A DNA stretch of 64,000 nt from Pedobacter sp. Leaf216 (GTDB lineage Bacteria > Bacteroidota > Bacteroidia > Sphingobacteriales > Sphingobacteriaceae): positions 1 to 64,000 of the forward strand of contig NZ_LMKM01000033.1 of the NCBI RefSeq assembly GCF_001421515.1, in the 5' to 3' direction. Below the pieces are notes generated by a model. The model was not told the origin of the DNA, did not search any database, and saw nothing but the letters and a program-made list of their open reading frames with translations. Made by a program: the position numbers and the translations under genes. Below are positions 1-64,000 of the stretch, one piece after another (the first letter of the stretch is position 1; each line of letters starts with the position of its first letter).

Positions 1-30
1 TTCAGCTTTCCGTCCTTCCGGAGCGGGCTG

Positions 31-60
31 CAAAGGTAGCAATCTTTTCCTCACCTGCAA
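31..60 (-). promoter_or_regulatory. leftward promoter, proximal copy
   Basis: On the minus strand a TTG (58-60) is followed after exactly 19 bases by TACCTTTG (31-38), matching the Bacteroidota primary-sigma promoter TTG-N19-TAnnTTTG. Transcription would leave the window at the left edge. The bases just downstream are GC-rich (CCCGCTCCGGAAGG) and resemble those after the distal copy at 142-172. The gene served is not visible; a stable-RNA operon is a guess from the tandem strong promoters. Confidence 0.65.
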
Positions 61-141
61 CATTTATTTTAAAATAAATCCTGCCCTATCATCACCCTAT
101 GCCATCCTTTTCATTCAAAACCCTTCCTCCGAAGCGGGATG

Positions 142-172
142 CAAAAGTAGGGAAAATTAAATATAACGCAAA
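142..172 (-). promoter_or_regulatory. leftward promoter, distal copy
   Basis: The minus strand shows TTTG (169-172), 19 bases, then TACTTTTG (142-149), followed by CATCCCGCTTCGGAGGAAGG. Spacing and initial transcribed sequence match the proximal promoter about 110 bases further on, so the two look like a duplicated tandem promoter for one strong transcription unit beyond the left edge. Confidence 0.65.
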
Positions 173-675
173 GCTTTTTTACATATTATCGGACGATACA
201 ATCTAACTATATGGTTTTCAACAGGAAAAAATATGCCACAGGGCAAAACTTTTTTAAGTAAGGGCTGTTTGTATCTGTCTAGTCTCTTCAGGCTTCCAGG
301 GTTTCCATGCACCCAGCCTTTTAAAACGCCTGGAAGACCCTGCAAAATAAACCCGATTAAAATGAAAAGCCCGCAGCGCAGCGAGGACTTGTAATGATAA
401 GCGGGAAGAAACTTATATAGCAGCACCCACCCTGCTTTGCTTATAAAACAAACACACTATTACATATAGTATAAGGATAAAGGACCCAACCCAAACAGCC
501 TTTCAAATTTTGCTTTGCGCTTAGCCCATAAATGTTTCGAAAGTTGTTGCGTACATATATAGTATATAGAAAAGCATAAAGGCTTAAATAATAGCCTATA
601 TTATATATGTTAAAAATTGTTAACTGTAATATTGTACTGAATTGCTTTGCATAGCTTAGCGGCCAATTGTTTTTA

Positions 676-705
676 TTGATGTTATCGTATTATTAATTAT
701 CTTTG
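676..705 (+). promoter_or_regulatory. bamD operon promoter
   Basis: TTG at 676-678, 19 bases, then TATCTTTG at 698-705, a full match to the Bacteroidota promoter. The box ends only four bases before the bamD ATG at 710, so the transcript would have a very short leader or none. Confidence 0.7.
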
Positions 706-709
706 CAGA

Positions 710-1657
710 ATGTTTAAAGTTAAACACTTAATTATTTTAGTTTTTGTTGCCGCTTTGGGTATTGCGGGTTGTAAAAGTCGTTTCGAGAAATTGAGGGCGA
801 GTAACGACGTTGCAAAAAAATACCAGGAGGCGCTTCGTTTGTATAATAAACGCGATTACAGTAAAGCATTGGTGCTTTTTGAAGATCTTTCTCAAAAATA
901 CCGTGGCCGTGCTGAAGCTGAGGATTTAAATTATTATTATGCTTATACCTTATATAGGTTAAGTGATTATACAACGGCCAGGTACCAATTTAAAAGTTTC
1001 GCAGATACTTACCCTGCGAGTAAAAATGCTGAAGAAGCGAGGTATATGGGAGCTTATTGTTTCTATTTAGAATCGCCAAGTTTCTCTTTAGATCAGGAAA
1101 ACACCTATAAAGCTATTGATGCATTACAATTATTCATTAACTTATATCCTACCAGCGATCGCGCTGCTGCTGCAGGTAAATATATTGCCACTTTAAGGGG
1201 TAAATTAGAGGATAAAGCTTTTGAAAATGCTAAAATGTATTTAACTACTGGTCCAAGTAACGTAGATAATTATAGGGCAGCGGTTATTGCTTTAAAAAAT
1301 GCACAAAGAGATTTCCCCGATATTAAATATGCTGAGGAAATGGACTTTTTAATGATTAAGGCTCAGTATTTATATGCTAAAAACAGTTATGTAATCCGCC
1401 AGGAAGACCGTTATAATGAAGCTCTTGCTTTATATACTGAGTTTACTGAAAACCATCCTGACAGTAAGTATACCAAAGATGCAAAGGTACTTAAAGAAGA
1501 TGTTGAGTTAGGAATTGCGGCTACAAAACAAGAACTTGCATTATATGCAGCTGACCAAGAAAAATACAAGCAAATGTTGATCAGAACGGGTAAATTAAAA
1601 GATACCATTTCTACAAAACCAACTAATGCTGATAACACGAATATTAAAAACGATTAA
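710..1657 (+). CDS. bamD: BamD, outer-membrane assembly lipoprotein
   Basis: BamD is the essential lipoprotein partner of BamA in folding beta-barrel proteins into the outer membrane. The 315-residue product starts with a lipoprotein signal ending in a lipobox (GIAGC, Cys21), then has TPR-like helical repeats: YxxALxLF near residue 47, a second repeat around YRLSDYTTARYQF, and a repeat near YNEALALYTEF. The C-terminal tail is charged. It is first in a tight operon with rpoZ (3-base gap) and coaBC, the usual order in Bacteroidota. The start is fixed by the signal peptide and lies right after the promoter box. Family and length fit BamD well. Confidence 0.9.
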   Translation: MFKVKHLIILVFVAALGIAGCKSRFEKLRASNDVAKKYQEALRLYNKRDYSKALVLFEDLSQKYRGRAEAEDLNYYYAYTLYRLSDYTTARYQFKSFADTYPASKNAEEARYMGAYCFYLESPSFSLDQENTYKAIDALQLFINLYPTSDRAAAAGKYIATLRGKLEDKAFENAKMYLTTGPSNVDNYRAAVIALKNAQRDFPDIKYAEEMDFLMIKAQYLYAKNSYVIRQEDRYNEALALYTEFTENHPDSKYTKDAKVLKEDVELGIAATKQELALYAADQEKYKQMLIRTGKLKDTISTKPTNADNTNIKND

Positions 1658-1660
1658 TAC

Positions 1661-1987
1661 ATGAATACTAACAAACCTGCTGTACCAAATACTACAGTAA
1701 CCAGAAACGTACACGATTTAGATAAAACTACAGATAACTTATACGAATCTTTAGTTGTAATTGCTAAAAGAGCAAATCAGATTTCGAATAACGTTAAAGA
1801 GGAGTTACACGGTAAATTGGCAGAATTTGCATCGAGCAACGATAATTTAGAAGAAATTTTCGAAAACCGTGAGCAAATTGAAATCAGCAAGCACTACGAA
1901 CGTATGCCTAAGCCTGTTTTGGTTGCTATTGATGAATTTTTGAATGAGAAAATTTATCACAGAAATCCTGCTAAAGAACAAAAGTAA
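1661..1987 (+). CDS. rpoZ: RNA polymerase omega subunit (Bacteroidota type)
   Basis: A 108-residue protein carrying the Bacteroidota omega-like core. The segment from about residue 24 (DNLYESLVVIAKRANQI) corresponds to the omega helix that holds beta-prime, followed by an acidic middle and a short basic end. Omega stabilises RNA polymerase assembly. It starts three bases after the bamD stop and precedes coaBC, an order common in Flavobacteriia and Sphingobacteriia. The sequence is diverged from proteobacterial RpoZ, so the call leans on both the helix motif and the operon position. Confidence 0.85.
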   Translation: MNTNKPAVPNTTVTRNVHDLDKTTDNLYESLVVIAKRANQISNNVKEELHGKLAEFASSNDNLEEIFENREQIEISKHYERMPKPVLVAIDEFLNEKIYHRNPAKEQK

Positions 1988-2059
1988 TTAGCAGAGGGCA
2001 AAGAGCATGGCGCAGTTTTATAAGCATATCAATGCTCTATGCCTCATGCCCAACACGCT

Positions 2060-3256
2060 ATGCTGAAACATAAAAATATAATCCTTGGCGTTTGCGGTAG
2101 CATTGCAGCATATAAATCGGCTTTTTTAGTTCGATTGCTTGTTAAAGCTGGTGCAAACGTAAAGGTTATCCTTACCCCTGATGGTGCTAATTTCATAACA
2201 CCACTAACCCTTGCTACGCTTTCTAAAAACCCTGTTTACACCCAATATTTCGAAGAAGAAACTGGGGTATGGAGCAATCATGTTGAACTAGGGCTTTGGG
2301 CCGATCTGATTATTATTGCTCCGATAAGTGCCAATACACTGGCTAAACTTTCAACAGGAATCTGCGATAACTTATTAACTGCTGTTTATCTTTCTGCAAA
2401 ATGCCCTGTTTATGTAGCTCCGGCAATGGATCTGGATATGTGGAAACATGAAACGACCCAGGCAAACATTAAAAAGATTATTAGTTTTGGAAATAAGGTT
2501 ATAGCGCCTGCCAATGGGGAACTTGCAAGCGGACTTTGGGGCGAAGGCCGAATGGCAGAGCCTGAAGAAATTGTTTCCTTTCTGAACAATGCCATACAAA
2601 AATCGATGCCATTCTTTGGCAAAAAAGTGATGGTAACTGCCGGCCCTACCTATGAAGCGATTGATCCGGTTCGATTTATAGGGAATCATTCTTCTGGTAA
2701 AATGGGTTTTGCAATTGCAGACGAATTGGTAAAACTTGGTGCTGAGGTTACTTTAATTGCCGGACCAACGGCACAAAAGGCTGACCAAACTTTAAAAAGA
2801 ATTGATGTAATAAGCGCAAAGGATATGTTTGATGCTTGTTCATCTATATTTTCAGAAACTGACATAATAGTAATGTGTGCGGCTGTGGCAGATTACCGCC
2901 CGAAATTAGTTGCTACACAAAAAATCAAAAAACAGGATAGTGACCTCTTTCTGGAATTAGAAAAAACTACTGACATCCTAGCTTCTTTGGGTGCCACAAA
3001 AAAAGCAAATCAGATTTTAGTTGGTTTTGCCTTAGAAACCAATGATGAGGAGAACTATGCCAAAGGTAAATTGGAGAAGAAAAATTTAGATTTGGTTGTT
3101 TTAAATTCTTTAAATGATAAGGGTGCAGGTTTTAAATCGGATACCAATAAAATTACTATTTTTAACAAGGCTTTAGAACGGACTGTATTTGAAACGAAAT
3201 CCAAAGCAGATGTGGCTAAAGATATATGTGCTGCCATTTTAAAAATTACAAAATGA
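2060..3256 (+). CDS. coaBC: CoaBC, pantothenate-to-phosphopantetheine bifunctional enzyme
   Basis: Bifunctional flavoprotein of coenzyme A synthesis: CoaB joins 4'-phosphopantothenate to cysteine and CoaC decarboxylates the product. The N-terminal half has the flavin motif GVCGSIAAYKS, the His motif NHVELG and PAMDLDMW. The C-terminal ligase half has DPVRFIGNHSSGKMG and the KIKK lysine motif. In the segment GELASGLWGEGRM a Ser stands where E. coli has the active-site Cys (ACG), a substitution also known from some other CoaBC. The ATG at 2060 is preferred over one at 2039, which would add seven unconserved residues. The stop overlaps the next start as ATGA. Confidence 0.93.
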   Translation: MLKHKNIILGVCGSIAAYKSAFLVRLLVKAGANVKVILTPDGANFITPLTLATLSKNPVYTQYFEEETGVWSNHVELGLWADLIIIAPISANTLAKLSTGICDNLLTAVYLSAKCPVYVAPAMDLDMWKHETTQANIKKIISFGNKVIAPANGELASGLWGEGRMAEPEEIVSFLNNAIQKSMPFFGKKVMVTAGPTYEAIDPVRFIGNHSSGKMGFAIADELVKLGAEVTLIAGPTAQKADQTLKRIDVISAKDMFDACSSIFSETDIIVMCAAVADYRPKLVATQKIKKQDSDLFLELEKTTDILASLGATKKANQILVGFALETNDEENYAKGKLEKKNLDLVVLNSLNDKGAGFKSDTNKITIFNKALERTVFETKSKADVAKDICAAILKITK

Positions 3257-4146
3257 TAAAAAGGATTGTTTGGATATTGCTATTGATTGGTTTTGGTAAG
3301 CTACAGGCGCAGGAGTTAAATGCAAGGGTAACTTTGCTTGCTCCCCAGGTTTCGAACATTAGCAAACCAACCATTGAGGCTTTGCAAAAAACAATCCGCG
3401 ATTTTTTGAACAATAATAAATTTAGTAACGAAAGTTACAAGCCTCAGGAACGCATCGATTGCAGTTTTATCATTACCATTAACTCCTGGGATGGTGGATC
3501 TGGTTATACCGCCGAAGCGCAGATTCAGAGCAGTCGCCCGGTTTTTAACAGTTCCTACAACAGCACTTTATTAAACATGAGCGATAAAAATTTCGATTTC
3601 AGTTTTAACGATGGCTCCACAATCGATTTTTCTGATCAGAATTATATTTCCAATATCAGTGCACTTCTCTCCTATTATGCATATACCATTATCGGTATGG
3701 ATAAGGATAGTTTTAGCAAAATGGGTGGTACGCCCTATTATAAAAAAGCACAGAATATCATTAATCTGGCGCAGGCTTCGGGCAATACCGGCTGGAAAGC
3801 AGCAGATGGATTACGCAACCGTTTTTGGTTTAACGAAAATGTTTTAAATCCTATTTTTGCAGAACTCCGTAATTTCATTTACAGTTATCATTTTAGCGGC
3901 CTGGATCAGCTTACCGATAATGATAAAGGCTTAACACAAATTGTTGCTGCACTGCCGGCGTTGCAACAAATGGATAAACAAAAACTAGGCTCAATTTTCC
4001 CTAATGTTTATTTCGCATCCAAGGCTGAAGAAGTAACCAATGTTCTTTCTAAACTTAATGGACAGGAACGGATGAAAGCTTACAACATGTTGGCAGAAAT
4101 TGATCCGGCAAATATTGGCAAATACGAGGGACTAAAGAAAAATTAG
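3253..4146 (+). CDS. porD: DUF4835 / PorD-like type IX secretion protein
   Basis: A 297-residue secreted protein with a signal peptide ending LQAQ. The body matches the Bacteroidota DUF4835 family, annotated as PorD and linked to the type IX secretion and gliding system. Visible landmarks are IDCSFIITINSWDG, the DFSDQNY segment, YYKKAQNIINLAQ and GLRNRFWFNENVLNPIF. The ATG overlaps the coaBC stop (ATGA), so translation is probably coupled. An upstream start at 3226 would put non-hydrophobic residues before the signal peptide and is rejected. In many relatives recN follows directly; here recN lies 4.4 kb further on. The role in secretion is known only by family. Confidence 0.8.
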   Translation: MIKRIVWILLLIGFGKLQAQELNARVTLLAPQVSNISKPTIEALQKTIRDFLNNNKFSNESYKPQERIDCSFIITINSWDGGSGYTAEAQIQSSRPVFNSSYNSTLLNMSDKNFDFSFNDGSTIDFSDQNYISNISALLSYYAYTIIGMDKDSFSKMGGTPYYKKAQNIINLAQASGNTGWKAADGLRNRFWFNENVLNPIFAELRNFIYSYHFSGLDQLTDNDKGLTQIVAALPALQQMDKQKLGSIFPNVYFASKAEEVTNVLSKLNGQERMKAYNMLAEIDPANIGKYEGLKKN

Positions 4147-4309
4147 TTTCTTTGGTTAACTGGTTAATTGTTTAAATTGGTTCATTGTACATCGTGCCCA
4201 TCAGTTAATCGGTTTCAACGGTTAACCTTTATACAACATTAATTACTTGATTGAGCCCTTAAATCGGTTAACTGAATTATAATCGCTCAAAATATAATTT
4301 CTAAAAACG

Positions 4310-5431
4310 ATGAAAAGATTTTTATTGATTACGATCTGTCTTTTACCATTAAACCTACTGGCGCAATCTTCATTTAGCATTAAAGGCTATGGCAAGGCTT
4401 ATAAAGATGGCGATAAGATGTTTTTATCTTTTCGGCAAGGTGACCAGTTAATTCATGATTCTACTTTAGTAAACAAAGGATCGTTTGAGTTTAAAGGAAC
4501 TTTTAAAACTAAAGTGAGAGGCTATGTTTGCCGAAATGACAACCCTCGTTACGCATCCGAACTATTTGATGCGTTTGATGTTTACATCGAATCAGGACAG
4601 ATTACACTGCGTTCTCCAGATACTTTAAACAATTCCATTATTTCGGGGACTCCATTAAATAATGATTATGCCACACTTTGTGCGGCATTACGGCCTGTGA
4701 CAGAAAAAACAAGAAAATTAAAAGACCCAAATAAACTAAGCGCAGAGGAATTGAAAGATACAGCCTTGGTAAACCTAACAAAAGCACGTATTATAGATGC
4801 ATATGATGAAACTTTTCCCATCCAATTTAATTTTGTAGATACACATCCAAATTCTTATGTAAGCTTATTCGCTTTAGTTAAAATGGTACGCTCCAGTAAT
4901 TATCTATCAGAGGTAGAACAAAGTTTTGCCAAATTATCTGCTGCGCTCAAAGCAATGCCAGAAGGTTTAGAAATTGCCAACAGGATTAAAGAAGGGAAAA
5001 AGATTTCAGTTGGAATGATGGCAAAAGACTTTACTCAAAATGATATAAATGGCAAGCCCACTAAACTTTCATCCTATCTGAATAAATATGTTCTTGTTGA
5101 TTTTTGGGCTTCGTGGTGTCTGCCCTGCAGGGAAGAAAATCCAAATGTTTTAGCTGTTTATGAAAAATACAAGGAGAAAAATTTTACGGTTTTAAGTGTG
5201 TCAATCGATATATTGGCAAATAAAGCCAAATGGTTAAACGCTATCAAGGAAGACCGGTTACCATGGATGCAGGTTTCTGATCTTAAAAAAGAAAACGAAG
5301 CAGCTAAGCTTTACGGTATTACAACTATACCAGCAAATGTACTTATCAGTCCTAATGGAAAAATAATTGCCAAGGATATTAAAGGAAAAGAATTACGCGA
5401 TAAAATGGCTGAATTATTAGGTGCTAAATAA
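4310..5431 (+). CDS. DUF4369-thioredoxin (TlpA-like) periplasmic oxidoreductase
   Basis: A 373-residue exported protein: signal peptide ending LLAQ, an N-terminal DUF4369 beta domain (about residues 22-115), a helical linker, and a C-terminal TlpA/AhpC-type thioredoxin fold. The redox motif is WCLPC (Cys270, Cys273) in DFWASWCLPCREENP, with the cis-proline segment TTIPANVLI. Such proteins act on disulfides in the periplasm; many Bacteroidota carry several paralogues and individual substrates are unknown. It lies between porD and a BlaI/M56 regulatory pair, with gaps of 163 and 386 bases, so it is probably its own transcription unit. Confidence 0.87.
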   Translation: MKRFLLITICLLPLNLLAQSSFSIKGYGKAYKDGDKMFLSFRQGDQLIHDSTLVNKGSFEFKGTFKTKVRGYVCRNDNPRYASELFDAFDVYIESGQITLRSPDTLNNSIISGTPLNNDYATLCAALRPVTEKTRKLKDPNKLSAEELKDTALVNLTKARIIDAYDETFPIQFNFVDTHPNSYVSLFALVKMVRSSNYLSEVEQSFAKLSAALKAMPEGLEIANRIKEGKKISVGMMAKDFTQNDINGKPTKLSSYLNKYVLVDFWASWCLPCREENPNVLAVYEKYKEKNFTVLSVSIDILANKAKWLNAIKEDRLPWMQVSDLKKENEAAKLYGITTIPANVLISPNGKIIAKDIKGKELRDKMAELLGAK

Positions 5432-5561
5432 TTTCAAGCCCGTCAGTAAACTAATTAACCAGTTTCATCTGTTAACTGATAAGTAGTTTCCCCTATTTGT
5501 GGGATTAATTGTTTAGAAAAGCAATCTCAGCATTTCAATTAAAGCCAGTCCTGCTTTTTGT

Positions 5562-5615
5562 TCATACGCCTGCAGGCCTTAAACACAGGCCGGTATCCAC
5601 ATCAATCAGGTTTAA
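5562..5615 (+). repeat. dispersed intergenic repeat, copy 1
   Basis: About 40 bases starting TCATACGCC and ending GGTATCCACA match positions 46591-46630 with four mismatches, and weaker similarity extends to about 5615. The core GGCCT-N7-AGGCC can form a short hairpin. Both copies are intergenic. Confidence 0.7.
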
Positions 5616-5756
5616 TTAACAAAGTCAATTTTTCATTGGGGGTTTCTTAACCATACTGTAGATGCAACATTCTTCATTCTTGAGCGTCTGATACACAGTT
5701 AACCAGCTGACCAATTTCAAGAATTAAGTAATTAAGTTAAAATTTTGTTAAAATAT

Positions 5757-5804
5757 TTTGATCTTACGAATATCTTCGTACATTTGAATACGAAATAATT
5801 CGTA
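5757..5804 (+). promoter_or_regulatory. BlaI-operon promoter with two operators
   Basis: TTTG (5757-5760), 18 bases, then TACATTTG (5779-5786) forms the promoter. Two palindromes with identical arms, TACGAA-N4-TTCGTA, lie at 5765-5780 and 5789-5804, 24 bases centre to centre. The first fills the -33/-7 spacer and touches the -7 box; the second covers the expected start site. The following gene is a BlaI-family repressor, so this is the natural autoregulatory site. I saw no third copy in the window. Confidence 0.85.
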
Positions 5805-5817
5805 CAACTTGTAACAT

Positions 5818-6189
5818 ATGAATAATCAAAACATCAAACCAACAGAAGGTGAAATGGAAATCCTCCAGGTGCTTTGGCAAAAGGGGAATGCAACGGTAAG
5901 AGAGGTTCATGAGGCGTTGAATAAAAAAGATTCTGGTTATACCACTACCTTAAAATTAATGCAGATTTTGCATGAAAAAGGAATGGTAGAAAGAGATACC
6001 AATCAAAAAACACACATCTATAAAGCATTGATAAGTCAGGATAAAACCGAAAAGCAATTGGTAACAAAAATGATCGACAATGTATTTAATGGCTCGGCGG
6101 CGAGATTGGTAATGCAAGCCCTGGGTAATCACAGTGCAAGTGCGGATGAGATTGATGAAATTAAGAAATATTTAGACAGCCTGAAATAA
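5818..6189 (+). CDS. BlaI/MecI/CopY-family repressor
   Basis: A 123-residue winged-helix repressor of the BlaI/MecI family. It opens with PTEGEMEILQVLW, followed by the recognition-helix region ATVREVHEALN and YTTTLKLMQILHEKGMVERD, then a C-terminal dimerisation helix. These dimers bind palindromic operators and are inactivated when a partner M56 membrane peptidase signals. The partner gene follows at 6283. The ATG lies 13 bases after the second operator, giving a short leader. The pair is common in Bacteroidota where no beta-lactamase is present, and none is seen here, so resistance should not be inferred. Confidence 0.92.
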   Translation: MNNQNIKPTEGEMEILQVLWQKGNATVREVHEALNKKDSGYTTTLKLMQILHEKGMVERDTNQKTHIYKALISQDKTEKQLVTKMIDNVFNGSAARLVMQALGNHSASADEIDEIKKYLDSLK

Positions 6190-6282
6190 GGCATAGTTGA
6201 AGGTTGGAAAGTGTAGGGTATAGCTCCCTAATTATGCAATAACACTTCGGGGTATCCCGGTAAAAAAATTAAAACCACCGTT

Positions 6283-8322
6283 ATGGAAACTTTATTACAA
6301 CAATTCATCAAGGCATTTGGCTGGAGCATTTTAAACTCCCTTTGGCAAAGTGCTGTTATTTATGGCATACTATTTATTGTGATGCTAAGCATCCCGAAAA
6401 TGGCCGCAAAACATAAGCACAACCTCGCTTTTGGTGCCATAATTTTAATGTTTTTCGGTTTTGGCTATAATTTTATTCATCAGTTAACATTAACCATAAA
6501 TAATCAGGCAGCTGCAATCAACCCACAAAATATACAGGCTTATCAATATTTTAACAACCTGCCACCAAGTTTTAGCAGTAAAGCCGAACAATACTTCCCT
6601 ATCGTGGTGGCATTTTACCTCATCGGTATATTGCTACAGTTGTTTGTGATTGTGAAAGGTTACAATCAGCTTTCTAAACTAAAAAAAGAAAGTTTAAGTG
6701 CTATTCCTGATGGTTGGAAAACAATTTTCGAACAGGTAACCGCGCACCTTAAAATTAAAAAAAGCATCCAGTTTAACCTTTCTTCTATTGTTAACGTGCC
6801 TTTGGTTATCGGCTATTTAAAACCTGTGGTATTGTTTCCCCTTGCATTGGTAAACCAATTGGATAACGATCAGGTTGAGGCTATTTTAATCCACGAGCTA
6901 TCGCACATCAGAAGAAACGATTTTCTATTGAACCTGATTAAAACTGCAATAGAAACTTTATTGTTCTACAATCCATTTGTTTGGATGGCCGGCAGGTTTA
7001 TACACATTGAACGCGAACATGCCTGCGACGATCTGGTATTAAAGGTGACCGGAAAACCATTAAACTATGCTCATGCCCTACTTAAACTTGAGTTATTGAA
7101 AGATAAAAACAGTCCGGCTTATGCATTGGCAGCAACAGGTAAAACACAAAATTTATATCAACGCATTAAAAGAATAACCAACATGAAAACAAATTATTTA
7201 AACGCCAAACAACAAATGGCAGCCCTAACACTGGGTGTAGCGTGCCTGTTTTCTATTGCCTGGATCAATCCTACAGAAAAGAAGAAACAAACCAAAAAAC
7301 AGCACAAACAAGAAATTTTAACTGTACAGCTATCAAACGGATTAATAAACAATGTGATTTGTACGGATACAACAAAAAAACGCAAGATTAAAATTGTTAC
7401 CATTGATGTAAATGGAAATAAAAAAGAGTACAATTCCGTTAAAGAAATGCCAGACAGCCTAAGGCAAGATTTCTACAGAGACGAGCTTTTTGCTGGTAAA
7501 AGTATCTACCACATTCAGGCTGACAGTTCATTTAAGATTAAATTCAGCGATTCACTTTTAAAAGGAAAAATATTTAAAGAATTCGATTCCCCTGAAGCTC
7601 AAGCCAAATGGAAAAAGTTCGGCGAAGACATTGCCAAACAATACAGCTCACCTGAAGCACAGGCCAAATGGAAAAAAATGGGAGAAGAAATGGGCAAGAA
7701 AATGAACTCACCAGAAGAACAGGCAAAGTGGAAAAAATTTGGTGATGATATTGCTAAACAGTACAATACACCGGAGGCACAGGCTAAATGGAAAAAAATG
7801 GGTGAAGAGATGGCGGCCAAAGTGAATACACCAGAATTTAGGGCACAAATTGATAACATCAGGATACAGGCATTGAAATCAGGAGATATGATTCGTTTGT
7901 CAGGATTAACAAAACTGAATGTTGATTCTATATTTAAAGGCAACAAAAATGCCCTTACCGGTCCAGATGGAACAGTATTATTTCTTAACGAAAACAATAA
8001 TGCGAACAGCAAAGTAAGACAGACTGAAGAATATAAAAAACTGAAAGAAAAATTCGACAGTGAAGTGAAAGAGCTGAAAGAGAAAATGGAGAAAAAAGAA
8101 AAAAAGGAAAAAGTTGAAGGCGGTAATAAACGCTCACAAATCAGTACTGCGGTAATTAATTACAACAACAAAGATTTTTCAAACCCTGCAAAAGTTTTGA
8201 AGATTGAAAATGCAATGGTAACCTACAAAAAAGAGGATTTTAAAGTTGCCGATCAATTGGCCTTAAAAAGTTTTGTACAAACGAATGATATCGCCATTGC
8301 CATCCAATCTGCAATTAGATAA
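6283..8322 (+). CDS. M56 (BlaR1-like) membrane metallopeptidase with a repeat tail
   Basis: A 679-residue integral membrane zinc peptidase, presumed sensor for the upstream BlaI repressor. The N-terminal M56 domain has hydrophobic segments near residues 14-37, 45-64 and 107-128, the zinc motif HELSH (204-208) and a downstream EREHACDD (243-250). A further hydrophobic segment lies near residues 313-326. The C-terminal half is not a penicillin-binding sensor domain: it is Lys/Glu-rich with four perfect-length 20-residue repeats (436-515) plus a partial fifth, then a charged coiled-coil-like stretch. The stimulus is therefore unknown and unlikely to be a beta-lactam. A terminator follows at 8358. 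Confidence 0.88.
   Translation: METLLQQFIKAFGWSILNSLWQSAVIYGILFIVMLSIPKMAAKHKHNLAFGAIILMFFGFGYNFIHQLTLTINNQAAAINPQNIQAYQYFNNLPPSFSSKAEQYFPIVVAFYLIGILLQLFVIVKGYNQLSKLKKESLSAIPDGWKTIFEQVTAHLKIKKSIQFNLSSIVNVPLVIGYLKPVVLFPLALVNQLDNDQVEAILIHELSHIRRNDFLLNLIKTAIETLLFYNPFVWMAGRFIHIEREHACDDLVLKVTGKPLNYAHALLKLELLKDKNSPAYALAATGKTQNLYQRIKRITNMKTNYLNAKQQMAALTLGVACLFSIAWINPTEKKKQTKKQHKQEILTVQLSNGLINNVICTDTTKKRKIKIVTIDVNGNKKEYNSVKEMPDSLRQDFYRDELFAGKSIYHIQADSSFKIKFSDSLLKGKIFKEFDSPEAQAKWKKFGEDIAKQYSSPEAQAKWKKMGEEMGKKMNSPEEQAKWKKFGDDIAKQYNTPEAQAKWKKMGEEMAAKVNTPEFRAQIDNIRIQALKSGDMIRLSGLTKLNVDSIFKGNKNALTGPDGTVLFLNENNNANSKVRQTEEYKKLKEKFDSEVKELKEKMEKKEKKEKVEGGNKRSQISTAVINYNNKDFSNPAKVLKIENAMVTYKKEDFKVADQLALKSFVQTNDIAIAIQSAIR
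7588..7848 (+). repeat. 60-base in-frame tandem repeat in the M56 gene
   Basis: Four 60-base units start at 7588, 7648, 7708 and 7768, with a partial fifth at 7828. Each encodes (S/T)PE-QAKWKK followed by one of two endings, FG-DIAKQY or MGEEM. The endings alternate A-B-A-B, so the array looks like a duplicated 120-base pair. Confidence 0.9.
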
Positions 8323-8357
8323 AATAAAAACACATATTAAACCAAACACATCATAAG

Positions 8358-8384
8358 CAGCGGAGATTATTCTTCGCTGTTTTT
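8358..8384 (+). terminator. terminator of the BlaI/M56 operon
   Basis: CAGCGGAGA and TCTTCGCTG (8358-8366 and 8371-8379, one G-T pair) form a 9-base-pair stem with a 4-base loop, followed by TTTTT. It lies 36 bases after the M56 stop. Confidence 0.8.
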
Positions 8385-8546
8385 GTTTACACCAAATTGA
8401 TTGCAAATAATATTCCTCAGTCTCAATTAATCATTTTCAAAAAAGAGACACATATGGTTCCAAGTGAAAATCCCACTCTTTTTAACCAAACTGTTCTTGA
8501 TTTTTTAAATTAAGCTGATATAAAAATAGCTTCTTTAACACAAAGT

Positions 8547-8568
8547 TTATTCTTCGCTGTTTTTGTTT
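8547..8568 (+). repeat. second copy of the terminator 3' half
   Basis: Twenty-two bases at 8547-8568 are identical to 8367-8388, i.e. the loop, right arm and T-run of the preceding terminator. The left arm is missing, so this copy cannot fold. It sits just upstream of recN. Confidence 0.85.
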
Positions 8569-8609
8569 TGTACTGTCCTGTTGAATAAATTTTAATATTT
8601 TTGCTAAGC

Positions 8610-10262
8610 ATGCTACAAAAACTTTCTATACGTAATTACGCATTAATTGATAGTCTTGATATCGAATTTGATAAAGGCTTAAATATTATAACTGGTGAAA
8701 CCGGCGCAGGTAAATCAATCATACTTGGTGCATTATCGCTAATTTTAGGTCAGCGGGCAGAGAGCAAATATTTTTTTAATCAGGATAAAAAATGCGTTAT
8801 TGAGGGTAGCTTTACCCTTGCTGACGAAAACTTAAAAGATTTTTTTGAAGAAAATGACCTGGATTTTTCGAAAGAAAGTCTTTTACGGAGAGAAATATCA
8901 ATAGACGGTAAAACCAGGTCGTTTATTAACGATACGCCTGTTAATTTATCTATTTTAAAGCAAGTGGGCGAAAAGCTGATCGATATCCATTCACAGCATG
9001 CTACACAAGAAATAAATGATGCCGATTTTCAATTGTTAATTGTAGATTCTCTGGCCAATCATCAATCCCTGTTGCTTAATTACCGCAGCGGATTTAAAAA
9101 ACTGAAGCACGATACAAGCCTTTTAAAAAAACTAGTTGCCGAAGCTGATGAAGCTAGAAACAAGCAAGATTATGAACAATTTCTTTTTAACGAACTTGAG
9201 CAGGCAAAATTACAGGATGGTGAACAGGAAGAGCTTGAACAAGAATTAGCGCGACTAACCCATGCAGAAACCATTAAGAGAGCCTTACTTACTGCATCTG
9301 GCTTAATTAATGAAAGTGAACCTTCTGCCCTGCAAATTTTAAAAGAAGCTTCATTACAATTGCAGAGTATAGAAAAATTTGATCCCGAAATTAACGTACT
9401 ATATGAACGTTTGCGCTCGTCGATTATTGAGATAAAAGACATTACCGATGAGGTTTCTACCATAGAGGGTAATACCGTACACAGTGCCGATCGACTGGAA
9501 ATTGTAAACCAAAGGCTCGATTTATTTTATACACTTCAACAAAAACACAGGCTGGCCAATAATGCGGAGTTAATTGCGCTTCAAAAACAACTTGAAGATA
9601 ATTTAACCAAACTTTTATCTTCTGATGAGCACATTGAAAAATTACAGCAGGAAATTGATCTGCTTAAAATAGCTTTACAAAAACAGGCCAATCAGTTAAG
9701 TGTTAACCGTAAAAAGGCCATTAAAGTAGTAGAAGATCAAACTGGCATTACCCTTAAACAAGTTGGGATGCTGAATGCTAAACTGGTATTGGAGCAAAAG
9801 CCTTTAACCGACTTAAATAAAGATGGTTTGGATGAAATTAACTTACTTTTTACGGCAAATGCAGGTCAGGCTCCGGCCCCGGTAAATAAAGTAGCTTCAG
9901 GTGGTGAATTATCCAGATTAATGTTGGCCATAAAAGCCCTTTTAGCGAAACATACTTCACTTCCGACGATTATTTTCGATGAGATTGATACCGGAATTTC
10001 TGGTGAAACAGCACTAAAGGTTGGAGAAGTCATTGCTGATTTAGGCGAGAATATGCAAGTAATTTCAATTACACATTTACCTCAGATTGCAGCCAAAGGA
10101 ACATCTCACTATTTTGTGCATAAACATGAAGACGGTGGAAAAACCACCACAGGAATCCGCAAACTTAAACAAGAAGAACGGATTGGTGTAATTGCCGAAA
10201 TGTTAAGCGGCAAAAACCCTGGAGCTTCCGCAATAGAAAATGCAAAGGAATTGCTCGCATAG
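8610..10262 (+). CDS. recN: RecN, DNA double-strand break repair SMC-like ATPase
   Basis: A 550-residue SMC-like ATPase used in recombinational repair of double-strand breaks. The N-terminus has LSIRNYALID and Walker A GETGAGKS; a long coiled-coil middle follows; the C-terminal half has signature ASGGELSRLMLAIK and Walker B TIIFDEIDTGISG, then the D-loop and His switch ITHLPQIAAKG. The ATG at 8610 is chosen over an in-frame TTG at 8601, which overlaps a TATTTTTG promoter-like box (8596-8603). In related genomes recN usually follows the porD gene; here 4.4 kb separates them and recN seems to have its own promoter. Confidence 0.95.
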   Translation: MLQKLSIRNYALIDSLDIEFDKGLNIITGETGAGKSIILGALSLILGQRAESKYFFNQDKKCVIEGSFTLADENLKDFFEENDLDFSKESLLRREISIDGKTRSFINDTPVNLSILKQVGEKLIDIHSQHATQEINDADFQLLIVDSLANHQSLLLNYRSGFKKLKHDTSLLKKLVAEADEARNKQDYEQFLFNELEQAKLQDGEQEELEQELARLTHAETIKRALLTASGLINESEPSALQILKEASLQLQSIEKFDPEINVLYERLRSSIIEIKDITDEVSTIEGNTVHSADRLEIVNQRLDLFYTLQQKHRLANNAELIALQKQLEDNLTKLLSSDEHIEKLQQEIDLLKIALQKQANQLSVNRKKAIKVVEDQTGITLKQVGMLNAKLVLEQKPLTDLNKDGLDEINLLFTANAGQAPAPVNKVASGGELSRLMLAIKALLAKHTSLPTIIFDEIDTGISGETALKVGEVIADLGENMQVISITHLPQIAAKGTSHYFVHKHEDGGKTTTGIRKLKQEERIGVIAEMLSGKNPGASAIENAKELLA

Positions 10263-10345
10263 TGTACCAAAACACTTAAATGTGTTATAAAGTAGAAAAA
10301 GATAAAGCGAACGGGGCAAAAACCATTTCAGAGATTGTTTATTAA

Positions 10346-10377
10346 CGTGCTGCCAAATGTTAGCATCTGGCAGCATG
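10346..10377 (+). terminator. hairpin after recN
   Basis: A 10-base-pair stem with one G-T pair (10346-10355 with 10368-10377, core TGCTGCCA/TGGCAGCA) and a 12-base loop. It has no T-run on the plus strand, so it may be a weak or Rho-aided terminator or a structural element. Confidence 0.4.
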
Positions 10378-10528
10378 ATCTATTTAAAAAAAAATAATAA
10401 TACTTGTTTGCGATAAATTGAGAAGGATTCATCATGTAACACTCAAATCCTATCTTTAAAGACTCGAATCGTATCAATAAATGAAATGTTATTTTCAAAT
10501 AACTATCCAATTAGTTTATATTTAAGCG

Positions 10529-11779
10529 ATGAAAACGATTGCGCTTGTCTTCTCGATATTAATCATTGGTAATTTTTGCTTCGCGCAGCAAAGTTATACA
10601 CTTTCTGGTGTGGTTAAAGATAAACAGGGAGAACCATTACCTGGCGTGGCCATATACGTAAGCGATTATAAATTGGCTACTGCTACAGATAACCAGGGAA
10701 AATATGTACTAAAACTTAAGCCTGGTAATTACACTATATTAGTGCAGCTAATCGGTTTTAAATCTACTGACAAAGCCATAAGTATTGAAAATAAAGATGT
10801 TCGTGCAGATATTTTACTTATAGAAAGTAGCACGCAGCTCGCAGAAGTAACCATTAAACCCGATCCCAACCGCATGGCTTATCTTAATACTTTTAAAGCA
10901 TACTTTATAGGTTTGACCGATAATGCCGACAGGTGTAAAATCCTAAATTCAGAATTAATCAGGTTTGATTATGATAGTGAAAAACGGGTTTTGAATGCAA
11001 CAACAGATGATTTTTTGATTATCGAAAACCAGGCATTAGGTTATAAAATTAAATTTTTAGTAAAAGAATTTCAATATGATTATCGCGCTGGCATCGTTTT
11101 TTATGAAGGCTTTCCGCATTATGAAGATTTGCCTGGAAATGCAGCCAAAAAAGAAAAATGGGAGAAAAAAAGAATAGAAGCTTACAACGGTTCTTCTCAA
11201 CATTTCTTTAGTGCGCTGTTTAACAACCGCACCAAAGAAGAGGGATTTATCATCAATAAACTGATCAGAAACCAGGCGCAGGAATCTCTGGCAGATAGCA
11301 TTGCACAATCTCAGGAAAGCGGTTTCACAGCCAGAACATTAACGCTACCGGGTGCTACCACTTTTAACCAACCAAAAAAAACAGTTGCAAAAGATAAACT
11401 AGAAAAACTTAGCCTGGGCCATAACTTCGCAATGTTAAACAGGACAGAAATTTCGACAGATACACTGGTACATTGGTATAACGACGACATTAGAAGAATA
11501 AATTTCACCAATGTATTATATGTAATTTATACAAAAGAAAAGGAAAGCAGCAGTTATTTAAGCAGGGTCCGAATGTCTATAAATAGGCCATCAGACCTTG
11601 GAAGGGCACAAATCTCCTTAATTAATCTGCGTGGAGGATCAGTTTTCTTTTATAAAAATGGAGGCATCAATAATGCACGGTCAATGATCAATGAAGGTTA
11701 CTGGGCCTGGGAAAAAGTTGCCGATAGTGTCCCCATGGATTATCTTCCTCCGCATAATGTAGAAACAAAATTGAAATAA
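10529..11779 (+). CDS. secreted protein with carboxypeptidase-regulatory-like domain (paralogue A)
   Basis: A 416-residue exported protein with a signal peptide ending CFAQ. Residues about 22-110 form a CarboxypepD_reg-like beta-sandwich (YTLSGVVKDKQGEPLPGVAIYVS, then ILVQLIGFKS). This domain often precedes TonB-dependent barrels, but no barrel follows here; the rest is a mixed globular region with KILNSELIRFDYD and a C-terminal GYWAWEKVADSVPMDYLPP. It has a close paralogue immediately downstream at 12012 with the same architecture. Function is not known; the two may be surface or periplasmic proteins of one system. Confidence 0.8.
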   Translation: MKTIALVFSILIIGNFCFAQQSYTLSGVVKDKQGEPLPGVAIYVSDYKLATATDNQGKYVLKLKPGNYTILVQLIGFKSTDKAISIENKDVRADILLIESSTQLAEVTIKPDPNRMAYLNTFKAYFIGLTDNADRCKILNSELIRFDYDSEKRVLNATTDDFLIIENQALGYKIKFLVKEFQYDYRAGIVFYEGFPHYEDLPGNAAKKEKWEKKRIEAYNGSSQHFFSALFNNRTKEEGFIINKLIRNQAQESLADSIAQSQESGFTARTLTLPGATTFNQPKKTVAKDKLEKLSLGHNFAMLNRTEISTDTLVHWYNDDIRRINFTNVLYVIYTKEKESSSYLSRVRMSINRPSDLGRAQISLINLRGGSVFFYKNGGINNARSMINEGYWAWEKVADSVPMDYLPPHNVETKLK

Positions 11780-12011
11780 CAACCAACGGCTATGCACCAA
11801 TTTCGGTTTGTTGATATGTTAATCGCAATCATGCTAAAAAAAGAAAATGTTATAGTTGTTTCATCACGAATAATAAAGCGCAATAGCCCAATTAACCTTC
11901 ACTGGTAGGTAACATATCTACTATTATTAATGATTACTCCCAAATGTTAAAATTGTTAAAAATCTTTTTCGTTTTTAATAAATCTTAAGCCTTTTGGTTA
12001 CATTCGTCTCC

Positions 12012-13208
12012 ATGATTAAAAGCTTTTTAGTAGCTCTCATGCTGATCATTTTGGGTACTAATGCCATTGCTCAAAACACCTTTACAATCAGTGGTCTGGT
12101 TAGAGATCAGAAAGATGGATTGCCTGGCGCAAGTATTTATTTGAGCGGTTATAAAATTGCTACAGTGGCCGATAACGACGGGAGGTTTAAATTAGCTAAC
12201 CTTAAACCCGGCAGTTATGATATCCTTGTTCAACTGATTGGCTACCTCCCCTATTCAAAAAGCGTAATCATTTCTGATAAATCTGTCCAGGTAGAATTGG
12301 TTTTGAAAGAAAATGTGGCGCAATTAGAAGAAGTTGTTATCCGGGCAGATCCTAACCGCCAGAAATACATCAATCAGTTTAAAGAGTTTTTTATAGGCAA
12401 AACCCCCAATGCCTTACAATGCAAAATATTAAATCCGCAGGTTTTAAATGTTGATTTTGATATCACCAAAAGTACACTTACCGTTTCTACAACAGAATTT
12501 TTAGTGGTTGAAAACAAAGCATTAGGGTACCGCCTTAAATTTATTTACTATTCCGGTCATCCGTTTTTCGAAGAATTAAAAGCTTCTGCAGCCAAAAAGA
12601 AAAAATACATTGCAGCAAGAGAAATTGCTTATTATGGCTCATCGCAACATTTTTTCCGCTCACTTTATGCCAATAAAACACAAGAAGAAGGCTTTATCAT
12701 TAATAAAATGATTAAAGTGCCTAACCCTAACCGCTATCCCGAATACATTATCAATACCAATTTAGAAAAGATAAAAGCGGTACCAGAAAAAACAGGTATC
12801 AGACAAAACAAAGGGAAAATAGATACTGCCTTGTTTAATTTCTGGATGAAGCAAAAAGAAATGCCGAAAACAATCGACAGGTTTTCAAGGGCAGAAGTAC
12901 TTACCGATACTTTGGTGCATTATTTTAACCAGAATTTAAAGTACCTGAGCTACACCGATGCACTGTTGATCCAATATACCAAAGAAAAAGAATCCCTTGC
13001 CTACTCCAATACAGGTTTCTGGATTTTCAGACCATTGGATGTGCCTGAAAATGAAATTTCTGTAGCCAATTTAACCGGAGAAGGTGTCCGTTTTTACGAG
13101 AACGGAGGCATTTACGATTCACGTTCGCTTTTATATGAAGGATTTTGGGCTTACGAAAAAGTAGCCGATATGGTGCCGATGGATTATGTGCCACTCCCTA
13201 AGAAATAA
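12012..13208 (+). CDS. secreted protein with carboxypeptidase-regulatory-like domain (paralogue B)
   Basis: A 398-residue paralogue of the preceding gene, sharing signal peptide, the N-terminal regulatory-like domain (FTISGLVRDQKDGLPGASIYLSG is the first strand pair) and landmarks ADPNRQKYINQFKEFFIG, YYGSSQHFFRSLY, QEEGFIINKMIK and FWAYEKVADMVPMDYVP. The ATG at 12012 is used; a TTG at 11994 would add residues before the signal peptide. The tandem pair clearly arose by duplication but is well diverged. No catalytic motif is recognised. Confidence 0.8.
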   Translation: MIKSFLVALMLIILGTNAIAQNTFTISGLVRDQKDGLPGASIYLSGYKIATVADNDGRFKLANLKPGSYDILVQLIGYLPYSKSVIISDKSVQVELVLKENVAQLEEVVIRADPNRQKYINQFKEFFIGKTPNALQCKILNPQVLNVDFDITKSTLTVSTTEFLVVENKALGYRLKFIYYSGHPFFEELKASAAKKKKYIAAREIAYYGSSQHFFRSLYANKTQEEGFIINKMIKVPNPNRYPEYIINTNLEKIKAVPEKTGIRQNKGKIDTALFNFWMKQKEMPKTIDRFSRAEVLTDTLVHYFNQNLKYLSYTDALLIQYTKEKESLAYSNTGFWIFRPLDVPENEISVANLTGEGVRFYENGGIYDSRSLLYEGFWAYEKVADMVPMDYVPLPKK

Positions 13209-13263
13209 CTTACCCGAATAAAAATCCTGAACATAAATGTTGAAAAGTAGGCTATTGTGAGCT

Positions 13264-13294
13264 TTAAAATTACTAAATATATTAGTAATTTTAA
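13264..13294 (+). promoter_or_regulatory. perfect 13-base inverted repeat before the radical SAM gene
   Basis: TTAAAATTACTAA (13264-13276), spacer ATATA, then TTAGTAATTTTAA (13282-13294) is a perfect 13-5-13 inverted repeat ending three bases before the ATG at 13298. There is no T-run of the terminator kind. Position and symmetry suggest an operator or a start-site-occluding RNA hairpin. Confidence 0.7.
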
Positions 13295-13297
13295 TTC

Positions 13298-14365
13298 ATG
13301 ATCGGTGAAGAAGAAAAACAGTATTTTAAAGGCAGGGGTGCCCAGGTTAATCCACATAATAAATTTTTAAAAGATGTTTATGTGAAAGAACACCAGGAAG
13401 GGATAGATGACTGGGAGGAAAGCGACCGCAAAACAGCCTTTATTTTTGAAAACTCCAAAACAATAGTAAATAAAGTAGATAGCCCGGATGTAGGCATGGC
13501 CTATTCCTTAAATCCATATCAGGGATGTGAGCATGGCTGCACCTATTGTTACGCCCGCAATTCTCACCAATATTGGGGATACAGCGCAGGAATAGAGTTT
13601 GAAAGAAAAATAATTGTTAAAAAGGATGCCCCTGAATTATTTAAAAAGTTTTTGAAAAAAAAGGGATGGGATGCATCTACCATTTCACTATCAGGTAATA
13701 CCGACTGCTACCAACCTGCCGAAAGAAAATTTAAACTTACCCGGCAATTACTGGAAATAGCACTGGCTTACAAACAGCCTATCGGCATGATTACCAAAAA
13801 TTCTTTAATCCTTCGCGATCAGGATATTTTACAAGAAATGGCCAAATTAAACCTCTGCATGGTGTATGTATCCATCAATAGCCTAAACGAAGATCTCCGT
13901 CAGGTAATGGAACCAAGAACCACAACTGCAAAACAACGCTTAAGGGTTGTAGAAGAATTAAGCAAAGCCGGTATCCCCATGGGCGTAATGGTTGCACCTC
14001 TTGTACCAGGATTAAGCGACCATGAAATACCAAAAATTTTAAAAGCAGTAGCCAATGCAGGAGCCATTAAAGCAGGCTATACTGTTGTACGTTTAAATGG
14101 AGCTATCGGACAGATATTTGAAGATTGGCTACGAAAAAATTTTCCAGATCGCTTTGATAAGGTTTGGCATATGATACAAAGTTGCCATGGTGGAAATGTG
14201 AATGACAGCAGGTTTGGCGACAGAATGCGCGGAGATGGAAATATTTCACAAATGATCAGGGATAATTTCAGGCTGCATTGCCGTTTAAATGGATTAAATG
14301 CAAAAGATATAATTCTTGATCATACCTTATTTAAAATTCCTAGTAACCAGGTGAGTCTGTTTTAA
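13298..14365 (+). CDS. PA0069-family radical SAM protein
   Basis: A 355-residue radical SAM protein of the PA0069/Rv2578c group, relatives of spore photoproduct lyase. The iron-sulfur cluster motif is CEHGCTYCYAR (CxxxCxxC), followed by SLSGNTDCYQPAERKFKLTR, MITKNSLILRD and VMVAPLVPGLSDHE. The C-terminus has the family segment GNVNDSRFGDRMRGDG. Substrate and reaction are not established. The gene stands alone between unrelated neighbours and is preceded by a strong inverted repeat that may control it. Confidence 0.87.
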   Translation: MIGEEEKQYFKGRGAQVNPHNKFLKDVYVKEHQEGIDDWEESDRKTAFIFENSKTIVNKVDSPDVGMAYSLNPYQGCEHGCTYCYARNSHQYWGYSAGIEFERKIIVKKDAPELFKKFLKKKGWDASTISLSGNTDCYQPAERKFKLTRQLLEIALAYKQPIGMITKNSLILRDQDILQEMAKLNLCMVYVSINSLNEDLRQVMEPRTTTAKQRLRVVEELSKAGIPMGVMVAPLVPGLSDHEIPKILKAVANAGAIKAGYTVVRLNGAIGQIFEDWLRKNFPDRFDKVWHMIQSCHGGNVNDSRFGDRMRGDGNISQMIRDNFRLHCRLNGLNAKDIILDHTLFKIPSNQVSLF

Positions 14366-14424
14366 AATTAGCAAAGTGGATTGCCGGTTTGTATTAAAAC
14401 TTTTTAAAACCTAGTTTTATTGCC

Positions 14425-15297
14425 ATGAAGATAGCATTAGTAACCTACCTGGATAAAGGTGCTTACGATACCACAACTGTAGAAAGCGAAGACGATAAGC
14501 TTTTGGATTTTTTAACAGCAAAGGGTTTAAAGATTGAAAAAGTAATCTGGAACGATCAAAACATAAATTGGGAGAATTATTCGCTTGCGATTTTGAAATC
14601 ACCATGGGATTATTTTGATCTGATTGATGATTTCTACAATTGGTTAACTCTTTTGGAAACAAAAAACATAAAGCTGCTCAATCCCATTGAAGTGGTAAGA
14701 TGGAATTCGGATAAAAAATACCTGAAAGAGATCGAAGCCGCAGGGCTTAAAATTACGCCGAGTTACTTTATACAACGGAAGGAGAATATTGATCTCAGCC
14801 ATTCCTTTGCACAGTTCGACACCAACAAGCTGATTGTAAAACCCTGTATAAGTGGTGGAGCAAAAAATACATTTAAAGTAACCGCCGAAAATGTGGAAGA
14901 AATAAATGTGCAGCTAAACCAGCTTCTGGAGGCAGAAGATTTTATTGTACAGCCTTTTTTACCAGAAATATTAGAGAATGGAGAATGGTCTTTCATTTTC
15001 TTTAACGGCGTATATAGCCATTCATTGATAAAACAGGCTAAAGCTGGCGATTTCAGGGTACAGCCCGCCCATGGCGGATCTGTTCATCCACAAAAGCCAA
15101 AGGCTGAATTAATTGCCAAAGCACAACAATATGTCACTTCATTTGCAAAAAACTGCCTTTATGCAAGAGTAGATGGCACTATTGTGAATGGAGAATTTTT
15201 ATTAATGGAACTTGAGTTAATAGAGCCTTTCCTGTTTCTGAATACAGAACCCGAAAATTATGAAAGGTATTATAAGGCACTTCAAGAGCTCATGTAA
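14425..15297 (+). CDS. ATP-grasp family protein (RimK/glutathione-synthetase-like)
   Basis: A 290-residue cytosolic protein with an ATP-grasp fold. Evidence is the N-terminal pre-ATP-grasp domain with WNDQNINWENYSLAILKSPWDY, the central lysine segment KLIVKPCISGGAKNT that binds ATP, FIVQPFLPEI, and a metal-binding end near LLMELELIEPFLFL. Such enzymes join a carboxylate to an amine or thiol. The same-length group in Bacteroidota is annotated as a prokaryotic glutathione synthetase-like protein, but the substrate cannot be read from sequence. It starts 59 bases after the radical SAM gene. Confidence 0.8.
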   Translation: MKIALVTYLDKGAYDTTTVESEDDKLLDFLTAKGLKIEKVIWNDQNINWENYSLAILKSPWDYFDLIDDFYNWLTLLETKNIKLLNPIEVVRWNSDKKYLKEIEAAGLKITPSYFIQRKENIDLSHSFAQFDTNKLIVKPCISGGAKNTFKVTAENVEEINVQLNQLLEAEDFIVQPFLPEILENGEWSFIFFNGVYSHSLIKQAKAGDFRVQPAHGGSVHPQKPKAELIAKAQQYVTSFAKNCLYARVDGTIVNGEFLLMELELIEPFLFLNTEPENYERYYKALQELM

Positions 15298-15521
15298 AAA
15301 CGATTAGAAACAAAGTTATTTAGTAATTCTAACCTTCATATTTTGAGCACAATGCAATACAACCGGAAAATTAAATTGGAATATATGCTTTAACTCATTA
15401 AAACAGGTAATCCACTCATTTTAAATACTTGCTCACCCATTTAGCCAAATTACAATACCTTCAATTCATAATTTTATTCTAAATCAATCAAGCTGATTTA
15501 CAAATCATTAGAAATAAAATT

Positions 15522-16394
15522 ATGAAAACAAGAACAAAAACTAAACAAACTTTAATTCTGATATTAATTTTTGTAAGTCTGGGAGTTGCCTGCAAAAAAG
15601 AAATCGCAACACAAGGACCACAAGGCGAAAAAGGAATAGCCGGGCCGGCCGGAAGCACAGTTTTAAGCGGAAATGGTGTACCTGCAGCTGCAACCGGAGT
15701 TATTGGCGATTTTTACCTGGATTTAGCAACAAGTAATTTTTATGGACCAAAAAAAGCTGATGGCTGGGGGGTTGCCTTTTTGTTAAAAGGCCAAACCGGA
15801 GCAACTGGTAATACTGGTGCGGTAGGAAACACTGGTGCATCTGGCAGTCAGATTATAAGTGGAACCGGAATTCCGGATGCGGTAACTGGTACAGTAGGAG
15901 ATTATTTTTTGGATAAAACCAGTTATAACTTATACGGACCTAAAGTAGCCACTGGTTGGGGCACGGCATTATCTTTAAAAGGAACTACTAATGTTATTTA
16001 TTCAGGATGGAATGTTGCCAAGAATTTTAGGGATACAACTTCAGATAACACAGCTCTGAAGGCTGCAGATTTGCTGGCACCAGCATTAACCACAGCGGTA
16101 ATTAATGGCGGTTTGGTACAGGTATATTTTAACTTTGGAGGTGGTGTTTATGCTTTACCTTATTCATCGTATGCCGGAGGAAAATTAAATACCATCAGCT
16201 ATTTTCCCAGACTAGGGCATTTTATTATCACAAGGTTTACTGCTGATAACAGCAACAGCATTCCACTATCTACAGCTTTACAATACAGGTATGTAATTAT
16301 TCCCGGTGGAACCGCGGTGGCACTGGCAAAAGATGAAGGCTTGAAGCTCACTGATTACGAAGCAGTAAAAAAGTTTTATGCAATAAAAGACTAA
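15522..16394 (+). CDS. lipoprotein with collagen-like Gly-X-Y repeats
   Basis: A 290-residue lipoprotein: signal ending in GVACKKE (lipobox Cys24), then two short collagen-like runs (GPQGEKGIAGPAG and GQTGATGNTGAVGNTGASG). Each run is followed by a repeated module of about 50 residues (SGNGVP...GDFYLD...YGPK...GWG...LKG and SGTGIP...GDYFLD...YGPK...GWG...LKG). The C-terminal 120 residues form a separate globular domain. It is probably displayed on the outer membrane; function unknown. Its 3' end faces clpC across a shared terminator. Confidence 0.82.
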   Translation: MKTRTKTKQTLILILIFVSLGVACKKEIATQGPQGEKGIAGPAGSTVLSGNGVPAAATGVIGDFYLDLATSNFYGPKKADGWGVAFLLKGQTGATGNTGAVGNTGASGSQIISGTGIPDAVTGTVGDYFLDKTSYNLYGPKVATGWGTALSLKGTTNVIYSGWNVAKNFRDTTSDNTALKAADLLAPALTTAVINGGLVQVYFNFGGGVYALPYSSYAGGKLNTISYFPRLGHFIITRFTADNSNSIPLSTALQYRYVIIPGGTAVALAKDEGLKLTDYEAVKKFYAIKD

Positions 16395-16426
16395 ACATAT
16401 TTTCACAAATTAATCTCTTCAAAAAA

Positions 16427-16452
16427 AAACTCCCGATTTTCATCGGGAGTTT
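16427..16452. terminator. bidirectional terminator between the collagen-like gene and clpC
   Basis: AAACTCCCGAT-TTTC-ATCGGGAGTTT makes an 11-base-pair stem with a 4-base loop, with A-run on the left and T-rich sequence on the right. It lies between two convergent stops and can serve both. Confidence 0.9.
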
Positions 16453-16457
16453 CTTAT

Positions 16458-19010
16458 TTATTTACTAGAAGAATCTTCTTCTTGCTTCGGTTCTTCTTTT
16501 TTCTTCTCACCTTTTTTATGGTTGATAGAAATCAGTTCGGTAGCTTTATCGTAATCAATTTCTAAAACATCTCCTTCGGTTAAATCACCTTTAAGGATTT
16601 CTTCAGCAATTGGATCTTCTAAATATTTCTGGATCGCTCTTTTTAAAGGGCGGGCACCAAAATTACTATCAAAACCTTTATCAGCAATATAATCTTTAGC
16701 GTTATCAGTTAAGGCAATTTCATAACCCAAGGTATGAACACGGCCGAATAATGCTTTTAATTCAATATCAATAATTCTAAAGATTTCATCTTTACCTAAA
16801 CTATTAAATACAACTACATCATCAACACGGTTTAAGAACTCAGGTGCAAAAGCACGTTTTAATGCACTTTCAATTACACCACGACTGTGAGAATCTGCTT
16901 GATTTGTTTTTGCTGCTGTAGAGAAACCAACACCTTGTCCGAAATCTTTTAGCTGACGGGCACCAATGTTTGATGTCATAATGATGATTGTATTTCTAAA
17001 ATCAACTTTACGTCCTAAACTATCAGTCAACTGGCCTTCATCCAAAACCTGCAATAAGATATTAAATACATCAGGGTGCGCTTTTTCAATCTCATCCAAT
17101 AAGATTACGGCATAAGGTTTTCTTCTAACTTTTTCAGTTAACTGTCCACCTTCTTCATAGCCTACATATCCCGGAGGCGCTCCTACTAAACGTGAAACTG
17201 CAAATTTCTCCATGTATTCACTCATGTCGATCTGGATCAATGAATCATCACTATCGAACATGAAGCGGGCCAATTCTTTTGCCAATTCTGTTTTACCTAC
17301 ACCTGTTGGGCCTAAGAAAATGAATGAACCGATTGGTTTTTTAGGATCTTTCAATCCTGCTCTCGTACGTTGAATAGCTTTAGTCAATTTCTTGATCGCA
17401 TCATCCTGACCGATAATTTTCTCAGCCACTTTATCGTACATGTTTAACAGTTTTGCACTGTCTGTTTGGCCAACACGTTGTACCGGAATACCAGTCATCA
17501 TCGAAACCACCTCGGCTACATTATCTTCTGATACTTCGTAACGTTTAGTTTTGGTTTCAGCTTCCCACTCAGCTTTGGCTTTATCTAATTCTTCAATTAA
17601 ATTTTTCTCTGTATCGCGAAGTTTTGCAGCTTCTTCATATTTCTGACTGCGTACCACTTTGTTTTTCTCTAACTTAATATCTTCGATTTTCGCTTCGATA
17701 TCAATAATATTCTGTGGAACATGAATATTGGTTAAGTGTACACGAGATCCAGCTTCATCTAAAGCATCAATAGCTTTATCTGGTAAGAAACGGTCTGAAA
17801 TATAACGTGATGTTAAAGTAACGCAGGCTAAAATTGCCTCGTCGGTATAAGTTACACCGTGGTGTTCTTCATACTTATCTTTAATACGGGTTAAAATTTC
17901 TACGGTTTCATCTGGTGTAGCAGGCTCTACCATCACTTTTTGGAAACGACGGTCTAAAGCACCATCCTTTTCAATATATTGACGGTATTCATCTAAAGTT
18001 GTGGCACCGATACATTGAATTTCGCCCCTTGCCAAAGCAGGCTTGAACATATTTGATGCATCTAAAGAACCCGATGCACCACCAGCACCAACAATCGTGT
18101 GAATCTCATCAATAAACAAGATTACATCTGTCGATTTTTCAAGCTCGTTCATCACGGCTTTCATACGTTCTTCGAACTGGCCACGGTATTTTGTACCGGC
18201 CACTAATGATGCTAAATCTAAAGTAACTACACGTTTGCCAAAAAGCACACGCGAAACTTTACGTTGAACAATGCGTAAGGCTAAACCTTCAGCAATTGCA
18301 GATTTACCAACACCTGGCTCGCCGATTAAAATCGGATTGTTCTTTTTTCTGCGGGATAAAATCTGCGATACACGCTCAATTTCTTTCTCGCGGCCAACAA
18401 TTGGGTCTAAACGACCTTCTTCTGCAGCCTTTGTTAAATCACGACCAAAGTTATCTAAAACCGGTGTTTTAGATTTTATATCCGAAACCTTTTTAGGTGT
18501 ACTAAAGCTTTCTTCTTCGCGATAATCATCGTCGCCTCCTGTAGAAGCACTGTTTGAGATATCATCTCTGAATCCATTTTTATTCACTTCAACCTCCTGT
18601 TTAAAAACATCGTAAGTAACACCATATTGTAATAAGATTTGAGAGGCAATGTTATCATCATCTCTTAAAACCGATAACAATAAATGTTCGGTGCCAATTA
18701 AATCGCTTTTAAATATTTTAGCTTCTAAGTAAGTAATCTTTAAAACTTTTTCTGCCTGTTTAGTTAATGGAATATTGCCTAAGTTTACTGTAACACTCGA
18801 AGTACCGCGAACGGCATCTTCAATTGAGCGGCGCAATTTACCGGTATCAACTCCTAACGATCGTAAAATTTTTATAGCCATACCATCGCCTTCGCGGATG
18901 AGGCCTAATAATAAATGCTCGGTTCCAATGTAATCATGCCCTAATCGGAGCGCTTCCTCCCTACTAAAAGAGATTACATCTTTAACCTGTGGTGAAAATT
19001 TTGCTTCCAT
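16458..19010 (-). CDS. clpC: ClpC, AAA+ unfoldase of the Clp protease
   Basis: An 850-residue class I Hsp100 ATPase that unfolds proteins for ClpP. The N-domain has two Clp repeats (EEALRLGHDYIGTEHLLLGL and its second copy with IGTEHLLLSVL). D1 has Walker A GEPGVGKS and Walker B VILFIDEIHT. A UVR-like segment EEAAKLRDTEKNLIEEL sits in the middle, marking ClpC rather than ClpB. D2 has GPTGVGKT and VILLDEIEKAHPDVF. The C-terminal tail is Lys/Glu-rich and ends DSSSK. It stands alone, followed by the bidirectional terminator, with a 756-base gap upstream. No CtsR or McsB gene is adjacent. Confidence 0.95.
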   Translation of the reverse strand: MEAKFSPQVKDVISFSREEALRLGHDYIGTEHLLLGLIREGDGMAIKILRSLGVDTGKLRRSIEDAVRGTSSVTVNLGNIPLTKQAEKVLKITYLEAKIFKSDLIGTEHLLLSVLRDDDNIASQILLQYGVTYDVFKQEVEVNKNGFRDDISNSASTGGDDDYREEESFSTPKKVSDIKSKTPVLDNFGRDLTKAAEEGRLDPIVGREKEIERVSQILSRRKKNNPILIGEPGVGKSAIAEGLALRIVQRKVSRVLFGKRVVTLDLASLVAGTKYRGQFEERMKAVMNELEKSTDVILFIDEIHTIVGAGGASGSLDASNMFKPALARGEIQCIGATTLDEYRQYIEKDGALDRRFQKVMVEPATPDETVEILTRIKDKYEEHHGVTYTDEAILACVTLTSRYISDRFLPDKAIDALDEAGSRVHLTNIHVPQNIIDIEAKIEDIKLEKNKVVRSQKYEEAAKLRDTEKNLIEELDKAKAEWEAETKTKRYEVSEDNVAEVVSMMTGIPVQRVGQTDSAKLLNMYDKVAEKIIGQDDAIKKLTKAIQRTRAGLKDPKKPIGSFIFLGPTGVGKTELAKELARFMFDSDDSLIQIDMSEYMEKFAVSRLVGAPPGYVGYEEGGQLTEKVRRKPYAVILLDEIEKAHPDVFNILLQVLDEGQLTDSLGRKVDFRNTIIIMTSNIGARQLKDFGQGVGFSTAAKTNQADSHSRGVIESALKRAFAPEFLNRVDDVVVFNSLGKDEIFRIIDIELKALFGRVHTLGYEIALTDNAKDYIADKGFDSNFGARPLKRAIQKYLEDPIAEEILKGDLTEGDVLEIDYDKATELISINHKKGEKKKEEPKQEEDSSSK

Positions 19011-19766
19011 AATACCTTTCTTAACAGCTACGTCCCTAAACTATAAAATAAATTATAAAAAGCGACTGTACCATTTCGTTTATTTTATCAACAATTGCGC
19101 CATACGGGTGGATAAAAGGCAGTATACATATCCACCAACCTAAAAATTACGGTAAGAATATCGTTTCGATAAAGATAAATTCCGCTATATCTATCTACGT
19201 AATAACTGTTTTACAGGTTTTAAAAGGTGCTTTTTAAATCGCTTACCTTATAAGTTATCATTTTGTCGGTTTATTGTAAGGATTTTTTCGATTTGAGTAA
19301 CTGACAATTTGTTGCTTTTTACTAAAGCAATTTACAAGTTTTGACAGAAAAACAAAAAGAACGTGACATCATTTAACAAATTCTCCAGACAATTATCTCT
19401 ACCCTTTCCCTTTGCAGCATTCGATACGATAAAATCTATACGGAATTAACTGTGCAAAGGTTGCTTTTGTTTTGAAACAGCGAAGGTTTCCGAAGACAAT
19501 CTCTAAGCTTTTGGCATTGTTTTCCTCTTTAAGTAATCAAAGAAATAAAAGGCTGGCATTTTACAATAATGAGTTTACTTAAATGGATTATCGCTTTAGG
19601 TATTATTAAATGCCGTATACATTAAGTAAAGCTAAATTTTAGATCAAATAATCTTTCAGTTAAACCAATTTGCGTTAAATAAGAGCAAAAATCTTTTTTA
19701 TTATCTTATTATCAAAAAACCCGTTGATGCTAACCTCCGTATATATGCACAATCTCAAACACCGGA
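19011..19766. other. non-coding region upstream of clpC
   Basis: A 756-base AT-rich gap between divergent transcription units. It must hold the clpC promoter and that of the small gene at 19767, but I see no full TTG-N19-TAnnTTTG match, no heat-shock operator and no open frame with gene-like composition. A small RNA cannot be excluded. Confidence 0.5.
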
Positions 19767-20075
19767 ATGGCACCACTTTACAAAAAAGTTTTAATTGCAA
19801 CCCTTCTCTTTTTCGCATTTGCGGGTCGGATTGCGATTAGTGCCATGCCCATCTATAAAGTTTCGGTGGAAATTTCGAAAGTAAATGCTGATAAATCGGA
19901 TACGAATCAAAATGATGATCAGTTGGAAGATAAAGTCAAATTAGAAGATCTGATGAAAACCGATTTTACAAAAATTGAATTTCTGAGTATTTTTTCTTCA
20001 AAAAGAAGATTGTTTTCTGGAAATTACAACCTTGTTAAGTGTTACCTCCAAACATTGGAATATCCTCCAAAATAA
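19767..20075 (+). CDS. small secreted protein of unknown function
   Basis: A 102-residue protein I do not recognise. It has a basic start and a hydrophobic segment (KKVLIATLLFFAFAGRIAIS), likely a signal peptide, then an acidic linker with many Asp/Asn/Gln and a basic C-terminus (SSKRRLFSGNYNLVKCYLQ). It has its own long upstream region and is not in an operon. The gene-like structure (signal, charged linker, tail) argues it is real, but no homology is claimed. Confidence 0.5.
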   Translation: MAPLYKKVLIATLLFFAFAGRIAISAMPIYKVSVEISKVNADKSDTNQNDDQLEDKVKLEDLMKTDFTKIEFLSIFSSKRRLFSGNYNLVKCYLQTLEYPPK

Positions 20076-20254
20076 TTAAATACTTAATTTCAGCAATGAG
20101 TTCCTGTTAATAGCGAACAACAAGCCTGAAAATTAAAATCGTCGGTAGAGTTCCTCTTCCGAATGAATAACAAGCCTTTTTATCTCGAAAAGGTTAATCG
20201 CATTGCGTTAATATATCCCTTTACTAATACTTTTCTTAATTAAACATTAAAACC

Positions 20255-21784
20255 ATGATTAAAATCAAACATTTAATCTTAGTAGCATTGTTGGCTATTA
20301 TGACCCCTATTTTATTTTCGGCCTGTAAAAAAGACCGCAATAACGATCCTCAGCAAGAGGTACTCACACCTGGCCCTGATGTTAACTTTTACGCCCTCAC
20401 TGCCGATGGCAAACTGTTATTGATCAATGCCAAAAATCCGAATTCAACAACTGCTTCAGTCACAATATCCGGTTTACAGAGTGGTGAAACCATTTTAGGA
20501 ATTGATTTTCGCCCTGCAACAGGTCAGTTATATGGTGTAGGCAGCAGTAGCCGCATTTATGTAATCGATCAGAAAACGGGCGTTGCAAGATCTGTTGCTA
20601 CGGCTCCTTTCACACCTGCAATAAGCGGAACTTCAGTAGGTTTCGATTTTAATCCTACTGTAGATAGAATCCGTTTGGTTACTTCATCTGGCCAGAATTT
20701 ACGTTTAAACCCTGAAACTGGCACGGTGGCTGCAACCGATGGTGTGGTAAACGGTGTTACAAATGCCAAAGTATCATCAGTTGCTTATACTCAAAATAAG
20801 GCTGGCGCAAGCTCAACAGTTCTTTTTGATATCGACATTGCGAATGATAAACTTCATAAACAAGATCCACCAAATGATGGAAAACTTGTTGAAGTAGGCA
20901 GCCTTGGTTTGGATGCTGAAGATATTGGCGGCTTTGACATTAATCCTGACGGAACTGCAGCACTTGCGGCTTTAAATGTAAGTGGTAAATCGGGTTTATA
21001 CCTGATCGACCTTACTTCGGGCAAAGCTTCAAAAATCAGTAATGTAGACCAACAGATTACCGCCGTTGCTATACCTACAGAGCCTGTTGCCTATGCAGTA
21101 TCAACCAATAACGAACTGCTTATATTTAATCCAAACGCTGCAACACCAACACTTGTGGTAAAAGCAATAACTGGCATACAAACAGGTGAAAGTATTTTAG
21201 GCATCGATATGCGCCCGGTTAACGGACAGCTTTATGCCGTAGGAAGTACAAGTAGAATTTACACTATTAATGCATCTTCGGGTGCGGCAGCCATGGTTGG
21301 AACAGGGCCGTTGGCTACTTTATTAACAGCTACACAAATTGGATTCGATTTTAACCCAATGGCCGACCGCATTAGGATTGTAGGTAACAATGGCCAAAAT
21401 TTTAGAATTGTACCAACTGATGCTACTTTAATTGTTGATACGCCTATTACATTAAGTACCGCAGCCATTTCTGGTGCTGCCTATACCAATAACTTTGCGG
21501 GTGCTTCATCTACAGCATTGTTTGATATTGATGCTACAACAGATCGCTTATACAAACAAGATCCACCTAATAGCGGAGCACTGGTTGATGTTGGTCCACT
21601 TGGTGTAAATATTGAAGCAAACAGTGGCTTTGATATTGGTGGTACAAGCGGCAATGCTTACGGTATATTTACTGTTGGCGGTGTGCAAAAACTTTATAGC
21701 GTAAACCTAACTACAGGTGCTGCAACAGCTGGTGCTACCATTGCTACAGCCGTACGCGGTTTCACACTGGGATTGGGTTTATAA
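20255..21784 (+). CDS. DUF4394 lipoprotein with two tandem domains
   Basis: A 509-residue lipoprotein (signal ending ILFSACKKD, Cys24) with two consecutive DUF4394 domains of about 230 residues each. Both contain the same series of landmarks: GETILGIDFRPATGQLYGVGS versus GESILGIDMRPVNGQLYAVGS, then IGFDFNP or VGFDFNP, DRIR, AGASST-LFDID and LYKQDPPN or LHKQDPPN. The fold is expected to be a beta-propeller-like surface protein. Function unknown. A strong terminator follows within 30 bases. Confidence 0.88.
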   Translation: MIKIKHLILVALLAIMTPILFSACKKDRNNDPQQEVLTPGPDVNFYALTADGKLLLINAKNPNSTTASVTISGLQSGETILGIDFRPATGQLYGVGSSSRIYVIDQKTGVARSVATAPFTPAISGTSVGFDFNPTVDRIRLVTSSGQNLRLNPETGTVAATDGVVNGVTNAKVSSVAYTQNKAGASSTVLFDIDIANDKLHKQDPPNDGKLVEVGSLGLDAEDIGGFDINPDGTAALAALNVSGKSGLYLIDLTSGKASKISNVDQQITAVAIPTEPVAYAVSTNNELLIFNPNAATPTLVVKAITGIQTGESILGIDMRPVNGQLYAVGSTSRIYTINASSGAAAMVGTGPLATLLTATQIGFDFNPMADRIRIVGNNGQNFRIVPTDATLIVDTPITLSTAAISGAAYTNNFAGASSTALFDIDATTDRLYKQDPPNSGALVDVGPLGVNIEANSGFDIGGTSGNAYGIFTVGGVQKLYSVNLTTGAATAGATIATAVRGFTLGLGL

Positions 21785-22167
21785 AACAACATAATCTGTT
21801 AAAAATTGTAAAAGCCTTTCAATCCTGAAAGGCTTTTTACATTAACTAATGTTTACGGTATCTACTAAGAATTAATCCGCACTTTAAAAGTATAAAATTT
21901 GCTTTTCGCTGTATAGGATAGTTCCTTTTTTGAAAAAAGTTTGATAATTACATTAAAACGGGATTAAAATACTATCATCTCCTATAAAACATAAAATAAT
22001 TATCGAAGGATCAAACTATCATAGTTGACTATATGCCATTTTGATACTATTTCACCCTCGTTGATGCTTATTTTACCCGGAACCGATCTTATTTTATCAG
22101 CTTCAACCATATTAAGCACTAAACTGCCTTATTGAACATTAAATTTAGGGTGCTGCATTGATCGACA
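21785..22167. other. non-coding region after the DUF4394 gene
   Basis: Apart from the terminator at 21810-21837, this 383-base AT-rich gap between two convergent genes shows nothing I can name. Confidence 0.5.
21810..21837 (+). terminator. terminator of the DUF4394 gene
   Basis: AAAAGCCTTTC-N6-GAAAGGCTTTT: 11-base-pair stem, 6-base loop, T-run inside and after the right arm. Confidence 0.88.
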
Positions 22168-22749
22168 TCATTTTTTTGAGGCCAGATTTTTTTTGATGCG
22201 ACTAAGCGTTTCCGGAGCGATTCCTAGATAAGAAGCGATCAGGTTTTGGGGTATCCGTTTAATAATTTCTGGATTTGAGGCCATAAGTAAGACGTATTTT
22301 TCTTCAGCACTGTGCGTAATGGAACTCATTAATCTACGTTCTTTAGTAACCAGGCTATTTTGGTAAAGTATTCGGAAATAACGATCCATAATTGGTGCAG
22401 CCACCGTTAAAGCATCATAATCATTTCTCGAAATCAAAAGCAGTTCCGATTCTTCTATTGCATCAATGTTAAACAATGCTGGTTCGCCAGTTAAGAAACT
22501 GTTAAAATCAGACAGCCACCATCCTTCCCAGCCGAAAATACTCATATGCTCATCGCCCTTTTCATCTACATTATAAGTACGTAACAAGCCCTTCGCTACA
22601 AATGCCAGGTGCTTGCAAATATTTCCTGCCTGCAACAAATACTGTCGTTTCCTCAATCTTTTAGCTTCAAAAAAGGTTTGTATCACTTCCCGATCATGGT
22701 CAGTAAGCGAAACTTTTTCCTGGATATGGCTAAAAAGTACATCAATCAT
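22168..22749 (-). CDS. Crp/Fnr-family transcription regulator
   Basis: A 193-residue Crp/Fnr-type regulator. The N-terminal cyclic-nucleotide-binding-like beta-barrel covers about residues 10-120 (RQYLLQAGNICKHLAFVAKGLLRTY). The C-terminal helix-turn-helix has IPQNLIASYLGIAPETLSRIKKNL. It lacks an FNR-type cysteine cluster, so it is unlikely to sense oxygen by an iron-sulfur centre. The start at 22749 (MIDVLFSHIQ) is preferred; the longer frame to 22815 adds a stretch not typical of the family. It is divergent from an SDR gene, with two FNR-like boxes between. Confidence 0.9.
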   Translation of the reverse strand: MIDVLFSHIQEKVSLTDHDREVIQTFFEAKRLRKRQYLLQAGNICKHLAFVAKGLLRTYNVDEKGDEHMSIFGWEGWWLSDFNSFLTGEPALFNIDAIEESELLLISRNDYDALTVAAPIMDRYFRILYQNSLVTKERRLMSSITHSAEEKYVLLMASNPEIIKRIPQNLIASYLGIAPETLSRIKKNLASKK

Positions 22750-22814
22750 GTTGGAATTTATTTTAACTGCACACAAAGATAAATTTTCAGGTGGAAGAAA
22801 GTGGAACAACTTCA

Positions 22815-22881
22815 TTGATCTGAATCAAGCCTATTATTTGATCCAGGTCAAGTTATGTTAATTATAAGTGCCTTAATTTTG
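22815..22881 (+). promoter_or_regulatory. two FNR/CRP-like boxes and the SDR promoter
   Basis: TTGAT-CTGA-ATCAA (22815-22828) is an exact match to the FNR-type consensus TTGAT-N4-ATCAA. A second box, TTGAT-CCAG-GTCAA (22838-22851), has one mismatch. Their centres are 23 bases apart. A -7 box TAATTTTG lies at 22874-22881 with no good TTG at -33. The second box would be centred about 41-43 bases before transcription start, the place of a class II activator site. Confidence 0.8.
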
Positions 22882-22898
22882 TGTAAAATTAAAATACC

Positions 22899-23966
22899 AT
22901 GAATAAAATAGCATTAGTAGTTGGCGCAAGTGGCATAGCAGGAAGTAATTTAGCCGAAAGCCTGATTGCAAAAGGCTGGGAAACTTATGGCCTGGCCAGA
23001 ACACCTAATCAGGAAATTGAAAACCTAAAGCCGGTTGCAGCAGATCTTTTAGACATTAACAGCCTTAAATCATCCTTATCTGAAATAAGGCCGACCCATA
23101 TTTATATTACCACCTGGATGCGTAATGATACCGAGGCAGAAAACATACGGGTTAACAGTTTGATGATACGTAACCTGCTGGATGTATTATCCGAAAAAAA
23201 ATCAGTTGAACATGTGGCATTGGTTACCGGGTTAAAACATTACCTGGGTCCGTTTGAAGCCTATGCCAAAGAAGGATTCTTACCCGAAACGCCATTAAGA
23301 GAGGAACATCCAAGGCTGGAAATGGAAAACTTTTATTATTCACAGGAAGATGAAGTATATGCAGCAGCAGAACGTGATGGTTTTACCTGGAGTATCCACC
23401 GTCCACATACAGTTATTGGTAAAGCTGTAGGCAACGCAATGAATCTTGGAACTACTTTAGCATTATATGCATCAATATGTAAGGAAACCGGTCGTATTTT
23501 TAAATGGCCAGGTTCTGCAGCACAATGGAACGGACTTTCAGATGTAACTGATGCGAAAGTATTGGCGGAGCATTTAATTTGGGCATCAACAACCGATGCG
23601 GCCAAAAATGAAGCTTTTAATGTTGTTAATGGAGATGTATTCCGTTGGAGCAGATTATGGAAACAGATAGCAGCCTATTTTAATGTAGAATCTTCAGGAT
23701 TTGAGGGCAACATTCAGCCTCTTGAACAAGAATTGGCTAATGATGCAGCTACCTGGCAACAGATTGCCAGAAAGTATAATCTGAAAGAAGAGAATTTAAA
23801 CCGACTGGCGTCGGCCTGGCATACAGACCTTGATTTGGGCAGGCCAATTGAAGTAATGACTGATATGGCTAAAAGCAGAAAACTGGGTTTTACCATATTT
23901 CAAGATACCGAGGAATCCTTTTTTCAATTATTCGAAAAATTGCGTGCTTCGAAATTAATTCCTTAA
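22899..23966 (+). CDS. SDR-family reductase, PRISE (progesterone 5-beta-reductase-like) type
   Basis: A 355-residue NAD(P)H-dependent short-chain reductase. The nucleotide motif is VVGASGIAGSNLAESL near the N-terminus. The segment ENFYYSQEDEVY and WSIHRPHTVIG match the PRISE group (progesterone 5-beta-reductase/iridoid synthase-like enone reductases), where the Tyr of NFYY is catalytic. These enzymes reduce activated C=C bonds of enones; the bacterial substrate is not known. The divergent Crp/Fnr gene and the FNR-like boxes in front suggest it is the regulator's target. A terminator follows at 23989. Confidence 0.85.
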   Translation: MNKIALVVGASGIAGSNLAESLIAKGWETYGLARTPNQEIENLKPVAADLLDINSLKSSLSEIRPTHIYITTWMRNDTEAENIRVNSLMIRNLLDVLSEKKSVEHVALVTGLKHYLGPFEAYAKEGFLPETPLREEHPRLEMENFYYSQEDEVYAAAERDGFTWSIHRPHTVIGKAVGNAMNLGTTLALYASICKETGRIFKWPGSAAQWNGLSDVTDAKVLAEHLIWASTTDAAKNEAFNVVNGDVFRWSRLWKQIAAYFNVESSGFEGNIQPLEQELANDAATWQQIARKYNLKEENLNRLASAWHTDLDLGRPIEVMTDMAKSRKLGFTIFQDTEESFFQLFEKLRASKLIP

Positions 23967-23988
23967 AACAACCATTAATAAATTAAGG

Positions 23989-24020
23989 AGCGCTTGCAAT
24001 TGTGTATGATTGCAGGCGCT
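23989..24020 (+). terminator. terminator of the SDR gene
   Basis: AGCGCTTGCAAT and ATTGCAGGCGCT form a 12-base-pair stem with one T-G pair and an 8-base loop, followed by TCTTTATTT. Confidence 0.8.
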
Positions 24021-24088
24021 TCTTTATTTGTGATAACATTTTACCTCTTCCATTTTTTACCCCTATCTTTGCACGATAATTCTATAAT

Positions 24089-25768
24089 ATGTCAGACGAG
24101 AAAATAATCTTTTCAATGGCCGGGGTAAATAAAATTTACCCTCCACAAAAACAGGTTTTAAAAAATATTTACCTTTCTTTCTTTTACGGTGCAAAAATTG
24201 GTGTTATCGGTCTAAACGGCTCGGGTAAATCATCTCTTTTAAAAATCATTGCAGGTTTAGATAAATCCTATCAAGGTGAGGTTGTTTTCTCTCCAGGTTA
24301 CTCGGTGGGTTATTTAGCACAAGAGCCGATTTTAGATCCTGAGAAAACAGTGCGCGAAGTGGTTGAAGAAGGTGTGGCAGAAGTAACTGCTATTTTAAAA
24401 GAATATGAAGAAGTAAACGAAGCTTTTGGCTTGGAAGAAAACTATTCTGATCCTGATGCCATGGATAAACTGATGGCCAGACAAGGTGAGCTTCAGGATA
24501 AAATTGATGCTTTAGGTGCCTGGGAAATCGATTCGAAATTGGAGAGGGCAATGGATGCTTTGCGTTGTCCGGATCCTGAAACCAAAATCGGTGTATTATC
24601 AGGTGGTGAACGCCGCCGAGTGGCTATGTGCCGTTTGTTGCTTCAACACCCTGATGTGTTACTTTTGGATGAGCCTACCAACCACTTGGATGCTGAAAGT
24701 ATTGATTGGTTAGAGCAATTTTTACAAAATTACGAAGGAACTGTTATTGCCGTTACCCACGATAGGTATTTCTTAGATAACGTTGCCGGATGGATTTTAG
24801 AATTAGACCGTGGCGAAGGTATTCCGTGGAAAGGAAATTACAGCAGTTGGTTAGATCAGAAAGCAAAACGTTTATCTCAGGAAGAAAAAACAGAGAGCAA
24901 ACGCCAAAAAACGTTGGAGCGTGAGTTGGAATGGGTACGTATGGCCCCTAAGGCACGTCATGCAAAATCTAAAGCCCGTTTAGCCAACTACGATAAATTA
25001 GCCTCAGAAGATGGCAGAGAAAGAGAAGATAAATTAGAGCTTTTTATCCCTGCAGGGCCGCGTTTGGGTAATGTGGTAATCGAAGCTACTAATGTTACCA
25101 AAACTTATGGCGATAAGGTATTGTTCGATAACTTGAATTTCTCACTTCCTCCAGCAGGTATTGTCGGGATTATAGGCCCCAACGGTGCTGGTAAAACCAC
25201 TTTATTCCGTTTAATTACCGGACAGGAAGAAGCTGATGCTGGTACTTTCCGTGTTGGTGAAACTGTAGAATTGGGTTATGTAGATCAGATGCACAACGAT
25301 CTGGATGCCGATAAAACGGTATACGAAAATATTACCGATGGCTTAGACAATATCCAGTTGGGTACTAAAGCGGTTAACGGACGTGCTTATGTATCGAAAT
25401 TCAACTTTAATGGTGGCGATCAACAGAAAAAGGTAGGGATACTATCTGGTGGTGAGCGCAACAGGGTACACCTGGCCATTACACTTAAAAAGGGAGCAAA
25501 CGTATTGCTGCTGGATGAGCCAACCAATGATATCGACGTAAATACTTTACGTGCGTTGGAAGAGGCATTAGAAAACTTTGGTGGCTGTGCCGTAGTTATC
25601 AGTCACGACAGGTGGTTCCTGGATCGGATCTGTACGCACATCCTGGCTTTCGAAGGCAACTCTGAAGTTTATTTCTTTGAAGGTAACTATTCAGATTATG
25701 AAGAAAACCGCAAAAAACGTTTGGGCGATGTTGCTCCAAAACGGATCAGATATAAAAAATTAGATTAA
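24089..25768 (+). CDS. ettA: EttA, ABC-F translation factor
   Basis: A 559-residue ABC-F ATPase with two nucleotide-binding domains and no membrane segment; EttA gates the ribosome by energy state. Domain 1: Walker A GLNGSGKS, signature LSGGERRRVAMCR, Walker B VLLLDEPTNHLD. The linker between domains (TESKRQKTLERELEWVRM, then KARHAKSKARLANYDKL) is the P-site tRNA interaction motif. Domain 2: GPNGAGKT, LSGGERNRVHLA, LLLDEPTNDID. The C-terminus RKKRLGD...RIRYKKL fits EttA. A TATCTTTG box lies at 24064-24071. Length matches E. coli EttA (555). Confidence 0.94.
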   Translation: MSDEKIIFSMAGVNKIYPPQKQVLKNIYLSFFYGAKIGVIGLNGSGKSSLLKIIAGLDKSYQGEVVFSPGYSVGYLAQEPILDPEKTVREVVEEGVAEVTAILKEYEEVNEAFGLEENYSDPDAMDKLMARQGELQDKIDALGAWEIDSKLERAMDALRCPDPETKIGVLSGGERRRVAMCRLLLQHPDVLLLDEPTNHLDAESIDWLEQFLQNYEGTVIAVTHDRYFLDNVAGWILELDRGEGIPWKGNYSSWLDQKAKRLSQEEKTESKRQKTLERELEWVRMAPKARHAKSKARLANYDKLASEDGREREDKLELFIPAGPRLGNVVIEATNVTKTYGDKVLFDNLNFSLPPAGIVGIIGPNGAGKTTLFRLITGQEEADAGTFRVGETVELGYVDQMHNDLDADKTVYENITDGLDNIQLGTKAVNGRAYVSKFNFNGGDQQKKVGILSGGERNRVHLAITLKKGANVLLLDEPTNDIDVNTLRALEEALENFGGCAVVISHDRWFLDRICTHILAFEGNSEVYFFEGNYSDYEENRKKRLGDVAPKRIRYKKLD

Positions 25769-25771
25769 AGC

Positions 25772-25797
25772 AAAGTCCCGGCGAAAACCGGGACTTT
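25772..25797. terminator. terminator after ettA
   Basis: AAAGTCCCGG-CGAAAA-CCGGGACTTT, a 10-base-pair stem ending in a T-run. It lies between ettA and the convergent gene at 25799, whose stop is directly at its edge. Confidence 0.9.
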
Positions 25798-25798
25798 T

Positions 25799-26101
25799 TT
25801 AGTTATTGCCCCAGGCGTAAACAACTAAAGCAGCAAAGCCTACCAATCTTAATAATTGGCGATAATTAACGTAAGCAAAAAAGTGTTTGGTTTTAAGTTT
25901 TGGTTTAATCCCAAAATAAAAACTAATCAACATGCAAACCATACTTAAGCTGAGTAAGACTGGAACATAATTAGCCGAAAAAAGCTGTGTTTCAAATCTG
26001 GTTGATTGATTAATTAAAACCAATAAAAGGAATAAAAACCCTAAACCAAGGGTGATCATTTCCATTTTTTTATTTGTTGTAATTTCTGCTTTATTCACCA
26101 T
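25799..26101 (-). CDS. small membrane protein of unknown function
   Basis: A 100-residue protein not recognised by name. It has three hydrophobic segments: ITLGLGFLFLLLVLI, YVPVLLSLSMVCMLISFYFG and LLRLVGFAALVVYAWG, separated by short basic loops. A soluble N-terminus of about 12 residues precedes them. It is convergent with ettA and not in an evident operon. The regular membrane topology supports a real gene. Confidence 0.6.
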   Translation of the reverse strand: MVNKAEITTNKKMEMITLGLGFLFLLLVLINQSTRFETQLFSANYVPVLLSLSMVCMLISFYFGIKPKLKTKHFFAYVNYRQLLRLVGFAALVVYAWGNN

Positions 26102-26185
26102 TTATGGATATCTTTTTAGAGCCATCGGTAAATGAATTGTTACATTTATTTTTCATATCAACATCAAAACATCTTAGTTTATAAC

Positions 26186-26923
26186 CTAGTGTCTGTTCTT
26201 TAAAGCTTTTTTAATCGCAAGCTCCGTTACACCTTCCATGATTTTATAACCGGCAAGGTTGGGGTGAACACCATCAACGGTTAACTCAGCACGTTGTCCT
26301 TTTCGTTCATCAACCAAGGGTGTCCAATAATCTAAAACCGTATAATTTTTCTCTTTGGCATAGGCTACAATTCTTTCGTTTAAATCCACAATAAGATCTG
26401 CTGCCTTAATACTTTTATTCCAAGGATACTCGTAAACTGGCAAATATTTACAGAGCACAACTTTTATATGATGTAACCTGGCCAGTTCTGCCATGGACTT
26501 TACATTATCCATAATTTTATCAATGGTAACATGGCCCGTATTGCCTGCAATATCATTACTACCTGCTAAAATAATTACCACTTTAGGTTTTAGGCTAATC
26601 ACATCCTGCCGGAAACGGATCAATAACTGTGGCGAAATCTGCCCACTTATTCCCCTATCCAAATAAGGCTTATTCTCGAAATATCCAGGGTCCTTTTGCT
26701 TCCAGAATTCGAAAATTGAGCTTCCTAAAAAAACAACTCTTTTTTCCTTTCTTGAGGGGGCTGGCAAAAGTTCATTCTCTTTTTGATATTTGGTTAAAGC
26801 TGCCCAATCATCGGCAAAATTTTCTTTTTTCTGCTTATTATTTAGCGAATCTGTTTTGGCATCCTGGGCAAATAATTTAGTTGTAGCGGTTAATAAAAGA
26901 AAGAGTATGATTTTTCTTTTCAT
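26186..26923 (-). CDS. secreted SGNH/GDSL-type hydrolase
   Basis: A 245-residue exported hydrolase with a signal peptide ending KLFAQ. SGNH blocks are visible: block I VVFLGSSIFEFW (the nucleophile Ser sits in GSS instead of GDS), block II Gly in DRGISGQISP, block III LAGSNDIAGN (Asn), and block V DGVHPNLAGY (Asp and His). The family includes lipases, acetyl-esterases and platelet-activating-factor acetylhydrolase-like enzymes; the substrate is open. It stands alone upstream of a small membrane-protein gene and downstream of a large barrel gene. Confidence 0.88.
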   Translation of the reverse strand: MKRKIILFLLLTATTKLFAQDAKTDSLNNKQKKENFADDWAALTKYQKENELLPAPSRKEKRVVFLGSSIFEFWKQKDPGYFENKPYLDRGISGQISPQLLIRFRQDVISLKPKVVIILAGSNDIAGNTGHVTIDKIMDNVKSMAELARLHHIKVVLCKYLPVYEYPWNKSIKAADLIVDLNERIVAYAKEKNYTVLDYWTPLVDERKGQRAELTVDGVHPNLAGYKIMEGVTELAIKKALKNRH

Positions 26924-26967
26924 GGGATATGGAATTGTACAGAACCGCTAAACTAATTATTTCTGGT

Positions 26968-29664
26968 TTAAAAAATCTCATTTCCATTTAAATTTACATC
27001 CGAACGGCCTTTTTTATTACCGAACTGGCTCAAATTATAGCTCAATGTGGCCTGTACAAAACGACTGATAAAACGTGTTCTGTTTTCGGAAATGGAATTA
27101 TTGCTAATACTGGTACTAAAAAGTGAACCCTGGTTAAATAAATCATTCGCCTGTATTGAGAAAACGAGTTTATTTCCTTTCAAAAAGGAGGTGTTTAATC
27201 CCATGTTCACCAGTAAAGGGTTTCCGGCATATAAACTATAACCAAAATTCAAACTCTTAGAGGCCGATGCATTAATTCTGAAACGTTTGCTTGGAATCCA
27301 GCTACCTCCCCCACTTAAGGCCAAAACTTGTACATTTTTAATGTTCTGGTTCATTACAGAATAGGTATTAGAGCTAAAACTATAAGAAATACTGCTGTTA
27401 AAAACATATTTCTTCTGATTTAAGTTAAATCTGAAACCGTTTGAAATATTAATTCCACTACTGCGGTTTAACACATTATCCGTATAAAAAACATTGCGAC
27501 TGTAAGCAATATTCCCGTTTAAGGATAAAGAAAGTTTATTATCCAACATCCTTTTATTAAATGAATAGTTACCACCCACATTGTAAATGCCATTCACGTT
27601 TTCGTATGTAGTTTGCTGTTTCAGGCTATTTAGCGTATCCCGCAGAAAAATGGTATTGCTCACTACACTATTAAAGGCAAAATTACCAGATAAACCTGCC
27701 ATAATACTCAATCCTGATTTCAGGCTAAACCTGTTATAGCTCAAATCGGCAGTATGGCTCGAGGTGGCCTTTAAATCAGGGTTGCCAATAATAAGATTTT
27801 GCACATCATTATTGTTCCTGATGGGTTGAAGCTTATTAAAATCGGGCGAACTGGTGTAACCATTATAACCAAAACTCAAATTTCCGTTTTCTTTAATCTG
27901 ATAACTTAAATTGGCAGATGGCGAAAAATTTAGCTGATAATTTTTTAGCTCCTGTCCGGTATTCTGATATTTACCAATAATGATACTTGGCGAAAAATTA
28001 AGTCCTAAATTATAACTGATCCGCTTTGCATTGGTATTGTAACCTATACTAAAATTTTGGTTAATAAAGTTCGATACGTAATCCTGCCCAAGCGAATCTA
28101 CCACAAATTTATTTCCAAAGGGATTGGTTACCGTAGTAGTTTGCAAATTCCGACTTCTGCTGACTGAAAAACGATAAGACATATTAATAAAACTATATCC
28201 TGTACTATCGTTTGCTTTTTTTAATGAATTTGAAAACTGAATGTTGCCACCAAAATTAGCGTTTGAAGTGTTATTATCTACCAAGCGGTTTAAAAGCGAA
28301 TCTTTAACCAAAATATTGGTGGTTTCATTATAATAGCGGATAATATCGTTGATGGTGCTGTTAGAACTGCCGCCGCTGGTACCAAAATTAAAACCTAAAG
28401 ATAAAGATTGCTTATTGTTAGCCAATCGGCGCGACCAATTGATACTTCCGTTAACATTTGGATTGCTATTTTTTGAACCTGTATTGGAAATGAGATCCTG
28501 TTTTATAAAACCTGTTTTATTTGATGTAGTAAGCGCATCATTTCTGGTATTTGCCAAAGCCCCGGCAAGTGATACATTGAAATAATTCTTTTTGGTAGCC
28601 CCATTTAAACCAAGGTTAATATTATTATTTAAAGAGTTTGAGCTGTTGGCACTCTCCCGCAAATCGTAAATGGTTCCTTGTGGGTTAAATGTTTCCAGAT
28701 AATTACTTTGTATGGATTTATTTATGCCGCTGCTGAAATTATAACCTCCGTTGATACTAAATTCTTTCGAGATTTTATCCCTGATATTGCCGTTAAGGCC
28801 ACCATTGTTTAATTTGGCAAATTCGTTATTGGTAATTCCATAACGGCCACCAAAACCTATCTGTTTGGTTTTTTTCCAGATGCTTCCGTTTCCGCCTAAA
28901 TTATGGGCATTATTTGTTGCCGAACTTACGTTTACTCCTCCAAAAACACCTTTATCCATTCCAGGTTTGGTTACAAGATTTAGCATTTTTTGTGGTGTAC
29001 CCGTTTTAATTCCCGTAAAATTGGCTTCGTCGCCATAATCATCTATCACCTGAAGTTTAGCAATAATCTCTGCCGGCAATTGCCTGATGTAATCTTCAAC
29101 ATTGCTTGTAAAAAAATCTTCGCCATTAACCCGCAGCTTGGTCATTTTTTTTCCCATGGCAGTAACCGCACCTTTATCATCTACCTCAATGCCCTGAAGC
29201 TGTTTTAAAAGATCTTCTACTTTATCGTTTTCCCTAACCGTGTAGGCACCAGCATTGTATTCAATGGTGTCTTTTTTGATTTTAATGGGATCTACCTTTA
29301 CTTTAACTTCTACATCTTCCAACCGGATGGTTTCCATTTTAAGAATAATGGGTTCTAAAACCATGCTTTTTTTTGAAGATTCAAATTCATAAACAGAAGC
29401 AAAGGGCTTATAACCCAGCGCAGTAATACTGAGGTAAAATTTGTTGTGGCCAACTTTTGGGAATGTAAAATTACCCCTGGAGTCAGAATTAGACCGCAGG
29501 GTATCTTTATCGTTAATTAACCGGATACTAACACCTTCAATGGGCTTTTTTAAAGAATCGATTACATTGCCACTAATTTTAAACTGAGACTGAGCGAGAG
29601 CGTTAAAAGAGAGCGTGATCAGTATAAAAAATATTAAAAAGCATATTTTATTGCTTTTTCTCAT
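26968..29664 (-). CDS. outer-membrane beta-barrel protein with carboxypeptidase-regulatory and plug-like domains
   Basis: An 898-residue outer-membrane protein of the TonB-dependent-receptor-like OMP_b-brl_3 group. Order: signal peptide ending ALAQ, CarboxypepD_reg domain (FKISGNVIDSLKKPIEGVSI onward, to about residue 110), plug-like region with YTVRENDKVEDLLKQLQGIEV and GEDFF, then a long barrel rich in alternating aromatic and Asn/Ser strands. The C-terminus ends in F. No TonB box is obvious and no SusD partner is adjacent, so it is not a SusC-type polysaccharide importer. Its ATG overlaps the end of the upstream DUF1456 gene by 17 bases. Confidence 0.87.
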   Translation of the reverse strand: MRKSNKICFLIFFILITLSFNALAQSQFKISGNVIDSLKKPIEGVSIRLINDKDTLRSNSDSRGNFTFPKVGHNKFYLSITALGYKPFASVYEFESSKKSMVLEPIILKMETIRLEDVEVKVKVDPIKIKKDTIEYNAGAYTVRENDKVEDLLKQLQGIEVDDKGAVTAMGKKMTKLRVNGEDFFTSNVEDYIRQLPAEIIAKLQVIDDYGDEANFTGIKTGTPQKMLNLVTKPGMDKGVFGGVNVSSATNNAHNLGGNGSIWKKTKQIGFGGRYGITNNEFAKLNNGGLNGNIRDKISKEFSINGGYNFSSGINKSIQSNYLETFNPQGTIYDLRESANSSNSLNNNINLGLNGATKKNYFNVSLAGALANTRNDALTTSNKTGFIKQDLISNTGSKNSNPNVNGSINWSRRLANNKQSLSLGFNFGTSGGSSNSTINDIIRYYNETTNILVKDSLLNRLVDNNTSNANFGGNIQFSNSLKKANDSTGYSFINMSYRFSVSRSRNLQTTTVTNPFGNKFVVDSLGQDYVSNFINQNFSIGYNTNAKRISYNLGLNFSPSIIIGKYQNTGQELKNYQLNFSPSANLSYQIKENGNLSFGYNGYTSSPDFNKLQPIRNNNDVQNLIIGNPDLKATSSHTADLSYNRFSLKSGLSIMAGLSGNFAFNSVVSNTIFLRDTLNSLKQQTTYENVNGIYNVGGNYSFNKRMLDNKLSLSLNGNIAYSRNVFYTDNVLNRSSGINISNGFRFNLNQKKYVFNSSISYSFSSNTYSVMNQNIKNVQVLALSGGGSWIPSKRFRINASASKSLNFGYSLYAGNPLLVNMGLNTSFLKGNKLVFSIQANDLFNQGSLFSTSISNNSISENRTRFISRFVQATLSYNLSQFGNKKGRSDVNLNGNEIF

Positions 29665-29881
29665 CCCTCGGACCTCTTTTATAAATTACTAAACCATTTA
29701 AAAAATTACGCAAAATCTGATCGCCGCAAGGTTTAAAATTTTCATGATCTTCATTTCTAAAAATATCTCCCAATTCTGCCTTGGTTACTTTAAAACCTAC
29801 CAAATCGCAAATGGTAATGATATCTTCTGTTTTTAATGATAATGCTACTCTTAATTTTTTTAATATATCGTTATTGCTCAT
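29648..29881 (-). CDS. short DUF1456 (YehS-like) protein
   Basis: A 77-residue protein matching one DUF1456 repeat: NDILKKLRVALSLK, then DLVGFKVTKAELGDIFRNEDHENFKPCGDQ, then LRNFLNGLVIYKRG. E. coli YehS has two such repeats in about 150 residues, so this is a single-repeat form. It overlaps the downstream barrel gene by 17 bases in a different frame, suggesting translational coupling of two functionally unrelated-looking proteins. Function of the family is unknown. Confidence 0.82.
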   Translation of the reverse strand: MSNNDILKKLRVALSLKTEDIITICDLVGFKVTKAELGDIFRNEDHENFKPCGDQILRNFLNGLVIYKRGPRDEKKQ

Positions 29882-29987
29882 GCTTTTTATAAATGATTGA
29901 ATTGTTGAAGGATTGAGTGACTGATTGCGCTAATATTAAGGTTGTAAAAGGTATAAAATACCAATAAACCCATGATTATGAACCAAA

Positions 29988-31292
29988 CTAACTCGCTACT
30001 TCTAATTTAAGTTTTTTCCCTTTAATTTTTTCTCCGCTTAATGTTTTCAGCAATTTTTCCACTTTATTCCTTTTAACAGCCACATAACTGGTGGTATCTT
30101 TAACTTCGATAAGGCCTAAATCCTCTTTTCCCAAACTACCTTTTTGTAAAAATAAACCAACAATATCTATTTTGTTAATTTTATCTTTCTTACCGTGGGC
30201 CAGATATAAAGTTACCCAGTCACTCGCTTCGGGCAACTTATATTTATCTGATAAAATTTCTTCTTCAATATCATCAGGTAAATATTTATAGTTTTCTTCG
30301 GTGGTTAAAATGGCGTATGCTGTTCCTTTTGCATGCATACGTGCCGTTCTGCCATTGCGGTGAATGTACGCATCCTCTGTATAAGGTAACTGGTAATGCA
30401 CAATATGTTCTACTTCAGGTATATCTAAACCGCGAGCGGCGAGGTCTGTTGTAATTAAAATCCTATGGCTGCCATTTCTAAATTTTAGCAAAGCTTTTTC
30501 ACGGTCGATTTGCTCCATGCCACCATGAAATACATCGTGCCCTAAACCATTATCGAAAAGTAAATCACTGATGCGGTCTACAGTTTCCCTATGGTTGCAG
30601 AAAACCAAAGTATTTTTATCACCAATTTTACTCAACAACCTAAAAAGATAATCCAGTTTATCGGCTGCAGGCGCAGTAATTTTTTTAAGCTTTAAATCGG
30701 GTTTAGCTTCTATATTTTTTGAAAAATCGACTTCAACCGCAGCATTTAGTTTCACAAATGGAGGAATTTCTTCCATTTTGGTTGCTGAGGTAAGCATTCG
30801 CTGTGTTAACGAGTGCAAGGAACCAATGATATAGGACATATCTTTCTCAAAGCCAAACTCGAGCGATTTATCGAATTCATCTAAAACCAAGGTTTCGATA
30901 AATGATTCATCAAAATTCTGATGTTCCAGATGGTAAGCTATCCTTCCGGGCGTTCCTATAAGTACGGCAGGAGGATGTGCAAGATTATTTTTTTCAATCC
31001 TTACAGCATGGCCACCATAACAGCAGTTTACTTTAAATGAAGTACCCATTTGTTTAAAAACCTGCTCAATTTGAAGCGCCAGTTCCCTTGAAGGAACTAA
31101 AACCAAAGCCTGAACACCTTTAACACCCATTTTTAGGTTGGAAAGTAAGGGCAATAAAAAGGCTAATGTTTTTCCTGAACCGGTGGGTGCAATCAATATG
31201 ACATCTTTACCAGTTTTAGCTGATTTTAAAGAAGATTCCTGCATCTCATTAAGTGCAGAAATATTTAGTTTTTTTAAGGCATTTTCTATCAT
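29988..31292 (-). CDS. DEAD-box RNA helicase (DbpA-like)
   Basis: A 434-residue ATP-dependent RNA helicase. Motifs: Q-like region LNEMQESSL, Walker A APTGSGKT, motif Ib TPGRIAY, Walker B written DEFD instead of DEAD, SAT, then DLAARGLDIP and HRNGRTARM. The C-terminal stretch TTSYVAVKRNKVEKLL...KIKGKKLKLEVA is a DbpA-type RNA-binding domain, which in E. coli directs the enzyme to 23S rRNA during 50S assembly. The DEFD variant retains the first and last acidic residues. A 72-residue protein is encoded 49 bases upstream. Confidence 0.92.
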   Translation of the reverse strand: MIENALKKLNISALNEMQESSLKSAKTGKDVILIAPTGSGKTLAFLLPLLSNLKMGVKGVQALVLVPSRELALQIEQVFKQMGTSFKVNCCYGGHAVRIEKNNLAHPPAVLIGTPGRIAYHLEHQNFDESFIETLVLDEFDKSLEFGFEKDMSYIIGSLHSLTQRMLTSATKMEEIPPFVKLNAAVEVDFSKNIEAKPDLKLKKITAPAADKLDYLFRLLSKIGDKNTLVFCNHRETVDRISDLLFDNGLGHDVFHGGMEQIDREKALLKFRNGSHRILITTDLAARGLDIPEVEHIVHYQLPYTEDAYIHRNGRTARMHAKGTAYAILTTEENYKYLPDDIEEEILSDKYKLPEASDWVTLYLAHGKKDKINKIDIVGLFLQKGSLGKEDLGLIEVKDTTSYVAVKRNKVEKLLKTLSGEKIKGKKLKLEVAS

Positions 31293-31341
31293 TCCGCCAT
31301 AAAGGTAATCATTTACATTTAGGGCAAAAAGAGACTGAAAA

Positions 31342-31560
31342 TTATGGTTTGAAAAATCTGTTTCTGAGTTTACGAAGAGTAGAAAAATTTAATCTTTTAT
31401 CCAAAAGCATTAACATGCTACCACGTTTAGACATTGAAGATTGTACTTTTTCATTAATAGCATCAACCGAAGATAAAATACTGTCAGCCAGTTCATCAGC
31501 AAATTTATTGGCCCTGCTATTTTGCAATAATTGAAGTTCTTGAATTAATTCTGCTCTCAT
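31342..31560 (-). CDS. small helical protein upstream of the helicase
   Basis: A 72-residue protein I do not recognise. It is helical and charged at the start (MRAELIQELQLLQNSRANKF), with an amphipathic middle and a very basic C-terminus (FSTLRKLRNRFFKP). It ends 49 bases before the helicase gene on the same strand and may be its operon partner. The opposite strand also has a long open frame here, but that one lacks gene-like features. Confidence 0.5.
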   Translation of the reverse strand: MRAELIQELQLLQNSRANKFADELADSILSSVDAINEKVQSSMSKRGSMLMLLDKRLNFSTLRKLRNRFFKP

Positions 31561-31774
31561 AACTTAGAATTTTTAATGAATGTACAAATATTAACGGGCC
31601 GAATTATGATTTGTTTCATTAAATTATAATAGCATTCAAACTATTTTAACTAACTTGTTGATAACTAACTTTTTGTTAGCAAATAAACAACCTACACTTA
31701 ACATATATTTAATTCATAGCACCTATTTTTATAAAAACCTGATTACCATTCGTTAACCTCAAAAACACAACTGT

Positions 31775-32248
31775 ATGACGTGGAAAAAATTTAGTGGTGA
31801 AATTATTCAATCTTCAATCCTCGAAGAAGTAGAAAATGCGATTATCAGAGAAAGTGAAAACGGATATAAGCTTAAAGTTTGCATCGGTACAGATTCGCAG
31901 GTAAAAGGCACTGTAACCGATTTTGCAACCGTAATTGTATTGTTAAGAGAACATCATGGTGGCTTTATGTACATCCATCAGGAAAAGAGCACTCAACAGG
32001 TAAGTATTAAAGAAAGAATGTTAATGGAAGTGCAGAAATCTATTGAAACTGCCTATTCTATCTGCGATTTGCTCGATATTTATGATGTGGCTTTAGAAGT
32101 CCATGCAGACATCAACACCAATCCATCATTTAAATCTAACAAAGCACTTAACGATGCCATGGGTTATATTTTAAGTATGGGATTCATCTTTAAAGCTAAA
32201 CCAGAAGCTTTTGCCAGCTCTACGTGCGCGGATAAAATGGTGCATTAG
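31775..32248 (+). CDS. YkuK-family RNase H-like protein (DUF458)
   Basis: A 157-residue cytosolic protein of the YkuK family, which has a ribonuclease H-like fold. Landmarks: VCIGTDSQVKGTVTDFATVIVLL (first acidic strand), EVHADINTNPSFKSNK (second acidic strand) and a C-terminal GYILSMGFIFKAKPEAFASST. Nuclease activity is inferred from the fold only. It is single, with intergenic gaps on both sides. Confidence 0.85.
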   Translation: MTWKKFSGEIIQSSILEEVENAIIRESENGYKLKVCIGTDSQVKGTVTDFATVIVLLREHHGGFMYIHQEKSTQQVSIKERMLMEVQKSIETAYSICDLLDIYDVALEVHADINTNPSFKSNKALNDAMGYILSMGFIFKAKPEAFASSTCADKMVH

Positions 32249-32545
32249 CGAAAAGCTTTGACAAATTCTATGTCGGTATGCTAGACATTTTTCAAAGCTG
32301 ATCATTTTAGGCAATAAGTTTGGGGTTAGAGGTCAGGAGCCAAAGGCCCTCATGTCAAATATCGACAAGAATCTGTAAGCAGGTTATTGATAGATTCCTG
32401 TGGCTTATAGACCTTCATTGCATTCCGATAGGGATGAATGATGTCTTTGTACCCAACTCCGTGATCTTTGCGCTTTTTCTTTGCATTCTTTGCGGTTAAA
32501 TACAACAAAATAGCATCTTTGCTGTTGTATTCTCAAAACAAGATC
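32249..32545. other. non-coding stretch before the SRPBCC gene
   Basis: About 300 bases with no gene. The end has the phrase ctttgcgctttttctttgcattctttgcgg in three runs of TTTGC, common before Bacteroidota genes; no single full promoter match stands out. Confidence 0.4.
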
Positions 32546-33013
32546 TTGAAAACGTACAGACTAGAATTTACCCAAAAACTTCCAATTGATTTGGATGCTG
32601 CCTGGGATTTTTTTTCATCGCCAATGAACCTGGCAGAAATTACACCCAAGGATATGACATTTGATGTTACCACGCCAAACATGCGCAACACTAAAATGTA
32701 CCCTGGCCTGATTATCACTTATAAGGTTTCACCATTATTCGGGATTAAATTAAATTGGGTAACTGAAATTACGCATGTTAAAGATAAAGAATACTTTATA
32801 GATGAGCAGCGTTTTGGCCCTTTTGCATTTTGGCATCACCAGCACCGTTTCGAAAAAGTAGATGGTGGCGTATTGATGCACGATACTTTACACTATAGTG
32901 TAGGTTGGGGACCACTTGGTTTAGTTGCGAATGCAATAATTGTTGAAAATAAAATAAACGAAATTTTTAAATTCCGTTATCAGAAAGTTGAAGAGTTATT
33001 TGGCAAGTTTTAG
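32546..33013 (+). CDS. SRPBCC-fold ligand-binding protein
   Basis: A START/SRPBCC-like protein: YRLEFTQKLPIDLDAAWDFF opens the fold, followed by MNLAEITPKDM and the repeated beta strands with aromatic-rich core (FGPFAFWHHQHRFEK) and a C-terminal amphipathic helix ending near KVEELFGKF. Such proteins bind hydrophobic ligands or act as cyclase-like or coenzyme Q carriers; no ligand can be named. Start is uncertain: the in-frame ATG at 32468 adds residues that read like translated TTTGC-rich leader, so the TTG at 32546 (155 residues) is preferred. Confidence 0.75.
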   Translation: MKTYRLEFTQKLPIDLDAAWDFFSSPMNLAEITPKDMTFDVTTPNMRNTKMYPGLIITYKVSPLFGIKLNWVTEITHVKDKEYFIDEQRFGPFAFWHHQHRFEKVDGGVLMHDTLHYSVGWGPLGLVANAIIVENKINEIFKFRYQKVEELFGKF

Positions 33014-33023
33014 CTTTTATAAA

Positions 33024-33602
33024 TTACCATTTTTTGGTAGAAATGGTTTCAGTGTTTTTGCTGGCTTTTTCTACCCTTTTAGTAGCTAAATATTTTTTAA
33101 AATCATCACCAAATTTCTCTATTTTGTTGTAGGCACTATTTACAATATCTTTCCATGCGCCTGCACTAAGTTTACCTGGCGTGCGCTCTAAAGGTGTGCC
33201 TATTTTTGTTGAGGCAACAAAATTTCCATAACGGTCGCGCTGGTATGGAATAAACAACAAATCGGTTAACCAAAATCTATATTTTCCATTACGGGCTTCA
33301 AACACAAAATTATAGCTCACTTCTCCACTCGGATGGCCCATCACCAACACGGTCTTATCAACAATTATAGTTCCTTTAGCCAACACCGAAGAATCAGTGA
33401 TGCTTTGCTGCACCATCGTTTTTTTATTGGCAAGGTTAATAAAAGATTTAGCCCTTTGAACAAGGGTATCTTTACTCAGCAATTGCGAATCGACAACTTT
33501 ATAGTAAATAAACTTACCGTTATCATCTTTTATAAATTGTTTTTGCTGGGCAGAAAGATCAATTGAAAATGCAATAAAAAAAACAAGAATAATGTATTTC
33601 AT
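33024..33602 (-). CDS. secreted DUF4468 protein
   Basis: A 192-residue exported protein (signal peptide ending DLSAQ) with a DUF4468 domain: KDTLVQRAKSFINL, then TIIVDKTVLVMG, then VSYNFVFEARNGKYRFWLTDLLFIPYQRDRYG. The C-terminal helix is lysine-rich. DUF4468 is common in Bacteroidota with a cystatin-like or beta-barrel-like fold of unknown role. Its stop lies 10 bases from the convergent SRPBCC stop. Confidence 0.82.
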   Translation of the reverse strand: MKYIILVFFIAFSIDLSAQQKQFIKDDNGKFIYYKVVDSQLLSKDTLVQRAKSFINLANKKTMVQQSITDSSVLAKGTIIVDKTVLVMGHPSGEVSYNFVFEARNGKYRFWLTDLLFIPYQRDRYGNFVASTKIGTPLERTPGKLSAGAWKDIVNSAYNKIEKFGDDFKKYLATKRVEKASKNTETISTKKW

Positions 33603-33643
33603 CAGAATGGATTAATGGGCAAACAGCGTTTAAAGATATTAAA

Positions 33644-33674
33644 AAGCCGTCCGGGTTTTACCACAGGACGGCTT
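33644..33674 (-). terminator. terminator of the amt-porin unit
   Basis: AAGCCGTCC (33644-33652) and GGACGGCTT (33666-33674) form a 9-base-pair stem, followed on the minus strand by TTTT. It lies 21 bases after the porin stop. Confidence 0.85.
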
Positions 33675-33694
33675 AATATTACAAATATATTTCC

Positions 33695-34714
33695 TTAAAA
33701 AGCATAAACAGCTGCTAATGAGAACTGACCAGCATTTGGTGCAGCAGCGCCACTTTTGTTAAAAAAGGGTTTATCTCCACTATGATCTAATCTCACTTCT
33801 GGAATAAAAGTTAAACCACCTGATTTAATGTTGGCGGTAAAAGTTACAGCAGTATATTTTACTCCCTGAACCGGACCTGCATCTTTATACTTAAAATATT
33901 CGCCTCTTAAACCTAAAGTTACACCATCTGCAACAGCATATTGAGGATAAAGTGCAGCACCTGCGTAACCGCCACCATCATTGTCAATATCATAGTTTGC
34001 GGCATTTAATCCCAACTTAAATTTTTCTGTAATTTGGTAAGAAGTTGTTAAATCTTCGATAGTGCCATAACCACCTGCACCCGCACCAGATAACACGTTT
34101 AGGTAAGCTGTCCAGCCTTCAACCGGAGCTACCATTAACTGGCCACCTACAGCAGATACACCACGGCTTGCGCTGTAAACATTCCAATCGTTAAATACCC
34201 CAGCCATTAAACTTACTTTATCAGAGAATTTATAAGTAGCCTTAATACCTGCATTTTGGAATGGACCATTGGTAAACAGATATGATGTAGAATAGTTAAA
34301 ATTTCCAACCGGAGAAATCACTTCGTAACCAATAAACGTGCCCATATATCCGGCAGTCATTGAAAACTGATCAGTAAAATCATAATTCACATATAAATTT
34401 TGTATGTGAAATGATGAGCCTCCTGCAGCAGCATCCGGAATGGATTGAGTTTGACCTCTTGGCCCGAAAGAGAGCTCTCCAACAAATGAGGCTTTACCCG
34501 TTTTTTTCTTAAGCGCAATATCTATCATTCCCAGTGAAACCGAATTATGGTCTGACGCAAATGATGTGGTAATGTTTTTTGGGTTCTTCGCGAAATCATA
34601 CTTAAAATAGGTATCAACCGACCCTGAAATCTCAAGTGGTGATGTGGTGGTTTCCTGTGCCATGGCACAGCTAGCGCTGGCCATTGCGAAAATAGCGGTT
34701 AAAAGTTTCTTCAT
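33695..34714 (-). CDS. outer-membrane porin-like protein next to amt
   Basis: A 339-residue outer-membrane beta-barrel protein with signal peptide ending CAMAQ. The body has alternating beta strands rich in Gly, Tyr and Phe (SGSVDTYFKYDF; GLGLRGEYF-like strand GVTLGLRGEYFKYKD) and ends in a typical aromatic AAVYAF. It lies 37 bases downstream of amt, an arrangement repeated in other Bacteroidota, which suggests it supplies a route for the ammonium or small amine substrate. Substrate is not proven. Confidence 0.82.
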   Translation of the reverse strand: MKKLLTAIFAMASASCAMAQETTTSPLEISGSVDTYFKYDFAKNPKNITTSFASDHNSVSLGMIDIALKKKTGKASFVGELSFGPRGQTQSIPDAAAGGSSFHIQNLYVNYDFTDQFSMTAGYMGTFIGYEVISPVGNFNYSTSYLFTNGPFQNAGIKATYKFSDKVSLMAGVFNDWNVYSASRGVSAVGGQLMVAPVEGWTAYLNVLSGAGAGGYGTIEDLTTSYQITEKFKLGLNAANYDIDNDGGGYAGAALYPQYAVADGVTLGLRGEYFKYKDAGPVQGVKYTAVTFTANIKSGGLTFIPEVRLDHSGDKPFFNKSGAAAPNAGQFSLAAVYAF

Positions 34715-34751
34715 GTTTGAGCTTGATTTGAGTTTAGATATTATATAATCC

Positions 34752-36158
34752 TTAAGAAATTGATTCTGTTAATGGACTGTTTCTTTCTACATAGATGGCT
34801 TTTTCTTCAACCAACAATGTACCTTGAGAGTATTTCTCATCATGTTGAGAAGCATCAAGTCCTAATTCTTCTTCTTCTTCAGAAACCCTGATCGGATTGA
34901 TAAGGTTAACCAATTTGAAAATCACGAATGATACCACAAAACTGAACAAGATCACTATTACAGCACCTTTTAATTGAGTGATAAAGAAAGTTGGGTTACC
35001 GTAAAACAAGCCATCAGCACCAGCAGCATTCACTGTTTTGGTTGCAAAAACACCAGTTAACAACATACCAACAATACCTCCAACACCATGGCAAGGGAAA
35101 ACATCCAAAGTATCATCCAAACTTGTTTTTTGTTTCCAAGAAACCACAAGGTTTGAAATTACCGCAGCAATGGCACCAATGAATATACTTGATGAAATAC
35201 TTACAAAACCAGCACCAGGGGTAATGGCCACTAAACCAACTACCGCACCGATACAGAAACCTAAAACTGAAGGTTTTTTACCTCTTGCTACATCGAAAAA
35301 CATCCATGATAAACCGGCAGCACCTGCAGCAGTGTTTGTAGTTAAAAATGCTGAAACAGCTAAACTACCTGCACTTAATGCCGAACCTGCATTAAAACCG
35401 AACCAACCGAACCATAGTAAACCAGTACCTATTAATACATATGGAATATTTGCTGGTGGAACTTCTTTATGCTCCAGGTGAGATTTTCTACGTTTCAAAA
35501 CCAATGCACCAGCTAAAGCAGCCATACCTGCAGAAATGTGAACTACTGTACCTCCTGCAAAGTCTAAAACACCCATTTTAAACAGGAAACCTTGTGGATG
35601 CCATGTCCAGTGGGCCAATGGCGAATAAACGAAGATTGCGAATAAAACAATAAATAAGATATACGAGGTAAAACGGATACGTTCTGCAACGGCACCAACC
35701 ACCAAACCTGGTGTAATAATGGCAAACATTAATTGAAACACAGCAAATAAAGAAAGCGGAATAGTTAAATCTGCTCCACCTTGTAAATGTGGTGCTCCTG
35801 AGTTTACACCTTTAAAGAACAGAAATGTTGATGGATTTCCGATAAAACCGCCAATGGTATCACCAAAAGCTAAACTAAAACCAACAACTGTCCATAAAAC
35901 TGTAATTACTCCAGCCGCTACAACACTTTTAATCATGGTAGACAATACATTTTTACGGTGAACCATACCGCCATAGAAAAATGCAAGGCCTGGTGTCATT
36001 AAAAATACAAGCGCAGAAGCGATTAATATGAATGCGATATCTGGCCCACTATACTTGCCTTCGTCGAAATTTGGAAGAAGTGGAATAAATAGAGCGAAAA
36101 TTGCGACGATCATTAATATCGCAAAGGGCGCAAACTGTTTAAAGGAGAATTTACTCAT
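34752..36158 (-). CDS. amt: Amt ammonium transporter
   Basis: A 468-residue ammonium channel with about eleven hydrophobic segments. Signature regions include FLMTPGLAFFYGGMVHRKNVLS, the HTWHPQG-like WTWHPQGFLFKMGVLDFAGGTVVHISAGMAAL and DDTLDVFPCHGVGGIVGMLLTG, carrying the twin pore histidines. The C-terminal tail is cytosolic and acidic (SEEEEELGLDASQHDEKYSQG). A PII regulator gene is not adjacent, unlike many bacteria; a porin gene follows. Nitrogen control of expression is expected but no site was seen. Confidence 0.95.
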   Translation of the reverse strand: MSKFSFKQFAPFAILMIVAIFALFIPLLPNFDEGKYSGPDIAFILIASALVFLMTPGLAFFYGGMVHRKNVLSTMIKSVVAAGVITVLWTVVGFSLAFGDTIGGFIGNPSTFLFFKGVNSGAPHLQGGADLTIPLSLFAVFQLMFAIITPGLVVGAVAERIRFTSYILFIVLFAIFVYSPLAHWTWHPQGFLFKMGVLDFAGGTVVHISAGMAALAGALVLKRRKSHLEHKEVPPANIPYVLIGTGLLWFGWFGFNAGSALSAGSLAVSAFLTTNTAAGAAGLSWMFFDVARGKKPSVLGFCIGAVVGLVAITPGAGFVSISSSIFIGAIAAVISNLVVSWKQKTSLDDTLDVFPCHGVGGIVGMLLTGVFATKTVNAAGADGLFYGNPTFFITQLKGAVIVILFSFVVSFVIFKLVNLINPIRVSEEEEELGLDASQHDEKYSQGTLLVEEKAIYVERNSPLTESIS

Positions 36159-36503
36159 AGTTTTTAGTTTAATTTGTTAGTAGTGTTTAAATAATCGATT
36201 TTTTGGTTATTTATTTTTCTAAAAATACGACATAATGTAATTTTTACACCATAAAAATGAAATATTTTAATAAAAACAGATGATTTTTATAAAGCAAAGC
36301 AAAAAAGACTTCCAAAAATAAAAATAATAAAAATTTAGACAGATTTCAATGCAACTTTTTAATAAAAACAAAATCACATATTAACCATGTTTTATATGAT
36401 TTTACCTAAAATTTATAAAAAATTAGCCTGAAAATGATTACAAAAAGAAAAAACCCATGAAATTTCATGAGTTTTTAAAATAATTATTATAAAATTTAAT
36501 TTT
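36159..36503. other. AT-rich gap upstream of amt
   Basis: A 345-base gap with very high AT and poly-A/T runs. It holds the amt promoter region and, at its right end, the terminator of the next gene. No recognisable operator. Confidence 0.4.
36451..36474 (-). terminator. terminator of the YhcC-like gene
   Basis: A palindrome centred on CATGAAATTTCATG with flanking ACCC/GAGT and a T-run on the minus strand (TTTTTTC). It lies 30 bases after the stop at 36504. Confidence 0.75.
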
Positions 36504-37451
36504 TTAAGAAAAATATGCAGAACCTTGAATTACCCCCCGTTTTTCGATTTCTTTATCCATATAGGTCTGAATTGCGGATTTATTAAGTCCCCAATTGGGT
36601 GCAATTAATAAATCCCAGTCAGAAATGCCAAAAAGTCGCTGAATTACAATATCCGGACGTAAAAGCGGAATCAACTCACAAAGTAAATCTGTATATTCTT
36701 CAAGAGAAAACAGTTTAAAGGGCTCTTTTTTATACTTTGTCCCCATAATAGAACCTTCTACCACATGAAGATGATGAAATTTTACAAACTTAATTTGAGG
36801 AAACCGGTTAATTTCATGAATATAACCCCTCATCTGCTCTCTTGTTTCCCAGGGGAAGCCAAAAATAGTATGCACACACAAATCGAGTTTACTATCTTTC
36901 AATAGTTCTACAGCTGCAACAAATTCGCCATGACTGCAGCCTCTGTTTATCTGATCGAGGGTTTCATCATAGATAGATTCCATGCCCATTTCTAAATCGA
37001 CATCAAAACGATCAGTATAGCTTTCTAATAGAGCTACTTTTTCTGCATCGATACAATCCGGACGTGTACCTACTGCAAAACCGACAATATCTTCGGTATT
37101 GATAGATAATGCTTCATCGTACATCATTTTTAAATAATGTACAGGCGCATAGGTATTGGTATTTGGCTGAAAATAAACGATATACTTATCAGCTCGATAT
37201 GAAGTTTTAGCCCTTAACATGCCTTCGGCAAGCTGATCTTTGATATTAGGATTTTTACGGGAAGGCTCAGGTGTAAAAGAATCTACGTTACAATATGTAC
37301 ATCCACCATACCCCTTGCTTCCATCACGGTTAGGACAGGTAAAGCCGCCATCTACTATAACCTTAAATACACGTTGCCCTTTATACTTCTCGCGTAAATG
37401 CGTTCCATAATTTTTATAACCCTTTATCCCTGAATCTACTAGTGTTCCCAT
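36504..37451 (-). CDS. YhcC-family radical SAM protein (TIGR01212)
   Basis: A 315-residue radical SAM protein of the YhcC/TIGR01212 family. The cluster motif is spread as CPNRDGSKGYGGCTYC (Cys-N11-CxxC), with downstream GFAVGTRPDCID, MGMESIYDETLDQINRGCSHGEF and VHTIFGFPWETREQMRGY. The C-terminal VEGSIMGTKY and LRPDIVIQRLFG are family-typical. Reaction unknown; some relatives affect tRNA or redox. The ATG at 37451 follows a TATTTTTG box (37458-37465) by six bases; a TTG at 37460 is in the box and rejected. Confidence 0.88.
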   Translation of the reverse strand: MGTLVDSGIKGYKNYGTHLREKYKGQRVFKVIVDGGFTCPNRDGSKGYGGCTYCNVDSFTPEPSRKNPNIKDQLAEGMLRAKTSYRADKYIVYFQPNTNTYAPVHYLKMMYDEALSINTEDIVGFAVGTRPDCIDAEKVALLESYTDRFDVDLEMGMESIYDETLDQINRGCSHGEFVAAVELLKDSKLDLCVHTIFGFPWETREQMRGYIHEINRFPQIKFVKFHHLHVVEGSIMGTKYKKEPFKLFSLEEYTDLLCELIPLLRPDIVIQRLFGISDWDLLIAPNWGLNKSAIQTYMDKEIEKRGVIQGSAYFS

Positions 37452-37579
37452 TATTTGCAAAAATACGGTTTTTGTTCGATACGCAGGGTTAGATTTGAGA
37501 GATTAGATGTAAGATTTGAGATTGGGCGTACAATTTGTAGCTGGTAACGATTAGTTCTATAAATTTTGAATTATATTTT

Positions 37580-37796
37580 TCATTTATCAGGCTGCTCACC
37601 AAACATCTTTTCGAAATCTGCTTTGCTTTTTATGTAAGATGAGTAATTCCTTATATTGTAATTGGTCATATAAACTTTGAATTCGGCTTTGTTGCTATAC
37701 TTAGATTTACCCTCGTCATCAATTAGGCTGTAAAATCTATTCCTTTTATCGGGAACTTCATAATAAAGCCCCACCAATATTCTTTAACCACCTCAT
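37580..37796 (-). pseudogene. remnant of the tandem membrane-protein family, copy 6
   Basis: A dead fusion. On the minus strand, 37796 to about 37764 reads ATGAGGTGGTTAAAG..., matching the first codons of copy 3 (MRWLxNxGGAL). After the junction the sequence matches the C-terminal 60 residues of copy 1 (YYEVPxKxNxFYSLxDDxG to FEKMFGxQPDK). The two parts are in different frames and the first closes at once with TGA. No start drives the second part except a TTG. It is the last piece of the array before the radical SAM gene. Confidence 0.8.
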
Positions 37797-38373
37797 TACC
37801 TTTCTCAAAACGTTCCTTAAATTCTTCTTTCGGCATAATGTAAGTTAAGTACTGTTCTACATTATATTTAAATTGATTTTCAGTAATATCAACATTCCAT
37901 CCATCGTCTGAACCTCTGACTTTACTGATTGAATCAGGAAGGTCTTCTCTTACCCTGAAAACAGGTATTGGATTATTAGGAGTACCATAATGATTACTAT
38001 TTAGTTCATCTTTATTGATTGTTATTATTATTCTCTTGCCGCGTAAAGAAGTCGGAAAGGCAAGTCCTTTATCATCAGGATAATTAAAAAAAGTAATCTC
38101 TAAGTACTTTTTCATAGATTTTTCTCTAAAAAAAATTTTGTAAATACTCTCTTGTGGAGATAATAAAGATGTTTTATACTGAGTATCTCTGAAATCTAAT
38201 TGTTCAGGAAATAAAATCCTTAGTTCTACACAATTATCTATATATACAGGAATCGCATTTTTTGAATTATTATCTTTTTTTTTGAAAAGATAGTTAACCC
38301 CATAAATTATTATGGGAAATATGATTAATACACCTACAGCCCAGCCAATTGCTTGTGAGATTTGCTTATTCAT
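37723..38373 (-). CDS. tandem membrane-anchored protein, copy 5 (stop lost)
   Basis: A 216-residue protein of the local family. N-terminal hydrophobic anchor (AIGWAVGVLIIFPIIIYGVNYLF), then a basic linker, a variable central beta region, and the conserved end (YGTPNNPIPVFRVREDLPDS, then VEQYLTYIMPKEEFKERFEKG). Other copies stop right after FEKG/K or FEKTNE. Here the DNA reads GGTAATGAG where the copy 2/3 junction reads GGTAAATGAG, so one A is missing and the frame runs on for about 22 more residues through the dead copy 6. The product may still fold with an extra tail. Confidence 0.75.
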   Translation of the reverse strand: MNKQISQAIGWAVGVLIIFPIIIYGVNYLFKKKDNNSKNAIPVYIDNCVELRILFPEQLDFRDTQYKTSLLSPQESIYKIFFREKSMKKYLEITFFNYPDDKGLAFPTSLRGKRIIITINKDELNSNHYGTPNNPIPVFRVREDLPDSISKVRGSDDGWNVDITENQFKYNVEQYLTYIMPKEEFKERFEKGNEVVKEYWWGFIMKFPIKGIDFTA

Positions 38374-38389
38374 TTACAGATTGAAACTA

Positions 38390-39001
38390 TTATTTCTTTT
38401 CAAACCTCTCCTGAAATTCTTCTTTCGGCATAATGTAGGTTAAATAGGTTAGAACATTATGTTTGTACTGTTGATAAGTAGGTTCTAAGCTTTCATATCC
38501 GTTAACAGAACCTTCACTCTCTGAAGTAATTCGAATTGGTTCATTGATCCCTTTGAAAGTAAAAATAGGGATTGGTCTTTCTTTAGTACCATAGCTAGGA
38601 TCTTTTAAATCATCCTGATTTACCCATCCGGTTATTTTCTTTTTTTCAATTACTGATTCAAAATTCGCATAACTTTGATAGTTAGTATCAAATAAATAAA
38701 TCCTAAAATATTTACTTTCGATAGTCTCGAAAAAAGTAATGTACTGTATTTCTCCAGATAATCCTTTAAAACCAATACCACTAGCCCCCCGCCTATAATG
38801 ATCGAAATCTGTTTTCATATAAATTGGACTGTTGATGTCCGAAACTGGAATCTGAAGATCTATTTTAGAAATTTTACCTATATATAAATTTAAATATTTT
38901 GCTCCATCATTCTTTCTTACAGTAATTTTATTATACAAAAACACAAATAAGGGAAACAATACAAATACACCGACTATCCAGCCTACAGTTTGTTTACTCA
39001 T
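38390..39001 (-). CDS. tandem membrane-anchored protein, copy 4
   Basis: A 203-residue member of the array: N-terminal anchor TVGWIVGVFVLFPLFVFLYN, basic linker, central region, then the conserved DPSYGTKERPIPIFTFKGINEPI and YLTYIMPKEEFQERFEKK. The ATG at 39001 overlaps the end of copy 3 by eight bases, so translation is coupled; a TTG at 39013 is rejected. Its central part differs strongly from other copies, as expected for a diversifying immunity or receptor family. Confidence 0.8.
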   Translation of the reverse strand: MSKQTVGWIVGVFVLFPLFVFLYNKITVRKNDGAKYLNLYIGKISKIDLQIPVSDINSPIYMKTDFDHYRRGASGIGFKGLSGEIQYITFFETIESKYFRIYLFDTNYQSYANFESVIEKKKITGWVNQDDLKDPSYGTKERPIPIFTFKGINEPIRITSESEGSVNGYESLEPTYQQYKHNVLTYLTYIMPKEEFQERFEKK

Positions 39002-39626
39002 TTGTTTTCTCAAAGCGTTCCTTAAATTCTTTTCTTGGCATTACATAAGTAAGGTACATGTACACGTTATAATCGAATTGTTCTGGCGAGGTATCCTTAT
39101 TAATCATCTTACCTTCATTCTTCGTTCCTCTTCCTGGAATGAGAATTGGCCCATTTGCACCTCTTAAGCTAAAGCACATTAAGGGCTTTTCTTTGGTGCC
39201 GTATTCTGTGTTATTGAAATCATCTTTGTTTACTTTGAGCATAACTGTAGAGTCACCTATGTCATTCCAAAAAAGCGTGGTCAAATCTACCATTCCAATC
39301 CTAATGTGCTTTTTGTAGAGTGGCGAATAAATATCTTGGTAACGATAATAGGATAACTTACTGTTGCTTCCTGTCATGTTTTTTCTAACCAACTTAGTTT
39401 CAATTTGTTCGCTTATAAAAGGGTTTTTATCAAACGGCATTTCACTAGTGTTAGGCATTTTAAACTTCAACTCTATAACATTTTCCATATAAGGCTTTAT
39501 AAATGGCTCTACATTATCGTTTTCTTTGATAAAATATTTGTTATAAATAAAGATTATTAAAGGTAAGACTATCATAGCACCAATAATATAGCCTAAAGCC
39601 CCACCCATATTTTGTAACCATCTCAT
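38994..39626 (-). CDS. tandem membrane-anchored protein, copy 3
   Basis: A 210-residue copy: short start MRWLQNMGGAL, anchor GYIIGAMIVLPLIIFIYNK, basic linker, central region, then NTEYGTKEKPLMCFSLRGANGPI and YLTYVMPRKEFKERFEKTNE. It overlaps copy 2 by four bases (ATGA) and copy 4 by eight. The domain order (one helix, then a roughly 170-residue exported or periplasmic domain) is the same in all full copies. Confidence 0.8.
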   Translation of the reverse strand: MRWLQNMGGALGYIIGAMIVLPLIIFIYNKYFIKENDNVEPFIKPYMENVIELKFKMPNTSEMPFDKNPFISEQIETKLVRKNMTGSNSKLSYYRYQDIYSPLYKKHIRIGMVDLTTLFWNDIGDSTVMLKVNKDDFNNTEYGTKEKPLMCFSLRGANGPILIPGRGTKNEGKMINKDTSPEQFDYNVYMYLTYVMPRKEFKERFEKTNE

Positions 39627-39982
39627 TTACCTTTCTCAAAACGTTCCTTAAATTCTTCTTTAGGCATGATGTAGGTTAAGTACTGTTCAACATTATATTT
39701 AAATTGATTTTTAGTAATATCAACATTCCATCCATCTTCTGAACCTCTGATTTTACTGACTGAATCAGGAAGGTCTTCTCTTACTCTAGAAACAGGTATT
39801 GGATTGACCTTTGTTCCATAAGTATCGCAATTATTCAAACATTGTTTTACATATAGCTTGCCAGTGTTTACTCTTGTATCGGGATTATCAATTACATTAA
39901 CTATCCACCCCCCCACATATTTACCAAAAATCAAACCAATACCCAATAAACCAAATGCACCATATTTTAAAAGGTTTTTCAT
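39623..39982 (-). CDS. tandem membrane-anchored protein, copy 2 (chimera)
   Basis: A 119-residue chimeric copy. Residues 1-54 are nearly identical to copy 1 (MKNLLKYGAFGLLG to KQCLNNCDT). It then jumps in frame to the C-terminal segment of copy 5 (YGTK-NPIPVSRVREDLPDS to ERFEKGK). About 100 residues of the central region are missing. It overlaps copies 1 and 3 by four bases each, so it is still placed for coupled translation. Confidence 0.8.
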   Translation of the reverse strand: MKNLLKYGAFGLLGIGLIFGKYVGGWIVNVIDNPDTRVNTGKLYVKQCLNNCDTYGTKVNPIPVSRVREDLPDSVSKIRGSEDGWNVDITKNQFKYNVEQYLTYIMPKEEFKERFEKGK

Positions 39983-40632
39983 TTATCAGGCTGCTTGCCG
40001 AACATCTTTTCGAAATCTGCTTTGCTTTTTACATAGGAGAGATAGTTCCTAGCATTATAGCTGGCTGTATAATCTTTAAATTCTTTCTCAGTTTTATAAT
40101 TAGAATTGCCAATATCATCAACCAAACTATAAAAGCTATTCATTTTCTCCGGAACTTCATAATAGATGATAGGTACTGGTTTCTGCTTAGTACCATACGT
40201 ACCATCAGAGAGTTCATTTTTATTTACCATTGCAATGATGCTAGCACCATTTTGATCAACATCTGAAATAAAAGCATCGTACATTTGGCTATTCTTTGAA
40301 TTACTTGAAAAAAAATAATAAATGCAATAAAATTTATCTGATTTATCATCAAAAAAAACAGAGGTTTGTTTATCTAAATAGGCTGTATTATCAGCTTGCG
40401 AGAGGTTGAATGCACCCTGAACTTTAAAATCATCAAGTTTAATTGTGAAATTTCTCATGATCAAATGCACGGTATCGCAATTATTCAAATATTGTTTTAC
40501 ATATAGCTTGCCATTGTTTACTCTTGTATCTGGATTATCTATAATGTTAACGATCCACCGCCCCACATATTTACCAAATAATAAGCCAAGACCCAATAAA
40601 CCAAATGCACCGTATTTTAAAATGTTTTTCAT
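39979..40632 (-). CDS. tandem membrane-anchored protein, copy 1
   Basis: A 217-residue protein of unknown function, first of the array. N-terminal hydrophobic segment KYGAFGLLGLGLLFGKYVGRWIV, then Asn/Asp-rich linker, central beta-rich region, DGTYGTKQKPVPIIYYEVPEK and the end YLSYVKSKADFEKMFGKQPDK. The YGTKxxPxP motif and the C-terminal Y-Y/TYxxxKxxFxxxF motif recur through the array. It starts four bases after the PAAR-like stop. Position directly behind a PAAR-like effector candidate suggests an immunity role, which is inference. Confidence 0.8.
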   Translation of the reverse strand: MKNILKYGAFGLLGLGLLFGKYVGRWIVNIIDNPDTRVNNGKLYVKQYLNNCDTVHLIMRNFTIKLDDFKVQGAFNLSQADNTAYLDKQTSVFFDDKSDKFYCIYYFFSSNSKNSQMYDAFISDVDQNGASIIAMVNKNELSDGTYGTKQKPVPIIYYEVPEKMNSFYSLVDDIGNSNYKTEKEFKDYTASYNARNYLSYVKSKADFEKMFGKQPDK

Positions 40633-40636
40633 AGAG

Positions 40637-41839
40637 TTATTTTCGAGAAGCAATCACGCCACTACTATTGCTTGAATCTAAGTTGGTTAATTCCTTTCTA
40701 TTATTACGTACTTCTTTAATTAATTCTTTTTTATCTTCCTTATAACTTTTGGCAATGTAATGATTGGTAATTGCCCCTGCCACGCCAAAACCAAAACCAA
40801 CGCCTAAACCAATGCCTATATTTTTAAACTCACCTGCAAAAGTCCTTGTTCCCCAATATGTCATTCTTTCAGCTTGAGCATAAGTTCCTCCCTGATCAAT
40901 CACTTCCCTAATAATAGTTCTGTTTTGGTTGGTGATGACCTCTACAGCCTCTAAACTACCTTTACCTCCTCCTGCAACAGCACCAGCAATTTGATCTCTG
41001 GTTGCACTACTAATCTCGCCTTCTAAATCTTCTTCAGATGAGGCACCTTCATTCGTTAAGGCATCGGTATAGCGACCTTTTTTAAAATCATAGTTACCAG
41101 TAGCATAATCATAAGTACCAGTAGCAATTCCTAAAGATGTACCTAACGGATCTGCCAATCCGCTAAACCCACTTACAAAACCCATCCATAACTGTTGTTC
41201 TAAATGAAGGTTTATTTCCTCATTGTTGTTTTTGGCGAATTTATCAGCCGCCATTTGAGCAATTACAGGACTTATGAACGGCTGTAAAATTCCACCATTG
41301 ATGCAATTCAACATGGATTTTTGCAAGATGGCATTTTGCTTATTAAAGGTAACTTTATTATGATAATTTTCCCATTTGCTACCACTTTCCAAAGTACAAT
41401 CGCAGGCATGGCCACTGGTAAAAAGTCCAACTACTGCCTTAACAGGCTCAACCAACATGGCTGCTGCACCTGCAACGGCAAGAGAACCAACAATTACACC
41501 GGTAGCAGTACTAGAAGCAGCGGCTGCCATACCTGCTAATATTACCCCCGCTGCTCCACCAGTGCCTACAACAGCTGCTACTACTATTACTGCAGCTGCA
41601 ACGCACAAAATTCCAACTGCGAGCCCTGTAAACATTGCACCTAAGCCATTCCAAAATTTAGCAGGAGATTTACAAACAAAGGTTGCACTTAGTTTTTTAT
41701 CTTCTATGTTGAGCCATAGCGCTCCTTTAGATGAAAGAACTGTTCTGGCGCTTCTCGTCATTCCTAACTGTTGCGGTGATGAAACAGTCATCATCGTACA
41801 GTTAATCTTTACACCTGAGGGAAGATATGAACTACTCAT
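40637..41839 (-). CDS. PAAR-like (DUF4280-like) protein with large hydrophobic insert
   Basis: A 400-residue protein. The PAAR/DUF4280-like pattern is split: LPSGVKINC (Cys14), LNIEDKKLSATFVC (Cys56), then after an Ala/Gly-rich hydrophobic insert of about 70 residues (72-140), HACDC (Cys146, Cys148), SKWENYHNKVTF, LNC (Cys179) and the closing NGGILQPF. PAAR tips sharpen VgrG spikes. The C-terminal 200 residues are helical with a Gly-rich hydrophobic run (GIGLGVGFGFGVAGAI) and a Lys-rich end; no known toxin motif is visible, so pore formation is only a possibility. It overlaps the upstream gene by one base (TAATG). Confidence 0.75.
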   Translation of the reverse strand: MSSSYLPSGVKINCTMMTVSSPQQLGMTRSARTVLSSKGALWLNIEDKKLSATFVCKSPAKFWNGLGAMFTGLAVGILCVAAAVIVVAAVVGTGGAAGVILAGMAAAASSTATGVIVGSLAVAGAAAMLVEPVKAVVGLFTSGHACDCTLESGSKWENYHNKVTFNKQNAILQKSMLNCINGGILQPFISPVIAQMAADKFAKNNNEEINLHLEQQLWMGFVSGFSGLADPLGTSLGIATGTYDYATGNYDFKKGRYTDALTNEGASSEEDLEGEISSATRDQIAGAVAGGGKGSLEAVEVITNQNRTIIREVIDQGGTYAQAERMTYWGTRTFAGEFKNIGIGLGVGFGFGVAGAITNHYIAKSYKEDKKELIKEVRNNRKELTNLDSSNSSGVIASRK

Positions 41840-42780
41840 TAATTTATCCTCCTGATTTTATAATCCACAAATACTTCTATATTATTTTTTACAACCTCAT
41901 TGATTGTCATTTGTGCATCTAATAGTACTTCATCAGCTTGGTCGTAGCTGATTTGAATTCGATGGGTGAAATCATAACCATCAAATTTAAAACCGATGCG
42001 GGGTTTATATCTAAGGTCATAAATTTTTTCAAAGTCATTTATATTTAAATTTTTTCTGTTTAAACTACCGGATTTAAGTATAGTTATAGTTTCTGGAGTT
42101 TCGCTCGAGATCGTATTCTCAAAATCCAATTCAATGGGCAGCCTATCAAAAAGCTGCGAATAATAAAGCTTGGTATTATTATTTACCGTAAAGTTTTTTG
42201 ATACAAGATATCGATCAAAAAATAGGTCGAAAAAAGGCCGGATTTGAAAATCCTGAATTAAATTTTCCTGAATGAACTGAGGTTCTGTATTATTCAGATA
42301 TATAAAAATGCTTTTCTTCATTTCATCAGATTGAATGAACGATGTATTTTTTATAACATCTTTCTTAAAAGAATCCCAGTTTTCCCTAATTTGTTCAATA
42401 TTTTCTATTTTATCAATTTTTCCATTAATTGGATTTACTGCGATCAAAGCATTACTTTTTATTAAATCAATCTTACTCATCAGATCGAAACTATCCTGTA
42501 AATATTCCGGTTGGATTTTTACTATTTGATCAACAAGTTTTACATCTACTAAAAGCTGATTTTCCTTAATTATTTTTTCAACCGTATACTCCAATTTTGT
42601 ATCCGCATGGTTTTCAATTATACCATCAACTTTTATAACAACTAATTGTTCACTACGATACCTTGCTTTACCTGCTTTAAAACTGTTATCAGCTATTTTT
42701 TGTTTAGTTGTACTTTCAACATCCTGATGAGTTCTAATTTCAACAGGCTGCTCATCATCAAAAAATTTAAATCTGCTCAT
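41839..42780 (-). CDS. unknown protein between VgrG and PAAR-like genes
   Basis: A 313-residue soluble protein I do not recognise: no signal peptide, no membrane segment, many Lys/Glu and Ile/Asn residues. Notable segments are MSRFKFFDDEQPVEIRTH at the start and ITINEVVKNNIEVFVDYKIRRIN-like strand at the end (split as MTINEVVKNN and IEVFVDYKIRRIN). It begins two bases after VgrG and overlaps PAAR by one base. In contractile injection loci this place is usually taken by an effector-loading chaperone or adaptor, which is the working guess. Confidence 0.65.
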   Translation of the reverse strand: MSRFKFFDDEQPVEIRTHQDVESTTKQKIADNSFKAGKARYRSEQLVVIKVDGIIENHADTKLEYTVEKIIKENQLLVDVKLVDQIVKIQPEYLQDSFDLMSKIDLIKSNALIAVNPINGKIDKIENIEQIRENWDSFKKDVIKNTSFIQSDEMKKSIFIYLNNTEPQFIQENLIQDFQIRPFFDLFFDRYLVSKNFTVNNNTKLYYSQLFDRLPIELDFENTISSETPETITILKSGSLNRKNLNINDFEKIYDLRYKPRIGFKFDGYDFTHRIQISYDQADEVLLDAQMTINEVVKNNIEVFVDYKIRRIN

Positions 42781-42782
42781 AA

Positions 42783-44588
42783 TTAATTAATATCTACTTG
42801 ACTACCTGTTATTGTTTGAACCCCAGTTGATGTTTGCGAAATGGTTGTTTTAGAATCAATCACAATGCCATTGCTCGCTTTCGAATCTATGTTTTTCGTA
42901 TCAATAGTTACTGCAGTGGTGGCATTTTTACCAATGTTAACAGCATCGCCCGGCTTCTCACCTGCATTTGCGTTAATCACCTGCGTACCCTGAATATTGA
43001 TTACCTTACCAATAATATCAATCGTTCCATCCTTTTTCATCGTAATACTACTTAAACCCGTCTTAATTACTATCTTCTCAGCAGATTCTGCTGTAATCAA
43101 TCCTGGTCCGTTTTCAATCTTCACAAGGTTTGCCGCATTTGTACCCAGGTTCAGTGCATGGTTTAGATCATCAAAACTTAAAGCACTTCCCTTTCTTGAA
43201 GTCATGCCCTTAATGTTACTATTTTTAAATCCTTTACTATCTCCACTCTTTCCATGGTAAACACTACCCATTACTACAGGCCTGGCTACATTACCTTCTT
43301 CGAATGCAATTACCACCTGGTCGCCTTTTTCAGGAATGACATGGAAACCCCTGTTTTTTCCGGTATCGCCGCTACCTGCATTGGGGCTAACAACCCTTAA
43401 CCATTCAGTAGGGTCGTTGGTTTGACATTCCCATTTAAATTTCACTTTAATCCGGCCCTGCCCTTGCGGATCGTCGTTATCAACCACATCTGCCAGCTGC
43501 ATATCCGAATGTGGTTTCTCATAATTTTTAACCATCAAACGTTCAGTTGTAGCTACTAAGCCTTCGAAAGTGTTGCTGTATTTGCCTGTTCCATCTATTT
43601 GGTGATTGATGGAGGTAATTAAAAACTTCCCTAGGCTCTCTGTTGCAAAAGCCAGCTCTTTCCTGATACTCATGGTTATTTCGGCAATGCTTCCTATAGT
43701 GAGTAACGCATTATCGCCACCTGCATTTATCTTTAATAGTTCGCTAATATGTGCTTTTTCCTCATTTTCTACATGTCTTTTGATATCATTGCCATTATCA
43801 ACCCGAATTAATGAAGGTTGATTAAAGGTTTTGCTGTACATCGAATTAGAGGCCTTAATGGCATGCGCCAGATCAGGATTTCCGTCAGCTTTACCACTAC
43901 TTTCACTATGCAGCATTTCATCCTGCTTAGGATTATAGGCAAAACGCTTATATTTTATCGGCGAAACTTCCATGGCATATTGCAGGTTATGCACATCGCG
44001 ACCATAAAAGAGTGCTATTTCTTTCTGATCGTTAGGCTTGCCAAAATTAAGCTGCCTGCCATCATAATAAAACCACTCATGGTATTCACCTGAAAGGCGG
44101 TTTAAGAATGCAAAATCACTCTCCCGGTATTGTATAAGGTAATCAATCGCAGCTTTTCTGGAAGCGTTGGTTACAATTGCCAGGTCGTTAACAGGTGTAT
44201 CTTTGGTAGCGAGTTTTACAATAGTATCTAGGTCTTTATCCAGGTAAGAACCCAGATCCGGTCCGCGGTCGATTAATATGGTAGGGCTATAGCCACTAAT
44301 AATTAAAACACCATGATAGCCATGGCTCTGCGAAAGCTCTACCTTGGTAACCAGGCCGGTAAAATATTGCAGGTTTTCTGGAGAATGCCCAAAAGATGCA
44401 GTTAGGGTTTTGCCCACGAAATTGCGGCTGTCATCCAAGCTGATCAAACCTGGGGCACCCAATTGATCGTGGTTAAAATGAAGCTCAAAATAATGGTGCT
44501 GATTGAAAGATTGTAAAAGATTAAAAGAAGTAAAATGAGCTATTGCTGTATCTTCTATACTGATTTCTACGATAAGTTTGTTTTCCAT
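42783..44588 (-). CDS. vgrG: VgrG-like spike protein
   Basis: A 601-residue contractile-injection spike. The first 350 residues are the gp27-like hub (FELHFNHDQLG, YFTGLVTKVELSQSH, YRESDFAFLNRL). The OB-fold/gp5 domain sits near residues 365-455 (DNDDPQGQGRIKVKF, then EKGDQVVIAFEEGNVARPVVMGSVYHG). A repetitive beta-helix needle follows (KIVIKTGLSSITMKKDGTI, GKVINIQG, and NIGKNATTAVTID). This is the Bacteroidota type VI (T6SS-iii) or eCIS class. No sheath, tube, baseplate or ClpV gene is in the window, so it is an orphan spike that needs a machine encoded elsewhere. Confidence 0.92.
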   Translation of the reverse strand: MENKLIVEISIEDTAIAHFTSFNLLQSFNQHHYFELHFNHDQLGAPGLISLDDSRNFVGKTLTASFGHSPENLQYFTGLVTKVELSQSHGYHGVLIISGYSPTILIDRGPDLGSYLDKDLDTIVKLATKDTPVNDLAIVTNASRKAAIDYLIQYRESDFAFLNRLSGEYHEWFYYDGRQLNFGKPNDQKEIALFYGRDVHNLQYAMEVSPIKYKRFAYNPKQDEMLHSESSGKADGNPDLAHAIKASNSMYSKTFNQPSLIRVDNGNDIKRHVENEEKAHISELLKINAGGDNALLTIGSIAEITMSIRKELAFATESLGKFLITSINHQIDGTGKYSNTFEGLVATTERLMVKNYEKPHSDMQLADVVDNDDPQGQGRIKVKFKWECQTNDPTEWLRVVSPNAGSGDTGKNRGFHVIPEKGDQVVIAFEEGNVARPVVMGSVYHGKSGDSKGFKNSNIKGMTSRKGSALSFDDLNHALNLGTNAANLVKIENGPGLITAESAEKIVIKTGLSSITMKKDGTIDIIGKVINIQGTQVINANAGEKPGDAVNIGKNATTAVTIDTKNIDSKASNGIVIDSKTTISQTSTGVQTITGSQVDIN

Positions 44589-44628
44589 AGTGTAGTGTAT
44601 TCATTTACTTTAATGGTAGCGTAATTGG

Positions 44629-45345
44629 CTACATTTTTTTATATATCGCAATTTTATAAAGACCAGGATAGAAGTGCACTTCAAATTGCTTTCCTGCTGC
44701 ATTTCTTTTAGGTGAAGCCTCTATGTTTTTTTTAGTGTAAGGATGTACTTCTATAGTGTTTTCTTTTTTTAGATAACCATTACCGATCATGGCATCGATA
44801 TCGTTGGGCCGTACATGGATACAGCCGTGTGATTCTGCCAGCTGGAAGATCCTTCCTGAAGAAGTTGCAGCTTCATCAGGCGGGGTGGTATGGATAAAAT
44901 CACCCATAACATATTCTTTTCCGTTCATTTTCCGATCGTTGTTCATATCCTTGAAATACTTTATGGAAACATGTCCAAAATCATTAAACAACCATTTGGT
45001 TGGGATGGGAGAATTGGGATAAAGATCGCGCTGGTATTTGAGCACTGCATTTGTAACTCCACGCTGATCATTTCTATATTTTCCCCATTGTGCATTTACA
45101 TCAGTTAACTTTTTCCAGATACCCATATATTTCACCATCACGATGTTTCCACTTATCTTGATTTCGGTTCCCCAGGATATGCCTGACCACATGGCATAAC
45201 GACCATAACTAACATGTTTTTCTATGCTTTTGATGACAAACCTGCCAGCGGTTGTAGAGGTTTGAGAATGACCATCGTCTCCCATTTTAACATTGGAAGG
45301 GCCGCCATGTGCATCATATTCTTTAATTTTTACGAGCGTATTCAT
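44629..45345 (-). CDS. L,D-transpeptidase (YkuD) domain protein without signal peptide
   Basis: A 238-residue protein with an L,D-transpeptidase catalytic motif: His152 in IHTTPPDEAA and SHGCIHVRPND around Cys175. The Arg that normally follows (SHGCxR) is His here. Enzymes of this fold cross-link or cleave peptidoglycan peptides. The N-terminus (MNTLVKIKEYDAHGGPSNVK) has no Sec signal, unusual for a periplasmic enzyme. It lies 40 bases before vgrG, so it may be an injected cell-wall effector. It starts six bases after the lipoprotein stop. Confidence 0.82.
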   Translation of the reverse strand: MNTLVKIKEYDAHGGPSNVKMGDDGHSQTSTTAGRFVIKSIEKHVSYGRYAMWSGISWGTEIKISGNIVMVKYMGIWKKLTDVNAQWGKYRNDQRGVTNAVLKYQRDLYPNSPIPTKWLFNDFGHVSIKYFKDMNNDRKMNGKEYVMGDFIHTTPPDEAATSSGRIFQLAESHGCIHVRPNDIDAMIGNGYLKKENTIEVHPYTKKNIEASPKRNAAGKQFEVHFYPGLYKIAIYKKM

Positions 45346-45351
45346 TGTTGT

Positions 45352-45912
45352 TTATCTATATTTTAAAACCTCAACCATGGTAACCTGGGCAAGCTCAAGC
45401 TTTTCATTATTGTTAAAGGTTAACTTTATCGATGTATAGGCATTTAGATTTATCTCAACGGGAAGCGGTTGTTCAGTTACGCCGATTGTAGGTTTCTCTT
45501 TTTTAATGTTCCCAAAATGACGTGTAAAATCACCTACACGTAATGAATCGCTAATAAATTTTGGCAGCAACAATATAGCTCCAGCACCTATATGGCTTGC
45601 ATTGTTATTTTGATATGATTGAACGATGATATTTTGAGCATTTTTATTCTGTTCACCCTTATAAATACTGAGTGGTAATTTATTTGCGAACGATTTGTTT
45701 AATGATATGATATTGGATTCGTTAAATCTGTTTAAAGGAATCTTTGCCACTGAATCAGTATAGGAAAGAAATAGATCTGTAACAGTTATTTTTCCTGCTA
45801 TCTGATTATTATTTGTTTTATGCTGTTTATGATCACCATTACAACCTACAAAACAGGCAGATAATGCATATAATAAAACAAAAAGTATATTAAAACGAAA
45901 ATATAACGGCAT
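45352..45912 (-). CDS. lipoprotein of unknown function before the L,D-transpeptidase
   Basis: A 186-residue lipoprotein. The signal ends with two possible lipobox cysteines (LSAC, Cys20, and FVGC, Cys24), then a polar linker (DHKQHKTNNNQ) and a mixed beta domain ending LELAQVTMVEVLKYR. I do not recognise the family. It is the first gene of the vgrG train and sits six bases before the L,D-transpeptidase, so a periplasmic immunity role against that enzyme is plausible but only inference. Confidence 0.7.
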   Translation of the reverse strand: MPLYFRFNILFVLLYALSACFVGCNGDHKQHKTNNNQIAGKITVTDLFLSYTDSVAKIPLNRFNESNIISLNKSFANKLPLSIYKGEQNKNAQNIIVQSYQNNNASHIGAGAILLLPKFISDSLRVGDFTRHFGNIKKEKPTIGVTEQPLPVEINLNAYTSIKLTFNNNEKLELAQVTMVEVLKYR

Positions 45913-46590
45913 AATTTACATGTTAGAGGTTTAAAAATTGCAGGGAGAATAGCGATTGATGTTAAGCAGGAAGATTATTTAACCTAACACTTCAATTAAG
46001 CATTAGTAATAATCAAAGTTTTCGCTTTTCTTATAATTTTGGTACCGCGCGTTGTAAAAAAGGAACTTCAAAATTATTTACATCACAGATATAAACGTTG
46101 ATATAATAAATTAACATGAAATCTTTGTCAGGAAAACTGTGTTCAGTTGTGAGAGCCATAATTTAAATCTAATTGTTGCGATGTAGTTGACAACTACAAT
46201 TATCACAAACCAAATATCAGGCCAACAAAATAAAATATATTTAATTGTGGGTTTTTAAAATCAGTAATTGGGCGAAAATCAGTTTAAATGACGCGCTAAG
46301 GAACAAATCGACGAAGATTAAACTTTATAAGCATGTGGAAAAGTTCAAGATATTGAAGATTAAAATTTACATTTATGTCATACTAAAAAGTAAAATATTA
46401 TACAATAACGTGATATTTGATTAAACGTTGAAGCCGTTTGATTGAGTTAAAGCCTGCACCATTTGATACAATTTCAATTTATATACCCAGGGCTTAAAAA
46501 AGTTTTTTAGGCTTATACGGAAATTTAATCCATACCTTTCTTTAGAAAGCAAAGGCTGTGGTGCTTGGCAATGTTAATCCCGCCATTTGA

Positions 46591-46645
46591 TCATACGCTT
46601 TCAGGCCTTAAGCACAGGCCGGTATCCGCAATGTCGGGTTTAGAT
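46591..46645 (+). repeat. dispersed intergenic repeat, copy 2
   Basis: TCATACGCTTTCAGGCC... through GGTATCCGCA, 36 of 40 bases identical to 5562-5601, with weaker similarity to about 46645. Same orientation as copy 1, again away from genes. Confidence 0.7.
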
Positions 46646-46680
46646 TGAGCGTTTGCCGCACAAAACCAACCAACCTAAAC

Positions 46681-46747
46681 CCGGTAGCAGCGGGCACACT
46701 CCTGATTTTTTCTATCAGGAGCGTAAAGCGGATAACGGGACTACCGG
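46681..46747 (+). repeat. nested inverted-repeat element
   Basis: Outer arms CCGGTAG (46681-46687) and CTACCGG (46741-46747) enclose an inner perfect stem CTCCTGAT (46699-46706) and ATCAGGAG (46714-46721) with a 7-base loop. The segment between contains AGCGGGCAC and GCGGATAACGGG. The shape resembles a REP-like or MITE-like element. Confidence 0.7.
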
Positions 46748-46841
46748 AACCGATTGAAACCGAACCCTGATTTTCAAAACCTAAAAAATGAGACTGGAGA
46801 TAGTTGATTCACACCAAACCTTACACTCCTAAAAAACTAAA

Positions 46842-46871
46842 AACCCCGCAAGGTTTTGAACCTGCGAGGTT
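46842..46871 (-). terminator. terminator of the APC permease gene
   Basis: Imperfect stem between AACCCCGCAAGGTT and AACCTGCGAGGTT with a short TTG loop, followed on the minus strand by TTTTTAG. It lies 28 bases after the stop at 46899. Confidence 0.75.
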
Positions 46872-46898
46872 GATATAAAAAATATAAAGTTAATTAGG

Positions 46899-48344
46899 TT
46901 AATCTATTTGCTGGTCTTTCTTATTTATAAAAAAGTAAACCGGAACGCCCAGTAATACAATCAAAAGCCCAGGCCATGTATATTGTTGCTTATAAATTAA
47001 AAGCAATACACAAAAAGCTGCACCGATTAATAAATAAATAATTGGTGTAACCGGATATAACCAGGTTTTATATGGCCGTTCTAAATCAGGTTGTTTTATC
47101 CTTAAATAAATTACGCCAAAAACGGTTATCATATAAAAGAGTACGATTACGAAAGAGATCATATCTAAAAGATTGCCGTACTGACCGCTTAAGCATAATG
47201 CCGATGCCCAGATTCCCTGCATCCAAAGTGATTTTTCAGGCACGCCATTTTTGTTATTTTTAAGTGCTGCTTTAAAAAACATCCCATCTTTTGCCATGGT
47301 TTGAAAAACCCTTGCACCAGCCAGCACAATTCCATTTACGCAACCGAAAGTAGAAATCATCACCAATAAGGCAATTACAATCGTTCCAATTCCGTTACCA
47401 AAAATTTGTTCAGAAGCTGCAACAGCAACACGGTCGTTAAGTGCAAAAGCAATACTATCTCTGTTTAAAGTGTTCAGGTAAATAAAATTCACCAATAAAT
47501 AAAGAATCATTACCGCCGAAGTACCTAAAACCATTGAGCGTACTACGTTTTTTCTTGGGTTTTCTATTTCTCCGGAAACAAATGTTACATTCTCCCAGGC
47601 AACGCTAGAGAATACTGATCCTACCATTGCAGCGGCAATTCCACCCATTATTGTCATTCCGGAAATAGATTCCCAACCAGATTTCAAAAAATTACCGCTT
47701 GGATCTGTTTTAAGGTTACTGAATGCGCTCCACCCAAATTTCATATTATCTGCCCAAAAACTGTTTTTCACTAAAAGAAAGCCTAAAATTATTAAACCTA
47801 TTAAAGCGATAATTTTGGATCCTGTAAAAATATTTTGCAACCATTTCCCACTTTCCACACCTTTAGTATTGATATAAGTTAAAAGCAGAATTACCCCTAT
47901 GGCTACAATCTGTATCCAGGTAATTTTATATCCACCACTTTGAAAAATGGGAGCTGCATCATTTAAAGCAGGAATCAGATAGGCTGTAAATTTGCCAAAT
48001 GCAACTGCAACTGCAGCTATAGTACCAGTTTGAATTACGGTAAAGAGACCCCAACCATAAAGAAATCCCATCATTTTACCGAAAATTTCTTTCAGGTAAG
48101 TGTATTGTCCGCCAGCTTTAGGAAACATAGAAGAAAGTTCTCCATAAGAAATCGCAGCTGCAACTGTCATTACCCCGGTGATAATCCAAACCACAATCAA
48201 CCAGTAACCAGAGCCTAGGTTCCGCATGATATCGGCACTAACAATAAAGATCCCACTTCCGATCATTGAGCCCATTACCAGCATTGTGGCATCGAAAAGA
48301 CTTAATTTTCTTTTAGAAGGTTCATCTTCTTTTTGAATTTCCAT
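46899..48344 (-). CDS. APC-family amino acid permease
   Basis: A 481-residue membrane transporter with about 12 hydrophobic segments. The APC signature is visible: LFDATMLVMGSMIGSGIFIVS at the start (first helix with GSGIF), then SYGELSSMFPKAGGQYTYLKE and VAWENVTFVSGEIENPRKNV. Amino-acid/polyamine exchange is expected; substrate is not readable. It lies on its own with a terminator and a divergent pyrophosphatase gene. Confidence 0.9.
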   Translation of the reverse strand: MEIQKEDEPSKRKLSLFDATMLVMGSMIGSGIFIVSADIMRNLGSGYWLIVVWIITGVMTVAAAISYGELSSMFPKAGGQYTYLKEIFGKMMGFLYGWGLFTVIQTGTIAAVAVAFGKFTAYLIPALNDAAPIFQSGGYKITWIQIVAIGVILLLTYINTKGVESGKWLQNIFTGSKIIALIGLIILGFLLVKNSFWADNMKFGWSAFSNLKTDPSGNFLKSGWESISGMTIMGGIAAAMVGSVFSSVAWENVTFVSGEIENPRKNVVRSMVLGTSAVMILYLLVNFIYLNTLNRDSIAFALNDRVAVAASEQIFGNGIGTIVIALLVMISTFGCVNGIVLAGARVFQTMAKDGMFFKAALKNNKNGVPEKSLWMQGIWASALCLSGQYGNLLDMISFVIVLFYMITVFGVIYLRIKQPDLERPYKTWLYPVTPIIYLLIGAAFCVLLLIYKQQYTWPGLLIVLLGVPVYFFINKKDQQID

Positions 48345-48592
48345 TTTAGTTTAAGTTTAGTTTGTGGCTAATTTATTTAAAAAAACGAAATTGTAAGGCA
48401 TTTTTATGCCAGCAAATTTTTATTCACTTGTGTGGCGAAAATTTTATCACAAGAAAAATATTTTATTAACTTGCTAGATATAAGTGCATAGCTTAAAGCG
48501 AAGTGATTATGAAGGGTGAAACAATAGCCTTATTTAAACAGTTCACTAAATAAACAACAATCAACTAACCAAATATAAATCAATTATTAACT

Positions 48593-50839
48593 ATGGATTT
48601 TTTACAAAACAATTTAATTTACTGTATTCCGGCACTGGGCCTTGTTGGAATTATAGTTATGATGGTTAAAAGTGCCTGGGTAAATAAGCAGGATGCCGGC
48701 GATAAAAACATGCAAGAGCTTGCCGGCTATATTGCTGATGGTGCAATGGCCTTTTTAAAAGCCGAATGGAGGGTATTGAGCATTTTTGCCGTTTTTACAG
48801 CAGCATTATTGGCTTATTCCGGAACAATTACCGAAATCAAAGGTGTACCGATGCATTCGAGCTGGATAATTTCCATATCTTTTATTATTGGAGCCGTATT
48901 TTCTGCAACCGCAGGTTATATCGGAATGAAATCTGCCACAAAAGCCAATGTAAGAACCACACAAGCGGCCAGAACCAGTTTAAAACAGGCATTAAAAGTT
49001 TCTTTTACCGGCGGTACGGTAATGGGCCTAGGCGTTGCCGGACTTGCTGTTTTAGGTTTAGGTGGATTATTTATCGTTTTTTTACAGCTATTTCATGTTA
49101 CCAGTGCCAATAGTGTAGAAATGAGAACCGCTATTGAAGTGTTAACAGGTTTCTCTTTAGGAGCCGAATCAATAGCCTTATTTGCGCGTGTAGGTGGCGG
49201 TATATACACTAAGGCTGCCGATGTTGGTGCCGATTTAGTGGGCAAAGTTGAAGCCGGAATTCCTGAAGATGATGTACGTAACCCTGCAACAATTGCCGAT
49301 AACGTAGGCGATAATGTTGGTGATGTTGCTGGTATGGGTGCCGATTTATTCGGTTCTTATGTAGCCACAATTTTAGCCACAATGGTTTTAGGACAAGAAA
49401 TTACTGTAACTGATAAATTTGGCGGCATGTCGCCCATCTTATTGCCAATGGTAATTTGTGGATTGGGCATTTTATTTTCGATTATTGGAACCTGGTTTGT
49501 AACCATTAAAGATGAAAAATCGAATGTACAAACAGCATTAAATTTAGGCAACTGGTCATCAATCCTGATTACTGCAATAGCTTCCTTCTTTATTGTAAAA
49601 TGGATGTTGCCAGAAACACTTAAACTCCGCGGATATGAGTTTTCGAGCATAAATGTATTTTACGCCATTATTGTTGGTTTAGTAGTGGGTACGATTATGA
49701 GCATTGTTACCGAATATTTTACTGCCATGGGCAAAGGGCCGGTAAATTCCATTATCCAACAATCTTCAACAGGGCATGCTACAAATATTATTGCAGGTTT
49801 GGCTGTTGGAATGAAATCGACAGTTATCCCAATTCTGGTTTTGGCAGGCGGTATCATGTTATCATACCATTTTGCCGGTTTATATGGGGTTGCCATCGCC
49901 GCAGCAGGAATGATGGCCACAACAGCCATGCAACTGGCCATTGATGCTTTCGGACCAATAGCGGATAATGCAGGTGGTATTGCAGAAATGAGTCAGTTAC
50001 CGCCAGAAGTTCGCGAACGTACCGATAATTTAGATGCTGTGGGCAATACAACAGCTGCTACCGGAAAAGGATTTGCCATAGCATCTGCTGCATTAACTTC
50101 GCTGGCCTTATTCGCCGCCTTTGTAGGCATTGCCGGTATTACTGCAATTGATATCTATAAAGCACCTGTTTTGGCCGGTTTATTTGTTGGAGGGATGATT
50201 CCTTTCATTTTTTCTGCCCTTTGTATCCAGGCTGTTGGAAAAGCCGCCATGGATATGGTTCAGGAAGTTCGCCGCCAGTTTAGGGAAATTCCAGGCATTA
50301 TGGAGTATAAAGCGAAACCTGAGTATGAAAAGTGTGTAGCCATATCAACCAAAGCATCTATCCGCGAAATGATGATGCCAGGTGCAATTGCTTTAATCAC
50401 CCCTATTATTATCGGTTTTACCTTTGGCCCCGAAGTTTTAGGCGGTTTATTGGCAGGTGTAACTGTTACAGGCGTGTTGATGGGTATCTTCCAAAGCAAT
50501 GCAGGCGGTGCATGGGACAACGCCAAAAAATCTTTCGAGCAAGGTGTAATGATTAATGGAGAAATGCACTATAAAAAATCAGAGCCACACAAGGCTTCTG
50601 TAACCGGAGATACAGTTGGCGACCCTTTTAAAGATACTTCGGGGCCTTCAATGAACATTTTGATCAAATTAATGTCTATCGTTTCACTAGTTATTGCTCC
50701 ATACATCGCAGTTAAGGCAATTGCAAGCGATCATAAACAAGAAGTTCGCAAAGAAATCCGGATTGAACAAAAAACCGATGCTTTGGGCAACCTAAAAACC
50801 GACACTTTATTAAATACAACCGATACTTTAAGCCGTTAG
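48593..50839 (+). CDS. hppA: membrane pyrophosphatase HppA, K+-dependent type
   Basis: A 748-residue membrane-bound pyrophosphatase with about 16 hydrophobic segments that couples pyrophosphate hydrolysis to H+ or Na+ export. The catalytic loop is [15 protein letters not shown] with [22 protein letters not shown] following. The loop [13 protein letters not shown] carries Ala488 where K+-independent enzymes have Lys, marking the K+-dependent class; that class often pumps Na+, so Na+ transport is likely but not shown. A 15-base-pair stem terminator follows. Confidence 0.94.
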
Positions 50840-50863
50840 TTGTAAAATCATAGATATAATAAT

Positions 50864-50898
50864 AGTAAAAGGGATTTTTAACCAAAATCCCTTTTACT
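50864..50898 (+). terminator. terminator of hppA
   Basis: AGTAAAAGGGATTTT-TAACC-AAAATCCCTTTTACT: perfect 15-base-pair stem, 5-base loop, then TTTTCC. Confidence 0.9.
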
Positions 50899-50954
50899 TT
50901 TCCGTAATTTTTAATTACGTTTGGAGCTGAATTAATCTAAACAAAAACTATAAT

Positions 50955-52430
50955 ATGGGTTTATTTACTAAAAAGCCAATGCATCTATTGCTTGAAGAAG
51001 CAGGTGATTCAGGCAAAGGCTTAAAGCGTACACTTAGTGCAGGAGCATTAGTAGCTCTGGGTGTTGGCGCAATCATTGGTGCTGGTCTATTTGTGCGTAC
51101 TGCAGCTGCAGCCGCCCAAAACGCAGGTCCTTCGGTTACAATCGGATTCATAATAGCGGCAATAGGCTGTGCCTTAGCTGGATTATGCTATGCTGAATTA
51201 TCATCTTCAATTCCAATTTCAGGTAGTGCATATACTTATACTTATGCTACAATGGGCGAGTTGATGGCATGGGTAATTGGTTGGGATTTAGTATTGGAGT
51301 ATGCAGTTGGAGCAGCAACAGTAGGTATTGCATGGAGTGAATATTTAAATAAACTTTTGGTAGAGGTATTGCATATGTCTCCCATACCTTACGAATGGTG
51401 TCACTCCCCTTTTCAGTCGCATCCTGATGGTACTGTTAACGGTATTCTAAATCTTCCGGCTTTATTTATTGTAGGCTTGCTAAGTTTACTTTTAATTAAA
51501 GGAACTTCAGAATCTGCTTTTGTAAACGGTATTATCGTAATCACTAAAGTAGGTATCGTAATTTTAATTATTGTTTTAGGTTGGGGCTTTATTCACGAAG
51601 CCAACCACCATCCATACATTCCAGAGGCTACAACTTATGTAGATCATGCAGGTATCAGCCATAGTTTTGGTGGTTTCTGGGGAGTTATTGGTGCAGCCGG
51701 AACAGTGTTTTTCGCCTTCATCGGTTTCGACGCCGTAAGTACCGCAGCTCAAGAAACTAAAAACCCTAAAACAGCTATGCCAATTGGTATTTTAGGTTCA
51801 TTAGCAGTTTGTACAATATTATATATCTTATTTGCACACGTTTTAACAGGTATTGCTCCGGTAGAATTTTTCAGGACAAAAGGTGGCGAAGCTTCAGTTG
51901 TTGCTGCAATAAGTGAATACATGACTGGTTATAGCTGGTTATCTAAATTGGTAACTGTAGCTATTTTAGCAGGTTTTTCTTCTGTAATCCTGGTGATGTT
52001 ATTGGGCCAAAGCCGCGTATTTTATTCGATGAGTAAAGATGGTTTATTACCAAAAATGTTTAGCGATCTTCACCCTAAATTTAAAACACCTTTTAAAGCC
52101 AACCTTGTTATTTTGGTAATTGTGGGTTTATTTGCCGCATTTATTCCTGGTGATGTTGTTGGTGATATGACCAGTATTGGTACTTTATTTGCCTTTATGC
52201 TAGTTTGTGTTGCGGTAATTATCTTAAGAAAAACAGATCCGGATCTTCCACGTCAGTTTAGAACTCCTTGGGTGCCTATAATTCCAATTCTTGGTGTTGC
52301 TGCCTGCGGATTAATGATACTTGGCTTAGGTTGGACCAACTGGTTAAGGTTATTTGGCTGGTTAGCTTTAGGTTTCATTATTTATTTTGGATACAGCAGA
52401 AAAAATTCTCATTTGAGAGACGTAAAATAA
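50955..52430 (+). CDS. APC-superfamily cationic amino acid transporter-like permease
   Basis: A 491-residue permease with about 12 hydrophobic segments, closest in appearance to the CAT branch. Start region LSAGALVALGVGAIIGAGLFVRTAA carries the APC helix-1 motif; then CYAELSSSIPISGSAYTY, FFAFIGFDAVSTAAQETKNP and FYSMSKDGLLPKMF. It differs from the leftward permease at 46899 and is not a recent copy. Flanked by terminators on both sides, so monocistronic. Confidence 0.9.
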   Translation: MGLFTKKPMHLLLEEAGDSGKGLKRTLSAGALVALGVGAIIGAGLFVRTAAAAAQNAGPSVTIGFIIAAIGCALAGLCYAELSSSIPISGSAYTYTYATMGELMAWVIGWDLVLEYAVGAATVGIAWSEYLNKLLVEVLHMSPIPYEWCHSPFQSHPDGTVNGILNLPALFIVGLLSLLLIKGTSESAFVNGIIVITKVGIVILIIVLGWGFIHEANHHPYIPEATTYVDHAGISHSFGGFWGVIGAAGTVFFAFIGFDAVSTAAQETKNPKTAMPIGILGSLAVCTILYILFAHVLTGIAPVEFFRTKGGEASVVAAISEYMTGYSWLSKLVTVAILAGFSSVILVMLLGQSRVFYSMSKDGLLPKMFSDLHPKFKTPFKANLVILVIVGLFAAFIPGDVVGDMTSIGTLFAFMLVCVAVIILRKTDPDLPRQFRTPWVPIIPILGVAACGLMILGLGWTNWLRLFGWLALGFIIYFGYSRKNSHLRDVK

Positions 52431-52449
52431 AAATTTTTCTAAAAATTAT

Positions 52450-52473
52450 AAGCCCCGATGAAAGTCGGGGCTT
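52450..52473 (+). terminator. terminator of the CAT-like permease
   Basis: AAGCCCCGA-TGAAAG-TCGGGGCTT, 9-base-pair stem, then TTTTTT. Confidence 0.9.
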
Positions 52474-52525
52474 TTTTTATGTTAAATAATTGTTAATAAA
52501 ACTACCTTTGCAAAAAATTGATAAC

Positions 52526-53857
52526 ATGAACCGTCATTTTGCAAGATATAAAAAAGTATATTTCCTGATCGTTGCATTCCTACCGCTGTTTTCTTCAATA
52601 AGTTACGGCCAAAGAACAATTAACGATGTAATGGATTCTACAACAGTTAACCATTTGCTCATTATATCAAAAAAATACGGCTCGTTATCTTTCAGCGGAT
52701 ATTTACAACCGCAATTTCAGGTTGCTCAATCAAACGGTACGCAGGCAGAATATCAGGGTGGAAATTTTGGAGAGTTTACTAATAACCGATTCAGACTGAG
52801 AAGGGGCCGCCTAAGGGCCGATTATATGATGTTAACTGATGATGGCAGTCCTTCTACTTACTTTGTACTCCAGTTTGATGGAACTGAACAAGGGGTTGCC
52901 ATTCGGGATTTTTGGGGACGTTATTATGAGAATGAATGGAAAATTTTAGCGGTAACTTTAGGCCTTTCCGGTCGTCCTTTTGGTAACGAGCTTCAGCTGT
53001 CATCTTCCGTTAGGGAAGCACCAGAACGTGGCCGGATGTCGCAGATTTTAATGAAAACTGAACGTGATCTTGGTGTAACGTTTAGTTTAAATCCCCGTTG
53101 GAAGGATGCCAGGCTTAAAAATTTTGTATTTGATTTCGGTATTTACAATGGGCAGGGCCTCGCAGGTGCAGGAGAATTTGATAACAGCAAGGATTTTATC
53201 TTTAGGTTAAGCCATAAAACCTATGCATTTAACACTTTTACCATAGCTGGTGGTATAAGTACCCTACAAGGTGGATTAAACCACCGCTTGCCTGTAAGTT
53301 ATAAAATGAACCAAATAAACGATCAATGGAGAATGGTGAAAGATTCGTCGGTTAATACCGTTAATAAAGTTGCCCCACGAAGATATTATGGTGCCGACAT
53401 CCAATTGGCAACTAAAACCAAAAGCTGGAAATCGGAATTAAGAGCAGAGGTGGTATCTGGTTTACAAACGGGGACTTCAACAACATCAACTACACCTGGC
53501 TCTTATCCTGTGGACAATAAATCGATCGCTTTGCCATACTATACCAGAACCTTTAATGGTGCTTACCTTACTTTTGTGCAAACCCTTAACAGTACCGATA
53601 ATCAAATTATTTTAAAATACGATTGGTACGATCCGAATTCGAAAGTAAAAGGACTCGATATTTCAAGCGATCGTGGCCTATCTCCTGCTGATGTGCGTTT
53701 TGATACTTTTGGTTTTGGCTTTCTGCATCATTTTAATCCACATTTTAAAGCGGTTCTATATTACGATATCATTAAAAACGAATCGACCAAAATAGAAGGC
53801 TATACCGCTGATAGAAAAGACAATGTGCTCACTTTAAGAACACAGTTCTATTTCTAA
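52526..53857 (+). CDS. OprP/OprO-like outer-membrane porin
   Basis: A 443-residue porin with signal peptide ending ISYGQR. The body matches phosphate-selective porin O/P: GSLSFSGYLQPQFQVAQ, then NRFRLRRGRLRADYMM, QFDGTEQGVAIRDFW and APERGRMSQIL, with alternating strands to the C-terminal FYF. Anion or phosphate selectivity is family-based; no phosphate genes are nearby. The ATG at 52526 lies 15 bases after a TACCTTTG box (52503-52510); a TTG at 52490 would extend through it and is rejected. Confidence 0.87.
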   Translation: MNRHFARYKKVYFLIVAFLPLFSSISYGQRTINDVMDSTTVNHLLIISKKYGSLSFSGYLQPQFQVAQSNGTQAEYQGGNFGEFTNNRFRLRRGRLRADYMMLTDDGSPSTYFVLQFDGTEQGVAIRDFWGRYYENEWKILAVTLGLSGRPFGNELQLSSSVREAPERGRMSQILMKTERDLGVTFSLNPRWKDARLKNFVFDFGIYNGQGLAGAGEFDNSKDFIFRLSHKTYAFNTFTIAGGISTLQGGLNHRLPVSYKMNQINDQWRMVKDSSVNTVNKVAPRRYYGADIQLATKTKSWKSELRAEVVSGLQTGTSTTSTTPGSYPVDNKSIALPYYTRTFNGAYLTFVQTLNSTDNQIILKYDWYDPNSKVKGLDISSDRGLSPADVRFDTFGFGFLHHFNPHFKAVLYYDIIKNESTKIEGYTADRKDNVLTLRTQFYF

Positions 53858-53872
53858 TAAATACTTACACAA

Positions 53873-53904
53873 TTGAGGAATTGAAACAAATTCCGCTACC
53901 TTTG
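53873..53904 (+). promoter_or_regulatory. promoter of the MarC-family gene
   Basis: TTG (53873-53875), 21 bases, TACCTTTG (53897-53904), 17 bases before the ATG. Confidence 0.6.
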
Positions 53905-53921
53905 CTTAAAATTGCTCCGCT

Positions 53922-54503
53922 ATGAAATTCGATTTTATGACGTTCAACTTAAGCCAGATCCTATCTACTACGATGGTACTTTTTGCTATTATAGATATTT
54001 TAGGAGCCATTCCTGTGGTAATCGAATTGCGCAGAAAAGCAGGTCATATCGAATCAGAAAAAGCATCACTTGTGGCTACAGGCTTAATGATCCTCTTCTT
54101 ATTTGTAGGCGAATCTTTATTAAAGGTAATCGGATTAGATGTAGAATCTTTCGCCATTGCAGGTTCATTCGTGATCTTTTTTATTGCCATGGAAATGGTT
54201 TTGGGTCTTACCATTTTCAAGGAAGAGGCCCCAGAAACGGTGTCTATTGTTCCATTGGCTTTTCCACTAATTGCAGGAGCTGGTACAATGACCACGCTAC
54301 TTTCGCTAAAAACAGAATACCATACGCAGAATATATTGGTGGGTATAATTCTTAATATGTTGTTTGTATATTTTGTATTGAAAAATACCAACAGGCTGGA
54401 GAAGCTTTTCGGCAAATCTGGATTAAATATTCTACGTAAAGCCTTTGGCGTAATTTTATTGGCTATCGCGATTAAGTTGTTTAGAAATAATACAGGGCTT
54501 TAG
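53922..54503 (+). CDS. MarC-family (NAAT) membrane protein
   Basis: A 193-residue integral membrane protein with about six hydrophobic segments. Family landmarks: LFAIIDILGAIPVVIELRRKAG, GESLLKVIGLDVESFAIAGSF, then AFPLIAGAGTMTTLLSLK and a C-terminal LRKAFGVILLAIAIKLF. MarC/SnatA proteins are proposed amino-acid transporters; function is poorly defined. Its 3' side runs into a repeat region. Confidence 0.9.
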   Translation: MKFDFMTFNLSQILSTTMVLFAIIDILGAIPVVIELRRKAGHIESEKASLVATGLMILFLFVGESLLKVIGLDVESFAIAGSFVIFFIAMEMVLGLTIFKEEAPETVSIVPLAFPLIAGAGTMTTLLSLKTEYHTQNILVGIILNMLFVYFVLKNTNRLEKLFGKSGLNILRKAFGVILLAIAIKLFRNNTGL

Positions 54504-54517
54504 GGATTATTCAAAGA

Positions 54518-54625
54518 TTCGTCATCTTGACCTGTAACGCAGCGGAAAGGTACACATTAAATTTATTTCAGGGTCTATCTTGCAGAAAAGATGCTGAAAT
54601 TCAGCATTACGATCGAGGGAAATAA
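54518..54625 (+). repeat. GTCAT...CAGGGTCT hairpin repeat, copy 1
   Basis: Begins CGTCATCTTGACC, contains AATTTATTTCAGGGTCTATCT and AGATGCTGAAATTCAGCATTACGA. Parts of it match the halves of the downstream copy at 54824, with the CAGGG and CAGCA variants swapped. Confidence 0.65.
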
Positions 54626-54699
54626 CGTTTAAAATGACAATCCCTCAATCAATCTGTAACAATAATTCCGTATATTCATCTAATAATAAAGCTTATATT

Positions 54700-54807
54700 A
54701 TGAACAGCTTTGAAGAATATACCTTAATTATTGGAGCCATTGCCCTTTTAATAGAAGCAGTGAAATACTTCAAAAAGAATTTCAAATCCTGGTTTGAACA
54801 TACCTAG
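54700..54807 (+). CDS. candidate 35-residue membrane microprotein
   Basis: ATG at 54700 to TAG at 54807. Sequence begins MNSFEEYTLIIGAIALLIE and continues AVKYFKKNFKSWFEHT: an acidic start, one hydrophobic segment, then a basic amphipathic tail, the usual shape of a small membrane protein. It lies between the two hairpin repeats and is not in any neighbour's frame. No homologue is claimed. Confidence 0.35.
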   Translation: MNSFEEYTLIIGAIALLIEAVKYFKKNFKSWFEHT

Positions 54808-54823
54808 CGACTATAAATCGATC

Positions 54824-54885
54824 GTCATGCTGAATTTATTTCAGCATCTATATTTTAAGACCCTGAAATAAATTCAGGGTAACGA
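54824..54885 (+). repeat. double-hairpin repeat, copy 2
   Basis: Hairpin A: ATGCTGAA-TTTAT-TTCAGCAT (54827-54847). Hairpin B: ACCCTGAA-ATAAA-TTCAGGGT (54860-54880). The loops are reverse complements, and B is the reverse complement of A except at stem bases that change in pairs. The element opens GTCAT and closes AACGA. Confidence 0.8.
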
Positions 54886-54894
54886 ACCGAGTGA

Positions 54895-56064
54895 TTAATC
54901 CTGGCTTTTCTTAATTAACCTGGCTACAAACATTGTATCAGCATTTTTTTCATAGCCTTTAATCAATTCCATTTCTTCCAATTCTAAAGGCAAGGTATCG
55001 ATCATATGCTGTACAACTGCTTCATTTTCGGCCTCGAAGGCAGAACAGGTAATATAAATTAAAGGCTTGCCCGGTTTTAAGTATTTTACAATGTTTTGTA
55101 CAATACCTTTCTGAATGGCAGCAAATTGATTGATTTTACGTTCTTCGAAGAAACTGAGCATTTCTGGTGTTCTACCCCAGGTACCTGAGCCGGTGCAAGG
55201 GGCATCTAAAATGATCCCGTCAAACTGATAATGGTGCAACACCTGATCGTTATTTTGTAAAAGATCCAATTCTTTTTTATGGTATTTTTTAATTCCCGCA
55301 AGGCGAAAACGCTCATCAAGGTTCAAAAGTACACTTTCACGCAAATCAGAAACCAAAAGCTCAATTACTGATTCAAAACTATGTAGAAGTAATGTTTTAC
55401 CGCCTGATGCTGCACAGCAATCCCACCATTTATCCCATTTATTTGGTTTAAAATATTCGCCGGTATGTTGTGAAGATAAATCCTGAACCTGGTAACTCCC
55501 CTCTTTTAAAACAGTTTCTAATTTAGTTCCATTGGGTAAAGCCAGGGCAGTTTCGGAAATCGCTTTAACAGTAATATTCTCATTTTCCAGCTTACTAATA
55601 ACCTCTGTAGCATCTTCAGCTGCCACCCTGATAAAAAGATCAGGTTGTTTAAAAAAGGAGGTAAAAAATGCTTCTTTGTCAACATCACCCGAAAGTGCTG
55701 TAGAGAAAGGATAAACCTGTTCCAGCTCAAAATCTGGATATTTGCTTTTAACCAGGGTTAATTTCTGCTCAAGAGGTAATGTAATATGTTCTTTTAACTG
55801 AGGCAGATTCTGCTCAACAATCAGGCTAAGGGTATCATGACATAAGAAATCGGCAATACTTAGCCGCTCTTCCTGCGGAAGGGTTGATAAAGCCTTCCCA
55901 AGCCTGAAAAAACTATATATATGACGGGTTGCCCATCTCCTATCTGATGAACCCATCTGTTTATGCTGTTTAAAATAAGCAGGCAAAAAGCGATGCAAGG
56001 GCAAACTGCCATCGTAATTATTTAAAATCTGTTCAAAGGCTCTTAACTGATGGTCTGCTCTCAT
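54895..56064 (-). CDS. RsmB/NOP-family RNA cytosine methyltransferase
   Basis: A 389-residue SAM-dependent RNA m5C methyltransferase of the RsmB/Nop2 type. An N-terminal NusB-like helical domain covers about residues 1-130. The Rossmann domain has WDCCAASGGKTLLL (SAM loop), VLHHYQFDGIILDAPCTGSG with the release/catalytic Cys of DAPC, and ITCSAFEAENE with the second Cys of TCS. The usual TCS-xxPxENE has FEAENE here. It is followed at 56092, 27 bases further upstream on the same strand, by a lipoprotein gene. Probable target is 16S rRNA. Confidence 0.9.
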   Translation of the reverse strand: MRADHQLRAFEQILNNYDGSLPLHRFLPAYFKQHKQMGSSDRRWATRHIYSFFRLGKALSTLPQEERLSIADFLCHDTLSLIVEQNLPQLKEHITLPLEQKLTLVKSKYPDFELEQVYPFSTALSGDVDKEAFFTSFFKQPDLFIRVAAEDATEVISKLENENITVKAISETALALPNGTKLETVLKEGSYQVQDLSSQHTGEYFKPNKWDKWWDCCAASGGKTLLLHSFESVIELLVSDLRESVLLNLDERFRLAGIKKYHKKELDLLQNNDQVLHHYQFDGIILDAPCTGSGTWGRTPEMLSFFEERKINQFAAIQKGIVQNIVKYLKPGKPLIYITCSAFEAENEAVVQHMIDTLPLELEEMELIKGYEKNADTMFVARLIKKSQD

Positions 56065-56091
56065 GCAATAATTAAATGGAAGAAATGTAGA

Positions 56092-57303
56092 TTATTCAAC
56101 TGGGTTTAGCGCGAAGTTTTTAAACTTCAGTAATATTAAACTGGTGTTAATATAACCTAATTTTTCATCATGAATAAATGAAAAATTATTATGTAGTCCT
56201 TTATATTTATCTTTTACGATATAGTCTTTATATTCTTCTCCATGGTTCGCCAATAGCTTAGCAAAATAATAGCCGATATCGAAACCTTTAAAAGCATATT
56301 CACCAGGTTCGAAACCATATTTATACCGGTATTTTTTGATAAAAGTAACTACGGCACTGCTTTTATAATCTATTTTGTAAGATGAACTTATAATGGTATT
56401 TAAATTTTGCAATTTATCAGTAGGAAAATTCTGTTTCACCCAATTTGGATGTCCAAATAAATTGATATTATATCCTCCTGTTGGCAGATTTTTTAATTTA
56501 TAAAGTTTTTCGATGGTGGGCAGCACAAAAGCGCGGTCGGATGATGTAACCACAACTACATATTGCTTGCCTTTAATCATTTTCGTTTCAAAGGTGTAAG
56601 CTGAGGCATATTCCTGCACCACAAACTTTGTACTGTTTTTAAGATAATTTCTTACCGGGGCTGCAAACTGTTCATCTTCCGATTTTTTAGGGTTAATTAT
56701 CACCACTATAGTATTGGCTGGATTAAAACTTTTAGCAATGTAAGAGGCTACTTTCTTGCCATGCAGGCCAATGTTATTTACAATTGAAACCAGGTTGGGA
56801 TTATTAAATTCAGTAGGTTCAGTAGCGGCTAAAGGCGATACGATAAGCGCATTATTTTCTTTTGAATAGGTAGAAATAAATTTTAAACCCTCAGGAAAAA
56901 CGGGGCCGATAATGATATTGCTCTCTTTAAACCTTTCGTTTTTGTACAGTGTAGAAATATGAGCGTTATCATCCTGGGTATCGAAAACATTCAGTTTAAA
57001 ATTTAAGCCCTGGGCAGCTGCAGAATCGAGCCCCAATTTAAAGCCCTGGTAAAAATCGATAGGCATGGCATATTTCTCAATATCAGCTTTTGTAGCGGTT
57101 TTTAAATTCAGTTCATCGAGCTTAAAAGGAACAAGTAAGGAAACACTTGCCTGCGAAAACTTTTTGATCGGCTTTTTATCGGCAGGCTTTTCTTTTTCTT
57201 CAGGTTTTTTAGTTTCTGGTTTGGGAGTCCTAATTTTAGGTGAACAAGCACTTAAAATTACAGTAAACAAAATTGGCAACCAATAAACCTTTTTAAAATT
57301 CAT
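56092..57303 (-). CDS. periplasmic-binding (PBP1-like) lipoprotein
   Basis: A 403-residue lipoprotein: signal and lipobox LSACSP (Cys20), a Lys/Pro/Glu-rich linker (TPKPETKKPEEKEKPADKKP), then a type 1 periplasmic-binding fold as in LivJ-like ABC receptors (VSLLVPFKLDEL, IIGPVFPEGLKFIS, IVSPLAATEP, AFKGFDIGYYFAKLL). No ABC permease genes are nearby, so it may be a cell-wall or regulatory binder rather than a transport receptor. The ATG at 57303 begins the signal; an ATG at 57312 is possible. Confidence 0.8.
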   Translation of the reverse strand: MNFKKVYWLPILFTVILSACSPKIRTPKPETKKPEEKEKPADKKPIKKFSQASVSLLVPFKLDELNLKTATKADIEKYAMPIDFYQGFKLGLDSAAAQGLNFKLNVFDTQDDNAHISTLYKNERFKESNIIIGPVFPEGLKFISTYSKENNALIVSPLAATEPTEFNNPNLVSIVNNIGLHGKKVASYIAKSFNPANTIVVIINPKKSEDEQFAAPVRNYLKNSTKFVVQEYASAYTFETKMIKGKQYVVVVTSSDRAFVLPTIEKLYKLKNLPTGGYNINLFGHPNWVKQNFPTDKLQNLNTIISSSYKIDYKSSAVVTFIKKYRYKYGFEPGEYAFKGFDIGYYFAKLLANHGEEYKDYIVKDKYKGLHNNFSFIHDEKLGYINTSLILLKFKNFALNPVE

Positions 57304-57413
57304 ACCTATCATTTTTAACAAAATATGCTAGCAAAGTTTATTCCACCTTGCTAGCATTACATTTATTTTATGCAGTTTAGACAGAAATTCCAAACTGAAA
57401 ACTCACCACTGAA

Positions 57414-58943
57414 TTATTCCCACTCGATTGTTGCAGGTGGTTTAGAGCTGATATCGTACACTACTCTATTAATTCCTTTCACTTTATTAATGATTTCGTT
57501 AGAGATTTTAGCCAATACCGGATAAGGCAAATGGCACCAATCAGCAGTCATACCATCAAGTGATTCCACTGCTCTTAAAGCAATTACATTTTCGTAAGTA
57601 CGTTCATCGCCCATTACGCCTACTGATCGTACCGGTAAAAAGATTGCACCGGCCTGCCATACCTGATCGTAAAGACCTGCCTCTTTTAAGTTATCGATAT
57701 AAATTTTGTCGGCATCTTGTAAAATAGCCACTTTTTCGGGCGTTACCTCTCCAATAATGCGGATACCTAAACCGGGACCAGGAAACGGGTGACGGCCTAA
57801 AATAAATGATTCTAAACCTAGAGTGGTACCTACTCTTCTTACTTCATCTTTAAACAAAGTTTTAAGCGGCTCTACAACCTTAAGTTTCATAAAATCTGGC
57901 AAACCACCTACATTATGGTGTGATTTAATGGTAGCCGACGGGCCTTTTACTGAAACAGATTCGATAATATCAGGATAGATTGTACCTTGTGCCAACCACT
58001 TTACATCTTGAATCAGATGAGATTCTTCATCGAAAACCTCAATAAACACCCGACCAATAATTTTACGTTTTGTTTCAGGGTCTTCTACGCCAGCCAACTG
58101 ACTTAAGAATTTATCTTTCGCATCAACTCCCTTAATGTTTAAGCCAAAATCTTTGTACTGTTCTAAAACACTTTCGTATTCGTTTTTACGCAATAAACCA
58201 TTATCTACAAATATACAGTGAAGGTTTGTGCCGATGGCTTTATGCAAAAGGACCGCTGCAACACTACTATCTACACCGCCTGAAAGTGCTAAAACAACTT
58301 TGTCGTTACCTACTGTAGCTTTAATATCAGCAATTGTAGTTTCAACAAAAGCAGCAGAAGTCCAATCCTGGCTACATCCACAGATATCTACCAAAAAGTT
58401 TTCCAAAAGGATTTTTCCATCGGTACTGTGTGTTACTTCAGGGTGAAACTGGATGGCATAAGTATCAGAATCTTTAATATGGTAAGCTGCTACTTTAACG
58501 CTATCGGTACTGGCAATCAGCTCAAAATTCTCAGGAATATCGGTAATTGTATCGCCATGACTCATCCATACCTGTGAATCGATATTGATGCCTTTAAATA
58601 ATTTATTCTCCTGATTAACGAAATTCAAATTTGCACGGCCGTATTCGCGGGTTGACGAGGCCTGTACATCGCCACCAGAATGTTGGGCAATGTATTGTGC
58701 ACCATAACAAACAGCCAATAATGGATATTTTAAGTGGTATTTAGCTAATTCGATTTGAGGAGCATCTTCCTGGCGAACAGAATATGGACTACCCGAAAAT
58801 ATAACCCCTTTTACATCAGGCGTAATTTCAGGAAGATTGTTATATGGATATATTTCACAGTAAATATTTAGTTCGCGAACCCTACGAGCGATGAGTTGTG
58901 TAAATTGCGAACCAAAATCGACGATAATGATTTTTTCTTGCAT
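57414..58943 (-). CDS. guaA: GuaA, GMP synthase
   Basis: A 509-residue glutamine-hydrolysing GMP synthase (XMP to GMP). The class I glutaminase domain has the nucleophile in [11 protein letters not shown] and the His-Glu of QFHPEVTHS. The ATP-pyrophosphatase has the P-loop [14 protein letters not shown]. The dimerisation domain ends in the family tail [14 protein letters not shown]. The ATG at 58943 sits three bases after a TACCTTTG box on the minus strand (58947-58954), so the transcript is nearly leaderless. An alternative start at 58958 lies in the box and is rejected. Confidence 0.95.
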
Positions 58944-59154
58944 CCGCAAAGGTAGCAATTAGATACGAGATTTGAGAGGGGAGATTTGAGATTTTTAGAG
59001 GAAAAGCTAAGAGATTAGCGCATTGAGCCTGGCGGTAATTAAACGTAAAAAATAAATCAACTACAGTTTGAATTGAACAATTGCCGTTTAGCTCCAGTTA
59101 ATCAATTTAAGCAGTTAAACCGATTAACCAATAGCAAATGAACCAATAAAACCT

Positions 59155-59613
59155 CTACGATTCAATCAAAACGACTTCCACCCCAAATTTCCTTAAAAAA
59201 TCTACTCCTTCATCACTTGGCAAGCCTTTGTATGCTGCGTACGATTTCGAATAGTACACGAGTTTAATTCCGGAAGACAAAATTAACCTTGCACAGGCAA
59301 TACAAGGCGACAAAGTGGTATATAAAGTACAACCTTCTATCTTCGATCCATTTTTTGAGGCATAAAGGATTGCATTTTCCTCAGCGTGTAAGGCTAAGGA
59401 ACAACTTCCTTTACTGTCTCTGGCGCAGCCATGCTCTGGCCATTCCTCATCGCAGTTATGCGTACCTGCTGGCGGCCCATTATAGCCGATGGAAATAATG
59501 CGGGTATCTTTCGTTAAAACGGCACCTACATGTGCGCGCACACAATGTGAGCGGGCAGCCAAATCGGTGGCTAGGTTCATAAATATGGTATCGAAACTTG
59601 GTTTATCTGTCAT
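59155..59613 (-). CDS. deoxycytidylate deaminase (ComEB-like)
   Basis: A 152-residue zinc cytidine/deoxycytidylate deaminase-family enzyme converting dCMP to dUMP. The zinc motif is HAEENAI with the downstream SPCIACARLI. The N-terminal VRAHVGAVLTKDTRIISIGYNGPPAGTHNCDE is family-typical and includes the extra metal-site Cys. The start at 59613 is used; the GTG at 59634 lies inside the terminator of the upstream transporter. It stands between that terminator and a 211-base gap before guaA. Confidence 0.88.
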   Translation of the reverse strand: MTDKPSFDTIFMNLATDLAARSHCVRAHVGAVLTKDTRIISIGYNGPPAGTHNCDEEWPEHGCARDSKGSCSLALHAEENAILYASKNGSKIEGCTLYTTLSPCIACARLILSSGIKLVYYSKSYAAYKGLPSDEGVDFLRKFGVEVVLIES

Positions 59614-59628
59614 GTAAAAAATCAAAAA

Positions 59629-59655
59629 AGCCACAGCAAGTGAATTGCTGTGGCT
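59629..59655 (-). terminator. terminator of the sugar transporter gene
   Basis: AGCCACAGCAA-GTGAA-TTGCTGTGGCT: perfect 11-base-pair stem, then TTTTTT on the minus strand. It lies 16 bases before the dCMP deaminase ATG. Confidence 0.9.
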
Positions 59656-59676
59656 GCAAAATTAGTTTATTATAAA

Positions 59677-61113
59677 TTAATGTCCGCCAGAAAGTTTCTT
59701 ATCGAAAGATATTCCTTGTGATCTTAAAATACCACTTACTTTCCAGGCATAAAAAGCCAGGTAAGAGAAACAGATTATACCCACAACATAACTGTATTGG
59801 ATACCTGTAAATTCAGATACAGCACCCTGTGCCCAACTGATAATACCACCGCCCATAATCATCATAATTAGAAAACTACTACCCTGACTGGTATGTTTGC
59901 CCAATCCGCTTACGGCTAAAGTAAAAATACAAGGCCATAAGGTGCTGCAAAACAAACCTACACTGGTAATTGCGTAAACACTTGTCATCCCAGTAGTAAA
60001 CATCCCGATTAATAAAGCAGTAATCCCAATAGCAGAGAAAATTAATAACATTCTCGCCGGATTGCCTTTACTGGCCATATCGGCACCAATTAACACTAAA
60101 ATAATTAAACCGTACACATAAAATGGTGCAAGATCATGTTTTGCAATGGCGTTAACCGCTAAGAAAATACCAAAAGCCAGGTATGGTGCAATAAAACGCA
60201 ACACTTTTTGCGTACTGATGTTATCGGTAAAGGCTTCAACAGCACCGGTCCAACGGCCAATCATCATGCTTGCCCAATATAAAGAGATATATGGAGCAAT
60301 ATCTTTAATCGCAAAGCCTAAATCTTTCTCCATGTAAGCAGGTAAGTTACTGGCAGTAGAAACTTCAACACCAACGTAAACGAAGATGGCAATCATACCT
60401 AAAACCAACTGTGGATATTTCAACGCTGACCCCTTAATCGATTTAGTATCATCAACTGACGCTTCTACCAATGCAGGTTTATCAGGTAACGACGACATTT
60501 TTAAGAAAATAGCAACTGCAATAAACGCAACACCTAAAATCAGGTAAGGAATTTTAACACTTTCTATACTTATATTGGTTGTAGCATTGGCAGCAGAACC
60601 GAAAATGGCAAAACTTACAATAAGCGGCCCGATAGTAGTACCAAAATTATTAATACCGCCAGCCAGAGTTAAACGTTGAGAACCCGTAGTAATCGGCCCT
60701 AATGCAATTGCCAATGGATTGGCCACCGTTTGTTGTAAGGAGAAACCCAGCGCCACAATAAACAAGCCCGAAAGCATTAAAGGAAACGAATGCAGATTTG
60801 CTGCCGGATAAAACAATAATGTTCCAAGTGCAGAAATAACCAAGCCAAGCGCAAGCGAATTTTTATAGCCAAGCTTATTTACAATATCCTGCCCGATAAG
60901 TACAGAAATACCGTTGTAAATTAAAGCACCCACGGTATAGGCAATATAAAATGCCAACGATACCAATTGGCTTTCTGCTTGGGATAAATCAAAAGCTTTT
61001 TTAAATACAGGTATTAAAATATCGTTACTGGCGGCAACAAAGCCCCAGAAAAAGAATACCGTGACCAAAGGAATAAATTGCCCCCATTTGGTTTGTGTTT
61101 GTTCTGAACTCAT
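59677..61113 (-). CDS. FucP/GluP-like sugar MFS transporter
   Basis: A 478-residue MFS permease of the fucose/glucose-galactose (FHS) branch, about 12 hydrophobic segments. Landmarks: FIPLVTVFFFWGFVAASNDILIPVFKKAF at the start, ALGFSLQQTVANPLAIALGP, and GVEVSTASNLPAYM. Sugar-H+ symport is the family activity; the sugar is not readable. A strong terminator follows and no sugar-catabolic gene is adjacent. Confidence 0.88.
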   Translation of the reverse strand: MSSEQTQTKWGQFIPLVTVFFFWGFVAASNDILIPVFKKAFDLSQAESQLVSLAFYIAYTVGALIYNGISVLIGQDIVNKLGYKNSLALGLVISALGTLLFYPAANLHSFPLMLSGLFIVALGFSLQQTVANPLAIALGPITTGSQRLTLAGGINNFGTTIGPLIVSFAIFGSAANATTNISIESVKIPYLILGVAFIAVAIFLKMSSLPDKPALVEASVDDTKSIKGSALKYPQLVLGMIAIFVYVGVEVSTASNLPAYMEKDLGFAIKDIAPYISLYWASMMIGRWTGAVEAFTDNISTQKVLRFIAPYLAFGIFLAVNAIAKHDLAPFYVYGLIILVLIGADMASKGNPARMLLIFSAIGITALLIGMFTTGMTSVYAITSVGLFCSTLWPCIFTLAVSGLGKHTSQGSSFLIMMIMGGGIISWAQGAVSEFTGIQYSYVVGIICFSYLAFYAWKVSGILRSQGISFDKKLSGGH

Positions 61114-61256
61114 TTTTTAAATCTAGTTTTAGTGGCTCTAAACATAAATAAAAAAAAATGAAAACCAGTAAATTTTATGCAACCCGTGCAACAAAAATAA
61201 ATGTTATATGTTTAGGTATAAAATTGCATATTCGCATATTATAAACAATACAATGC

Positions 61257-61883
61257 ATGTTTGAAGCCATATTACTAGGAATAGGAGCAGGGATTATTTC
61301 GTCGTTTTTAACAGGGCCGGTATTTTTTGCAATGATCAAAACCAGCATAGAGAGAGGCTTCAAAGCTGGATTTTCTTTAGCCGTTGGCGTGATTATCAGT
61401 GATATAATCCTCATCGCACTTGTGCTTTTTGGAAGCCAGTTTCTGGATTATCAAGCCGAATTTGATAAATATGTGGGCACCATTGGGGGCCTTTTTTTGT
61501 TAGCAGTAGGCATTTATTACCTCGTTTCTAAAATTACTGTAAATTACGACAGCTCTACCCTGCAAAAGGTAAGCAAACGCGGGTATGTGATTAAAGGATT
61601 TCTAATGTGCATCCTCACTCCCTCTACCCTAATGTTTTGGATAATTGTAAGTGGAATTATCTCAGTTAAGCTGAATAACATGCTTAACGAGAAATTAGTA
61701 TGCTTTTTTATTGCCATGGCCACACAACTTAGTATCGATGGCGCAAAGAGTTTCTACTCTAGTAAACTCCGTTATAAAATTAAAGAAGACGCATTAAAAA
61801 AATTGAATAAAATTGCCGGTGTGGTTATTATCTTCTTTGCCTTCTGGTTAATTATTAAAACTTATTTAAAGTTTTACGCATAA
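61257..61883 (+). CDS. LysE-family exporter
   Basis: A 208-residue membrane protein with about six hydrophobic segments and the LysE/RhtB landmarks: GIGAGIISSFLTGPVFFAMIKTSIERGFKAG, then VGVIISDIILIALVLFG and GFLMCILTPSTLMFW. These proteins export amino acids or similar small molecules. Divergent from the sugar transporter gene, single. Confidence 0.87.
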   Translation: MFEAILLGIGAGIISSFLTGPVFFAMIKTSIERGFKAGFSLAVGVIISDIILIALVLFGSQFLDYQAEFDKYVGTIGGLFLLAVGIYYLVSKITVNYDSSTLQKVSKRGYVIKGFLMCILTPSTLMFWIIVSGIISVKLNNMLNEKLVCFFIAMATQLSIDGAKSFYSSKLRYKIKEDALKKLNKIAGVVIIFFAFWLIIKTYLKFYA

Positions 61884-62270
61884 TATATTGCGTTCTCAGC
61901 TTGGATCTGCCTATAAGATTTAGGTGGTCTAATATTTTTAGAAAAGCAAGTGCAGTACCACAATTATCGTTAGTCCTGCCAATGCTACAAGTCCTCGGCA
62001 AATGAAGAATTTACCTCCGGGCTTTCCGCTAATGTCAGGTTTAGGTAGGAAAAGATTGTTACCTTTTTTGATGGTCACTTTGAGCGGAGTCTAAGGACTC
62101 TTCTCTGCATAGGAAGCTACAATTTGTGTCTTCGTGCCCAGCGCTAAACAGGGGCTCGAAACTCTTCTTTTCTCTGTGCAAACTCGATGTTCTCAGTGGT
62201 AAAAAACAAAAAAAAATAGCCCATATAAATATGAGCTATTTTGTTATCCAAGTGCTTTTTAGGGAATACC
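61884..62270. other. non-coding region between lysE and purF
   Basis: A 387-base gap. Around 62073-62100 is GTCACTTTGAGCGGAGTCTAAGGACTC with a small GAGTC-TAAG-GACTC hairpin, of the kind repeated in intergenic DNA of this group. The purF terminator lies at 62213. No gene found. Confidence 0.5.
62213..62242 (-). terminator. terminator of purF
   Basis: AAAATAGCCCATAT and ATATGAGCTATTTT form a stem with one C-A mismatch and a two-base centre, followed on the minus strand by a long T-run. Confidence 0.8.
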
Positions 62271-64000
62271 TTAGTAAGCTCTTTGGTTATTTCCTTCTTT
62301 CCAGTTAACGAAAGCTTTGTTTACTACTTTATTACCACCTGGAGTAGGATAATTTCCTGAGAAATACCAGTCTCCTTTGTTTTTCGGACAAGCCTCATGT
62401 AAATTTTCCAAGCTCTGGTAAATCACCTCAACTTCTGCTACAGTACCTTTAGGCGTAATAATTTGTGCAATTTTTGCTGAAATTTCTTCAGGTGTAAAAG
62501 GTTTGTAAATTTCTTTAACGTGGTTTACAATTTCTTCTTTGGGTAAAAGTAACGAAGCTTTACATTTGGTGTAAACATCTTCGATAACCTGCCACATCCC
62601 GCGTTCGGTAAGCAACTGAATAGCTGCATCGAAAGCCACAAATTGGCCCATTCTACTCATATCAATACCATAACAATCAGGGTAACGAATTTGAGGTGCT
62701 GAAGAAACAATAATAATCTTTTTAGGGTGTAAACGGTCTACAATTTTAATGATACTTTGCTTAAGCGTAGTACCACGAACAATAGAATCATCTAAAGCCA
62801 CTAAAGTATCCTGATGGTTGTTGATGATGCCATAAGTAGTATCATAAACGTGAGCCACCATTTCACTACGGTCAGCATCCTGGGTAATAAACGTTCTCAG
62901 TTTAACATCTTTAACTGCAAGTTTTTCAACCCGTGGTGCAAGCGACAATAAATCGTCTAACTGCTCATCAGTTAATTGTTCTTTTCTATGTAGTAACGTT
63001 TCTTTTTGATGATTGCGCACATAACGTTGCACACCATCAACCATTCCGAAAAAGGCAACTTCTGCCGTATTTGGAATAAATGAGAATACCGTATTTTTTA
63101 AATCGTAATTAACAGCCTGAAGAATTTTATCACTCAACAAACGGCCCAGCTGTTTACGTTCGCGGTAAATTTCAACATCACTTCCTTTAGAGAAATAGAT
63201 GCGCTCAAACGAACAAGATAATCTTTCGGTAGGCTCGCGGAACTGCTCCATGCTCACCTCTCCATTTTTCTTAATAATTAAAGCATGCCCTGGATCGATT
63301 TCCTTAACATCTTTAAATTGAATATTAAATGCAGTTTGTAATGCTGGCCTTTCTGAAGCCGCTACAACAATCTCATCATCATAATAATAATATGCCGGAC
63401 GGATACCTGCCGGATCGCGCATGATAAACGAATCGCCATTACCCACCATACCACAGATCGAATAACCTCCATCCCATGTTTTGGCTGAACGGCGAAGAAT
63501 GTTAGCAATATCTAAATTATCGGATATTTTATGTGTGATCGCAACATTATCATGCCCTTCTTTCTTATACTGGTCGAAAAGCTCCTGATTTTCATCATCT
63601 AAAAAGTGACCGATTTTTTCCAATACGGTTACAGTATCTGCTTTTTCTTTCGGGTGTTGACCTAGCTCGTACAATTGCTCCAATAATTCATCAACATTCG
63701 TCATGTTGAAGTTACCTGCAATAACCAGGTTACGCGTCATCCAGTTGTTCTGCCTTAAAAAAGGGTGGCAATTTTCGATGCTGTTTTTACCATGTGTACC
63801 ATAACGCAAATGGCCCATTAACACCTCGCCTATAAAGCTTACGTTGTTTTTGAGCCATTCTGTATCCTGCATTAATTCAGGGGTATTTTCTTGGATATCG
63901 ACAAATTTGTTCTGCACATATTCGAAGATATCAGCTACCGCATTAGATGCCATGCTCCGGTATCGGCTAATGTACCTACTGCCGGGTTTCATATCCAGTT
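62271..64000 (-). CDS. purF: amidophosphoribosyltransferase PurF, N-terminus cut by the window edge
   Basis: First enzyme of purine synthesis (PRPP plus glutamine to phosphoribosylamine). The visible 573 residues plus two more codons run off the right edge in frame, so the N-terminal catalytic Cys and about 60 residues lie outside. Present are GEVLMGHLRYGTHG and GNFNMTNVDELL of the glutaminase domain, GDSFIMRDPAGIRPAYYYYDD, and the PRPP loop VALDDSIVRGTTLKQSI. The long form with inserts between the domains is the Bacteroidota type. A terminator is seen at 62213. Confidence 0.92.
   Translation of the reverse strand, partial: LDMKPGSRYISRYRSMASNAVADIFEYVQNKFVDIQENTPELMQDTEWLKNNVSFIGEVLMGHLRYGTHGKNSIENCHPFLRQNNWMTRNLVIAGNFNMTNVDELLEQLYELGQHPKEKADTVTVLEKIGHFLDDENQELFDQYKKEGHDNVAITHKISDNLDIANILRRSAKTWDGGYSICGMVGNGDSFIMRDPAGIRPAYYYYDDEIVVAASERPALQTAFNIQFKDVKEIDPGHALIIKKNGEVSMEQFREPTERLSCSFERIYFSKGSDVEIYRERKQLGRLLSDKILQAVNYDLKNTVFSFIPNTAEVAFFGMVDGVQRYVRNHQKETLLHRKEQLTDEQLDDLLSLAPRVEKLAVKDVKLRTFITQDADRSEMVAHVYDTTYGIINNHQDTLVALDDSIVRGTTLKQSIIKIVDRLHPKKIIIVSSAPQIRYPDCYGIDMSRMGQFVAFDAAIQLLTERGMWQVIEDVYTKCKASLLLPKEEIVNHVKEIYKPFTPEEISAKIAQIITPKGTVAEVEVIYQSLENLHEACPKNKGDWYFSGNYPTPGGNKVVNKAFVNWKEGNNQRAY

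What the first reader, a model, noticed from the sequence alone, without database searches (positions are those of the whole stretch)
37764..37800. Copy 5 lost its stop by a one-base deletion and reads into a dead copy
The copy 2/3 junction has GGTAAATGAG; the end of copy 5 has GGTAATGAG. The missing A removes the stop and adds about 22 residues. What follows is the start of a copy 3-like gene fused out of frame to the tail of a copy 1-like gene (about 37764). This shows at least one further full copy was once present.
Basis: seen in the sequence. Interest (0 to 1): 0.65.

Follow-up and report, generated by a model that had tools for sequence, protein, structure and literature searches.

The report
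Decaying end of immunity gene stack
A soil bacterium keeps a row of what look like antidote genes beside a toxin-injection locus, and the last genes in the row are being scrambled and lost, including one that lost its stop signal through a missing DNA letter.

Summary
On the - strand copy 5 reads GGTAATGAG (37800-37792) where the copy 2/3 junction reads GGTAAATGAG (39631-39622). The in-frame TGA is lost and copy 5 gains 24 residues. Behind it lie a 33-nt copy 3-like head (29/33 identical), joined out of frame to a 60-codon copy 1-like tail, then a probable stub of another start.

The setting explains it. This is a Pedobacter type VI secretion (T6SS) locus: VgrG, a DUF4280 PAAR-like effector candidate, then immunity-type genes. 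In 18 loci, effector type and first-immunity type co-vary (Mantel r 0.89, 0 of 5000 permutations). Copies 3-5 are nearer to other species' copies than to each other, and no matching effector was found in this genome: they look like orphan immunity genes left by effector replacement, as described in Vibrio cholerae. Two relatives still carry broken effector relics in such stacks.

Two corrections. The copies are old alleles, not plain duplicates. Copy 5's last 29 nt match copy 2 (29/29) but not its four orthologs (18-19), so its end was probably imported by recombination. Activity was not tested. A new member of a known kind.

The parts
37792..37800 (-). junction with the one-base loss (GGTAATGAG)
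   Evidence: eight comparable junctions keep the stop
37723..38373 (-). copy 5, immunity-type gene of type t5, 216 aa, residues 193-216 are read-through
   Evidence: orthologs 192 aa
37764..37796 (-). copy 3-like head, 33 nt, dead
   Evidence: 29/33 to copy 3
37580..37762 (-). copy 1-like tail of 60 codons plus TGA, no head
37564..37583 (-). probable stub of a further copy 1-type start
   Evidence: read from sequence; similar letters follow the same tail in P. psychrotolerans
38390..39001 (-). copy 4, type t4
38994..39626 (-). copy 3, type t3
39623..39982 (-). copy 2, 119-aa in-frame chimera of a t1 head and a t5 tail
39979..40632 (-). copy 1, type t1, putative cognate immunity gene
40637..41839 (-). 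PAAR-like DUF4280 protein, effector candidate
   Evidence: PF14107 27.0 bits, cut-off 26.3
41839..42780 (-). unnamed 313-aa protein between VgrG and the effector candidate, possible adaptor
   Evidence: varies with effector type; no Pfam or NCBIfam name
42783..44588 (-). VgrG
   Evidence: PF04717 and PF05954 over cut-off

Best explanation
The array is a stack of immunity genes at a Pedobacter T6SS effector locus. An incoming module (the gene between VgrG and PAAR, the PAAR-like effector, its immunity gene) replaces the resident effector by recombination anchored in vgrG. Old immunity genes stay downstream as orphans, newest near the effector, oldest near the radical-SAM gene. Copy 1 would protect against the cell's own effector; copies 3-5 against neighbours that still fire older effector types. 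At the old end, recombination between paralogs and small indels destroy copies. In the window, exchange with a copy 2-like gene gave copy 5 a new 3' end and a copy 3-like neighbour; a deletion joined that neighbour's head to the tail of an old copy 1-type gene; and the junction lost one base, which removed the stop and the TGA/ATG overlap. Copy 5 is otherwise sound and may still work. Shown by sequence: anatomy, type matching, junction differences, the shared remnant. Inferred: toxin and immunity activity, protection by orphans, vgrG as anchor, order of the last events.
For: VgrG and DUF4280 by Pfam; TssC and TssD elsewhere in the genome, over cut-off, 0 of 14 control genomes matching. Radical-SAM and ammonium-transporter neighbours recur in 12 of 26 other stretches examined (several others end at a contig edge). 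Effector type and first immunity type go together: t1 6 of 6, t5 6 of 6, t3 4 of 4, two others t4; Mantel r 0.89, 0 of 5000, 18 loci. One PAAR-like gene of this kind in the genome. Each window copy groups with other species' copies. Displaced effector relics: P. miscanthi has a frame-broken piece of this effector type (73-82%) just before an intact t1 gene beside the radical-SAM gene; P. mendelii, with a type A effector now, has an 87% piece of a type B effector. Copy 5 omega 0.10-0.18 against three orthologs, and 20 synonymous to 8 non-synonymous private changes. First copies intact 16 of 17, all other copies 24 intact and 27 broken, Fisher p 0.0005.
Against: No activity was tested. The immunity-type family has no Pfam or NCBIfam name; its model has no Foldseek match at E<=0.001 and only weak OB-like second looks. 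The effector model failed (pLDDT 30), so the toxin mode is unknown. Two loci share t4 immunity at 0.68 identity although their effector ends are 0.21 alike, and in one (G119) the t4 gene lies 135 bases behind the effector, so the t4 pairing is weak. Automatic clustering at E<1e-8 merged effector types B and D; I split them by identity. Private changes in two copy 5 orthologs are more non-synonymous than synonymous (AJM 7 to 9, R20-19 3 to 9), which speaks against steady constraint. The loci come from related species. The one base could still be a sequencing error.
Confidence: 0.83

Rival explanations
1. The missing A is a sequencing or assembly error; copy 5 really ends with the stop, like copy 2.
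For: One draft assembly only, 38 contigs; no reads or second strain could be examined.
Against: The run is only two or three A long; longest exact repeat in the array 35 bp; the fused, dead copy behind it does not depend on the base.
Confidence: 0.07
2. The array is a plain local tandem duplication of one gene, with no link to effector replacement.
For: Copies 1 and 2 share a 90% head over 161 nt and copies 2 and 5 a 94% tail over 179 nt, so some local copying or exchange has happened.
Against: Each full copy groups with other species' copies, not with its neighbours; first copy tracks effector type; effector relics in two relatives' stacks.
Confidence: 0.06
3. Copy 5 is already a dead gene: the added 24 residues or the lost coupling make it useless, so the last working orphan is copy 4.
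For: The tail extends the C-terminal helix in a low-confidence stretch; broken copies are common away from the effector; copy 5 lies next to the dead remnant.
Against: Open frame with 20 synonymous to 8 non-synonymous private changes; 91% identical to the AJM copy over 192 columns; most of the fold is modelled with high confidence.
Confidence: 0.3

Closest known systems
T6SS immunity gene arrays of Vibrio cholerae (PMC5361080)
   Same: One current effector-immunity pair followed by orphan immunity genes that match other strains' pairs; effector relics in the stack; an upstream homology anchor with an illegitimate join downstream is proposed there (sections 10 and 13 read).
   Different: Here Pedobacter with PAAR-like DUF4280 proteins; all immunity types used here belong to one homologous family, and recombination between them makes chimeras and head-tail fusions. 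The words pseudogene and frameshift do not occur in that paper's main text.
Tandem esaG and tipC immunity paralogs of the type VII system (PMC9484751)
   Same: Recombination between tandem immunity paralogs makes mosaics and deletions, for example a 5' part of one joined to the 3' end of another (abstract and passages seen).
   Different: Gram-positive T7SS; in the passages seen there is no stack ordered by effector replacement.
rAID orphan immunity arrays of gut Bacteroidales (PMC12247911)
   Same: Co-oriented short orphan immunity genes in Bacteroidota (passages seen).
   Different: rAID is described there with a tyrosine recombinase and conserved intergenic motifs; no recombinase was found among 20 proteins scanned here.

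Membership tests
T6SS effector-immunity locus with orphan immunity array (V. cholerae kind) | array lies directly 3' of a VgrG/effector module | tested here: met
T6SS effector-immunity locus with orphan immunity array (V. cholerae kind) | first immunity gene type tracks effector type | tested here: met
   (18 loci); weak for type t4
T6SS effector-immunity locus with orphan immunity array (V. cholerae kind) | downstream copies resemble cognate immunity genes of other strains and lack their effector in this genome | tested here: met
   weaker for copy 4
T6SS effector-immunity locus with orphan immunity array (V. cholerae kind) | relics of displaced effectors in the array | tested here: met
   in two relatives; none found in the window's array
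T6SS effector-immunity locus with orphan immunity array (V. cholerae kind) | immunity proteins neutralise the matching effector | not testable with these tools
   needs bench work
Bacteroidota T6SS (subtype iii; the subtype name is recalled) | TssD and TssC of that kind in the genome | tested here: met
   PF17642 and PF17541, over cut-off; 0 of 14 control genomes each
rAID acquired interbacterial defence array | tyrosine recombinase in the cluster | tested here: not met
   20 proteins of the locus and its neighbours scanned with Pfam, no recombinase; not every ORF of the window was scanned
rAID acquired interbacterial defence array | conserved intergenic motifs | not tested
   no motif set at hand

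The most novel reading that the evidence does not exclude
The old end of the stack is not only a graveyard but a workshop: recombination between orphan immunity paralogs makes in-frame chimeras (copy 2; copy 5's swapped end) that could carry new neutralising specificities, some kept by selection.
Probability: 0.2. Interest if true: 0.55.

Novelty: new member of a known kind. Interest (0 to 1): 0.36.

Why it matters
If right, it carries the effector-replacement model of T6SS immunity stacks from Vibrio to soil Bacteroidota. One chromosomal site, recurring in many Pedobacter genomes, preserves intermediate states: intact orphans, effector relics, chimeras and dead ends. The order and decay of orphans at such a fixed site let one ask how long an orphan antidote is worth keeping, and whether recombination makes new ones.

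Tried and rejected
Pfam and NCBIfam gave no family over cut-off for the immunity-type proteins. The immunity model was good (pLDDT 84), but Foldseek had no match at E<=0.001 and the best second-look Z was 5.1 to a PriB chain over 79 residues, which I do not read as kinship. The effector model was useless (pLDDT 30), so its fold was not searched. Searches stopped with an error; replace them. The copy 2/5 comparison was out of register; one search replaces it. In one search two immunity ORFs (G133, G140) were cut with slightly wrong ends; their stop signs were cut off or read as X. In one search the one 'broken' first copy (G140) is an effect of the length rule, since the gene is open, 203 aa, at L066:10001-10612; some 'broken' copies of L084 may be the same effect; copy 2 counts there as two broken pieces, the 33-nt head was not detected, and the G119 t4 gene counts as 'later'. 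Fisher p for first against later copies alone is 0.0011. Tail omega values rest on saturated dS (above 1.2; undefined against P. miscanthi), and the tail's private changes are 8 synonymous to 9 non-synonymous. A library search for Pedobacter, type VI secretion and immunity protein gave 0 papers. Telomere-like heptamer repeats beside some relatives' arrays were considered as recombination sites: none of three or more copies lies within 600 nt of the window's radical-SAM start, and like arrays occur elsewhere in the four genomes searched, so dropped. Programmed read-through was considered and not pursued, as the added residues are other genes' letters out of frame. Species names for G handles are my inference from equal contig lengths.

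Full report
Observation. The copies lie on the - strand: copy 1 40632-39979, copy 2 39982-39623, copy 3 39626-38994, copy 4 39001-38390, copy 5 38373-37723. Copy 5 has GGTAATGAG at 37800-37792 where the copy 2/3 junction has GGTAAATGAG at 39631-39622. Reading goes on for 24 residues to a TAA at 37725-37723. The head behind it is 29/33 identical to copy 3's first 33 nt; 198,753 sampled 33-mers of the window reached at most 20. It joins out of frame to a 60-codon copy 1-like tail with its own TGA, followed by what looks like the start of one more copy 1-type gene. The finding is confirmed and slightly larger than reported.

Direction of the change. Eight comparable junctions, each a family-type end before a copy 3-like start, keep an in-frame TGA that overlaps the next start codon: window copy 2/3, five in P. 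cryoconitis (one aligned over 53 nt only), one in genome G019 (its gene is 95% like one of those five), and one in P. jejuensis. Against each, the copy 5 junction has one gap (the listing was cut at 3000 characters). Of 46 family members copy 5 has the longest end after the last conserved Phe (27 residues; next 18, the other 44 at most 7). This speaks for a loss at copy 5's junction, not a gain elsewhere. The added end is modelled with low confidence.

Copy 5's end looks imported. Four orthologs end at 192 residues: Pedobacter sp. AJM 92%, P. psychrotolerans 90%, R20-19 87%, and the second copy of G125, 89% to the AJM copy. Over the last 29 nt the window's copy 5 is 29/29 identical to its own copy 2 but 18-19 identical to these orthologs (27 nt compared for G125); over 179 nt it is 168 to copy 2 and 144-158 to the orthologs. 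The simplest reading is an exchange with a copy 2-like gene that stood before a copy 3-like gene, which also explains the copy 3-like head. This is inference from a short stretch.

What the locus is. Upstream are VgrG and a DUF4280 PAAR-like protein, the latter just over its cut-off (27.0 against 26.3 bits). The genome holds TssD and TssC, each over its cut-off with 0 of 14 control genomes matching. Of 26 other stretches examined, 12 have the same radical-SAM and ammonium-transporter neighbours; the rest end at contig edges or lie elsewhere. 23 of 145 genus genomes match the immunity-type profile; a genome scan gave 34 loci in Pedobacter, Mucilaginibacter, Flavobacterium, Chryseobacterium, Prevotella and others.

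Effector and first immunity gene go together. In 18 loci, type A effectors are followed by t1 (6 of 6, the window among them), type B by t5 (6 of 6), type D by t3 (4 of 4), and two further effectors by t4. Identity of the effector's last 170 residues and identity of the first immunity protein correlate with r 0.89, reached by 0 of 5000 permutations. The types were set by me from identity; automatic clustering merged B and D, and the two t4 loci have unlike effectors. In the window, copies 3, 4 and 5 therefore belong to types whose effectors were not found in the genome: a search with the window's effector, which finds the other types in relatives at 27-38% identity, gives one place only. Each copy groups with copies of other species in a tree of 42 proteins, the argument used against plain duplication in Vibrio cholerae (PMC5361080; sections 10 and 13 read; passages).

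Displacement seen in relatives. P. miscanthi has a frame-broken piece of a type A effector (residues 296-400, 73-82% to the window's) directly before an intact t1 gene beside the radical-SAM gene; P. mendelii has an 87% piece (111 residues) of a type B effector behind its type A module. P. psychrotolerans carries the window's copy 1-like tail at the same place (84.8% over 99 nt, past the stop) but joined to a copy 5-like head. So the same old gene seems to have been cut by different deletions. The P. miscanthi t1 gene is the sister of window copy 1, so it shows position, not orthology, of the lost gene.

Decay by position. By an automatic rule, first copies were intact in 16 of 17 (the one miss is an effect of the rule), later copies 13 intact, 16 broken, 1 at a contig edge, and copies in loci without a scored effector 11 intact, 11 broken, 1 at an edge. 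Fisher p is 0.0005 for first against all others and 0.0011 for first against later. The species are related, so this is descriptive. Among copy 5 and three orthologs omega is 0.10-0.29. Copy 5 has 20 synonymous to 8 non-synonymous private changes, but two orthologs have 7 to 9 and 3 to 9. The dead tail shows omega 0.07-0.10 on saturated dS, with 8 to 9 private changes: constrained for most of its past, perhaps relaxed lately.

Comparison with the known. Anatomy and proposed mechanism match the V. cholerae arrays; the making of mosaics matches T7SS esaG and tipC genes (PMC9484751; abstract and passages seen). It differs from rAID arrays (PMC12247911; passages seen) in that no recombinase was found among 20 proteins scanned. 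Five library searches listed no paper on such arrays in Pedobacter; the library lacks most subscription journals.

Verdict. A real, ordinary mutational event at the decaying end of a T6SS immunity stack. The stack is the more interesting object, and it is a new member of a known kind.

Noticed in passing
window 39623-39982: Copy 2 is an in-frame chimera: a copy 1-like head joined to a copy 5-like tail, with about 75 middle residues missing.
   Followed up: partly
window 44629-45912; L098 2324-3760: A YkuD-like protein (just under Pfam's cut-off) and a second small protein upstream of VgrG travel with the locus; in one relative the YkuD-like ORF changes after about residue 71, so it may be a second polymorphic effector with its own immunity protein.
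   Followed up: no
window 41839-42780: The unnamed 313-aa protein between VgrG and the PAAR-like gene varies with effector type (54-81% within type A, 31-39% to others), which suggests an adaptor.
   Followed up: no
L084 316-5554 on the reversed strand (P. cryoconitis): A cluster of eight immunity-family matches, five scored intact, with no VgrG or effector match in the 11 kb held; it runs towards a contig end.
   Followed up: no
L014 4434, L018 7585, L097 4530 and 12751, L098 9410, L101 6512 and 13990: Telomere-like heptamer tandem repeats (CCCTAAA and variants) at the borders of the locus in five relatives; similar arrays occur at one to eight other places in three of these genomes and at three places in this genome.
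   Followed up: partly
L090 6531-6678 (P. psychrotolerans): A copy 5-like head joined to the same copy 1-like tail, a deletion parallel to the window's.
   Followed up: partly
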